This document shows positions 1 to 64,000 of a DNA stretch of 64,000 bases, piece after piece. The notes beneath the pieces were generated by a model. That model searched no databases, was not told the DNA's origin, and was given only the letters and a program-made list of their open reading frames with translations. This DNA is from Pegea sp. RAD2-039. Lineage: Eukaryota; Chordata; Thaliacea; Salpida; Salpidae. Position 1 is the first letter of the stretch; every line of letters begins with the position of its first letter. A program made the translations under genes and the position numbers. Location: assembly GCA_034620365.1 (NCBI GenBank), contig JAQGEQ010000084.1, positions 1,860,001 to 1,924,000 on the forward strand, in the 5' to 3' direction.

Positions 1-141
1 CTTGAAAGTACTTGCAATATTTTTGATAATTGCCTGCCGTCTGATACCCTGTACTTCTTTTGAAGAAGCAATGGTATTGAGGACCATACTTGGGTAGGTG
101 GGGTGGTTGGCTATTGCCGATGGTGAAGGTGTCGCTGTCAT
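1..141 (-). CDS. Linker histone H1/H5-like protein, N-terminal part (runs off left edge)
   Basis: The complement of 1-141 is an open frame of 47 codons from an ATG at 141 and continues beyond the window. After a short tail of Thr, Pro and Ser comes HPTYPSMVLNTIASS and then RRQAIIKNIASTFK. This matches the start of the winged-helix globular domain of linker histones (HPxYxxMVxxAIxxLK...SxQAIxKYI...FK). Linker histones bind nucleosomal and linker DNA in the nucleus. Only helices 1 and 2 of the domain are visible, and the lysine-rich C-terminal tail that would confirm the call lies outside. The frame is too short to stand out by length, so the call rests on the motif. A related winged-helix protein is the main alternative. 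Confidence 0.6.
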   Translation of the reverse strand, partial: MTATPSPSAIANHPTYPSMVLNTIASSKEVQGIRRQAIIKNIASTFK

Positions 142-369
142 GCCTTCCTAGTTACTTGGCGGTATTTTAACTTAAAGCAAAACTTATGAAAGCATTTATC
201 ACGTGACTGCAGAATATATTTATCAAAATATACAGACGTTTGCGAAATCATTTGATTATGACGTATGAATTAAAAATCATTTACTTTCTTTTAGTTTAAA
301 ATTGCAAGATAAAATTATAATAGAAAGTTTTTTATAAATTTAAATTATGATGAATGAATAATTTTCATT
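142..369. other. 5' flank of the linker-histone-like gene
   Basis: This AT-rich stretch lies between the histone-like start codon and the LINE fragment. It holds a perfect TCACGTGA palindrome (E-box type) at 199-206, about 58 bp upstream of the ATG. No TATA box or canonical H1 box stands out. I see no gene here. Confidence 0.3.
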
Positions 370-1190
370 GTATTACAGTTCAGAGTAGTTATTTGTAAAT
401 TCTTATTCATTTATCACAATAAATGCGAAGGAGGGTTCTTGAAGAGAGCACCTCTCGATAACACACATTCTTACAAATAATACCTATTGGGTAAAAAATA
501 TAGAAAGTAAGAGATGTAACACATGGCATTTCGGTAGTCCTCAAAGCATATAACAGTGAATAATTACATAGAATTATAGTAATATTTGAAAAAAAAGGAA
601 AATTCACAGTTTAGAAATGGCAAGGTTGGCAATATTATAACGGTTCAACTTCTTCTTGAACAACGCGATTGATTTTGACATGATAATGTCTGGTGGCAGC
701 TGGTTTCAAGCACTAATTGTGTGGTATGAGAAAAAATTTGTTCTGATTAATGTACCAGATGATATGACCTTATTAAGATGTAATGTGTGTCGTCTGAGTT
801 GATATAGCTTGAAGGAAGGACTAATGGAAAAGAAATCATCAAACTGAAGGTCAGTTAAATTGTGGATAACTTTAAAAATAAGAATTAAGTCGTATTTAAT
901 CCGTCGGATTTCTAAAGTATCTAAATTGAAGAAGCTGAGACGATGTTTATATCTATTGTATTTAATAATAAGTTTCCTACTAACTAATCTTGTAAATGTG
1001 GTCTGAACAGACTCGATTTTTTTGATATCACTAACTTGATATGGCATCCAAGCACTAACATTGTATTCAAGAATTGGACGTACGTACAATTTGAAAAGAT
1101 TGATAAAAAATCATGGATCCTTAGAATTAAAGAACTTTACCAAAAGGTAAGCAAGGCTGATTGATTAAGCAATGATTTTGGAAACATAAT
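370..1190 (-). mobile_element. 5'-truncated CR1/L2-type LINE: reverse transcriptase C-terminus plus 3' UTR
   Basis: Read on the minus strand, about 1190 to 600 encodes the end of a non-LTR retrotransposon reverse transcriptase. The hallmark string YVRPILEYNVSAW is followed by an IESVQTTFTR block and a downstream DTLEIRRIKYDLILIFKVIH block, as in CR1/L2/Jockey-like elements. The frame is broken by stops near 1110 and 1165 and by a TGA at about 710, where the family normally has a Trp before the final NQLPP segment. Below about 590 is a 3' UTR that aligns closely by eye with 53520-53775 (shared strings include TGTTATATGCTTTGAG and AATGTGTGTTA). The 5' part is missing, as is usual after target-primed insertion. 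The copy is inactive. Confidence 0.8.
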
Positions 1191-2568
1191 TATAATGTTA
1201 TTTTAATGTTGAGTCGGTGAGAACTTTCATTTCTTAATAGTCGTTTCATGAAAATTAATTTTTTTTTTAAATTATGCATCAATAAGTATATTTAGTATAT
1301 AGATTGAGCCAAGAATCATTCTAAAAACCTCTTTGAAACAAAACTATTTAATGAAAATTTCAAAATATATATTGAAAATAGGCTTTATAGTTAAAGTTAT
1401 TTTATTGATATAAAAAGTTTTACAGATGTCTATTTCAATCATAAAAAAAGTAAATTCCTATTTTCGAAAAAAAATATTTAAAAAAATATTTTTATAATTT
1501 TTAAGCATCTGGTTGAATAAAATCTAATTCACTAATTACTATAATTTATTTTTTAAGCCTCAATTTTTTCATATACAAAATTTCATATCAGCTATTAAAT
1601 GTGACGCAGTTGAAACAATTTCATTTTACTTTAATACATGAGCTAAACGTTACAAATTTGTTGACTAAATATAGATGAAAATATCTAAAATTTTAATTAT
1701 GTTATAGCTAGATAAGCAAATATTATAAAAGCAATAATATCTTAAGATGAATAGATTAGCAATATCAAAGCAGTATATCTAATAAAGTCTATTCTCTTAT
1801 AGACTTGATAATTGCTTGTCATAATTTTCTAAGAGCTAATGTTTCTAGCCACAATTTCAACTTTGTGAAAATTAACTTAATTTTAATAAAAGAGAGTTAT
1901 TTAAAAGTCTTTCATAGGTAAAAATAATCTTAGGTTTAGGAAACCCCCTAATATAAGCATATGAAGTCACGGTTACTTTTAAATAAGCTTGAGATAAATT
2001 AGTAATACTTTTAATTTTTATATTTAAACTTAAGGTAAATAATAATGATAATATCTTAATACTTTATCATAAATTACGGTTTTCTAAAAATTTAATTAGC
2101 ACAGCAAATTACTCATATTTTTACTGTTTAATTTACAAAATAGATTTGATTAAGTAATTTTAAAGCTATCATTCTTGTTCAAAAATTTCTAATTAATAAA
2201 CAAAGATGTTTATTTCATAATTATTTATATAACATTAGCGTTTACCCATATTTGAAAGTTTACAAGTTATATAATTCATATTAGTTAAATATAATATTTC
2301 TATCTTTGTTTACACTTTAACAATTTGAAACTTTTGTCAAACTTACTTTGAGTTCTTTATAAGCATGTGAATTTTAGGGCATATGCTCATTGATAAATGC
2401 GGCTTCAAATAAACTGTGTTGTAACTCTTCATATGTTAATCATGGTGTTATGATTATAAGAATTACATTTTGATTGTGATAAATCATAAAATCACTCTTT
2501 TACCAAAAATGAATTTATAATATGAATCATTTTTTAATTATAAATTTCTTTAAGGTTCAGAAGTGAAA
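1191..2568. other. AT-rich intergenic region upstream of SETD9-like gene
   Basis: I see no coding potential or recognisable RNA. The only notable feature is at its end, where a pyrimidine-containing tract ends in CAG at 2558-2560, eight bases before the SETD9 ATG. That would fit a splice acceptor, either for a 5' UTR intron or for a spliced leader. Confidence 0.4.
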
Positions 2569-3303
2569 ATGTTGAGTATTTTAAAAAAAGTTTTATATAA
2601 TTGGAATAATTATAAATATCGTTTTTTTCCATGGATTATGTTTAAATTACCTCAATGCAGCAACATTGAAAATATTGCATTAGATAAAAGATACCTACTA
2701 GAAAAACTGTTAAAGTTTTTAGTGTTTCAAAATAAATTTGCTGAAAAATTATCCACAAATAATTTTTCATTAAACTTACAACAAAGCAACATTAAAGATG
2801 GTGGCCAAGGTGTATTTGTGGCTAGTGGAAAGATAAAAAAAAATCAAATTGCTTGCTTATATCCTGGTACTGTTTATATGTCTTCTGATTCGAAATTTTT
2901 CCAATCTCTCAACAATCCCTATATCTTCCGTTGTCATGACAATATTTGTGTAGATGGAAAAAATGGTGGAATTTCAAAATCGATATATAAATCGTGTGGA
3001 ATGAGAGATTGTATTGGGGGTTATCAGTTTTGTGATTTTAATTGGTTGGATTCAGATGCATCTTTTAACATTGGACAATATGTTAACAATCAAAATAAAA
3101 TGTTTCAACAAAATGTAGAATATCATGAAATTGATGTTCCTCATTCAAATGTTCCTCTACAATTACGTAAATTTATACCTAATATAAATTATTGCAGTTT
3201 TGATAAAGACTATATTCGTATTGTTGCTTTGATTGCTATATGTGATATAGAAAAAGGTGAAGAATTGTTTTCAAATTACTTCACTATTGTTAACTCCATC
3301 TAA
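2569..3303 (+). CDS. SETD9: SET domain-containing protein 9-like
   Basis: Single-exon frame of 244 aa. The upstream in-frame GTG at 2563 is not taken as the start because the ATG at 2569 is the first Met. The N-terminal block (YNWNNYKYRFFPW) resembles the start of vertebrate SETD9. A SET-type core follows: GQGVFVASGKI, then YPGTVY, FRCHDNICVDG, GQYVNN and finally GEELFSNYFTIV. In this family VNN takes the place of the usual NHS motif and GEELFSNY is the C-terminal SET signature. SETD9 is an orphan member of the SET methyltransferase superfamily, and its substrate is not established to my knowledge. The protein is somewhat shorter than vertebrate SETD9 (about 300 aa), mainly in the stretch before the SET core. 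It lies 587 bp upstream of HACL1 on the same strand. Confidence 0.85.
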   Translation: MLSILKKVLYNWNNYKYRFFPWIMFKLPQCSNIENIALDKRYLLEKLLKFLVFQNKFAEKLSTNNFSLNLQQSNIKDGGQGVFVASGKIKKNQIACLYPGTVYMSSDSKFFQSLNNPYIFRCHDNICVDGKNGGISKSIYKSCGMRDCIGGYQFCDFNWLDSDASFNIGQYVNNQNKMFQQNVEYHEIDVPHSNVPLQLRKFIPNINYCSFDKDYIRIVALIAICDIEKGEELFSNYFTIVNSI

Positions 3304-3890
3304 AAACTTACAACTAATCGCTTTTTGAGGAAATATCATCGAATTTAAATATTAATGTTTTAAAATCTCATGAAAGTTCAACATTTTCTTATAAATTGTT
3401 GCAAAAATTTTGGTTACAAAAATCATTTTATTAGTTTATTCTGAGTTTTGCATATTTTTAGAACTGAAAGAGTTGTTACATCTTTAAATCAAATTTTTAA
3501 ATTAAATGAACTCAAATTTGATAGAAGAATTTTTATTCTCTTCTTAACATATAATTTTTAATTAAATGACTATAAGCTTTCACCTTTGTACCTCAAAATT
3601 AATATTTAACAAGTTTTTTTTATGTTAGCTTTATTTTTTAAATAGTTTTTGAGATTTTTGTTTGTGTATCTGATTAATGAGTGATTAATGGGGGAACTGA
3701 CTTTATAATAATAAAAGTTCTCTTTTAATGTTTGAATTGTTTTTCTTGCAAGTTTTCATGAATAGAAATCATGATATTATTAGTAAACATTTTCAAATAT
3801 TTATTTTGTTTGTTTTTATAAATAGCTTTAAAGAATTTCAAACTTTTTTATTGATGAATAATTTGATAAATAATATTTTGAGTTGATATA
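3304..3890. other. Intergenic spacer SETD9-HACL1
   Basis: This 587-bp AT-rich spacer must hold the SETD9 3' UTR and the HACL1 promoter or 5' UTR. A run of pyrimidines ending in AG near 3823 is a possible 5' UTR acceptor. I see no conserved motif or gene. Confidence 0.35.
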
Positions 3891-5627
3891 ATGGAAGAAA
3901 CAGAAAACCTCAGTGGTGCTCAAGTTATAGCACAAAGTTTGAAAAATCAGGGTATAGAATATGTTTTTGGAGTTGTTGGTTTTCCAGTCATTGAAATTGG
4001 TTTAGCAGTACAAGAAGCTGGTATCAAATATATTGGAATGAGAAATGAACAGTCAGCTTCATATGCTGCTGGAGCTATTGGTTATTTGACAGGCAAACCA
4101 GGTGTTTGTCTCGTTGTAAGTGGTCCTGGTCTAATACATGCCTTTGGTGGAATGGCTAATGCTAATCAAAACTGCTGGCCTATGGTAGTGATTGGAGGGT
4201 CTTCTGATGAAGATCAGCAAACTCTAGGAGCATTTCAAGAGTTTCCACAAGTTGAATCATCTCGACTTTATAGTAAATTTTCAAGTAGACCAACAAGTAC
4301 AATTTTGATTCCACAGATTGTTGAAAAAGCTGTTCGGCTTTCAATGTATGGTCGACCAGGTAGCACTTATGTCGATATTCCTGGAAATTTTGTTGGTGAA
4401 ATGGTTTCCAGTAACCTACTTCGGTTTCCAAGCTTATGTCCACCAATACCTAAAATACTAGTTGAACCACATCTTATAGAAAAAGCATCTAAATATCTGT
4501 CCCAGTCCAAACGACCTTTAGTTATTATAGGCAAGGGTTGTGCATATGCAAATGCTTCAAAACTTGTTCGTGAGTTTGTCGAACATCATCAGATACCATT
4601 TTTACCAACTCCAATGGGCAAGGGAGTGGTTAGTGACAGTCATCCTCTGTGTGTAGCTGCAGCTCGTTCTGTAGCACTTCGTAGATCTGATTGCATCCTG
4701 TTATTAGGAGCCAGACTTAACTGGCAACTACATTTCGGCAGACCGCCAAGGTTTGCAAATGATGTTCGTATCATTCAAGTTGATATTTGTGCTGAAGAAT
4801 TACACAACAGTGTAACATCAGTTGTTGGTCTTCAAGGTGATATCGGTCAAGTATTAAAGCAGTTTAGCGCGTCGCCTAGCAACCAAAAATGGAAGTTTCC
4901 GCGCGAAAACAGCTGGTGGAAAGAACTGTGGGAAAAGATGAGTAATAATTTCAATCAGATTGCAGCTATGGCATCCGATAAAAGTATACCACTCAATTAT
5001 TATGCTGTGTTTGAAGTGATTCAGCGAATGATTCCTGAAGACTCAATTGTCATCAGTGAAGGTTCGAAAACCATGGACATCAGCAGATCGACTATTTTAA
5101 ACCATTTACCAAAACATCGTTTAGATGCTGGTACTTTCGGTACCATGGGGGTTGGTATTGGATTTGCAATTGCTGCTGCTTTGTATTCAGCAGATCAAGC
5201 TAAAGCTTCAGGCACCAAAGCTAAGAAAGTGATTTGTATACAAGGAGATAGTGCGTTTGGATTTTCAGGAATGGAGCTGGAAACAGTTTGTCGCTACAAA
5301 CTTCCAATCGTGTTTATTGTTGTCAATAATAACGGAATTTCTCAAGGAGGTTTTCAAGAGTATTTCGAAGATTTAGAAACAACTGAAGATGTTGCTTTAC
5401 GTTCTATGCCAACTTTTCTTTTACCAAATTCACATTATGAGAAAATTATTGAAGCATTTGGAGGTGACGGATATTTTTGTGAGACAGTGGGCGAAATTGA
5501 GAACTCACTTACAAAAAGTTTGTTGGGTGCTGAAGACGCTCGTTCAAGTCTCATAAACATTATGATTGATCCTAACTCAGACCGAAAACAGCAGGAATTT
5601 ATGTGGCTCACAAGGAGTAATCTTTAG
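3891..5627 (+). CDS. HACL1: 2-hydroxyacyl-CoA lyase 1 (peroxisomal, ThDP-dependent)
   Basis: Single exon, 578 aa, the same length as human HACL1. The enzyme cleaves 2-hydroxy-fatty acyl-CoAs to formyl-CoA and a shortened aldehyde in peroxisomal alpha-oxidation, with thiamine diphosphate and magnesium. Visible features: an N-terminal PYR domain with the cofactor-contacting Glu in MRNEQSAS (E53); a central domain from about residue 190; and a C-terminal PP domain with the ThDP motif, GDSAFGFSG (from G452) through to NNNG (about 478-481). The last three residues are SNL, which fits a variant type 1 peroxisomal targeting signal like the SNM of human HACL1. Bacterial oxalyl-CoA decarboxylase is the closest alternative, but the length and the PTS1 favour HACL1. 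The gene has no intron, although neighbouring genes are heavily split. An AATAAA lies at 6105-6110. Confidence 0.95.
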
Positions 5628-8600
5628 TATCTTTGATTAAATCTTGCAATCAAATCAGATATTTAAACTTTTCAATTTTTTAAGCAATAATTTGTTTTTA
5701 AGCAGTAATCTTGCCTATAGATGCACAAGTTAGTTTTTAATCAAATTTTCTCCGATTAATTTCTATGCTTTGTAATTATTTATAAGAATTTTCTGCTATT
5801 ATGTTCTGTGTTTTATTTATATGATTATACTAAAACATTAAAAAATAATTCAAAATTATTGATAACATTATAATTATTATTGTTCTAAGTTTGAATACGA
5901 GAAAAAACTTAGTAACATTATTGGAAAGACAGCTTGGTTAAAGTAAGATAAATCAATCATAGGTTTTACTAGAATTCAATATTTTATCATTTATAGGTTG
6001 TAGACGTAACATCTTTATATTATCAGCACTGTAAACAAACATAACTGAATAATTATAAATATTAAACAATATAAGTCTTTATGTAACTGATCTTAAAGTA
6101 AAAAAATAAAGAGCTTTTATTTACAGTATTTCACAATTTCTACTCAATTGAATAAACAAATTGCTTAAGGTGTTTGCCACTTAAACAGCTGCAATATAAT
6201 TTTTGTTAGTCATTTTACTTTCAATAAATAGATTTATTCAAATCTACATGTTGAACCATTTATCTAAGCAATTTTCTAAACATTTCTTACAAAAACTTAA
6301 CTCCAAAACCTCAATAGATTTAACTTTGTTTCAGCCCAAAATTTGTTTGCATGTCTAACTGATTAACATCAGATACTATGTACGTTTCTACTGGCAAAAA
6401 GTTGCCAAATGATTGCATTAAAATCACAGCAAACCCATCTCTACTATAAGATATTTAAGCTTGCTTATCTTTGATGTGTCTTAGAGATTCATCAAATTGA
6501 TCATCACCAAGATTAAAAAATGTTCTGTATTTTTTTTAGTAAGTTGTGTTTTTAAAAGGTAAAATGTTTAACTACTTTGCTGTGATATGCGATACAACTT
6601 ATTTGTGTTTGTAAAAATTTATTCAAAATAAAAGAGTTTTGGTAAATATCACGTATATAAGTATCTTACTTTTCGTCGATAATTAGCTCAATTTCGAGAA
6701 TAAGATGTACTAATCTTATAATAGTCTCGGCTTCAGCGTTGGACTGTTGTGATCATTATCTAATCATCAAAATCGACATCAACAATATTAAAAAGAAATT
6801 TGAACATTCGGTTTACTCCAGTTTTAAATTACTACAGTATACCTATTTATTACAATTACGTTGTATTTAAGCTATAGTATTATAAAAATACCAAAAAAAT
6901 TGACTTTATTGCTATATGAAACCATACGAAACATATAATTTACATTATACTTTGAACTGTGTGCTTTTCAACTTTTAAATGTTACTTTTCGAGAATAGAG
7001 TTCCCTACAATAAAATCCTCTACAAAAACTTTTGAAAGTAAACTACGTAAAGTACTAAAGGTTTACACATGAGCAAAATTTACTAACAAAACTGATAAAA
7101 TCTGACAAATGCTCAATAGATCCGGTAACTAAATATAAAAATAGTGTTTACAAATCTTAATAAGGCCTAAAGGACTAACCTAAATAGTCTTTAAAAAGCT
7201 AACAAAACGATTGTATTAGAGCTAATTGTAATTGTTCTTTGACAACATTGACAAAAGTTCTTCAGATACCGTTCTTTAGCAAAAGTTCAACATTCTAAAT
7301 GATAGGTTTTGTTAATTTTTTAACCAAAATGGCAAAGTGATAAGCTGTGTGTACATAAAGACTTTGACCACATGGCAACAAAAACTAAAAACAATTAGAA
7401 ATTAACTTCACTTGCCTTATTTACAAACAAGATAATTTTATTACTCACTTCAAAAGTTTTGACATCAAAGAAGTTTGAACATTTTATCTAGAAAAATGCT
7501 CGTTGCTAATAGCCCTTCAATATGTCATTTTTGAATACTAAATACTCTCCTTAAAGGCTCCTTAGTCTGACATTAAACTTTAAGTATTTCAACTGAAGTA
7601 TTTTCGTCTCAATGCTTAGGCTCTATTTATAAAGCTTTTGCATAATTAGTTAGGTTAATTCATTATATTACCTTTTTTAATGATTAATTTTTTTATTAGC
7701 AATGTATACCGGCGTATTGAGCTTTTACTTCGATTATACTTTTATTTTAATAATTTATTATTGTAAAAACTAATTTGTTACCTTTAAAAGAGATGCGTAT
7801 ACTAAGGGTAAATTCCCTAAAATGAAAGTTTTATATTTTTTCTCTAAAATGCCAATGGACTATTACCTAATATGGTCTTTTGTTGCTACAAAAGCGAAGA
7901 GAGCGTTTTTGAATTTGACTTTTTCATATCAGCCAAAATCGTCTGCTTTTTAAAATCTTTTTTTTTTTAAATCTTGTTGACTTTTCTATCAAAATCTAGA
8001 ATTTATATTATTCAACATTTTGAAATTATTTTACATATTAAGTAAATTTATTAGTAACAATTATAAATCTAATTTTGTTATAATTTAATTTTCATTTCCT
8101 GTTCAAGATAAACTTCTCTCTTCTCTTGTTCCTAAACAACTTTTTCTTGGGTAAATAGGTCAAAGCCAGTAGGTCTATTTTATTATCTAGCTGTTTTTAG
8201 TTTTGTGAAAACAATGTTTTTGGTATAAGCAAGTTTTTTTAAGTTAGTTTATTTATTCAAATTTTGTCAAGTTTGTTATTACTTTGTTAAGATATTATTC
8301 AATGATTAAATTAAGATGTTAGTCAAACCTATCTGCTTTTATTAAACGTTTAAAAAAACTTGATCATGATAAAATCTTTCTCATTTTAATGGTTTCTTTT
8401 GTTGTTTTTTACTAAATATGTTTTACTTATTCATTACTAATTTTAACAAATATAAGTAATTACTTGTTGTCACTTGTAGCTTGATTATTCTAGAAAATGA
8501 TAAATTATATAAGTTTTGGGGATTACTTTAGATTTTTATTTATTAATCATTTAATTGTTTTACTTTAATTAATTAGTATCAATTTTACATTTTTATTTAT

Positions 8601-8871
8601 GTCTGTCAGGTTATGTTTAATGTTATTCAAATGTTTTACATAAAAGCTGAATACCTAAAAGTTTTTTGAAATTGTAAACAGTAAACTAAAAAAGTTTAAT
8701 TTTTAATTGAAAATACATACTTAGAGTAATAGATTATGATGTAAAAACAGCTTTTCAAGTTTAATTATATAAATTTACTTTAAAATATATTTTATAAAAG
8801 TTATATAATGATAATTTATTACTGATTTATAAAAAGATTGGTTTTTATTATACCAGAAGTGAAGCTAGAAA
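5628..8871. other. Intergenic region HACL1-VCL
   Basis: About 3.2 kb, strongly AT-rich, with an AATAAA at 6105-6110 that could serve HACL1. No frame with family resemblance and no RNA gene was recognised. Just before the VCL start, ATTATACCAG ends at 8856, 15 bases upstream of the ATG, and looks like a splice acceptor for a 5' UTR exon. Confidence 0.4.
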
Positions 8872-11800
8872 ATGCCTTCTTCATTTCATACTAAAACTAT
8901 TGAGCAAATCCTCGACCCTGTAGCTCAACAAGTCTCAGAGCTTGTTGTTCTTCATGAGAAAGGTGAAGATGGTGCTGCAATGCCAAACTTACAAAATCAG
9001 ATCAAAGCTGTAAACTCAGCTGTTACCAATCTTGCACTTGTAAGTTATTTCATTGAAAGATTTACTTGTATTTGATGCTTGATGTCCAAATATAGGTGGG
9101 AAACCAACAGATTGAAACATCAAGAGATGAAGTTTTGAAACTAGACACACCTCCTGCTCTGCAAAAGTAAATTTTATATGATTCCATTAATCTTTACTTG
9201 ATTGAGTTATCTTTAGATTGACTGCATCTTCAAGTCTTCTTGTTGAGTCAACAGAAGTTTTAACTGCTGATCCTTATTCGAAAGATGGACGCGAAAAGCT
9301 GATATCTGGCGCAAGAGGAATCCTACAAGGGACTTCTGATGTCTTGTTGATATTTGATGAAGCTGAAGTTAGTTTAAAACTTTCATAGAAATTATCTAAA
9401 CAATTTTCTATTTTTTCAACAATTATTTAATTGAATATAAATAAACGTAAATAAATAAAAGAATTTTTAAAAGTTGAACAAATTATCTCTAACTTTTATT
9501 AACAGATAATATAATAGTAGATATTATGAATAACAATTTGAAGTTTTGATGCTTAATTGGATTTGAAACTTTTTCTAATAACGTTGTTAACTTTTACTTT
9601 AATATCTTCCATGACTGATTCATCTTTCCCTAACCCCTGTTGCCATGAGATATTTTCCACCTTTCATCTTTTGTGGTTTGTATGGAGTGACTATGAAGCA
9701 CTCTTCATTCCCTTCTCTGTATTTATGTAAGCTTTAGTCATCTGGTTGGTGACTGGCGAGTAGGCTCTCTAATTCTTGAAAAACAAATTAACTAGAAATA
9801 ATAAATAAATAATAAATTAGTTTTTGATAACTTAATTATTAATCAATATCTTTTATTAAGAAATTACCAAATTGGTTGTTTGTAGGTAAGACGTATTTGC
9901 TTGGCTTGTCAAAATGTCCGAGATTATTTGTCTGTATCAGAAGTGGTTCAGGGAATGCCTGATATGGTTACTTACGTCAAGAGTTTGACACCAGGTCCAC
10001 ATCATTTCTAATCTTCATTATTTGTTATCAGACATTTAATTTGTTGATTTGTTTTTATCTGAACAACAGACCACAAAGTTGTGTATTACATGATAAGCTT
10101 CTATTGAAATCGTTTTGATATTTAGGAATGACAAACATGACGAAGATGGTTTCTCAGAGAGCTTCTGATCTTACCAACCAATTACATACCGACAAGTTGG
10201 AAGAATGTATCAAAAGTTTGCGAGAACAACTCCCTAACTTCCTATCAAGTGAGTTTCTTTTATCTAATTATACTAAAAGGTCGTAAGAGATGTCTATAAA
10301 GTTCTTTCAACCACACCCTCTTGAAACTGATTTGTTTATTTTATTAAACAAATATTAAAAATATTCGTAGTAGCTTCAGATTATTGACATTTTCTCTTTT
10401 TACTTTTTATTTTGTATGTTTAATGAAACATCATCAAAACTCTTCATGATATAATCACGTGACCAACTTACAGATATGATTCATGTTTTCCTTTTTGTCA
10501 GGCATCAAGTTGATTGTTTCAACATTTGAAGAAGGAGGAAAAGCCCTTGAAGCAGCTTCAAGTAATCGATTATATTATGTTAGCAATTTAGCTGCTGTCA
10601 TCACTGAAATGATCCGGTAAGTGGGACACAAAACTCCTCTTTCTATTTGATCTTCATCATCTAATCATTCTTGCATCAGATATCTTCAAATGGTTTCTAG
10701 TGATCAGGAGGTTCAGTGTGATCCGCTGAATTTGAATCAATTGAATCAATCAAAAGAACTTCTCGAGAAGAATATTGAAAGTGGCAAAAAGTGGGTGAAG
10801 AACAGCACAGCGAGTCCAGGTATCCTCATCTTCCATCAACTTCTTCAAATCGTTCCTAATCGATTATTTAACAGACTCTATAGACAAACTCGCCCTTATG
10901 GAAGCTCTCGACTCCGCCAGAGACATCGCAACAGCTGCAGGAGATGAGATTCTTGCATCAAACGTGAATGACATCGCGAAGAAAGTGGAACAATTAGCTC
11001 AACTTCGAAAAGAGTCAGCTCTTCATCTTCATCTATTCTTCCAACCAATCTTCTTCTTTTCAATAGGGGCAAGGGCAACAGTCCCGAAGCTAAAAGAATT
11101 CAGACCGAAATTGCTCAATCTCTTGACCAATTATCAAACGCTGTGGACCGCGCTTTGGACCAGCTCAACGCTGTGGGTCACTCGTATGACGTCATCACTA
11201 AGGAAATGCCGACTGCAAAAGTAGGTTGGTTCTGGTCTCGACTTGTTGACCAGAATGGTGTGTATAGGAGTGGCTTGCCAACCCGAACGCGAAACCGGGC
11301 ACTGACACAGGGTCAGAGGGGATTAGTAAGATGGTGAAAGCCGCGCGCGGTTTGGCTAAATCGCTTCCCGCGGATCGAATCACTAATAAAGAAAGAGCGG
11401 AGCTGATGACTTTGTGTAATGAGATTGATGGAATGATGGAACAGTTGAATGTGTATCGTGAGAGGTAAAGCGCGCTTCGTCGGGTTGATGTCACGATTCA
11501 TGTGTTGGTTACAGAGATGAAGGCCAGAAGCCCGAAGCCAGGGCCTTGTCCAAACAAATTGCTGATAAATTGAATCAAATGAACACCAAAATCGCCAAAA
11601 TTCTCACCAAGAATTCCATTCCTCAAACATTAGAAGGCAAAATGGACAAGGTGGTCCCCAAGTGTGGTCCCACTATCAACATCTAATTTGTTCGTCAACA
11701 GGCTAAACGCTGGTTGGATAATCCCGGAGCTGATGATGAAGGTCAGGGATCGATCTGTACTCACAAGATCATAGCGGAAGCTAGAAGACTTGCTCATGAT

Positions 11801-13998
11801 GTTCAAGACCCCAAATCCCGCGAAGAATTGATCGAAAAAGCGACGAGTTGTGAAAAGAAGTGCAATGAGTTAGATGAGATGATCAAACGAGGATTAGGAG
11901 GCACTTCTAAGGTAGATCTTCATCTTAAGATCAAGATAAAATTAAAGATTAAATGATGTAGGCAAAAGAGCTTGCTGAAGATTTGAAGGAAGATTTGAAG
12001 GTGTTACAAACAATGATGAAGAAAGCGATGGTGGGGTTGGTTGCTGATGAATTTGCTGATTCATCACTGGCTCTTAAACAACTGAATGCGGCTGCCCTGG
12101 TTGGCAAGTCCACTCCCAATAGGTTGCCACATCTGTGTCTCATATCGATTTGTAAATGATAATTATCAGGGAAGAAGTATATGATGAAAAAGCAGACGTC
12201 TTCCAGAAGCAAGCAAATAAATTGACGAAGTTAGGAAAGCAAGCTGTTGCTCAAAGCTCTTTCGGTGCTGAAAAGAAGTTGAAAGAAGTAGATCAGACTA
12301 CTAAGAAGATTAACGATCTCACAACACAGGTAAATATGGTTTCGATGAATTGTTTGATGATACTTGATGCTTCAGGTGGTTACTGCTGGTAGGATCGTGC
12401 TCCAGCAACCTGAAAATGATCTTGCTAAGCAACACTTCAAAGCTCTACAAGGTGAGTGTGTCCCAGATGATGAACCATTAAAGATGTTGATCATTGACAG
12501 ATGAGTGGAGTGAGAATATGGACCGACTTACTGAACAAGTGGACAATGCTGTGGACGTTGCTGAGTTCCTTAAATGCTCCGAGAAAGGAATTTACAAAGA
12601 AAAGGAGAAATGTGATGGAGCAATGGATGATAATGACATCCTCACCGCCCTCAACTCAGCTGGCAACATGGCCAAGAGGGCAGAACGAATCGTGATTGCT
12701 GGCAAACGTGAAATGGACAACACTGATGATCCTGTATACGTGTCAAATGTACCAGCCCCTGTCCTAGCCATTTCTATTTATCTAATTATCTGTCTGATTA
12801 CAGTTGAAGACCGGTTTGATGAAATTAAATGGGACCATTCCACAAATGGTCAATGCCACTCGTGGTTATGTCCAATCACGTGGTGCGGACCAACATGCAA
12901 AAGAAGTTGTCAAAAGTTAGTGGTCACATTCAGTTGGTTGATTTATTCAAATTGCTTGTCCATAGAACGGACTGATGATCTGGTCCACGCTGTCTCGGAT
13001 ATCAGGACTACAGTTGAAGCGAGATTGATTGAAGAGCAAATGATGAACTTACCTCCCCCACCCCCACCACCACCGGTTAGCTTCACGTCCTTCCCACGTC
13101 CCATTCTCTTATCTGGACTCATCACAGGTCGAGGACGAGCCCCTGCCCCCATTACCGCCAGCTCCATCGGATAATTCACTTCCGTCGCGACCTCCTGTAC
13201 CGGAAGAGGAAGACTTCCCGGAAGTGGAAGTGACTGAAGGAGCGGAACGCGAAGAAACGATGATGAAGGCGGCTAAGGAGCTTCACGACGAAGCGAAGCA
13301 GTGGGAGAGTCAGGTAACCTAGCAACGCACCTCGAGCCACGTCACTCGCTTACTGCAAGTGCTTGTTGTCAGGGTAACAGCATCATCATAGCAGCCAAAA
13401 GAATGGCGTGTCTGATGGCAAAGATGTCAAGTTTGGTGGGAAGTGGAACGGGAAAGAAGAGTGAGCTGATCAGGTTTGTAGTGATGTCACAACTGATGAC
13501 GTCATTTGTCGATTTTTGATGACGAAATGGTTTTTAGTTGCGCTAAAGAAATCGCGAAAGCTTCTGCGGAAGTGACCAAATTAGCCAATGAGGTTGCTAA
13601 CAAGTGTACAGATAAACGTATACGAGTTGACATGATCAAAGTACGGTGACGTCACTACCCGCAAACGCGCGTACGCTTATTTCGATTATTTTCAGACTCT
13701 TGAAAGAATTCCTACAGTTAGTACTCAATTGAGAATCCTTTCAACTGTGAAAGCTGCTTCTCTTGGAGATTCGACTGATATGAGTAAAGATGATGAAGAT
13801 GCAGCTCAACAAGCCACTGAGTTGTTGGTTCATAATGCTCAGAATTTGATGATGGCTGTCAAAGATACGGTCAGTTACTCTTCATCTGAACACTTTTATC
13901 ATTTTCTTCTTCATCAGGTTAAATATGCCGAAGCTGCGTCTATAAGAATAAGAACAGATGCTGGAGTGAAAATCCGCTGGATCCGACGAACCTCTTAG
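8872..13998 (+). CDS. VCL: Vinculin (23 coding exons)
   Basis: Actin-binding adaptor of cell-matrix and cell-cell junctions. Its head binds talin and alpha-catenin, and its tail binds F-actin and acidic lipids. Exons: 8872-9039, 9096-9166, 9217-9367, 9886-9994, 10126-10248, 10502-10616, 10680-10819, 10875-11013, 11067-11220, 11268-11464, 11515-11650, 11702-11911, 11962-12122, 12170-12329, 12376-12451, 12501-12748, 12804-12915, 12966-13075, 13128-13313, 13373-13473, 13538-13640, 13696-13869, 13918-13998. These total 3225 nt, giving 1074 aa (human non-muscle form: 1066). Visible: N-terminus [16 protein letters not shown], head marker [14 protein letters not shown], repeats with WLANPN and [19 protein letters not shown], an eight-proline run at about 853-860 with a further Pro-rich linker, then the tail helical bundle with [18 protein letters not shown] and CTDKRIR. 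Introns are mostly 47-60 bp. The end ...[15 protein letters not shown] lacks the extra terminal residues of vertebrate vinculin. An AATAAA lies at 14239-14244. Confidence 0.95.
9368..9885 (+). other. Long vinculin intron 3 with a less AT-rich island
   Basis: This is the longest VCL intron (518 bp, against mostly about 50 bp elsewhere). Within it, about 9600-9780 is visibly less AT-rich than its flanks and includes a run of roughly 39 codons without a stop. I do not recognise the translation on either strand. It may be the remnant of an inserted repeat. No splice sites suggest a skipped exon. Confidence 0.25.
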
Positions 13999-15417
13999 AT
14001 TCTTTTTACTTTGTAAATAGCTCCAGTTAATAATCATGTATTTTTCACGGATTTTTTTGGGCAAAATCACATTTCAGATTTAATTTCTGTTATATATAGA
14101 AAGATCAGATCAGAGTTTTTATATTTCGAATTTTTTTTAATCTCTTATTTTCTATGAAGTAGTGAGAAGCACTTAAAATATGTTACAGTTTTATGTTAAT
14201 TAACTTTCTCTTTGAAGAGATAATACTTTATCCAGAGAAATAAATCTCTATTTGAACTATTTTCAATGTTTTAAAAGATAATATGAAAGTTAGTCAGGTG
14301 TTACGTTTCCATAAAAACTTCTCTAATCTTCACTTGAAGTAATGTTAAATGGTAGGCAAGTAAATACATGATACTCATGTATTATATCATTTACTGAACC
14401 TGTTTTTTAAACGATAAAATTCTTTCTGATCAAATTCTAGATAGTAGATATCAAAATTTTACAGAAAAATACTTCTGTTAATGTTAATCATTTGATGTTG
14501 ATCTTAAGTCTTTGCCATCAACATGATCTTAGTAAACTTGTCCAAGTCTCTTTCGGCTATATTTGTATCTTCATGAAAACCTTTAACCCTGTTGATGAAA
14601 CTAAAACAAAGTTTGAATTTTATTAACTTGTTTATCAAGTTGATTTTTATTAGAAAATCCTTTCGGCAAATTTCTCGACAGGATTAGTAAGCTTGATCAC
14701 TAATTTCAAAATTAGCTCTTATTTATAATAAATCAAATTTTACCTAATATTTTTAAATTTTGTTTAATGTCCACGGAAATAAAACTTGTAAATAATCGAA
14801 TAGCGCCAATATTTTGTTGGGAAATGTGAATTAGATGAACATCACAATAAAAAACTGGGTTAAGGAAACATCAATTAGCTCGAGCTCTGGAACTTCTTTC
14901 CTCTAGAGCACACACATTTCTATGAAATATAATTGGGTCAATTTAGACCTATCAAGTTTATCAGTAGTCAAGACCAAGAATTAGATAAATAATCTCAAAA
15001 TGCCAGCCTCACTAACCGACCTTGTACTTAGTGCAAGAAAGTACTAAGTCTGTTTTACGCCGTGCGCAACAAAATATGGACTTGAAAATATCAACAAAAT
15101 ATTGAATTTGTATTTTTTGCTTTTAGGTACTTGCTCAATTATCATGGTTTCAAAAAAGTTTTTTTTTATACTATTTCTTCTTTTTATTAGTTTTAAATAA
15201 ACAAGTAGTATAAATTATTTCTTATAATTAAACTTTTTAAGAATTGTGGATGAGGAACTCTTGAGCAAAGATTTTTTTAGAGCTTTTAAGTCTGAAGTAC
15301 CAGATGGATAGAAGTAAATGGCCGATACTTTCTCAATACCATAGGGTTTGCTTCTCCCGAAGAAGAGTGATACGTGTGATAATTAATACTAGGTAGCGTG
15401 GTATAAATTATTTTTGA
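13999..15417. other. VCL 3' flank and intergenic DNA
   Basis: The AATAAA at 14239-14244 is a plausible VCL polyadenylation signal. Beyond it the DNA is AT-rich, with a few less AT-rich patches (for example 14870-15065). No gene, RNA or repeat was recognised. Confidence 0.35.
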
Positions 15418-15508
15418 CGACGATGTTGGATTCGAATCCAGGCATTCAAGGTACACTGGATTGACAACTACTGATTTAACGACCCAACCACTCGTCTATC
15501 TCGTCGCT
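15418..15508 (-). repeat. Decayed tRNA(Ser/Leu)-like sequence, possible head of a tRNA-derived SINE
   Basis: On the minus strand an A-box-like string (TAGACGAGTGGTTGGG) lies just inside the 5' end and a B-box-like string (GGATTCGAATCC, 15429-15440) near the 3' end. GACGA near 15506 can pair with TCGTC near 15420 as an acceptor stem, and GAC/GTC can form the D stem. The length of about 90 nt and the GAGTGGTT core fit class II (Ser/Leu) tRNAs. The anticodon stem does not fold well, and the B box carries an extra A against the GGTTCGAATCC consensus, so this is a pseudogene or SINE head rather than a working tRNA. The flanking body at 15300-15417 may belong to the same element. Confidence 0.4.
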
Positions 15509-17857
15509 TTAAACAGTATGAAACAGATAGTAAAGAAAAACAATTTTCATAAACAAAGTGGTACTTAAAGAAAAGAAAAAGTAATAAAAACAATTTATGT
15601 TTCAAGTACAATAAAAAAAGCTTTACTGGATATTCTTTAAAATTATAAAATGTAGCCTATTTATACTTTTCAACATATACACAGTTTTTTATGTCAAGCA
15701 TAGTTAAGATTGTACAACCAAGCCATCAGTATACTTTGCATCACATATGATCTAGTACTTTGAGGGCCTAAGCAGCTGAAAAACACTTTCTAAAATTGAA
15801 TAAACATATTTTTGAACAAAAGCTTATTAAAGTTGTTTTGGAGTGATTATTTTGGCTTGATTTTACATCCTGTTCATAACAAAATTATTAGATAAAATAA
15901 TATTTTTGAATATAAATGTTTCATCAACTTGGAATAAAGTTTTATTACCACTGAAGATCTAAACATTCTCGGCCACTTTTGATGTATAAGAAAATATGTT
16001 GAGAGCTATATTTTGGTTTCATAGGAGCTTTTACAGACTAAGCTGCTAAAACGATTTGATTAGCTTATATTTCGCCAACAGAAAATTCATGTCATTTTTT
16101 TTGAAGTTTTTATAATGATGCTTGGTATAATGGAAAACAGAAGATTATCCGCAGCATAACATGCTAATTAGAGAAGCGAGGCTTTAGATTACTGTTAAGG
16201 AAACCAGCCCTACTGTGCAGATGGCTTAGAGCTGCGCGGTGTTATTTGTGCTATATTGTGCGCAGTATTGAATGTAATAAAGCTTACTAAATGGGCTGTT
16301 ATTATTTCAACTATCACTTTCTCAAAAGTTTGAATTATTTATGACGTAACGTTTGGTCCAATGTACAAGATTGTCAAAGTCTAAAACAAAAAAACTAGTC
16401 GTAAATAATGAGATACAAAATTAGCCAAAACGAGAATGTTTATTGATAATATTAAAACTATATTTATGTTTTAAAAAAGTATGAACTATTAGAAAAATTA
16501 ATAACAAGTTATAAACTTATATACTTTGATTAAAAGCAGCAATTTAAATGTGTTTAGGTTTAAACAATTCTTAGAAAAATATGTTGAAGGAGTTTAACAA
16601 TTTTAATTAATTGTATTACGCTCATCGTTTATCAGGGCTACTTATTATTCTCATAAATACTTATCTGTTTTTTTATGATATCTTGTTTATATATAAACGA
16701 CATATTTCTTTCGCGCCACAATGGAAGAAATATTTCACAAGCTCGCGCCATGTACAGATACACGGCATGCTACACTTAGGGTTAATATCTAGGCTTGTCC
16801 ACGTTGTCGATTGAGCTTCTTACAGTTGTTCTTTGAACAAAAGCTATTAGATTCCTTCTGTATATTAGAAATCAATAATTATAACTTTTTTATTCTGCTA
16901 GTTTATATGATTTTGTATTTATTTAGACTGTAATTTATCAATAATTGCTTGCTATTTTACTTTTGCTTTTTTAAATTGTTCAATTTATTTAGAAGCAGAT
17001 GTTTTATAAAATAACTGTGATTTGTACATTATCTTTTTTATTACAAGTTTAAAACTTAAACATAATAAAAGCAACAGGCAGTGCTTAGTTACGAAATATT
17101 TTAATATAATATTATATCTCTTACTAGGATACATTTTTTAACTTATTTTCATATGCTTTTCTAAAATGTAATGTCCTATTTTATTTGCTTTAGCTTTTAT
17201 ATTATATAACTTCAACTAAGCTGGTATATAATATATATATAGTTTGCAAATGGTTTTGATGATGGTTTTAGCTTTGTCAGTTATAATTTCTACTTTCATA
17301 ACTCTAAAACTTATTATTCAATATTGTGTATATCAGTTATTATATTAATCTCATCATTTCAAAAGAATGTGTGCTTAAATTAAATGGTTATATATTTCTT
17401 ATTTATAATAATAAAAACTTTTGTTTATTATGATATATGTTTACTTAATTTTTTGAGACCATATATGCTTATTGTTAGCACAGCTAGTTAAATTTGTTTA
17501 TATATTAAAATTTAAGTTAAATCAAGTATATTTAATTTTATGTATAATATAATACTTGTTCATGTTGATTATCATTTAAAGTTAGGCTTAAAAAAGTAGA
17601 TTTAGATGGTTTTCATGTTATATAAAGTTAAATAGAATTTTTGTTAAAAACTTGTTCTAAGTTTATTTTTGCAACAACAGTTTGAAATAAAGTCAGAAAA
17701 AGTTACCTTTAAATGCCCATAAATTTTAAGTATTGCTATCATTTTATAACTTTATTATTTGAACTTTATTTTGCTCATTACTAGTTGGCTCATTGTATTT
17801 TTTGCTTTAATTACTTGGTCTTATTTATTCAATTGTTATTTTTATACAGGAATGGCT
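15509..17857. other. Intergenic AT-rich region
   Basis: No gene recognised. Slightly less AT-rich patches occur at about 16150-16280 and 16700-16820, but neither matches a known family or RNA. A short alternating TA tract lies near 17225-17242. Confidence 0.35.
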
Positions 17858-18138
17858 TATGAGTTTTCATTTGATTGGTTGAATTATGATTTTTCATTTG
17901 ATTGGTTAAATTATGAGTTTTCATTTGATTGGTTAAATTATGATTTTTCATTTGATTGGTTAAATTATGATTTTTCATTTGATTGGTTAAATTATGATTT
18001 TTCATTTGATTGGTTAAATTATGATTTTTCATTTGATTGGTTAAATTATGATTTTTCATTTGATTGGTTAAATTATGATTTTTCATTTGATTGGTTAAAT
18101 TATGATTTTTCATTTGATTGGTTAAATTATGATTTTTT
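17858..18138. repeat. 27-bp tandem repeat (minisatellite), 10 full units plus a partial unit
   Basis: Ten consecutive 27-bp units run from 17858 to 18127, followed by a partial unit. In one + strand frame each unit reads YDFSFDWLN, with E instead of D in units 1 and 3. The last seven units are identical. The frame is open from about 17759 to 18184 on the + strand, and a repeat frame is also open on the minus strand (MKNHNLTNQ units). Both follow from a unit length divisible by three with no stop, so I do not call a protein. The array lies about 1.05 kb upstream of the PGC-1-like start codon. Near-identity of the units suggests recent expansion. Confidence 0.9.
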
Positions 18139-19190
18139 TAAAGTTGCAAACAAGATTTATAGAGAAAAGGCCTTTTCACTTTAATCAAAATATTCTTGTT
18201 TTATTTTGACATTTTGTTGTTGTTAATACTGGAAATATACAATATTAGAGAGTAGTAAATTTGTTTAAAGACTGTAATGTCAGATTAAAGGTCATTTTTC
18301 AAGGGTTTTTGTTCAGCTTAGACTAAAAATGCAAAATTTGTAACCTTAAATTGCTGGGAAATAATTGAACATTGATACATATGATTTAAAGTTTATTAAA
18401 TTCAAATTATAGTTAATAGTTTTAACATGTGTTAAATCTTTTTTAATTATTTAAAAAAAACGGTATAATTCAAGCGCCCTCTAGCGACAACCAGCTTTGC
18501 TGACGTAATTCTAAGCATGCGTTTTATGTGTGGTAGGCCTTGTACCACGTAGTCACTATCGTTTTAACCAAATTTCAAATAGCCAAATTTTAGTACCACG
18601 TGAATATAATTAAGCTGCAAATTTTATGTAATAAGTTTAATAGTTTTAAAAGCATAGTAAGTTTTTGAAATGATTTTTCTGATATTTTCTTGAGCAGTTT
18701 CTATTTTCATGTTGTCTGGCTAAAATTGTTTGAATTAATATTAGAAAGACATTGTGGTTTTGAAAGTTTTCAAAATTTTTAGTTATGTCAGCAGTTAGGG
18801 TAAAGTTGTATATTTTAAACTAAAATTATTATTTATAATTTCATAAAATTTTAAATAAATTTTTAATAATGCTGTTACAAATAGTTGTGAAAATTTATAA
18901 GTTGTGAAAATTTAATTACAAATAATTTACAAGTAAATTTAAAAAGAATTGTATATAGAATAGAACTGTTATGAATATTATTGCTTCAGAAAATTGAGGT
19001 TCATTTTATATTTAACTTTTATTTATATTTTTTACATTTTCCTAAATTTGTATAATTTGCACTATTTGAATTTTCGTTATTATTTGTTTATAAATAATTT
19101 AAAACAAATCAAATATTTTGTCAATAAAATTTATTCATTTTTTAGCAATAATTTTTCTTGGTATAGTTGTAATATAATCATAATGATATA
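18139..19190 (+). promoter_or_regulatory. Putative promoter and 5' flank of the PGC-1-like gene
   Basis: Within AT-rich DNA, 18470-18605 is noticeably less AT-rich and holds recognisable motifs. GCGCCCTCTAGCGACA at 18475-18490 resembles, on the reverse strand, the core of the CTCF consensus. TGACGTAA at 18502-18509 is a CRE-like half-palindrome. CACGTG at 18597-18602 is an E-box. A CREB-responsive CRE is well known in the mammalian PGC-1alpha promoter, but equivalence here is inference. The transcription start is not visible. An AG at 19165-19166 after a T-rich tract, 24 bp before the ATG, could be a 5' UTR acceptor. Confidence 0.3.
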
Positions 19191-22100
19191 ATGGCCATGT
19201 CATCGCCTGATCCAAACTGGACTTTCAAACCAGAACCCAGTATTTTAGATGAATTTGAAAACATGAATCCATTAAATGATAGCTCTTGTTTATGGAGTTT
19301 AAATTTTAAAGTATGTTTCAATAATATTTGGATTCTATTTTGATTTTTCTATTTGATTCTGTTATTGTGCTAAAGCTTAAGTATTTACTTGTAAATATTT
19401 TATTTAAATTATAGGATATGGAAGATATTGATGACTTTGGTGGTCTTCATAACAACATTATTGAAGCAGTAGAAGATGATATATGGTTGAACCAAATTCA
19501 ACCAAAAGACTTAGCTTTCAATGCATCAGATTTACCAGTCATTATAATTTTGCTTTTTATTTAACTTTGTTTTAGCAATAAACTAAATGTTTTATTTTCT
19601 TTTTTCTTCATCTATAAACTAATTGTTGTCTAATTGTTTTGGATCTTTGGGAAACAATAAAAAACTTTGAAAATTTTTATTTTATACAAACTTTGAAATT
19701 TGATCAAATCAATTTTTGTGTTTTCTTTTTAGGATTGGGATGATATTTATAAAGATAATGAAGCAGCATCTTCACCTGAAGACTTCATTCCTCTAAAATT
19801 AGAAAATATTGAAGGTATGGACTTCCAATTTACACCAGCAGATGAATTTGCATTTGATGATGAAAACTACCATCAACTACTTTCTCTGGATCAGATTCTT
19901 CCAAAAGAAAATTCTGAATCAGAGGTAGAGTGTTTAGATATTAGTTTATTAACAAGCTTTATGAAAAATTCATTAAACGATGAAGCCGTTAATTATTAAT
20001 TTGTAAATTTTAAGTGTAAATTAATTGTCAAAACTTATTAGAATATTTATTTTGTCTGATATATTGAAACTAGTGCTATAAACATGAGAGCCCTCTGTTA
20101 TTTCGCCAAATAAGTTTACAAAAATTGAATATAATAGTTAAAGATTTAAATTAATTGATATGATTTTCTCAGCTCAAAAAATATCTGTTGTCTCCTAAGA
20201 AGCCGGTTCAAAAAGACTTGAAAAGTTCTAAACCAAAAGTCAGTGAACAAATAGTTGTTAGAAAACAACAATCTAAGTTGATGTGATTGTAGAAACGAAA
20301 GCAGAATATGAAAAAGAACATCACTATCAGTAAATTGAAAAGTGGTCCTCAGAAGCTAGTGAAGAAGGTCGAAACAGAAACGTATACGGATAAGTCTCCA
20401 TCCAACGAATTGTTGAAGCAGTTAGCAACCAAGCCCACTGTTTGTGTTAATGGTTGGTACTTTCATGATTTTCCAATTAAATAGTTTTATATTTAAGTTT
20501 ATCATCACTGATTTCAAAAACTTATTTTTACAGATAAAGTTATCAAGAATGAAAGAAGTGTGTTAAATACTAGTAAATTGGTCCAACCATTAAAAAGGTA
20601 TATGTCTCGCCCCCTTCCACCAACCAAAGTTTTCATTTCTCTGATACATTTTGATTTATATATTTTCTTTTCTAACTATTCAATTAATTATTTGACTTTT
20701 TAAGCCATTAAATCAAGAACGAAGTAGTCTACCAACATATAATTTTTCATTTATTTATAGAAAATCTGTGATATCTGAAGCTACTCGAGATGCAAAGCTT
20801 GCTGAGTTTGGTAAGTCGCATTGTGATAAAATCATAACCACCAAAATTCGAGTAAAAAACATCTCAAGCTTTTTGTTATATCATCTTGATCTTCTTAACT
20901 TTCTTATAAGTCTGAATAAACTACAACTTTTATAAGAAACTTAAAATGCTTTGTTGTAGTCACTTGTGGAAGTATTTATGTCATTTTAAGCATAAGTTGT
21001 TTAATGTTGCTCACTACTTGCTGTTTCATCAAAGTTTTTTTTACAGCAAAAAAGAAGCAACCAATCCGAAGAGCAGCTAAACTAATTGATCCTCTTCCAA
21101 ATAAGCCGGTTGTCAAACAGAAAGTTAAACCAAATACTGAAGCTGCTTCTACTACCAAAGTCGCATTACCAGTAGTAGTTGGTCCAAACAAACTCGAAGA
21201 CCACGATTATTGTGTGGTGTTTCAATCAAACGATGAAAATGCTTCGTCGTTTCCGGATGACAAAGACCTACCTGCTGGTCTCATCCGAGTTAAAAGATTA
21301 CCTAATATCAAAAGTGCACCAACAACTCCCAGTAACTCCCCAAAAGCTCAACGTGGTTGTAAGCGAGTTACTAATTATATGATAACGAAAGATGGAAAAA
21401 TAGGATTAAAGTCACCCTTGGTTGGAGGCATTCTTGAAAAACCTAAAATTTATGAGTCACCGATTGAGGCGGCGAAGAATAAACGTAAAACTAAGATGGA
21501 TGTGAACCTGAAAAGTTTCGAGAAGTATCTGAAAAATATTAACACTGGTGTTACAAGTGACAAGACCTCGACATCAGGACATACCAGGGCCCCACAAAAT
21601 GGTTTTTGCCAGTTAAATGTGGGCGGCATGCTGCATACTGTTGCTGTGAATTCAGACTTCAATCAAATGAAAAATACTCCGGGAAACTTCAGTTCTCAAT
21701 CTTTACCCTCTTCACCAATGCTCAAAGAGACATTTGAAGATTTAGAATCTTCATCTGATCAATTAAGAGATCCCAGAGTCCCAAAAAGTATCAAAGCCGT
21801 GGATTTAGCTCGAGTAAAATATGAAGCAAAGAAACCTCGAGCACGCGGAAGATCTAGTAGTAGAGGCTCTTTTCCCCTCGTCAAAGTCATCCCATCCTCT
21901 AATGGAGTCCCTGATCAAAGCCGATCACTAACTGTTGCCATGAGAGGTGCTGAAGACGACCAAAAACGAATATTCAGTTTGCAGAAGAATGTAAGATTAC
22001 CCACCCGACTACGATGATCAAATTATCGATTTTATTTTCCAGGTTAAAGATGAAGTGGCGCGAAAGAAACTGATCGATAATGTTTGTGACACAGTGACTG

Positions 22101-25100
22101 TAATCAAAAGTGATTGTGGGTCTTTCAAAACTCTTCCAACAAAAGTCTTCCCAATCAGCAAGCCAAAGAACAAAATTGCTCCCCAACTAACTCTCCTTCA
22201 CGAAATTAATCGAGATATAGAGAAGGAATCTCGCGTTAAAGTCGTACCAAGAAGTATCTTAAATAATAAAAATGTGAAGATTCATAAGATTCAGGGAGTG
22301 CAGGGAGTTCACCGTCTCTCCAACAAGCTGAACTCTTCGTTTTCTTTCGTAAATGCTGCTTCATTAGGAAAGAAAATTTCGACAGTTATTCCAGTCCTAC
22401 CCATGAAAGAAGTACAAGACAAAAGCAAGTACAAACCCATCAACCCAATTCTCAATCCCACTCTTCCTAAGATGACCACAGTTCGAATTGTTTCAAAGGA
22501 CTCCAGAAATTTTATTTCGAGATTACCTTACCAATATAAGAATCAGCGCAAAGTTCGAATCATCGATGGTTCCAGTATCACTGATAAAATCCATTCTAAT
22601 ATGGTGGTGATCCCAAAAAGCGAATTTAAATCTGAGAAGTCGCCCGATTCCGCTGTGGGAACAGATCATTCTGATGCGTCTTCTAGTCCAGCAAGTATTT
22701 CAGATGAAATAGTCAACAAAGCATGGACCCCGAAGCAGTTACTGAATGGAAATCAGTTACTGGCAAAGCAACTGGTGAGTTATTTGGTTTCAAATATGGA
22801 AGTTTTTGGTTCTAATTAGTTTCTTTTTCAAAGAATTCACCACCTCTAGGCGATATGCTCAAACATTTTGGCCATAATGGAGATGAAGATGGTTTTTATT
22901 TTTTGTTTTATTTTATTTAAAAATGTTTTTTCGTTATTTTTAATATGTTATTTTTCTAAAAAATTTTTGTTATTTTTGCCATAAATATTTAGTTAAATTG
23001 TAAAAAAGAATAATTTTATGTGATTGCAGAAGAATTAGACTTCGAACCAGACGATTACTTTACTGTTTCACAATTGTTATCAAATACTTTACAGTAAGTG
23101 ACAATTTGATTTCTAAAAACTCCTTGTTTTGTGATTTTAAATGAAACCAAATAAGTTGTCTTGAACAGTTGACAATCTAACAACCTTACTAACAAACATA
23201 TTTTACAACAGAGATGTAAAATCCGACAATACAAATTCATCTATAAGCTCCCAAGAAAAGGAAGAAGACTGTGAGACTGCTTCTGCTGTTGCATCAATTC
23301 AAGAAGATGCAATTGCTGTTGAAGTATCAGCAGATTGTAATAGGTACATTCAGATTATTATCAATTTAGTCTAACCGCTCAGGTAGTTTCATCTCGTTGT
23401 TGCCAATCTCAGAGAAATAGTTTTGTTTTATTTATTTTCTCTTCAGAAATCAATATTTGAAAGATTGAGTTTGCTGAATGAGTAGATCAAATAGCTTAGC
23501 AAACATTAGTCATTAAAAAAAAAGATTTTTAGAGTAAATTATTTACAGAAAACCACGCTACATAGTTTTAATTTTTTTGCTCTGATTATTTACAAAGTAA
23601 TTATTGAAATTGTTGTCAGAGAAACTGACAACTTCTGCACTTTGTAAATCTTCTTCGTTTGTTAGTCGGTTTTACTGAGTTAACAAAATCCTGTTTGTAA
23701 TCTATCTGAAGACGAATCTTTGGTGGCTGACTAATTATCTTCAAACATAGTCAGCATCTTTACTTGTTTAATTGTCAACAACTTTGCTTCTGGTTTTGTT
23801 CAACATTTTATTGATGGAATATGAAACTAGAAAGCTTCAAGTCAGTTTTAGTGTCGCGTTGTGATGGATAAGCTGACCCACAGCTGCTGGTAGTTGATAA
23901 AATCAACAAATAAACAACATGATAAAAATAATTAAAATCAACCAACTTATTTGGACATTTAAAACATCAAAATAAAAGCGGGAAGAGATGAAAAGTAAAT
24001 GATAAAAGTTTGTAGGGTTTTGTTGGAATGTTGCGTGTAATCAGTTACACAATTGAGTAAGAGGAAGGAAAGAGAAGGGGGTGAGAGAGAGGTGTATTGA
24101 GTTTACGAAGTAACTCGCGAGTTTTCAACCAACCAATCACACTCCGCTCAAATCTATTTTTATTTCAGAGTTTCAAGCCTACCAAATTTCCCGGTTTTAT
24201 TCGGACCACAAGATGTTGAAGAAATTCAAAAAACTATTCATCAACAATATGAATCGAAGATTGAAGAAACCATCCTTGCTCTTAAGAAGACGGAACAAAG
24301 CAAGTATCATCTAGAGAATAAAGTGGCTGAGTTGACGAAAGAGCTAGCTCAACGGAAGAGGTTGGAAGCGAGGAGATCTTCACAAATGCGCGATAGACAC
24401 AGATCTACCTACTCACGTACCACTGACGACTACTCTTCAGATGAGAGCAGGTTTGTGGTTCTCTATTGATGAGTAGACATCAGATGCTCAACAATTCTCT
24501 CAATTGTAGATTTGCAACTTCGCCACCTCGACCACGCCGTCCTAGTCCCTCGTACCACCCCTACAACCCGGAATCTACAGTGAGGTGAGACTTACAAACG
24601 AACATGTTTAAGGTTTGGTGCGCGTATGGAGCTACTGTTACTGTTGCTAGTAGCTGTCTTGCTTTTAACGTTACTCTTCCTTAAGTTTTCAAGATCAGTT
24701 CATGATGAAGTGATATTTGGAATTATTGAGTTGCTAAAACTCTGCCTGTGACGAATTACTGATTCGGAGGCATTTATGTGATTAAGCAGGGTGTGTATGC
24801 CATCAAAATACGTTAGAGTTCGATTTGATTTTGATGGTACTCACCCTGCTGAAATAACCACAAAATTGTTTGACTTTTTGCTACTGAAAACGCTTTTTTG
24901 AAAAAAGCACGAAGATTAAATCGAACATTTGACAGTAGAAGGAAGGATTATGAAAAAGCATCGTCTTTCCCTGCATCAAGTCCTCATCAGCGAAGTCTGT
25001 CGTCCGAAAGATCAACCAATAGGTGAGTGATCTACAAATGTTTAGATTTAGTTTCATCGTATAAAATTACAAAGTTTCTATAAATTGAAATCTGATTTGA

Positions 25101-25946
25101 GATGCGATAGAGCGCGATTTCGTTCAATCTTTCTCTCTATGGTTAACTAAACGCCGCCGCCGCCGTTGCCATCCACTTAATAAACTCGCTTTACAACTTT
25201 TCATACATGAGCGCGCGCGCATACACACACGCGTCATCAACTTTCATTTGAATTTTACAGAAATCGAAACAAAAGACATTTAGAGGACAATGACCAGCTC
25301 TACCAGAGTAAGCGCAGAAAGGAGTCGTATGAAAAGAAGAGAGAGGTAAGTGGTGATGCCAGAAAAGAGTTATTAATTAGCTGATTCGATCGATAGATGG
25401 AAGCTGTCGACGAACGACGTGTCGTGTTTGTCGGTGGCTTTGACGACTCCGTAGGCGAGGGTTACCTGATGAAACGTTTCACTAAATTCGGTGCCATCGA
25501 AAATTTAAAGGTTTTCCGTCGAGCAAAAGAGTAAGTAGCTGTGGGTCGATCGATTCGTGCCTCAATCGAGTCAGAAGTGATTCGGTTCAAATTTTATCGA
25601 TTCATCAAATCTACTTTACAAAATGAAAATCGGAAATATTTGGTTTGCAGTGATGGCCGCGAACCTTACGCTTTCATCTACTTCATTCGAAAAGCGGATG
25701 CCAACAAGGCAATCGAAGAAGGCAACATCGGAGAGAGTCATCAGCTCCAACTCTCCTTCGGTGGAAGACGAAAGTTCTGCAGGCAACGTTATCGAGATCT
25801 AGGTCCGTATCTCCCCAACTCTCCTGCCCCCTCCTTAAACTTCTTTCTTTACAGATGATTGTGTTGATAGTGATAGCGATAAATCTGAAGAAGATGATCT
25901 CGCCACTTTGTTAAGTCGGCATCGAGAACTTCAAGAAAATTGTTAA
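19191..25946 (+). CDS. PGC-1 family transcriptional coactivator (PPARGC1-like, 19 coding exons)
   Basis: Nuclear coactivator family that drives mitochondrial biogenesis and energy metabolism. Exons: 19191-19310, 19415-19537, 19733-19924, 20173-20238, 20293-20452, 20534-20597, 20761-20810, 21047-21990, 22043-22774, 22834-22891, 23030-23093, 23212-23343, 24169-24450, 24510-24584, 24915-25022, 25261-25345, 25397-25530, 25651-25802, 25855-25946. These total 3633 nt, giving 1210 aa. Visible: an acidic N-terminal activation region; LKKYLLSP at about 146 and ELLKQL at about 206, matching leucine motifs of PGC-1alpha; DHDY at 310-313, the HCF-1-binding motif of the family; an Arg/Ser-rich stretch at about 900-1085; a C-terminal RRM with VVFVGGF (RNP2) and YAFIYFI (RNP1); then FGGRRKFCRQRYRDL, the family-specific strand after the RRM, and an acidic tail. 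The acceptor used before exon 15 (ACGAAG) is weak. A single homologue cannot be assigned to alpha, beta or PRC. Confidence 0.88.
24777..24862 (+). ncRNA. MicroRNA-like hairpin in an intron of the PGC-1-like gene
   Basis: A long imperfect inverted repeat lies in the intron 24585-24914. The 5' arm has AGCAGGGTG (24785-24793) and CCATCAAAAT (24800-24809). The 3' arm has ATTTTGATGG (24828-24837) and CACCCTGCT (24842-24850). Between the paired blocks, GTA pairs with TAC, leaving one T:T mismatch and a 2-nt bulge. The loop is 18 nt (24810-24827). A lower stem continues with TGTG against CACA and TTA against TAA, around a mismatch and a 4-nt bulge. Arm length near 22 nt, small internal defects and a lower stem resemble animal microRNA precursors. 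I do not recognise a known mature sequence. A short palindromic transposon relic is the alternative. Confidence 0.42.
25023..25260. repeat. Simple-sequence tracts in a PGC-1-like intron
   Basis: This intron contains a short (CCG)n run near 25148-25165 and an alternating GC/CA purine-pyrimidine tract near 25209-25235. Both are unusual in such AT-rich DNA and are low-complexity. No function is implied. Confidence 0.6.
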
Positions 25947-28900
25947 TCTTAAGAGAGAGGTCCTCCTCCTCAATGGTTTCTTTCAAATTATTTCCGAATT
26001 TAATTTATTTCTTTATTTACATTTGTGCGTTTTGTCAACGATATGCAACAACCTCTTACTTGACTGTTGTCAATTACGCCACTAACTCCGCATCCATCTA
26101 AGATATATTTTCAACGTGGCTGGTATACGGGTTGAGGTGCTCCATTATCATGTTGACTCATCTTGCTGCTGCTGTCATCATCATGTCAGTTGTGTCATTT
26201 TTCGACTGTTGTTTGAAAGAAGCCAACCCAATGGAGCTTTTCACTTTTTACTTCTTGCCTCGTCTGTACCTTTTCATTTGCAACTATCGACAAACTGAAC
26301 CAAATGCAAAATTTAGGAAATTTGATTGAGTTTGGGGGCTAGCTTGTCCTCATCGGTATATTGGTTCACCTTGTCTGCAAACAAAACTAGCCGATGATGT
26401 CTGTACTGCCTTCTTATCTCATTTGTGTATTAGTCAATTTATTAATTTAGGAAATTTAGAACTATTTCAGTTCTGTCTTATCTATCTGTTTGTCAGTCTG
26501 TCGTTTGTCTCTTGTTTTTCACATCAAATGTGCTATGATATATCACCATCATCATCCACAACAATTGCTTAGTTGTTGGCGAGTGACGCCAACCAGTTTT
26601 AGCTATTTAAAAACCCTCACTTTTTATCATAAATCAGTTTACGATCAACTACCAACTACTTTTCTTCCATAATCTTGTAAATACTTTAATAATTAACTTA
26701 TAATTCGGTTATTTAAACAATCTTGGTTTTGACTTAAAATCCCGTCAACTTCACTCATCTGATTGTTTGCTTGAAGAACATTTTTACAACAATAAAGTCT
26801 TTCCTAATTTTCGAGAAACTTTTGAACGATGAAATTTGCATGATGGAGCCCGTCGACATCTGCATGACTGCTTCTTTTATCGATCATGAGTCTTTCAGTC
26901 TAGACCTCCCCTTATTATTACTTTGATGATTTTTTTACCATTTGATCGTCATTTAGAAGTTCCAGTAGTTCATGTCCTGCTTGCAGGTGGTAATATACTT
27001 TCTTAGGTACCGGGGTTTTTAAGATTCTTTGTTTTCGTTAAACGAGTGTTTTGAATAAAATATAAAACTTTTTCGACATTTCTTCAATTTACATTCAAAT
27101 TAAGAACTTTGTAGAGTTTACTAGAAATACGATAGTATGTAGAATGGTTGTGAACTGATGTAGAAATATGAGAATAACTTATAATTAAATGTTTGCTGAC
27201 AACTTCAAATAGATTTGTTGAATATTTGATGAGTAAATATTTAAATAAAACTTTTAAGTAGAGATATCATGAATTTTCTGTTTTATAAAATGTTAACAAT
27301 TATTTTATGAAAATTAGTTATTTCCATTTATTAAGCAGATTGATGAATTAGTCTTTTTACGATAATTTTTTTAACAAATATAAAGTTATGGGTTAAATAA
27401 GCGACTAGTTTATTAGGTTCGATTTATTTTAATATGGAATTAAACACTTATTCAATCGGTTGAATTAAATAAAGAAAATAATTGAAGCTTAATATTGATA
27501 TATACAATAATTTAATCGTTTAAATGTTTCTCATTATTTGTTTAAAGATATTGTTAGGTAAGATATCTTTTCTTAGATGAAAACAGTTTTGATATCTTTA
27601 GGTTGTCATATTTATGACAAATTGTTGTTGTTAACAACCTGAGTACAAGTAGATCAAAGTCCATCATAAAATATTTCTATCCCTACTACCGTTCTAAACA
27701 TAGAAGTATATAAGAAAAAGAGTAACATTGTAATAATGAAAATGTCTTGCTAATTCAATTTATTTCAACACCAATAAGTAGTTGCTAAAATATTAAATAC
27801 TTCATAAAACATAATATTTAAAACAATTTCCTTAGCTTTAAAGAGATATTTGTGTGTCAAGATCTTCTATCACCTATATTTTCGACTAAAATATATAAAT
27901 AAAAGTCAACTAGATTTTACTATAGAATCAAATAAAGTGAACAAATTAAATCAACAAATAATTTGTCTTGTAGATATTTTAAGAATGTTTATCCAATTAG
28001 AGATAGCTTTTTTCACATAAGATAGCATGATAAGAAATTTGAATAATAGTAAAGAGAGTTTTATCTTTGATACATTATCCAACTTTGGAAAAACCTACAA
28101 TAGCAAAAATTAAAAAGTAGGATATTAAATCCTTATTCTAATCTGCTACAATCAATTGTTTTGAAACCTAAAATCTTAAAGAAAGTTAAAACTTAATAAA
28201 TATTTGAAATGCTTATTTTTACACAAAGCTTTAAATAAGAACTTTATTAAAATATAAAAGATTAAAATAACAAGAAAATCAACAATTTGAATAAATGATT
28301 TTTACTTTATATTTTCACAATATCATTTTCATTAAACTCACTTAAAAGTTACTTTTTGAATGTAAAAATTCTCTCAGTTTTAAGCTTAACATAAGGAAGC
28401 AGGTTGACAAATGCTTGAAAAAAATTATTTCATAAAAGGGCAACAACCGGATGTATAACTAGTTCATTCATTAAATTAAAAAGTTAATGTGCTTAACAAG
28501 TCGCTAAATAATTTGAGTCATCAGATTTAAATTGTAGTTAATTTAGTTTTATTTAGAAATTCCTAATTAAATAGAGTAAAGAATTGTAAAAATAAGGCTA
28601 GAAATTGTAAACAAAATCTCTAATTTAAATAATTTAGAATTCTGTATTTAAGACTTAACAAGTCTTATTAAATTGATATTAAAATGTTGTTCTTTTAATT
28701 GGCGGCAAAATTGAGTTTTGTTGGAAAATATTTAAAACTTTATTACCTAACCAAACCGGTTTCAAATTGATTCATACTACTTCTGTGTTATACTACTGTA
28801 TTTGTAGTCAACATTAAAGCTAACCACTTCCTATCACCTGATACTAGTTCCTTCTTGTGGTTCTTCTTCATATCACGTGATATATTTCTTAGTCACTTCT

Positions 28901-31900
28901 TACAGCCTGAAGACTTAAAAAAATAAGATGCTGATGATTCTTGTATATTCTATACTTCCAGTTAATTTTTTGAATGCTTTGTTAAGTTTTATCAAAAGCT
29001 TCCTATTTATCAATAGAAAAAAATTAAAAAGTTTTTTAATTAATAATTACTACGTAAGTTATTAGAATTTGTTAAACTTTCAAGATAATTTTTAGTTGAA
29101 ATTTTTTTAAAGGTAAATATTTCAACAAAGAAATCTTGTACTTCAAGTAACTAGTTTATCTACACCCACTATCCTTTTTTTGAAAACTTGTAATAACATT
29201 GTTGTCTACAACTCCTCTTTAGTATATAATCATTATTTAAGGTTGAATTAACTTTGGTATTTGGTTCAATCTCTATTAGATGAGTTTAGAAATAAAAAAG
29301 CTTTTGAATTCTCTCAAAATTCTTACAACTAATAATAAAAACTATAATCGAAAAGCTTACTAGAATAACATTTTGTTTTTGAACATCTTACACATAAAAC
29401 TTTTTGTTAAAATAAAACCTAAAAAAACTTTTCACAAAAGTAGTTAAAGAACTTGCTGAGTGAAACTTCTTAAATATTAGGAACAAAACTAAAAAGAACT
29501 TAAAGACTACATTTTGTTACATTTTTTATTTTGTTAAATTTCAGTTAGAAATAAAGAATAGAAAAATATTCTACGAACTTATAATGGTAAAAAAGTTTTC
29601 TTACAACTAAAACTATAAAAAGAATACTAATCTTTAAAATATTTAGTAAAATATATTTCAAAAAGTCTGAAATCAATTATAGATTATTTCAAACAGAGTT
29701 AACAACTATCAAAAATGATCAATTGTTAAAATAAATATTAAAAAGTTTAGATATAGGTTTAAAACTAAGACGAAACTTTAATCATGGACGATTTGAGGCC
29801 AACCAAAAAGATTAAAATATATTTCCAAGTTTATGATAAGCTGATTCAACAAAGATTTTTTTTTGATGGTGATGGACTCTTCTAGATCCAGAAAGAAAAT
29901 CTGTTGACCTTCTGATTAAAGCTCTTTTTAAATAATAACAATACTTTTTTAATGCTCAAATCTTTGAGTTGATACGGACCACATTCAAGACGTTGGCATT
30001 TTTTATTGCAGGTTTTAGATAATTTGATGAGTCGACATATAAAAAATTTAGTGTATCATATAAAATATACATCTTTTGACATAGCAATTCTCAACCAGAT
30101 GTTTTAAGTCTGTTGAAGTTTTCTAAAACTTTTTGCGTGAGAAAAGAATAAGAAGTCAAATTTTGATCTTAACAATTTAATTTAATTTAATGTCCAGTGT
30201 TTTGTGATAAAAAACATTATCGAAAGTTCAATTATGTGACAAACCCATTAAGAAAATCGCTACATTTAATCAGAGATGAAAAAAGAGTCAAAAGACCTCA
30301 CCAACGTCGATCAGTAGGAGAATAACTTAAAAATGTAAATAAAGTATTTCAAAAATTTCGATTTACGCCTAATAGCAGTAGTGAGCTACTTTTAAAATTT
30401 ACTTTTTCTTTTAAGCTTAGAAATTTCTTTTTTGATAAAGTATTTTTCATAATTTATTAAGTTGCCAAAAGTTTTAAAGTTTTCCATAATTGATTTTTTC
30501 ATCTTTTAAATTTTACAATTGTGCTACAGGAATTAGAAATGAAGAAAAAGTTAAATACAAATTTAGATATAGCATCATAAGCAATCTATGTGGAAATGTG
30601 AAACTCAATTTTAGTCAAAAGTATTATATTCAGCAAAAATCTTATTGATAAATGCTCTGTATGAATTTATGATCTACTACACAATTTAAGTCTTCTATAT
30701 TCCAACAAACTATAATTCAGAACTCCTTATTACTAATTAATCTTCTGTAAATCTTCTAATGAAATTATTTGAATTATCACACAAGCTGAATTACTAGCAT
30801 TATAATATAACTTTTAATCACTAAAAGTATTTTATATTTTTTTATAAATTTTGATTCCATCCTTTTAATCTTTTTTCTATTGCCGTTTTTTGTATCTTTG
30901 TTATCGTTGAATAGTCATTTATCTTTGCATTTTAAATCACTGTTAATAATTTTGTTCTATCTGATCAATAAATACATCAATTAATTTGGAATTCTGTTCT
31001 GGTTTTATATAGTGCGATTTAAGTGCATCTTTCTACAATAAACATGATTAAAACTGTTTGCAGTAATTATATGAAAAGTTAAATTGAATCCAAAAGATGA
31101 CTGACTTGTGTATGAACCGCTAGAAGTTGGTGAATTTGTTATCAAAGTCCAGTAAACATTTGTTTTTCTCTGCTAATTCCAACATACTCATACAACTAAA
31201 TTTTAACAATTATTGATTTAATATTTTTATAATGTTTTTAGTCACCAGAAATATTAAAATAATAAAAATGTTCTAATTTTTCTGGCTTTATTTAGGAGTT
31301 ATGATTATAGAAGTAACTACATTTAGATAACTCTTGGATTAATTTTGTAAACACTTTTTTCCCAACAATTCTCGATTTGCGGCTTTGAATAATCTAGGAA
31401 GTATTTTTTTGGCACCATGCCTTCATGAAGCACTCAATTATCAGCCGATTATTAAAATTCTTTGAACAATTTACTTTTTAAGTTTTATCTAAATATAAGA
31501 GCTTAAAAATCTATTAAATTTGATTATTTTGATATGTTCAAATAAATTGCTACTTTTATGTGATTTGAGTAAACTGTTTGATATAAAACTAGAAAATTTT
31601 TAAACTTTATATTTACGTGAGGCTAATTAAAATAATTTCGCTTAAGGTGAAATACAGGTGCATTTTTTAGTTTTTAAAAATGGTTATTTGTAACAACAAT
31701 AAATCTTATAACTACAAACTGGTTGCAATCTTACCACAAGTTTAGCAAAAATTACAGCTCAGTAATAAATTGGTTTTTGAAGCTTTAAGCTTTGGCATAA
31801 AACCCATAAAATTTCCTAAACAAGTTTTTCTTATAAACAAGATTTTTCTTCTAAGTTTGATAAGGTGATCTTCTGGTCATTTGGTGCAGTTTATCAAGTA

Positions 31901-32501
31901 GAAACAGTAGTCGCTTATATCATAGCAGCAAATATCCATTAGAATTTCTAAAACTTGAAATATTTGAATTATCTATTTGATATTAAAGGAATGACTTTAG
32001 TATTTATGATAAATTGATTCATTATCTTACAATTCTTTCAACTAATCTTACATAATCGAAAAAAAAATCTCAGCAATTTTCACAGAAGGGATTTATTTCG
32101 TGAAAATTGTGAACAAGAAGCTCTTATTTAGAAAGTTCTTTCAGATTTATATTTAACTATTTATTTATGTTTGAGAAATTACTTAAAGTGTTTTACCATC
32201 ATAATTGAAAATACTTAACCAGTTTTGAATTGGACAAATAAGCTATTAGAATAAAGTGAAAATTGTGGTTACAAAATAATCTACAACAATTTGGGAGCAA
32301 CAACAAATAGAATGAAAAGTAACTTTTTAAGATCATTGGACATTGCTCTAATGCATTTACACGTATATATAAAAACTGTGATGAATAGTTGCATAAAATT
32401 GTAGAAGAAAATATCACTGCAGTAATGATGAAAAAATTAAAACTAAAAATTTAGGCAACAGGTGCTTCAGCTTTGAGGAGCCGTCTGAAAAACAAAAGTT
32501 A
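25947..32501. other. Long intergenic region between convergent genes
   Basis: About 6.5 kb between the stop codons of the PGC-1-like gene (+) and the myosin gene (-). The first about 850 bp is less AT-rich and probably 3' UTR, ending near AATAAA at 26791-26796. The rest is very AT-rich. It includes a TCACGTGA palindrome at 28873-28880. Short frames at 26116-26672 show no family resemblance. No gene or RNA was recognised. Confidence 0.4.
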
Positions 32502-35500
32502 TCAGTTTGCAGTGCTTCCGGCTGAGTCTGTTGAAATATTTACCACGCATAAGTTGCCGTTTTTACTCTTTTTCACAGATGACACATCACCAGTACAAAA
32601 CTCTATCAAACCATCTTTATCACCATCAATTTTGTGTGCAGCACTAAAACGCAACAAAACTCAGATGAGTTCAAAATATCGAAAAACTGAATTGAAAATA
32701 AACGTTTAATATTCGATATTCACCTTCGATTTGAAATATTCAATTTTTCAGCCATTTTCGAAGCTTTGCTTAATTTGGTCAAAGTCTCGATACAGAATCC
32801 ACTTTTGAGGATCACATCACCCTTACTCTTGTTTTCGCCACTTGATGACGTATGTAATATGAAAACGTCATCATAAAGAGCACTACAAGTGATCCCTGTT
32901 GAAAATCAGATGAATCAAAGACTTTCAGATGATTGTGATTCTACCTGAAAGATGACTAAATGGGATGTAGTCTTTGATTTTGTTTGTTTTAGTATCAAAT
33001 ACGTAAACAGATGAAGTAGTAACCACTAGAAGGCGATCGCGAGGCTTGTAACCATGACGATCGTACTTAGTGACGTTGCATACGTAACAGATCTTTTCTC
33101 TTTCATCAATCGAAGATTTTTGCTTCGGATTTAGCAAGCGATCTGAGATGAAGATTAGAGGATAATATTTGTATAGGAAGTTTATCTGGATCCCAAACCA
33201 GTGTTTTGTTCAAATGGTTTGCCGATCGATCTTTCATATGTCTTCTTCTTCTCTCTAAAGATATAACTTGCGAGCGATTTTTCCTCAAGGATCATCTTCT
33301 TTTCCGAAGAGCAGCTTTTCACGTACCTCAGTGTCATATTCCTCATATTTAAATCTTTTAGAAGTTCTCGAGCCTGAAATCATTAAATTGTGACGTCACA
33401 AGACTTTGAAAATCAGACATGTCACCTCTTCTAAGGCCACAGGTGCTCTAGGCCAGGTTTTATCAAGGACACTTTTAGGTAAGTTTTGCAGACATTTCTT
33501 CAAATAACTGATTCGGACAAAATCCAAGAAATTCGCGTTTTTTTCAGATCGCTCTTTGTTGCGGTAAATAAACCCGATAATAAACCTAGAAACAAAAATG
33601 GCGTTTTTACAAATTGGCCCAGCTCAGATAACTTTGATGCTTACTTCCGGATCTCTTCAGCAGCTTTTTTTCGCTTAATTCGAAGTCTGATTGCAAGAAC
33701 CCTCCTCCAGTTGGAGCTGATCACAGTTACAGCTGCTCTCATCTTTTTATACTTCTTATTTTGTGTCCAACCTCGGAAGAGTGACTGAATCATCGTAGCG
33801 AGCTCGTGTTTACGTCGCTATATGCAAATGAGAAAAATGAAGATGACTAAAGATGCAAAAAAGGGAAGTACCTGAAAAAGTTCTTCAATCTTGAAGAGAG
33901 TCTGAGGTTTTCTGATGAATATCTTTGTGTGTCCCATTCGATAACCTTCATTCTGGAGTTGAAGATCACAACAGATTTGTTGGACGGCGTCTCGTTCGCT
34001 TCCATCAAATTGAGGCCAAGTAGAGGAACTCAAACTCTTGTATCTGATGAGAAGATCAGTGAGGATCACTGATTATGAAAAGATCAATCAAACCTTTTGT
34101 AAAAGACGTGATAAGGTCTTCTGTATGCAAATCCAGCTCGTCGAACTCGCAGGTTCTCCATCAATCCCAAATATTTGACTTGATGCTGCACCAAACGGTT
34201 ATCGAAGTTTCCTATAAGTTGAAAAATGCAATTTTGATCATTTAAATTTTTTAATTGATTAACTTTTCGAAAACTATAGTTGATGACGTCATTGCTCAAA
34301 ATGAGATTTCCGGTGAATTTTTTTAAATAATCAAAACATTGAATTAAAAATTTTAACTTTTAAAAAAATATTTTGAAGTTAGATTTTCAACTGACTTGGT
34401 GACTTGATGTCATTTGGCTTGATGCAACGAACATATGACGGTTCTTTAGACATCAAAATTTGCATCAAATGATTTAGGGACGTTCTGAATTGAGTTCCAA
34501 CAGTTTCAGGCCGTTTCTTCCTGAATTTGAATATCGTTCGATGTATATTGATCTCATAAATCACTGATTTTATCATTGATTTTTAATAAATAAATTTTCT
34601 GAATTGTGATTTTCTAGCAGCGTGAAGATAACTCAAATATTTATATAGTAATTTATGAGAACTTTAGATCTTAAAAAGGTTATTGGAAGAAATCTCATTC
34701 AAGCTAATGTTTGGTTACTTCGAGTACCTAGACAATTCATCTTTAGTAAAAAGCTCCATTACAATTGGATTTGTTGATTCTGACATCAGCTCTTTGAGGT
34801 TTCGATAAAGAAGATCATTATTTTTATCCAAAAATCCTATAAGTACAAAAATAGGGTTGAACTAAACTGATTGTATAACATTTTTGTATAAATTGTTCTA
34901 GACAGTTATAAATTTGCAAAAACATATTCTATATTCCACAAAATTTGAAAAATCAGAATTTAAATTTGTTTATTATTTAAAAGAAAATTATTTGAAAGTT
35001 TTTTAGTTTGGAATAATACCAGAAGTAGAAAGTTTAATAAATAAACTAGAAAAGTTATTATAAGTTGAGTGGTAACCTGAAACATTGTAGGTGACTTCAC
35101 CAGCATAATGCTGCAAACGAAATTCGTCATACTTCATAGATTTCCTCGTCTTGGCATCCGCAAGAGAATGCCTACAAGTTGATGAAGATTAAATCATGAT
35201 GAATAACATCAAAACAATTCTAATATGTTTACAAGTTAGCTGGTGGAAAAGTTTTAAAATGTTTGCAACTTTTGAAAACTATCATTTTTCACCCTTCTAC
35301 ATTCAACTCTTTTATTATATTTTTCACGAAATTTTATGATATAAATATTGAAATTGTGGGCGTAACAAAATAAAAGGAAAACTAAACAATAAATAATCTG
35401 AAAAGCTCAACTTTCAAGCATCTAAATTCTCAAGCCATTCAGCTAATTTACTAGTTAATGGAATAATCAATTACTGAAGTTAAAACTAACGTCAGGAAAC

Positions 35501-38500
35501 GTTGATGTTTGCCAATTGTGGTAGACAACTTGGTGAGAAAAGTCTCATCACTGGTTTCTCCAGGTCGTAGACATTCTTCATCTAAAATGTCGATGATTCC
35601 TCGGTGCCTTTCTTCAATTAGGTCACAAATGATTTTGTTGTTAAAGTATTTAATTGGTTCCCACTAGAAAATAATTTATTTAAATTCAAAAGACTTTAAT
35701 ACTGAATTTAATAAAACTAATAAACTATAAATTTTAACCTGAAGTCTAATTAAAGTCACCTTAAAAACAAACAACAAAAACAACAGGTTTGGCAGTTAAT
35801 AATCAACTAATAAAATGACATAATTTTAGAACACTTTCGTGCTTATGTGGTTCAGAATAAACAATTGTTTTATCATTCTTTATAACATTCTTACTACTAT
35901 GTTTATATAAGTTTAGTTATTTTTTGAATATCAAAACTAAATAAATTGGAAGATGTTTTGAATATGAGAATTTGTTGAACACATGCCTGAATTCCTTCAG
36001 CTGCATATTCATCTTGTTCTTGCTTCAGAGTAAGTTCAATAAACAGTTGTTGAAGTTTTTCATTACAATAATTGATACAAAGTTGTTCGAAACTATTGTT
36101 AGTGAAAATTTCAAATCCATAGATATCCAATAAACCAATCACATTGCTGCGAAGAGGTCTTTTCTGAGTTGAAAAAAAATACAAAATGCTTAAATCGAAT
36201 TGGAAATTTATGATTTAATTACTAATAGAATAATTATTAAAGCTGCTAAGTTAGTCTACAAAATAAGACCTAATAAAGTTGACTTTTTAAATAAAGTTGA
36301 CTTTTTTTACAAAATACTTTATTTACAGTAAAACAATGTTAGTTGAGCGGAAGGTTCATGAACAAAGTGTATTTACACGAAACTACAACAAACAGAACTA
36401 ACTTTATTAGTCAAACTTTTGTTCAGCTGTTTGACGAGCCAGTCGAACAAACGGCCATAAACGGCCTTTGAAAGAGCATCTCTTGCATATACGGACTGTT
36501 CTTCAGTCAATGGAGAATAAACTTTCTCATTATTAGCTACAATCAAGCGATGAGTGATGGCTTCAGTAAAAGAACTTTCTTTTACACCAATCACCTTTGA
36601 AAATTTTGAAAATCAATAATAAAGAAAATTTCTGTGTGGTTACGTCAGCCAAGATCGAATTAAAGAAATATTAGAGCATCAACTGAATATAAACGGCTAG
36701 ATTTTTACCTTTGATAATTCTTTAACTGTGTTTTTATCTTTAACATTTGAATATCCGTCTTGATTAGCAACAAAAGATAAGTTACCAAGTCTCAAAATAA
36801 ATCCCAATACAGTGAAGAGATCCTATAGAGATGCTTATAGATGAGATCGGATTTTTTTCATCAAATGACTTACCTGAATGTTAGAGTCAGTGAAGTCAAA
36901 TACTTTCAAAGCTTTTTCCACAACTTTGAAGTCCTTTTTGTCATTCAATGAAGAAACCTTAGAGCAAGCTCCCTACAGATGATTCATTTCAAAATTAGAT
37001 TGAAAGTTAAGGATGTCAACTTGCTCAAATATTTATAATTATTTCAAGATCATGAAAACTACTATGTACCTCAAGTAGCCTAGACCTGTTTGTGTTGGCC
37101 GAGAGGATTTTACTATTTAACGCGCTAAATTGACTTAAGTATTTTTTAGATTGCGCAACATGTCAAGCAGGGTTGGAAGAATTTGAATAAAGTAATTTCA
37201 GTTAAAAAAATAAATTTAGAAATTGCTAAACAAAGTAAAGCTATCTTAAAGAGCTATTCAAAGTTCAACTGATATTGCGTTTATCTAATTTCAATCTAAG
37301 TTTGTTTATAGAAAAAGCTTGAAGTATAATTTAAAATAAAATAAATATAAAGATGAATAAATAATAATATTTTTTTTTATTTATTCTATTTATTAATATC
37401 TTAAACTTTAAAGATTAAAATATTATTTCTTAAAATTTTAGAAAATTTTTTTTTGAGATAAAAGAGATTATTATATAAAACTTTTTAGGTTACTTGCGAA
37501 GTATAGAAGTACTCGTTACAATCTCTTTGTAAACCCAATTTGTTTAATGTTTCACTTGTACTTCCTTCAATTAATTGATAGAAAATATGAAAATTTCTTT
37601 CTCCTTCAGCTTGATGAACCTTAATTAAAAAAAAACGTATTTCTTCTTAACTCATAAAATGAGAAAAGTATTTACGCTAATTTGATTATTATAAAAATGC
37701 CAAAATAAGCTTAAAATATATTCACAAACTCTAATGACTTCTTGATAATTATCAACTAAAACAACTTTCTAATATAAAACTTATCAGATTTAATTAAATC
37801 AAGAAACACGGTTGTTAAAGATTACTTTCAGCAACAAGCAACTTGTTAGAAACCACTCACAGTCAACTAATCAATCGACTTCAAGTATTTATTTCACTGC
37901 TCTGCCAACTACTTGTAAATGCTAGAGATGAAACTCAACAATAATTTAATCATCTCACCACTCGAGACTTCTCCAATAAATAATTAAGAATATTTCCACC
38001 GACAGGAATCCCACGGAAATCGAAACATACGTCCATATACTTTCCAAACCTCGACGAGTTGTCATTGCGATGTGTTTTAGCGTTTCCGAAAGCCTACAAA
38101 CCAAGTCAAAGTCAAATCTGGTTGATTAGTTGCAGAAAATAGTTGAAAACCTCAAGAATAGGATTGAGTTGAATGAGCTGGTTATTGATGAGGTTTGCTA
38201 CACCGTCAACTCCACTAACAGATGAGCTACAAGCGCTCAAATGTTGTAAGATGTATTTAGAAGCTTCAGTTTTTCCTGAACCTGATTCACCAGATATCAA
38301 AATGCACTGGTCACGTGACTCCTCGCGCATGGAGCGAAACACGTTATCGGAAATCGCAAATCTGCAAAAAGTCCAAAATCGTGATTATGCTCAATGCACG
38401 AGCGTTGATGACGTCATCAGACTTACACATGTGGTGGCATCTCGTACAGAGTACATCCTTGATACTTTTTGATGCTATCTTCATCGTAACATCGCAACTT

Positions 38501-38720
38501 CTCATAAGGATTAACAGATATTAACACCGAGCCAATATAAGTCTGAAAAAATATTTTTAAAATGAAGATTTTTGGTTGAGATGAAAAAATGAATGTTTAC
38601 ATAAATCAGATTCTCTTTGTAACGTTTCCTTAAATTTGATATGAACACATCTTCGGAGTTGTAATCTTCCAACAAAACAGAGTCTTCAACTCCAACCTTA
38701 TTTCGTGATATAAAAGACAT
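32502..38720 (-). CDS. Class I myosin, Myo1c/Myo1h type (21 coding exons)
   Basis: Single-headed, membrane-linked actin motor. Exons on the minus strand: 38720-38601, 38542-38427, 38361-38151, 38093-37959, 37619-37494, 36972-36874, 36822-36709, 36594-36403, 36163-35987, 35663-35491, 35171-35077, 34836-34728, 34520-34396, 34211-34094, 34043-33872, 33817-33645, 33585-33426, 33373-33199, 33142-32945, 32895-32724, 32643-32502. These total 3102 nt, giving 1033 aa, close to human MYO1C. Visible: P-loop GESGSGKT (103-110), switch I NDNSSR (159-164), switch II DIYGFE (384-389), [20 protein letters not shown] near the converter, IQ-type helices from about 695 (IQSLFRGW), and a TH1 tail with [14 protein letters not shown] and [16 protein letters not shown]. 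The tail binds acidic phospholipids in this family. The intron after 35987 begins with GC rather than GT. An upstream GTG-initiated extension is not used, since there is no upstream ATG. Confidence 0.93.
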
Positions 38721-41296
38721 TTTAAAATAAAATCTTTTTTTAATAAATAAAGTTGTTTTTCGTTTTGCATTCACAAAAGTAAAAAATCTGAAAAATGAAA
38801 AATCAAAAAAGTTTGAAAATTGTAAAGCTGAAAAATAATAAAATAAACTTCCTTTTTTACAACTAAAACGATTTCAATAAAAAATATGGAAAAAAGTTTG
38901 TTATTTTAAAGGATAAATATATATTTTTTTTATTTAACAAATATTTAGTTGAAGTTGTTTGACTATAAAACAAATAATAACATTTTTTTTCTAACACGAT
39001 TTATTTATTTACGAACTGTGAAAAATGAATGATTAATTTTAAACAAAAGAACAAAAAAAGGAACTCATTTAAAGAAATGTTGACTGAAGTTTTGTGTTGC
39101 AACGGTTTGCAGATAAACTATGTTACGTTTCAGTAAATCTTCATGAAAAAATGTTTTAAATTTTGGTTTATGACGTGTTTCCTAACATAGTTGGGCTTTC
39201 AACCATCAACTTTGTACAGATCATCACCATATAAGGAAAACTTTACAATATACTTTACAGATAGATTTTATAAAAACAGCTGAGAATATATACCTTATAA
39301 AAACACAGCTTGAAACTAAGTTAAAACAAACAAATTAAAAACTAAACACAAAATAAACAACTAAAGCTTAAAAAATATAAACAAAATTAAAATTTTAAAT
39401 AAAATTGTATGAATAAAAGCACCTTGCACCACATTTAAAACTATCAAGATAATTACCTAAAAAAAACCTTAAAAGCCCTTTAACTTGGTTGTTTCTTAAA
39501 ACTAGTGAACAGTAAGAATTAATTTGAACATATAATTCTCGCTTGAGACACTACTTATAGCATACATGTCTGCCGGCCATTTATGAAAACAGTCACTTTC
39601 TCACCACCTACTTAAATAGGAGATAAAAATAAACTACCCTACAGCTATTCTTTGTCACTACCTTACGGACAAAAAAAATTGTTTAGATAATAGTTTAAGA
39701 CATTCAGACTTTTTCAAAACGATTAGTTCTTTTTTAACAGATTCAGTAAACTAAATAGATATTATACCACAAATTATTGATACTATCAGATATGAGGTTA
39801 AAGTTCAGCTTTTTAAATAAGCTATTCTGCAAAAAACACAATTGCTGCTACTAAAAAGTTTTTTGCTTAACTTTTACTATCAAATCCGCTATGAATGTAA
39901 ACTATGAATGTTTTTGTTGAAATCTTAGTCATGATCATTGGAACAAATACACAATTTTTTTAAGATTATATTTAATAGAGTTAATTATTAACAATTTTTA
40001 AAAACTGATGTTGATTAACAAATATTTTTCAAATACAATCATAAAAGGAAAGACAGATAAAAAAATGTTAAACTACTTATCAAACTGTTTAACAAATAAA
40101 TAAATCCTCCAAAACTTTATACAACCAACTTTCTCAAAATATTATTAAGTAGTTGATAACTTGCTGCTGAAAAATAATCTAATTAAAGTTTGGTTAATAC
40201 AAATATTTTACTATCTATAAATCAACCTAAATAAAAGAAGTCGCAGTTTATTTATATTTATGAAATTATTCAACATAACTCAAGTAATGATAAAGTTTAT
40301 TAATAAAAAATTTCCAGAAAAAGATTATATAATGTTTATGAACAAGATAAAATATATTGAACCAGTGTTAAGTTTTAATTTCTACCAAAGTAAAATAAAA
40401 ATATAATTATTTTAATTGAATTATGATAGTATTCAATTTAAGTCTAAATAATTGCTTGGTCTATCAGCGTTAGCAAGTTTTAATTTATAATAGCTAGTTG
40501 AAATCCCATATAGACAGTTAGCTAATGAAAAACAAACCCGCTTGATTTAAAACTTTGAACTTAACAACTTTCTAGCATCAACATGATTGTAGATAGATGC
40601 ACATTAACCTTAACGGTTGTATGTCTACTCTTTAAAAATTAGATAAATTAGAAACTATAAACCATAAAAAATTTCTATTTTACTTGAAGTTGCACAATTT
40701 AAAAGCATAATTATTACATAGCTTTTAATATTTTTTTAGGCCTAGACGCTTACTGCTAGAGCTCAAGTCAAGATTTAAAGCTTTGCATAATTAATCACAT
40801 TTAGTCTGTTTGTGTTGACTACTAACCTGAAAAAGCTTTTAGCATATATTATATTTGTAATCTATTATATATAATATTTTCCATCTATATCAAAAAGTCA
40901 GAAATTTCTTATTGAAAAACTTAACAATTTTGAAAGACTTTAATAAAATTAGTTGTAAAAATATTATAAGTTAACTTTTCGACAGCCTTTTAAAAAGCTA
41001 ATATAAAGAGTAGTCGTCAAATTCATTGTGATCTACTTCCGTAAAACCAGTATAAAGTTGATTCTAAATTAAACGAGTTATATTAAAGATTAAAAGCTGT
41101 TTTAATATCACGAATTTTTTCAAGTCTTCGGTACACAGTTGTAAAACGATGAAAGTTAGAATAATGAAACTACAATTTGACACAGTACAGTATTTCAATT
41201 CTAAATTTATATATATATATAAAACCAAATCACAGCAACTAGCATATAATAGAAAAAAGTTCGCATAAACTTCAACGACTTATAAAGCAGATAATA
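38721..41296. other. Intergenic region between myosin and NWD1-like genes
   Basis: About 2.6 kb of AT-rich DNA upstream of the myosin and downstream of the NWD1-like gene, both on the minus strand. On the minus strand a T-rich tract ending in CAG at about 38789 lies some 69 bases before the myosin ATG and could be a 5' UTR acceptor. A short TA repeat lies at about 41208-41221. No gene seen. Confidence 0.4.
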
Positions 41297-44200
41297 TCAA
41301 AAATTTGTTTGTGACTTTTGGAAGCAAAATAAATTTTTGATTATAAAACCTTGACTCGTTCTAATAATCAATGTTCTATCATGAACAACAGAAATTCCAA
41401 TAACTGAAGCATAAACATACTGAGCTGCTACTTCTTCACCTAAAAATGATTTACTTAATTTAAAACTTATAAATTTCATATTATATATCAGCCTAGCTAA
41501 GTAATCATTTATGTTTTACACTGTTCAAAATTTCAACATACACTTTAGTAAGCGTTTTTATGGCTTTAATTTCAACTTTCAAAATCATGATTAGCTTTTG
41601 AAATATGAAAAAAACTTATGGTGAACTAGTTTGTTGATTTATTTAGCAGTTAGGACCTGTGCCAGATCGATAAATTCGGACATTTCTTTCATGAGATCCA
41701 ACTGCAAAAAACTTATCTTCATCAAAAAAAGTAACAGCAGTTACTTCAGAGTTTAGAATGGAATCAGATTTAATCATTTGTTTTGTATTCCATCTACCAT
41801 TCTGCAAATAAATAATTATCAATACATAGAAATATAATTTTGTTACGGCTTAATAAAACTTTATCAACGAATTCAACCTGTTAGACAACAAATGTACAAT
41901 TCAAGCATATACTTAATTAAGAAAATCTTTTTCAGCTTAAAGTGACATTGAAACTGACAATTATTAAAACATTAGACTACTAGTTGATTTTATTTGGTAA
42001 AACACCTTTTTAATCCATAGTTGTCGGACTTTTCCGGTTGTGCCAGATAGTAGATAACCTTCATTAGGGGTCAATCTAAGAACTGTCAAAGGATCCACGT
42101 GACCATTCAGCCTCTGATGAAAGCTGTTACTCTTTACTAAAGCACTTCCTTTATTTATAAACTTAAAAATATTTATTTGTCCTTTATTGCATCCAATAAA
42201 TATATTTAAATTGTCACTGATTGAACTGACATGAGTACAAGTGACAGAGCCACTAATTCCATAACCATTTAGTGCAAGTAAATAAATAGACTTCAGCGTA
42301 TCAGCTGCCACAATAATTAAACTATTCTCTTTGTCCTGTACGAAACTAAGAACAATATATTTGTCATCCAAGCTTATTTCTGCGGTAGTTACAACAGTTT
42401 CTAAGCTATTTGTGAGGTCATTTGATCTAACTTCATTCTTTTGTGACTTTTGGTGTGCTGAAAGAACAAAAGTTTGAGCATTTTTCAGGCAGCAGAAAAT
42501 AAATCTGTCATCTTTGGAGAAGCGGACCAAGATAGATTTAGGAAGTTCTTTAATAAAAGTTCTGTAACCTAAAAAGAACGTTTTCACTAATTGACTTTTT
42601 GGAGCAAGAGTTATATCAAAGATGTCGACAGTGGACGAATTAAAGTGGTATAAAGCCAATTTGTTTCCACAGTTACTAACAGCATGGTTTGTTTGAGTAA
42701 TTGGGAATGTTACTTTTTTTGAATTGGTGTCTGAAGTTTTTATATTTTTTGAAATATTCCAAATTTTCAAATAAAAAACCTGAAACAATAAAAGAATTGT
42801 TAAAATTAGAGACTTCATTCTTTTAACTCACTCACATTTGAGGACGCTGTGATAAACGTCTCCGCTTTTACTGGTACAATGAAGTCTATGGTTGCCCCCA
42901 TTCCACTGATGACGTCACTAGGTACGTCATTAATTTTGAAGTGATCAACCATTTTGTTGATAGACCAAATTGAGATGTTACAATCACGACTTCCAACTAC
43001 AAGATGAAGAAGATCTGAAGATTGCTCAGAAGTCGGAAGAAAGGAAAGAGATGTGATCGAGTCTTCGTGGAATCTTAAACTTGCGATCCTCTAAAGATAA
43101 TGAGTTGAAAAATTAAAGAATTGAATTCCAATATTTAAAAAATATCAAAAAATTTAATTTCAGATATAATTTAAATATTTATAAAAATAATAAAATCAAA
43201 ACCTTTAATCTACCAATTTAGTTTTGATTTGCAAAGATCAAATATTACGAATTGAATATATCTCAAATATTTATTATTAATTAAAATATTTAATCATTTA
43301 GTATATAATTGTATATAATGTCTATCCTTATCATATATAATAATCATATTATTTATAAGAAAGTATTTTAGCGAGAGGTGGTCTTTTCAGGCACTAAAAA
43401 ATAAATGAATAAATAATTACTTTTAACCTTAATATATATTGTTGTTGATAGTTTATACAATTAATCAGAACTTAAAAACCTTTTTGAAGTTCTCAAAATG
43501 TTGATATTTCACCTGATATTTATGGGTGGAAATGTTCCATATGTTAACTGAGTTTCCAGTTCCTAAACACATCAATTCTGCGTTGCTATCAAAGATAGAA
43601 ATCTCGTGGTCATCGCATTTGTTGGTTGCTATGAAAGTTTCACTTTGAGGTTGTATCTCAGCAACGATCTTATAATCCCAAAAAGCAATAAGAGACTCTT
43701 TTAAAAGATGTAACTTGCTCACACCAAATCTTTCTTTGATTTGTTTTCCATTAAGTCTCAGCTGATGTTGATGAAAATGACGAAAAACAATTCCTGAAAG
43801 AAACCAACAAACCAGTTAAGTTTGTTCATAAAATTAAAAAATTGAACAAGAACTTCAAAGATTTGTCAATCACCTTGTGTTGTCAAACTAATGATGCCTC
43901 CATCTTTGTATCCACAATAAACAAGGTTATTGACGTCATCGAAAATAATGTCACTTGATAAATTACACAAGGGTGTTTTTTGAAAGATCATTTCTTTTCT
44001 TTCCAAAACGCTTTGTATGATGATCTGTTTAATAGATGTAAGTTGTCACTAACTGATGACATCATGCTTCTTATGACGTCATACTCTATCTCCGCAGCCA
44101 GTGATAATCAGATCCTCTTTTAAAGAAGCAGTTATGCTAAAATGATCTTGATACCCATCATGAGATTGTTTGATTTTTCTGATATATGCTCCCGTGTCAA

Positions 44201-47200
44201 GATCAAATACGACAATCTGATGTTTTGCTGATGCAGAGATTAATCGGGGTCCTGAGAAACATCTTATAAACTAAAAAAGTGGAAAATTTGTATTAAAAAT
44301 GACCTGCTATCATCAATTTCAGAACTTTATCTTGATTAGATGAAATAGTGTGAAGTACTTCATCCGTTCCTAACTTCCACACAATAATTGATCCAACACT
44401 ATCAACTGCTGCTAGTAAACCTTTACCTAGATTATCGTTTCGGGTAGCCACACATGTAACTGGTTTACTCAAGCCTATCAGAGTTGTTTGTAGTTCACCA
44501 CCTAACATGAAAATCATTTAAACAAGTTGAAGCAAGCTCACGTTCACTCATTTACACCATCAACAAAAGTCATCTCTAAAAGTCTTTTAAACATTTAAAA
44601 GCTGATACAGCTTGCCAGTAACTTACCAGGTGGCTGAAACCCAGCGTTTAAGGGGATTAAACCTCCACAAACTTTATCGTGGTTGATTTTGTCACATTCG
44701 TCAAGAAGTTGGTCCAAAGTTTCTTTAAATTTGCCCCTAAAGTAATTTAATCTTCCAAACATTTCAGTTGTCAAAGAATTCTTAACGCCACCTTTAGATT
44801 CATGAAATAAGAATATCAAAAAGCTGTTAAGAAATTTATGATGAGATAAGAAATATGGTTATGACAATTTAATTAGTCAACTTTAGAAATGAGTATTTTA
44901 TTTTTACAAAAAAAGCAGTATATAAATGATTTTATTTATGTAAAAACCTGGAAACTCTAAAGTTGGCTTTGCAATTTTTAAAGCTTGAAATACTAATTTG
45001 ATTGGTTTGTAAGGAAACAACTCAAGAACCATTTCATAATCATCCAAAACGTCTACAAATTAATTGTTTATAAGAATCTCTTTGTTGTAAAAAGTTACTT
45101 AAATAAGATATATTTTTTTTAATTGCAAACTTTAAAGCTTTTACTTTCTTTAACCAAAATCTGTCAGCTTATCTACACAATTAACCTTTTATAGAAGATG
45201 CTGCGACTTTAGTACTAATCCATTTGACATTGAACAAAACTTCTTCACAAAGAACTCTTCCAGAAAATTGATTTAAAAGATCAGACTTATGAGATGCATG
45301 TAATAGATGATAAGGCAGCTCATTCATCTTGCGTAGATTGTTCATTCCTCCAAAGTATACAAGAGGCTTTCAAAAAAAATAATAAGAAAATTTAACAAGC
45401 AGCATCAAATAAAATTGATTTCAGAACGACAAAATTATTTGTAATTTAGAAACCCGAAAGTTTTTATACAAATTCTTACTTGTGAGGAAACTTTCCGATC
45501 TGTCAATTTACTTTCCGAATTCCATATTTTTAATTTTAATGGTTTTTTCTTTCCATCAGAATAAGTTCCAAGAAAATAAAGAGAAAAATTGGTATGAATT
45601 TTATTCTTAGTTTCATCAGTTAAATAACGTTTCCGAGCAACCTCGAAAAACTGCCTGATAGTACAAGGTGACCTCTCATCAACTACTGATCAGTAAACTA
45701 ACAGCTAACCTGTGATAGAAGCTGAGAACAGTTTTGCCGTCAGCTTGTCGTTCAACTAGATTTTCACCAAGGTCATGACGTAATCGAATCCATAGTAAAG
45801 TTGGGATACGAACAATTTGGTGATTAGGAGGAGACCAGTATTGATAGCAGTTGTCTAAAACCTCATCATCTAAAGAAAGTAGATCATCAAGTTCATTTTC
45901 CATTATTCCATTTCTGTAACGTCAAAACCGTCTACTTTGTCGGTACTTTTTAAGAAGAAAATCACTTGGCAGCTACTAGATATCCAATAGCTCTTGAAGT
46001 GAAGATGAAGCCATGTTTTACCTCCAATCGATTGAAAAAAGACTGGATTGCTTCTCGTACTGATCCTCCTAATTTTAGCTCATTTTTCTCAGTATAAGAG
46101 TTCCACAACTTTGCTTCATCAAAAGCCAACTGGAATCACATATAAAAAATAAAGAGATCTGAAGAAGAACAAATAAATCACTTTCATGAAGAGAGGACTT
46201 GAACATCTTATAAACGAGTCAATAATTAAGGTTCGTTGCTCTTTTGTCAGAGTTCGTTGGACTTTTGAAAGAAGATTATTAAGAATTTCTTCTCCTGTAT
46301 TTAAGGTCATCTTTGAAATCTGAATGAGATTTGTTGGAGGCAGAATTCGAGTGAGTAACTTGAGACAGCCGATATTAGGATCAGGAAGAGTAGAGATGAG
46401 AATCTTCACTCCAGGAGGGAGACTTTTTGGGAGCCAGTTGAGTCTATAGAAGTTTAAGCTGAACATGTTTATTGTTGGAGAAAAGTGACAACAACCTGTA
46501 AGCACCATCATTTGGGCTTAATTGATCAATCGAATCCAAGATAATAAGAAGACCTTCCCGTTTTTCTTTGATAATATCAGAAGCTTGAACTAAAATCTTC
46601 TCAAATATTTGAGTTACATCAACAAAACTTTGTAATAAATGAGATGGTGGCTCTTCAAATTCAAATACAAAGCATATTTGCAAAATTAGATTCTACATCA
46701 ATAAATACAGGATGAAAGAAACTGTTTAAGATATATCTATCCTATTAACCTTAAGAACTAAATGAATTTGAGATGAGTTGGGAGTTGTCCCAAAAAATCG
46801 AATCATGTGGACATAGTTTTGATCTCTTTTTAAAACTTCATTTATTTTTGCCATTAGTGACGTTTTGCCGCTACCAGATTCACCGAACAAAGCAACAGGG
46901 TTTGAGTTTTCATCGTTCAATAAAACAGACGTAATCTCATCTTTATACATAAAAGCTTAATCATTTTTAAGTTTCTAGATTTATTTTAAAACTTCATAAG
47001 TATCTTTAAAATAATATTTACAGAATCCTGAAACAAACATATTTATAACTCACTTATTAAATCATGTCTACCGCAGAAAGATTCCGATTTTTCAAATGCA
47101 AAGCTTTGATGATGGATGACTTCTTGGAAGAGATCGTCATTTTTTATATCTGATGAAAAGTCCTTATCTTTTATACTTTCTGTTATACGATGTTTCATAT

Positions 47201-48975
47201 CTTTTACAAAGTCTCCACAAAACGTATTTAGATAGCATTTGTGATCAGCATCTTCACTTGTGATCCCTTTAAATATTAAACTTTTCAATGATCAAATCAT
47301 AGAACATAACAACTGACCACTCCACTGAATGTCATATTTTCTTAATCTGTCATCATCTGCAGTGTCTTCCACAGACGACTTTAATATCTTAAGCAAATCC
47401 TTTAACAAAGATTTTTTATAACATCATTTAGAATTTTGATTTAAATAGAAATCTTATTTGAAACATAAGTCCTATAAGCATGGGTAAAGGTATTTTATTT
47501 TTATGATTAAGATGTAGTAGGTAAGCTTTTCATTTTTTAGATCACGTGATGCTGTTATCATGATCAAGATCAAAAACTAATTAAATCTATTTTACTTGGG
47601 AATCGTAATCTATGTTCTGCTTTTTCATATCAACATAATATGACATCAAATTATCATCTATATTGGAGGAAACATCAGAGATATTACGATCATACATTTG
47701 AGTACCTTCTAATTGCCTCATATAACCTTCTTGTATTTCCATTTCTGTCACTACACAAAAGACTACAAATTAGATTTTTATTTCTTGATGTGATAATTAA
47801 GATGTAAATTTTATAAGATATTTTTTTTATAAATTAGAAAACTGACTGAATATCGAAAGTTAGAATGGAAGTTAAATTACCAGAACAAATTAACTTCTTT
47901 TCGTCTTCTGTCTGTATCTTTTTAGCTTTTACTTTATGAATACTTTGCAACAAAATATTTTCAATCTCTTTCGAAGTTTGTTTCCATGTTTGAGCTGCTT
48001 TCTGACCTTCCACAGAATTTCCTTCTCTAAATCCCGGAAGAATTTTATCAATCGGCTGAAGTACGTACTTTGCAGGAATCATATTCTTATCTTCAATATA
48101 CCTAAATTGTTAAAACAAGATGTTAAAACGCAGTCTGATAACCCAACTTATCTCAATTGCATGAGAATATCAACTATTAGTTTACCACAAATTGATCAAA
48201 TCAATCTCGCTTTTATCTTCTATAGAATTACTAATCTCATTGAACTCTGAGCTTAGTATTGTGGTTGGCAAAGGCTTGTATCCATATCGATTACCCAAAA
48301 ATGCCTAAATGTAAAACTTATGAAAAACGAAAGTTGGAAAATTAAGATGTATACCACAAAATAAGGTCCTATTGATAGACGTCGACATGCTTTTATTTCC
48401 ATCAAACAAAGCTCAGGTGTTGAATGATCAATTGATGCAGAATCCTGTATTCCCCAGCGCATGTCAATTACCTGCGTGTTTTAGTTTATTGAATTAACAA
48501 ACATTCATTTTCAGATATTTGATTAAAATGTGTACTTAAACCAGTTTTATATTACTTTAAAATATATTTCACCAAAAAACAAATTAGTATAAAATAGTGT
48601 TTGAATCGGAAATTAGGGTGCACACTATTTTGAAGAAGATAAAAACTTGTATAACCTGAAAATCGAGATGTTTACTTTGACAAAATGCTCGCAGTTCTGG
48701 ATAAGCTTTCTCTATTAAAATGTTTCTTTCAAATTTCATATCTATGAACAGATATAGTGTATAAAAATCAACAGTATTTAAAAAATAAAGTTTATCTTTT
48801 CTATATTTTTAAGCTTTCTAAAACCCTTATTGATACAATTAAAATCTTTTAAATCTGACAAACCAGTAAAAGTAGAGCTGATGAATATTCTTACAACATT
48901 TGATTGCTGCAAGTTTCTTCTTCCATAGTATTCACCTCTGTACAGCTTTAATTTTTCCTCAATATTTTCTTTCAT
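41297..48975 (-). CDS. NACHT and WD40 repeat protein, NWD1-like (25 coding exons)
   Basis: STAND-type ATPase. Exons on the minus strand: 48975-48864, 48741-48656, 48471-48355, 48304-48186, 48101-47881, 47750-47596, 47399-47318, 47266-47054, 46955-46750, 46692-46496, 46443-46182, 46129-45966, 45913-45710, 45654-45480, 45366-45186, 45052-44948, 44791-44627, 44501-44326, 44270-44085, 44024-43874, 43793-43513, 43090-42836, 42779-42006, 41801-41657, 41439-41297. These total 4875 nt, giving 1624 aa (human NWD1 about 1560). Domains: an N-terminal effector-like module with RIFISSTFTDM and VIDMRWGI; a NACHT with Walker [15 protein letters not shown] (about 393) and Walker B LLIILDSIDQLSP (about 488); a helical region with VLSFYHRQFFEVA; and from about residue 920 a WD40 array (IIVWKL, IVVFDLDTG, ISIWSINK, LKIWNIS, VRIYRSGTG). 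Vertebrate NWD1 is a cytosolic protein linked to steroid receptor and neural functions, and the family recalls Apaf-1 and TEP1. Orthology to NWD1, as opposed to another NACHT-WD40 paralogue, is not proven. Confidence 0.85.
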
Positions 48976-49984
48976 TTCGATTTCTCTGAACTTGATATGT
49001 ATAAACTAGCAACAAGTTTTCTTTTATTTCTACCTATAAAGTCAAGTTTTCGAATAAAGAAAAAAAAAGGTTCCCTTTCTTTTGTTCCGTACTTACAAAG
49101 GTGGTGAATGAAAACAAAGAAAGGAATATAGCAACTAAACTCGGTGTACATAGCTTGGTAGAAAGCAAATATAGGTTTTTAATCATTACAATTCATCAAA
49201 AAGTAATGTTAAGGTCACAACTGAGCTTATTCTACTTTTTTTGTATTCTTTAAGTGAATCACCTCTAAGTTCTCTATATTATGTTAATATGAATCTTGAT
49301 TCTTATTAACACTTTTCTTTTAGCTGAAACTAGTACTTCGCGTTTCGCTGAAGTTATCATTTGATTTAAACTAAAAAGTATTATGAAATATTGCGATTAA
49401 CTAATAAAGTGAAATAGAGTAATAAATACTGTGGAATATTAACCCGAAAAGTACCTTTACGCTATGCCCTCTAAACTACCTCAAAATAACATTGAAAGTT
49501 CTAATTTACGCTTAATTACTTATTAGGTGGTATAGAAAAGTATCTTGATAAAATTATAATTTAATAATATATTGTGTATCTCCGTATTTTTACAACCTTT
49601 AATTTAGGAAGTTAAATTACCTTTTTGTGACATCTTTATTTTAATTTACATTAATTCAGTTAGTGAAGATATCAATTCCTTGATTCTGATTTGCAAGATT
49701 AAAAGTAATAATTAAACCTATCTGCCAAAGCGGTTTGCATCTAAGAACGTTTTAGTGAGCTTAGGTCAGATTGAAGCACCTTTTGCTTGTGTGCCCAACT
49801 CTTACTTTATACCATTCAGCTCTATTTAGATGCTAAATAGCAGAGTTTTGCTGAAAAGCATTCATCTAATGTCAGGATCGCTCACTCACTAGTTCATTTC
49901 TTTTATATTTTATGAAGATGAAAAATAAATAGCTTAAAATGTCTTAAAATGTCAAATTGTTATAAAAATAAAGATTTAAATATT
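48976..49984. other. 5' flank of the NWD1-like gene
   Basis: AT-rich DNA between the NWD1-like start codon and the broken LINE. On the minus strand, AAGTTCAG ends at about 48988, 12 bases before the ATG, and could be a splice acceptor. About 49690-49880 is less AT-rich and may be further repeat material, but I could not identify it. Confidence 0.35.
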
Positions 49985-52560
49985 TCTGAAAGCTACAAAA
50001 ACCTTTCTACAAGGGCTACAATCGCTACGATGGATACAAAGATGTTTCTGGGACCCTTTTTATGAACAAGAGTAATGATAGCTTTCTTCTAAATTTGTGG
50101 AACTCTTCCTCGCCTCAGAGTGATGTTAAACAGTAGCGATAAAGAGGAAGTAGTTTTTTTTTAAAAGCTGGGATCTAATCTGGGATGTTGGAAACTGATG
50201 GTTTTAAAGAAGAAATAGGCTTAGCTACCATATCGACCGTATTGTCAAGATCTATCATCTCTGAGATATTTGTAATAATGTTGGAGTAGGAAAGAGAAGA
50301 AGTATTGCCATCATCGGTTATAAAAACACTATTAAATTGATTGTTTAGCAATTCAGCTTTATTTTCTGGTTCCATCACAAGCTGGTTGCTGTTATCAAGC
50401 AATGGAAGTAATTTAGATCTCGCCTTAAGCTTGTGATTTATGAAGCCAAAAAACGTTTTCTTGCTAGGTGAAAATAAGATTGCGCTTTCTTGATGGAAGT
50501 GTATACCTTAGTTTGTTTGTATAGGAGGTTTTTTAAATGTTATAAATTCCTTAAATATTTGAGTAAATGTGTTTTTTGTTGACTTTATAATAAGGCATGA
50601 GCTTCTCAATTGAATCTTTAACGATGCTAGTAAACCTTGAGTAAATAGTACTGATGTCTTCGATAGAGTTAAAAACAGAAATCCAGTCAACACCTGATAG
50701 AAACTTATTAATACCGTTATAATTTCCACGATAAAAATTCCTTTTGCTTGAAGTTTTAACGTTAATTGAAAAATTTGATGGAGCTTAAAATCAATCATGT
50801 TGTGATCGTATGTTAATGCAAAAGGTTCTTTCTGATCAACGTAGATAATGTTCTCAGGTTTTGATGTGATAATAAGATCCAAAGTATTACCACTAACTTG
50901 GGTTGTAAAAGTAACCATCTGAGATAGATTATTGGCATCGAGGAAGTTTACAAAGGTATGACTTAGTATGGCTGGATTAGGATTGTCACCATCCAAGTTA
51001 AACGATTTTCCCGTAAATGCTGAATTCGGGTTATTCCAATCAATTTTACTAAAATTAAAATCCCCCAAAATATATAACTCAGGACACACAATACTCTTCA
51101 GAACCTTCAATAAAGCCTTAATAGTAACCTCATCATTAATTTTAGAGGGTGCTAGGTAGGTACATATAAAACGAGAAAATTTGGACTTTGAGTAATAACA
51201 CCACCGCCTCTACCATACAGTCTGTCACAATACAAAGCACAAAAACGATTACCCTCAACCAGAAAAGAATCAGGATATAACGGCTTCAAACAGGTTTCAG
51301 TAATAAAAACAAATGTGAAATCTTGAGTATGCAAAAGAGCTTTTAATTGGAAAATTTTTGTTAATAATCGACCGCGCGTTGAAGAACATACCTAGTGTAA
51401 TCGAAGAATTGTATTTTCGACGTTCGTAAGATTTGATGATAGGCTTCTGTGGATTGATATATTGGGCTGGAAATATGGTATTCACAATTGCGGAGAGAAT
51501 GTGAAAAAAGAAGATGTGAGTCCAGTGGTTATTTGCCACTTCCGTTTTTTTTACAACCTTGATAATTGTCAAGGCCCATGGTGGATCTCGAACCTTGTAT
51601 TTGAAATCAGTTGGTTGTTCCTTCTGATTTCGGTTATACTCCTCTTTTACAAGACGCTTATTTTCTAAGCGATCATCTTCACACATATCATGCGCTACTC
51701 TAATGCACTCGAATTTTTTGTCAAGTTTTAGCTTATACAGCTTGGCAAGAAACTTGTGTTTGTCCCAACTTTCCTGAAAGAACACTTTCAACGGTCTTTG
51801 ATGATATGAGCTTTTTGCTCCAAGTCTGGTCATTGATACCTTTGGAACGTTCACAAAATCAAGGCTTTGAGAGAACATTTAATTAAAAAACTTACTGTCA
51901 TCATCTTTATCAGTCTCACAGCCACTAAAGATGATGACATTGTTTTCTCTATCTTCACGGTCCAAAGTAAGTTTTTGTGCGTGGCGGTGACCTTCTTGGC
52001 AAGAAGCTGCACCATGCTAGCATTTTTCTCGGAATCGGAATCACCGACCACCGAGGCCCATGTGACAAGTTTCTTTGTAGAGGCATCCAGTTCATCCATT
52101 GATTTAGAGAAACTAGAAATTTTTTAGACAGAATTTGTTCAGACTGAAGCTTAGAAATTTTCTCGTTGATTTTGGCAACATCGTTCCCAATTTTAGATTT
52201 AAAGTCGGCCAATTCAGCAGATACAGATTTGCTGATGTCGAATTGTAGGTTTGAATTAGAATTAGAGGTGGTAGATGTTAAGTCAATGGTTCTACTTTTA
52301 ATTCAGAACCATTCAAACTCCATTTGCTTCATCTGTTTGTTATCAAATATATCATAAATTTTCTTGCTCACATCACTACAGGTGAGATGAAACCAACAGA
52401 GGTATTGAATACATTTTATTGCCGGATCTTCACCAGAGCAAATTTTATTGCAGGATTGAAAATTGCCATTGCAAGCTTGTTTTGATGAAGTCGGCTTGTC
52501 AGAATTTTTATGTATACTGGAACGTAATTCTTGCCCATTTTGTTTGGTTACGGAAAAGAC
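49985..52560 (-). mobile_element. Broken CR1-type LINE: ORF1 with PHD-like finger, endonuclease, start of reverse transcriptase
   Basis: On the minus strand, in order: a PHD-like zinc-finger segment (frame 52512-52303, with Cys pairs and CWFHLTC); a coiled-coil and nucleic-acid-binding ORF1 remainder (about 52212-51500, with REDRENNVIIFSG and IRVAHDMCEDDR); an AP-type endonuclease (about 51400-50500, with MFFNARSI, FITET, RLYGRGGG, ILGDFN and a degraded DHN site); a linker (50402-50175, ELLNNQFNSVF); and the first part of a reverse transcriptase (VHKKGPRN near 50040). A PHD-like finger in ORF1 is typical of CR1/L2-clade elements. Many frameshifts and stops break it up. The copy lacks nearly all of the reverse transcriptase and the 3' end, which is unusual because LINE copies normally lose the 5' end. 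Confidence 0.82.
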
Positions 52561-53519
52561 TAATCTTTTACTACGAAATTATTTTTTACAGATGCTTATA
52601 TTACGTTTGGTTTATATTAATGTCAAATTTTTAATCTTAGGTACAATATTTGTTATATGTTGCAAGTAAAACCCAACAAAAGTCATTTTAAAAAGTCGAA
52701 CATAAAATACTTTTTGCATGATTGCTGTTATAAAATGCGTAAAAGTACAAAGTTTGTAAATACCAAAATCAGGCCAATTAAATTTTTTTAAGTAAATAAG
52801 TTTTGATCGATTCATTTAATTCTAAAGCGTTTATTATACTTATATCAAGGATACTTATATAATTATATACTCATATCATTCATATATTCAACATTTTGAT
52901 TAAATTGTTCATAAATCATTTGTTTAAAAAATCCAAAGTTTATTTGTTTAGGCCTAAGGTCAGTTGTTTTAATTTGATTACTTTAGAAACATATCACTTA
53001 TTTTTGTTGATTTTAATAATATTGTTTATTATAATGAAATAAATTTTTGATTAGAAATAATTATCATTACTCTAAAACTATAATTTCTTAGATTTCTTAC
53101 TTAGTTTATCTTTTAAAATCTGATGAACTTATAAATTACTTAAGTGTACACATTACCATCTGAGGATTTTACTAAAGCTTAAAATTAATAGGTCAGTTCA
53201 TGGTACTGTTTACCACCAAATATAAGATCTTTTGGAATGACAAATTTTTAGTCCTATTCACCAGAGTTTTACTGGTAAAAAAAAAACTAATATCTATCTA
53301 ACTGACTTTTGTTATTTATTATGTTTCAGATAAACCAGAGTTGCTAGTTTTATGAATCAAAGTTTTGTCTTCCTCTTTAATAATCAATTACAAATTATCT
53401 GTGTTTTATTGAACTTATGATAATTACTTGAAATTTTTGACTTACTCTAAATTAGATTTTTCTTAATTTTTTAAATAAAGATTTACTTTAAAAGATTAAA
53501 ATAATAGTCATATAAAGTA
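52561..53519. other. AT-rich spacer between LINE pieces
   Basis: About 960 bp with no recognisable gene or RNA. It separates the 5' LINE portion on the minus strand from the LINE 3' end on the plus strand. Confidence 0.35.
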
Positions 53520-53775
53520 AGAATCATTCGTGTTTTTCAAGCAGAAGTTGAACCCTTATAATTTTGCCACCATTGTCATTTCTAAACTTTGATTTTTTCC
53601 CCTTTATTATATTATTAACATTCTATGCAATTGTTCAGTGTTATATGCTTTGAGTGGTACTGATAATAGTTACATCTCTAACTTCATAGATATTATTTGT
53701 GAGAATGTGTGTTAGCGAGAGGTTCTCGCTTCAAGCACCTTCCATCTCATTTATTGTAATAAATTAATAGTACCT
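53520..53775 (+). mobile_element. 3' terminal fragment of the same LINE family
   Basis: The sequence begins within the last coding residues of the reverse transcriptase (FKQKLNPYNFATIVISKL followed by a stop) and continues through a 3' UTR ending near AATAAATTAATAGTACC. It aligns by eye, in the opposite orientation, with 610-370 over about 230 bp. Shared strings include AGTTGAACC, GCCA.C.TTG.CATTTCTAA, TGTTATATGCTTTGAG, TATTATTTGT and ATGTGTGTTA.CGAGAGGT. It is an extreme 5' truncation and lies about 55 bp upstream of the IAH1 start codon. Confidence 0.8.
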
Positions 53776-53829
53776 ACAATTTTATTTTTTTTAGATTTTT
53801 ATAAAAATAAGCTTGTGAAGGATTTCAAA

Positions 53830-55249
53830 ATGTCATGGCCTAGAATAGTTCTACTTGGAGACTCTATCACACAATATTCATTTCAAGAACTAGGTTGGGG
53901 TTCTTATATTCAAAATTTATTACAAAGAAAGTGTGATGTTTACAACCGGGGTTACTCCGGTTATAATACAAAGATGATTTTATCAAAATTGAAGCTCATT
54001 CTAAATGATCACCTGATGAAAGTGAGCTGAATATGTTTAAAACTCGAAAAAAAGTTATTTTCTTAATAATCTGAAATTTCTCGAATGAATTGAAATATTT
54101 TATGTTTGATACAGTATATGTTTGAAGTACAAATAAATAATTTTTTCAATGAAATATTCATCTAGACCAGATATTGTTTTGATAATTATTAATTTTAATA
54201 TTGCTTTGATAGTAGAATGAGTGATTATTCTAAAAATTTGGTTGTTTCTGTTATAGAATATTGTAGCAATCACTTTATTCTTGGGTGCAAATGATGCAGC
54301 TTTACCTGAAATTAGACCTGGACAACATGTTTCATTAAAAGATTATGAAAATAATCTTCAAGAATTAATTGACAAAGTGTCTTCTTATGGAGTTCAGCCT
54401 GACAAAATTATTGTAATTACTCCTCCTCCTGTCTGTGAAGAGGTGATCTCAGATCTTATATTTATTGATATTTCAGTTTTGATCTCTAGCAAGTTTATCT
54501 CTTTTTTAATTTAAATAGCTTTCTTTTTATTTGTTAGAACATTGCAGGTTTCGTTTATCACAAAATAACACTTATCTATTGATTTGAAATGTTTTTCAAT
54601 ATATAAATTAATTACTAAATATTAACTAATGGTTTTTAATAAACATTGTATAAGTCATTGGATAAAAAGTTTCTGGAAAATCTATTTTTATTATTCATTT
54701 ATTGAATATAATTTATAATGTTGAAAGCTTTAAATACTTCTTGAAAGAAAAAGTTTAAATTGATTCATTCATTTCAAATAAAATATAATTATCTGTTTGT
54801 AACAAGCTATCGTTTCTAAAACTTTTTTTTATTAGCTTATAATCTGTTGGTATTTTTCAGGCCTTATTACAAGATATAATTAGCAAAGGCGAAGGAGAAG
54901 TCTGTACAAGAACAAACAACAACGCCAAAAGATATGCTCAAACTTGTATTCAAGTTAGTTTTGATGAAAGAACATTAACATATCACAATTTTCTCGAATC
55001 ATCTTTTCAATTGATCTTTTTTGAAAGGTTGCAAAGAAAAACAAATGCCGAAGTATCGATTTATGGACTTGTATGACAACACAACAAAACATCAACTATT
55101 CGGACTTTCTATCTGATGGTCTGCATTTATCTGAGAAAGGCAATCAATTTCTAGCAGAACTGCTCCAACCTCATATAGAAGAGCTCACAAACGATCTCTC
55201 TGTTAATCTTCCTCTTTGGCGAGAGTTTAAATACGATGATGAAGAATAA
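53830..55249 (+). CDS. IAH1: Isoamyl acetate-hydrolysing esterase 1 homologue (4 exons)
   Basis: SGNH/GDSL-family hydrolase thought to cleave short acetyl esters. Exons: 53830-54021, 54257-54442, 54861-54953, 55028-55249. These total 693 nt, giving 230 aa (human about 248). The start is the ATG at 53830; an upstream in-frame GTG at 53815 is ignored. Catalytic blocks are visible: GDSIT (residues 10-14, Ser12 nucleophile), GGWG-like [23 protein letters not shown] (Asn76, block III) and the C-terminal [10 protein letters not shown] with Asp187 and His190. VCEE at the exon 2 end and LPLWREF near the C-terminus are also family-typical. It converges with GOPC on the other strand. A LINE 3' end sits just upstream, and TTATTTTTTTTAG ending at 53794 could be a splice acceptor. 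Confidence 0.92.
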
Positions 55250-56207
55250 TTCTGCTTTCGATTTTCAAATTATTTATAAATATCAACATTTTGTGACTTT
55301 TTTATTTAATTTATGAAAATTGTTCTTAGATTCATCCTGATTATATTTCCAAAAATTTTAATAAATTCTTCATTTCTGTATTGATGAAATAAGTTCTTGA
55401 TTATATTTGTCTTTATTTCATAATTTACAAAATATTTCTTGAAGAAGTGAAAGCAATCAGATATTATCTAATCATATAAGTGAATGTTGAAAGAATTGTT
55501 CAATATTTTCGATTACTATAAAACGAAAGTCAATTCGATTTTTATAGTAGCTTTTGTTTTATGCTGATTTTTAGGGTTTTTTTCAGCATTACAGACTTCA
55601 ATATGTTTTGAATCCTGGCTTAAGCTTGTTTCTTTTTCACACCATATGGTCAAAATCTATTTTTATAAATTAAAATCTTATTTATATCGAAACTAATTTA
55701 TATCTGAAAATTTGTAAAAGCTTCGCTCCAAAAATTCTCCATACAATTTAAAAAAGTCGAATAAATACAATAAATTGAAGCTTTTACAAAGAATTTGGTG
55801 TTTTTATTCCAAAATAGTGTCACTGAAACGATCATTAGGAAATAATATTAACAAAAATGACAAACTGTAAATTGCTTCATGCGACAATAAATAAATAAGA
55901 TGAAGTTATATTAACAGTTATTGCACTATATTCAGCCTGTTTACATAAGATTATAATTGTTAAAGCAATATTAGTAATTTACAAACTCAATTTATAGTGA
56001 TTAAAGATGTCGTTGTAGAAATACCATTTTTTAAAGTTTTTATGAAAAAAATACTTAAAAAAGTCAAGATGCGCTAGAACATTTGCGCTTTTAAATAATC
56101 TCTAAAATTATCATAAAATTATCTTTATGAGCTGAATACTTCCAAAATAAACTGCATTTATAAATAAAAATGAGTAGAGTGTATAAGAAGAAATAAGAGG
56201 ATGAAAA
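55250..56207. other. 3' intergenic region between convergent IAH1 and GOPC
   Basis: About 960 bp shared by the 3' ends of two convergent genes. AATAAA at 55360-55365 could end IAH1 transcripts. The rest is AT-rich and holds nothing else I can name. Confidence 0.4.
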
Positions 56208-58937
56208 TTATTCAGTTTCCGATTCTGTGACTTCTGAATTGGTGCTGAGTGCAGATGACAAGCTAGCTTCGATACCATTCTTTGCATCATCACCACTTTT
56301 CTCTGAATCATCATCTTTTTTATCATTTTTATCTTCTTTTTTATCATTTAGAAATGTTTTAGTCTGGTTAGCTGACGTTTCACTGAAATAGGAAATTATG
56401 ATTTATCCATTTTGAACATACTCTATAAAGCTTTAGTTGAAACGGTTACAAGTTGTTGCTGATATTTGGGTCGAAATAAAAAGTCTACTAACAAGATCCG
56501 ATTCATATCAGGCATCTCAACTCCAAAATTTACTTCTTCTTCTTCATTTATATTCTCCGGAGCCACTGACAAAACTTCAAGTTCAAGCTCCTTACACTGA
56601 AGAAGATTAACAAAATATTATCTTCTAAACTAACACATCAACTAACTTTTTGAGAGAGGATAGACACAGCTTGCGCGTGAGTAGAGTTTTGTAAATCGAT
56701 TCCATTCACTGATAGAATTGCATCTCCTACATATACTTCCTCAAGTTTATCAACAACTGAATTCTTGTGAATTTCTGATATCAAGATTGGGATACCATGG
56801 TCTTTTCCTCCCTATCAAAAAAGTCGATGAAAAAGTCCTTCAGTTATCTTTCGGTACAAGTAAGTGATTTACTCAATTAAATCAGAAATGAAAAAAGAAA
56901 CCAAAACCTTTTAAGAATTTACATCAAAAAGAAATTGGATTTATGAGTCTTTTAATAAGTTTAAAAATGTGGAAACTAAAATGTCACTAAAATACCAATG
57001 ATTTTAAGCAAGATGAAGAAAGGATAAAAAAAATAGAAGAAAGCTTCGATATGAGTAATGAAGAATTTAAATTATCAAATCGATTTGAAGCTCGTTAAGA
57101 CTGAATTAAAAGCAGTGATGATACAAACCTATTACAATTTAAATCAGATTAAAATGATGACAAATTATTCTTGAAAAGAAGCTTTTAAAGATTTTATCTG
57201 AGAGATATCATTAAGCTTTTAGCAGAAAAAAATCTGCCGCCAAAAAGGTTCAACTTTGGCAGTCAAATAAGCAATTGTAAAAATTGAAGTAGGATAAAAG
57301 CAAAAAAAATTAAAAGAACATTTATCAACATTGACATGAAGCAGTTGAAATATCGATTGTACCGTAATATTGATTCCAAGTCCTTCGGAATCCTTTTTTC
57401 TTATGGATATTTTTCGTGTTTTACCCAAATCATTTTCATATTTTTCTTTCTGAATATTAAAACTTGTTACTAACATAAAAGAAATGCTTAAAGTATGGTA
57501 GGAATGCTTATATAAGACACGAAATTGAGTTGTACTACTTTGAAGGAGGCTGATGGTGGATTACTTTTCCTACAAGCTTGTACAATAGTTTTATGGCGGT
57601 GCAAATGTATTTCAGATTCCAATTGTCCCCACATCTTTTTATAGTTTGGAGGTTTAACATTTCTTCCTAATAATTGAATCTGTTGAATTCTGAAAATAAG
57701 AGTTTTGATATTTCTTATTGAAGTATATATGCTTCAAATTAATGCTTTTTCGATGAGCACTACACGAAAAAATTATGATAATATGATTAATTAGCTTGTT
57801 AAAAAAATGAAGGTTAATTATTTGTTAAACATAACAAAGCTAAAATAACTTGCAATCTGCCAACTAACCTTCCAGCCAGCTCTTTATCCAAATACTTGGC
57901 AGCTAACCTACTACCATATAACTCAGTTTCCATGTTAGCAACATACTGAATCATTTGAGCTTGTTCTTTTCTTAACATTTTTAATTCAGTTTTTGCTTTT
58001 GTGAGGCTCAATGTGTCTTTATGAAACGTGGACAGTTCATCATTCTATTGTACAGTGTTTAAATGTTTAAAATGTCATTGTAGCATCAGAAACTACATTA
58101 AATTCTTTAAATCAGCTTGATATGAAAATTGAGACAATAAACAGTATAGGCTTATCTTATATATATCTCAAACAGGTTGAAATTTAACCATATAACTGCT
58201 AATGTAGAGGAATTGTAAGTTGTCAAACAGTCATATAGTTTGTTTTCTACAACAAATTCTCTTTTAAAGATCTTTTTAAAAAAAACAATCAAAACTTTTG
58301 AGATCAACAAAATTTGAACAATGATGATTAAGATAGATTTACTTCAAAGTATTATGTCTTAACTGTATCTCTTAAAGAAGCTTGATAAATCAACTCCAAT
58401 CAAATTTTTATGTCAAAGAGAATAGTTATTATTTAGATAATTGTTAGAAAAACAAAGCTTACAAGGTTCTTTTTAATAGCGTCTAAGTCTTCTGCTTCAT
58501 CAACAGAAGATTTTCTTAAAGAATGAAGTTGCACTTGAGCTGCATGACATTGCCTAACTAGCTTTTCCATCTCGATTTTTGCAGTTTCAAACTTTGCAGA
58601 AACATCAATATAATCTGTTCTAATGTTCAACATTTGTGCCTAAAAATAAAAAGATTGATAAAGTTATAGATACAGAAAATTCAATTCTTATCACACCCAA
58701 ATAAAATCAATCACTTACTTCTAATTTTGCGTTTGTTTGTGCTATGCACTGAGTTTTATGACAAAGTTGAGAAAAACATGAGTTCATAGTCAGCATATAA
58801 GATTTAACAGAATCGGGAACATCACAAAATTCATCATCTTCAATATCTGTTAAAACTAAATCTAAATCCACAAATGCTCTTTCAAACTCTTTCGATAACA
58901 TTTCCATACAATGTAACATAGGAACCGCAGTAGTCAT
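56208..58937 (-). CDS. GOPC: Golgi-associated PDZ and coiled-coil protein (GOPC/PIST/CAL, 8 exons)
   Basis: Trans-Golgi scaffold that sorts membrane cargo. The family binds Golgin-160, syntaxin-6 and TC10-type GTPases through its coiled coils and cargo C-termini through its PDZ domain. Exons on the minus strand: 58937-58719, 58639-58463, 58044-57869, 57689-57539, 57449-57363, 56811-56647, 56596-56493, 56382-56208. These total 1254 nt, giving 417 aa (human 454-462). Visible: an N-terminal block with [15 protein letters not shown] and [10 protein letters not shown]; a long coiled coil with the highly conserved [12 protein letters not shown] (about 178-190) and [18 protein letters not shown]; and a PDZ domain with GLGINIT (about 264-270), [14 protein letters not shown] and [10 protein letters not shown]. 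The tail is a Lys/Asp-rich then Ser/Thr/Glu-rich segment unlike the vertebrate C-terminus. Confidence 0.94.
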
Positions 58938-61900
58938 CTTGGATTACAAAACTTTTATATAAACTTAAGAAAATATAATTCCTGAAGTTAAGAAGAATTA
59001 CTAATTTTCAATTTTGATTATATGTAGAAACAAACACATGAGAAATTTGATGAATCTTTATAATGTTATTTAATAACTAAAACAGTTTATTCATATTCAG
59101 AAAAAACCAAAATTTATATGAAATAATATCATTAAGTATACAATGTTGTGGATAAAATTCAATTTTCTAATTATTTGTATACATAAACTATGAATAATTT
59201 AGAAAAATAAAACTAATGCTAACTGAAAAATTAAAATAATTATAAAATTTTATCTTAGTCTAGATTAAAACTTTTTTTAACATCTTATTTCAAAAACAAC
59301 CAAAATGATAAAACAGTTAATCCTTCAGATAAATAAATAATTGAAATTCATAAGAACTAATTTATATACATTTTATAAGTGGATCGTCAAACCCAAATTA
59401 CAATTTTCACAATAACACTATAATTAATAGCCTTTACAAGTATAAACAAAATTTATAGAACATCTTATAAAACATATTTACAAGTTGTAGTAAATGTTTA
59501 TTTTTATTTCAGTTTCGCCCATTTTGTTGATCATCAGTCAATGATTAATTTAAATTTGATTTGTATACATACTAAATATATAATTTTTCTCGAGTGATTT
59601 TTAAAAGAAAAAATATTTTGGTCAATTCCATACTTCAATATAGCTATTTAATCTAATTTATTAATTAGCTAATAAAATCAGTTAATACTCAGACCAATCT
59701 TTGCTTAATTTAAAATAAACCTATTTAGCTCTTGTAGGCTATTTCATTTGTTACTTCAAGTTAAATTTTAGGCAGCTTGTATAAAAATAATTTAATTCGA
59801 ATAGTTGTATAGAACTTTTTTTGCGATGGTTGTGTTATTAATATAATCTTTTACACGAATGATACATTTCAGTGCGTTTATGATAATAATTATGTAATTT
59901 ATGTAAGACTATCATACAACTTTCTAGAGGTTCTTTTATAATAGAAAACAATGTCCAGTAAAAATAAATACTTGAGAACTACTTTTTTTACGATGTTCCA
60001 GTACTTTTGATAGATATTAAAAAGTGAATTTCAATTAAATAATGACAATTCAAATCTTTGGTTTGAAAAATGTCATTTGTAAAGATTTGACTACACTTTG
60101 TACTACAGATGTAAATATTTCACTTTATTTTACTTAGCCCGTGCTACTCTCAGGCGTACTTTTGATAATTTTTAGATATTTTTTAATTTTTATTTAAGTT
60201 TTTGCAAAACTAGAACTTTTACAGCGTTTTTTCAGGTATGTACCCAAAACATTAGAAGGTTAAACTAAAATCTAAGTTTTGTGGTTAAAATATAATGACT
60301 TTTTTCTCTTTTAAATTGTTATTGATTTTTTTTACAAAATGTTCAAATGTAAATATAGTTTATCTTGCTTTACGTAAGAATTCATAATCAGATTTATTTA
60401 CATGGAACATATTTAGGTCAACTTTACTGTAAGTTGTTTTGATTTTCTGTGATTTGATGTTTTAGTAATGAAAAAATTGCATTAATTTTTTGCTAAATCT
60501 GTTATCTTAGATTTGTTTTAAATAACAAAATATTTTCTCATATAATACTTTACTACTAGTAATTGATGACGTAAATATTTTCAAAATTCAAAGATGTTTT
60601 TCAATAACTTCGGATTTAATTAATATTTTATAAACAATTTTTTGAATAGCACTGAATCCTAGGTACAGTTTATAAGGGTCTGTTGTAATATTTTACTTAA
60701 TTTGTTTGAAACCCAACATTATTCACACTCAAACATTAAAACTATTTTTTTTCATCTATTCATTAAATTGAATGAACATTATTATCAGTTTTTTCGAAAA
60801 AGCATTTTTGATGAGCAATAAATTTAATCTAATTAAATAAGTTAACTACAAGTGAATGTGGTAGATAGAATGAAAAATACATAAAAATGATATGTAATAC
60901 CAGTGTAAAAAATTTTTAACGATAAATATATCTAAAATACTTAAATGAGCAAAAAAGAAAGAATCTAGAACAAATTTACATAATTGAAAACTTCTGTAAA
61001 AATAAAGCAATATATAACTTACAATAATCAATAAAAAGCATGCATCTAATAAGCAAAAGAATCATTCTAAACTAAATCATGTTATTCTGAAAATTTTGTG
61101 ATAATTTGTGAAAATTTTGTGATATGGTACATCACTGTAATTTAATTAAATAATAATTAGAGTGCCAAAGCTTGTCAAGCTAAGACAATGTTGTAAAATA
61201 CTATCTAACTTTTGACTTATATGTTTTATGATTTATATCATGACATGTAGTGAGTAGCTTAGAACTCTCTAATAATTGATAGTAGATCTATCATCAAAGC
61301 AACAAGGCAAAGTTTTATTAACTCTAGCCTTATGATTTTTATGAAAGTATTATATTTTGTAGTATATGATTTCGAAAGATGCTATTATAGCTTGTAAAAA
61401 CAAGTAAATCGTAATTTTAGAATAATTCTTTAATATTAACGTACAAATAGTAAACAAAAAAATCTAAAGAAAACTATTAATATTACAATTCTTAAATAAT
61501 ATTCAAATAAAAGTACTTTAATTATATCATTTTTCAAAATCAGATTTAACAATTTCTATAAAACTTGATTATATTTAGTTTTTTGTTTTTAAAATTTACT
61601 CCCTAGAATTTTAGAAACTTTTAAATCAATTTAGACTTTTATTTGGCTTGTCTTATATTTTTGACACTTGGTTTTAGTTACTTCATCAACTTTTATAACT
61701 TTCGACAAATGTTGAAACTTTTAGCTCGTGATTTTTATTGACTATAATTGACTGCGAAAGGTTTAAAAACATTTGTTACGGTGATGCTTAATTGCTATTT
61801 CAGTTTTGCAAATAATAGCAGCAAAGTTGAATTACGCATTGACTGCATTATCATTTCATCAATAATTTTTGAAATTGTAAACTTTTTAACCTCAATAAAT

Positions 61901-64000
61901 TTACTTAAAACTAATAAGTTCAAACAAAATAGAAGCTTTGTTGATAATTTTTAAAAGACAAAACATTTTGTAAAAAAGTCACTAATCGTTAGCTTCATTT
62001 TTTAATTAGATTAAATTCTTTAACATTAATTTTTAATTTTAAAGTCTCTTAAAGTTTAAAGTTGAATTTAAGAAAAACTAGTAAATAAAAAAATGTTTAA
62101 ATAAAAGTTGTTTACATGATTTAGAACATTTATTCAAACAAAAGTTTTAATTAAATAAACTAATTTTCGATAATTATATTATTTTTTTTATTTTGATATA
62201 TCAATAAAAGTTATTTTTTTTAAATCTACTTCAAAAATTAATGAGCAAAATAATTGTTGTTCATAGTTACAGTTAAGTCTACTTCTTAAAAATAACAATC
62301 ATTACATAAAAAATGCTATCAGCAATTAAAAATTTTATCAGTATTGTAGATAAAAAATTCTAGATTTGTTGTTTATTTACATAATTTATTCATAAAAAAA
62401 AACTTCACAACAACTTATTTACAATTTAAATTCGAATGAAAATATTTTACAGCTTTTCTATTAAATCCTGAAGCTTAAATGTGGTTAACGGTTGTTATTT
62501 AGCTGATTTCATGACTGATATAATATAAACTTTTGTTATGATTTCACGATCAAATTAAAAAAATATCAACAAACAATTATCTAAAGGTAGCAAACAATTA
62601 GTTATTCGATAAGTTTCATTCATAAAAATTAATATTTGCATTTTTTCCAAATTTTTCGAATAATTTATTTCTAAATTTTATTCATCCGTGTTGAAGCAAT
62701 AGATTACTAGAAAAAAAGATAAATTATTTAAAATAAACAAATTTAGTAAGAAATTCAAAAGTTTTTTTTTTTGAAAAACTTATTTTATATAAGATTTTTT
62801 TCTGAGAATTAAGAAGTATGTAATTTATTTATTTTTAAAATAAATTTTTAAATTAGTTTTTATCACTTAAACTTAAACTTTAGACAGTTAACGACAACTG
62901 AAACTAAAGATAGTTATACTTTTAATTTTTTCATTAATTTTACTCATAATTTTTATACTTAATAAACTTAAATTTTAATTATTTTACATTTTCAACAAAA
63001 ATTAGTGTTTTGTTTTTTATTTATAAATATTGTAAGATGAGATCTTTAAATTAAGTCTTTTCAAATAAAAAAAAATAAAATTAAAAGAAAATCATAATTT
63101 CAAAGTTAACTTTTGTGAGTATGTCATGACTTTACTAAAAACATCAAAAATATATTGTTCTAATTTTAATCTTGTTGTTCGATTGTGAAACTAAAAAATG
63201 TTCTTTTTTTACGTTAGTTGTAACCACTATATCTCTAGTACAGCTCTTCAATGATAAATATATTTATTTTTATGATCATAGGCGCAAACAGTTTTTAATA
63301 TCTTTTTTAATAATTTATACTTTGTTGTTTTATCTTATATATAAAATTGCAAAGTTTGAATTTACCTAAATGTCAAATTTATATTACATTTAAAACAAAG
63401 TTTTTAGTTTAAATAAAGATTGCGTAGAAGTGATGTCAGTTTTGTTGATAATATCTACCAGCTTTGTTTAGAAAATATCTCACAAGCTAAAATATACTTA
63501 TAAAAAACATTGCAAAAAATTAAATAATAACCGAATGTTTAACAGAAGGGTTTTATTGATCAACAAAGTGTAAGGTTCCAAAATTCAGGTTCGTTTATAT
63601 CCAACAACTTCAATTTTACTGAATTCAATTAATGAAAAAGCCTAGAAAGAGTTCCTCATCGAGTATTTTTACTTAATCAGATTTTATAAAATGACTTTCG
63701 ACTGAGCATTTAAACCTTATGTTAGTCTGGATAATTTATAAGATATCGCTAAAAAGGACTTTTAGAAGTCAGTTAAATTTTTCAGGTAAAAATAACTTCA
63801 AATGAATAACGCAAAAAACAACGAAATACTTTGTTAGATTTATTTATTAACTGAATCTTTAAGTATCACTTAGTTTAATTGTTACCAGTTCAAAGCTTTT
63901 GAAAAGGTATTTTAGGCAGATTTTAGAGCTTAGCTTTATTTACACTACATTTATGCTAGATTTTGAGGATTAGCCATGAAAAGAAGCTAATCGCAAGTAA
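58938..64000. other. AT-rich gene desert at right edge
   Basis: About 5 kb of extremely AT-rich DNA upstream of GOPC. Frames are short and show no resemblance to protein families, and no tRNA or hairpin RNA was recognised. Homopolymer runs and TTTTTAAA-like words dominate. A GATGACGTAA CRE-like word occurs near 60565. Confidence 0.4.

Follow-up and report, generated by a model that had tools for sequence, protein, structure and literature searches.

A single-copy hairpin with microRNA-like geometry in an intron of a PGC-1-like gene of the salp Pegea sp. RAD2-039

Does a PGC-1-like gene of the salp Pegea sp. RAD2-039 carry an intronic microRNA? The question is raised by an inverted repeat on the + strand of the 64-kb stretch of DNA analyzed here (hereafter, the window), and it has a known parallel, because the microRNA miR-378a sits in intron 1 of PPARGC1B (PGC-1beta) (PMC4709675). 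The initial annotation of the window, made from its letters alone, described the repeat as having the geometry of an animal microRNA precursor, placed it in the intron 24585-24914 of a PGC-1 family gene, and recognized neither arm as a known microRNA.

The hairpin consists of a lower stem, a core of 9 + 3 + 10 bp, and an 18-nt loop (Table 1). The lowest block of the core (9 bp) pairs 24785-24793 with 24842-24850 and is followed by the only mismatch of the core, T24794 versus T24841. The middle block (3 bp) pairs 24795-24797 with 24838-24840, and beyond an unpaired 2-nt bulge (24798-24799) the upper block (10 bp) pairs 24800-24809 with 24828-24837. The lower stem, formed by 24777-24784 and 24855-24862, is weak, with a mismatch at 24781/24858 and a 4-nt bulge at 24851-24854. 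All three blocks, the mismatch, the 2-nt bulge, the loop, and the lower stem had been described before, and each of them was confirmed, as were the coordinates of the hairpin. In the best single fold of the + strand, a G24799-U24838 pair replaces A24797-U24838, a few weak pairs (0.25-0.47) form within the loop, and the upper block loses its last two pairs; the 18-nt loop is retained in the centroid fold, in agreement with the first description. In the lowest block (9 bp) and in the 8 bp with which the upper block starts, pair probabilities are 0.98-1.0; they fall to 0.65-0.85 in the middle block and to 0.49-0.9 in the lower stem. As proposed, the arms are less AT-rich than their surroundings, although only slightly (GC content of 0.44 over 48 nt, versus 0.376 for the whole intron and 0.383/0.308 for the flanks), and the argument for constraint that had been drawn from this composition is unsupported.

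Table 1. Coordinates of the hairpin and of its putative host gene within the window
Feature	Position	Strand	Basis
Hairpin	24777..24862	+	Complementary blocks; fold z -5.65 (+), -7.20 (-)
Core stem, 5' arm (would-be 5p ~24787-24809)	24785..24809	+	Pair probabilities, duplex enumeration
Core stem, 3' arm (would-be 3p ~24830-24850)	24828..24850	+	Pair probabilities, duplex enumeration
Terminal loop, 18 nt	24810..24827	+	Centroid fold
Host intron (3' end 24914 or 24935)	24585..24935	+	Both acceptors leave the frame open across seven joined exons
3' exons of the PGC-1-like host, with RRM	24169..25945	+	Frame-joined exons, PF00076 match
RRM exons	25397-25530 and 25651-25802	+	Joined protein versus PF00076
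DHDYC motif, upstream exon	21199..21213	+	ORF translation; putatively the same gene

The host is likely to be a gene of the PGC-1 family. The protein obtained by joining the seven exons matches PF00076 (RRM_1, E 6.1e-9), and by eye it contains a coiled-coil-like segment and an R/S-rich region. The DHDYC motif in an upstream exon is one that we take to be PGC-1-like, and the stretch that follows the RRM is presumably typical of PGC-1 proteins. When compared with solved structures, the joined RRM protein matches 57 distinct sequences, none of which (0/57) is listed as PGC-1, so these matches neither support nor refute the label of the host. Thus, within the earlier assignment to the PGC-1 family, the RRM is supported, and the PGC-1 label itself is plausible, not proven. 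The limits of the intron were revised in part. Its 3' end may be 24914 or 24935, and the acceptor at 24935 (CAG) is the better of the two; whichever acceptor is used, the hairpin is intronic and in sense orientation, with 192 nt separating it from the donor and 52 or 73 nt from the acceptor at 24914 or 24935, respectively. A mirtron is a hairpin whose ends coincide with the splice sites, and at these distances the candidate is not a mirtron. The same intron also contains a short, strongly hydrophobic ORF at 24626-24751 (+), starting MELLLLLLVAVLLLTLLFLKF, which is possibly there by chance.

Folding of the hairpin interval, which had been suggested as a check, showed that it is far more stable than its dinucleotide shuffles. 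The 86 nt fold with -33.5 kcal/mol on the + strand and -34.3 kcal/mol on the - strand (z-scores from 200 shuffles are listed in Table 1), and a repeat with 1000 shuffles gave z -5.9 for the + strand. With 20 nt added on each side (126 nt), the z-scores are -4.12 (+) and -5.10 (-). In all four folds, i.e. 86 and 126 nt on both strands, 0/200 shuffles were as stable, and for the 86 nt this was true of 0/1000 on either strand. Most of the structure of the intron resides in this hairpin, with z -4.40 for the whole intron, -1.32 for the part upstream, and +0.17 for the part downstream.

Such a local structure might serve the pre-mRNA itself, by bringing the splice sites closer together, by directing the choice between the acceptors at 24914 and 24935, or as a Drosha or ADAR substrate that would lower host mRNA. 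It lies a short way upstream of two in-frame candidate acceptors, and stem-loops in mRNAs can be cleaved by Drosha (PMC10954719). On the other hand, of the three other host introns that were folded, two show no structural excess (z -0.04 for 25023-25260 and +0.31 for 20812-21048), and the third, 25531-25650 (+), has z -2.83, with 3/300 shuffles as stable. We consider a pre-mRNA role quite improbable.

How much the stability of the hairpin means depends on the background against which it is set. Within the window, a hairpin scan ranks 24777-24862 as the most stable unbranched hairpin on each strand, and its inverted-repeat score of 51 (Watson-Crick pairs, span <120) is the best. Nevertheless, 2/200 shuffled 64-kb windows contain an inverted repeat scoring at least 51, and 2/8 shuffled windows contain a hairpin below the scan energy of the candidate, -37.0 kcal/mol. 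The hairpin thus stands out from chance locally, and only moderately so for a search of 64 kb. The background in the genome was sampled in 18 ten-kb stretches, chosen regardless of their content, of which two (L011 and L026) contain an inverted repeat stronger than the candidate. Scaling up from two per 180 kb suggests that the genome carries, very roughly, a thousand inverted repeats of this strength, a loose estimate from a small count. The window and the 18 stretches together (244 kb, both strands) yielded 291 hairpins at -20 kcal/mol or below, 209 of them outside the window. In this set the + strand of the candidate ranks fourth by energy, after both strands of a palindrome in L011 and a tandem repeat in L021, and 12th by z-score, while its - strand ranks third by z-score, with only that palindrome, on both strands, placed higher. 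Ten of the 209 hairpins outside the window, at nine loci, have a better z-score than the + strand of the candidate. Because the stronger control repeats are unclassified and that of L011 is transposon-like, the fair background may be lower than these counts.

The two control repeats have features of their own. The one at 7792-7909 of L011 is a near-perfect, AT-rich inverted repeat of 118 bp that looks like a small MITE-type element or transposon. The one at 1814-1933 of L026 has an inverted-repeat score of 64, higher than that of the candidate, and its hairpin has z -6.78.

MITE-like palindromes resemble the candidate in being inverted repeats with a short loop, and the initial annotation had named dispersed copies as the sign by which such an element would be known. 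The candidate has none that we could find. In the 105.7-Mb assembly, with the counts of repeats being minimum values, a single place was obtained both for the 86 bp and for the 350-bp intron region, and a gapped pattern of the arms matches just the two arms of the candidate. A MITE should be present in multiple dispersed copies, and on these counts the candidate does not behave as one. In addition, the 22-nt segment 24829-24850 of the 3' arm has no second genomic match within three mismatches, i.e. neither a copy nor a near-perfect target.

As a lineage-specific microRNA precursor co-expressed with its host, the hairpin would be cut by Drosha ∼11 bp up from its base (24777/24862) to give a pre-miRNA of ∼60-64 nt. 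Dicer would then remove the loop, and one of the two arms (Table 1) would enter Argonaute and repress seed-matched mRNAs. The sense orientation within an intron and the single place in the assembly both suit such a precursor. The structural rules in Table 1 of PMC12594335 call for strands of 20-26 nt that leave 2-nt 3' overhangs, no more than 7 mismatched nt, and an asymmetric bulge of at most 3 nt; for expression, a minimum of 10 reads on miRNA/miRNA* and a precision of 75% or better are required. As determined with our own script, the candidate agrees with the structural rules in two registers, and its best duplex (24787-24809/24830-24850) has strands of 23 and 21 nt, 2-nt 3' overhangs, 3 mismatched nt, and an asymmetry of 2. 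The distance from the lower-stem base to the start of this duplex is 10 nt, about one helical turn and near the ∼11 bp from the basal junction at which Drosha is described as cutting (PMC10954719). However, the same structural rules are passed by 244/291 hairpins in the 244 kb (84%), including 177/209 outside the window, and therefore do not discriminate. Precursor geometry, as claimed, is thus present, but it is unspecific.

The sequence motifs that assist Drosha are found in part. UG occurs at 24777 and 24779, 8-10 nt ahead of the best duplex, not at the 14 nt expected of a basal UG, and CNNC occurs at 24846, 24858, and 24881, with none at the expected ∼17 nt past the duplex. No apical UGU/GUG is present in 24809-24830. 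This shortfall weighs little against a precursor, because such motifs are described as redundant, with only a subset of them present in most natural precursors (PMC10954719).

The genome contains a miR-124 locus (L029, ∼1501-1518), whose intact 18-nt mature core lies within a hairpin. RNase III exons are also present, on C4 and on C103, which by their motifs look Drosha-like and Dicer-like, respectively. With such exons and a miR-124 locus, a microRNA is therefore possible in this species. The miR-124 hairpin, in a hand-chosen interval of 92 nt, has a conserved mature sequence and a weaker fold than the candidate, with -26.8 kcal/mol, z -2.7, and 15/1000 shuffles as good, so the strength of a fold does not decide. 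The core of let-7 has no match in the genome within one mismatch of its 19 nt. The Rfam model of bantam gave no match either, a result that is uninformative because 57/126411 candidates were scored and the controls matched nowhere. A search of the genome for a five-unit TTAGG telomere repeat found none. No known seed family was found for the candidate, and five spellings of its arm segments were not found in the literature searched. On balance, we regard a microRNA precursor as unlikely.

Known RNA families were sought with Rfam 15. At the gathering score there is no match in the 64-kb window and none at the miR-124 locus of the same genome, so a miss at the cut-off is weak evidence here. In a permissive search, the best sense-strand matches of the candidate are SNORA63 (23.6 bits, E 0.042) and SNORA69 (21.2 bits, E 0.086), whose gathering scores are 90 and 47, respectively. 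The best antisense match is mir-1993 (RF03886), at 24849-24786 (-), with 23.4 bits and E 0.0086 in a search of 175 bases, versus a gathering score of 82. In searches of 340 bases, the best E of the candidate was 0.081 versus 3.7 and 1.6 for two control hairpins. The better score of the candidate is unexplained, and it is weak evidence, since structure was the reason for selecting this stretch.

The mir-1993 model fits the antisense strand in length and stem, as it would if the candidate were a diverged member of this family. The model was nevertheless absent from the matches with E up to 10 in the search of 340 bases, and the transcript would be antisense to the host gene. Moreover, the seeds agree at only five of seven positions (AUUAUGC versus AUUUUGA, with the mature start as assumed), and microRNA seeds rarely change. 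An intact mir-1993 was also sought elsewhere in the genome. Its pattern occurs at nine places at three mismatches and none closer, versus four for a reversed-pattern control, and none of the six places that were folded looked by eye like a mir-1993 precursor. That the candidate is a diverged mir-1993 is extremely improbable.

H/ACA snoRNAs have two hairpins, with an H box (ANANNA) between them and an ACA near the 3' end. The candidate might be an intronic RNA of this class, or half of one, because like SNORA63 and SNORA69 it combines a GCAGG/CCUGC lower stem with an ANANNA-like box after it; AAATAA at 24852-24857 fits the box and lies 14 nt beneath the upper stem. With the longer intron, ending at 24935, an ACA is also placed by the SNORA69 alignment at 24925-24927, 3 nt from the end. 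Other features argue against this class. Most pairs of the second stem of SNORA69 are unformed in the alignment, and 24858-24935 are no more stable than shuffles (z -0.99), so that no second hairpin is formed. There is no ACA between 24863 and 24914, which leaves one only in the longer intron, and the pocket is mostly paired. With scores far below the cut-offs in addition, an H/ACA snoRNA is very improbable. As for the earlier remark that neither arm was recognized as a known microRNA, no Rfam family matches at the cut-off, and the weaker matches were set aside on seed or anatomy.

Taken together, these findings show that the hairpin is real, that it occurs at one place in the assembly, and that it lies in sense orientation within an intron. 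It is probably a lone, single-copy inverted repeat without a dedicated product. We favor this reading because comparable hairpins occur both in the sampled stretches and in shuffled windows, because ten hairpins outside the window outrank its sense strand by z-score and most of the 209 there pass the same rules, because the window holds no Rfam match at the cut-off and the arm spellings are absent from the searched literature, and because the remainder of the intron shows little or no structure beyond that of shuffles. The inverted repeat would be transcribed along with the PGC-1-like gene, in the pre-mRNA it would form a hairpin whose core measures ∼22 bp, and it would be removed and degraded together with the intron. 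Its origin is most likely chance mutation or a decayed small inverted duplication, and it may at most be raw material for a young lineage-specific microRNA. Against a repeat without a product, we count the local fold far beyond that of dinucleotide shuffles, the high rank of the antisense strand, and the look of a processed precursor given by one mismatch, a small bulge, and pairing over 22-nt arms. Considering that equally good hairpins are found elsewhere in the genome and in shuffled sequence, calling a new microRNA is not yet justified.

What the candidate shares with the microRNA hairpin of miR-378a is its intronic placement within a gene of the PGC-1 family (PMC4709675). The introns differ, miR-378a being in the first intron of PPARGC1B and the intron of the candidate lying two exons upstream of those that encode the RRM. 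Compared by eye, the mature strands given for miR-378a (PMC4709675) share neither an arm nor a seed with the candidate, which would at best be an independent case. That a young microRNA arose here in parallel to that of PGC-1beta, so that the family acquired one twice, is in our judgment decidedly unlikely. If reads were to confirm it, this would be a second, seemingly unrelated microRNA within a PGC-1-family gene, and it would test whether the placement of microRNAs in these genes is selected. As it stands, the locus is a calibrated warning that a textbook-looking hairpin weighs little when so large a share of sampled hairpins passes the same rules.

Elsewhere in the window, an uninterrupted ORF of 581 aa at 3882-5627 (+) resembles 2-hydroxyacyl-CoA lyase/oxalyl-CoA decarboxylase. 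An ORF at 50508-51209 (-) matches an endonuclease/reverse-transcriptase domain (PF14529, E 1.1e-11), as in non-LTR retrotransposons.
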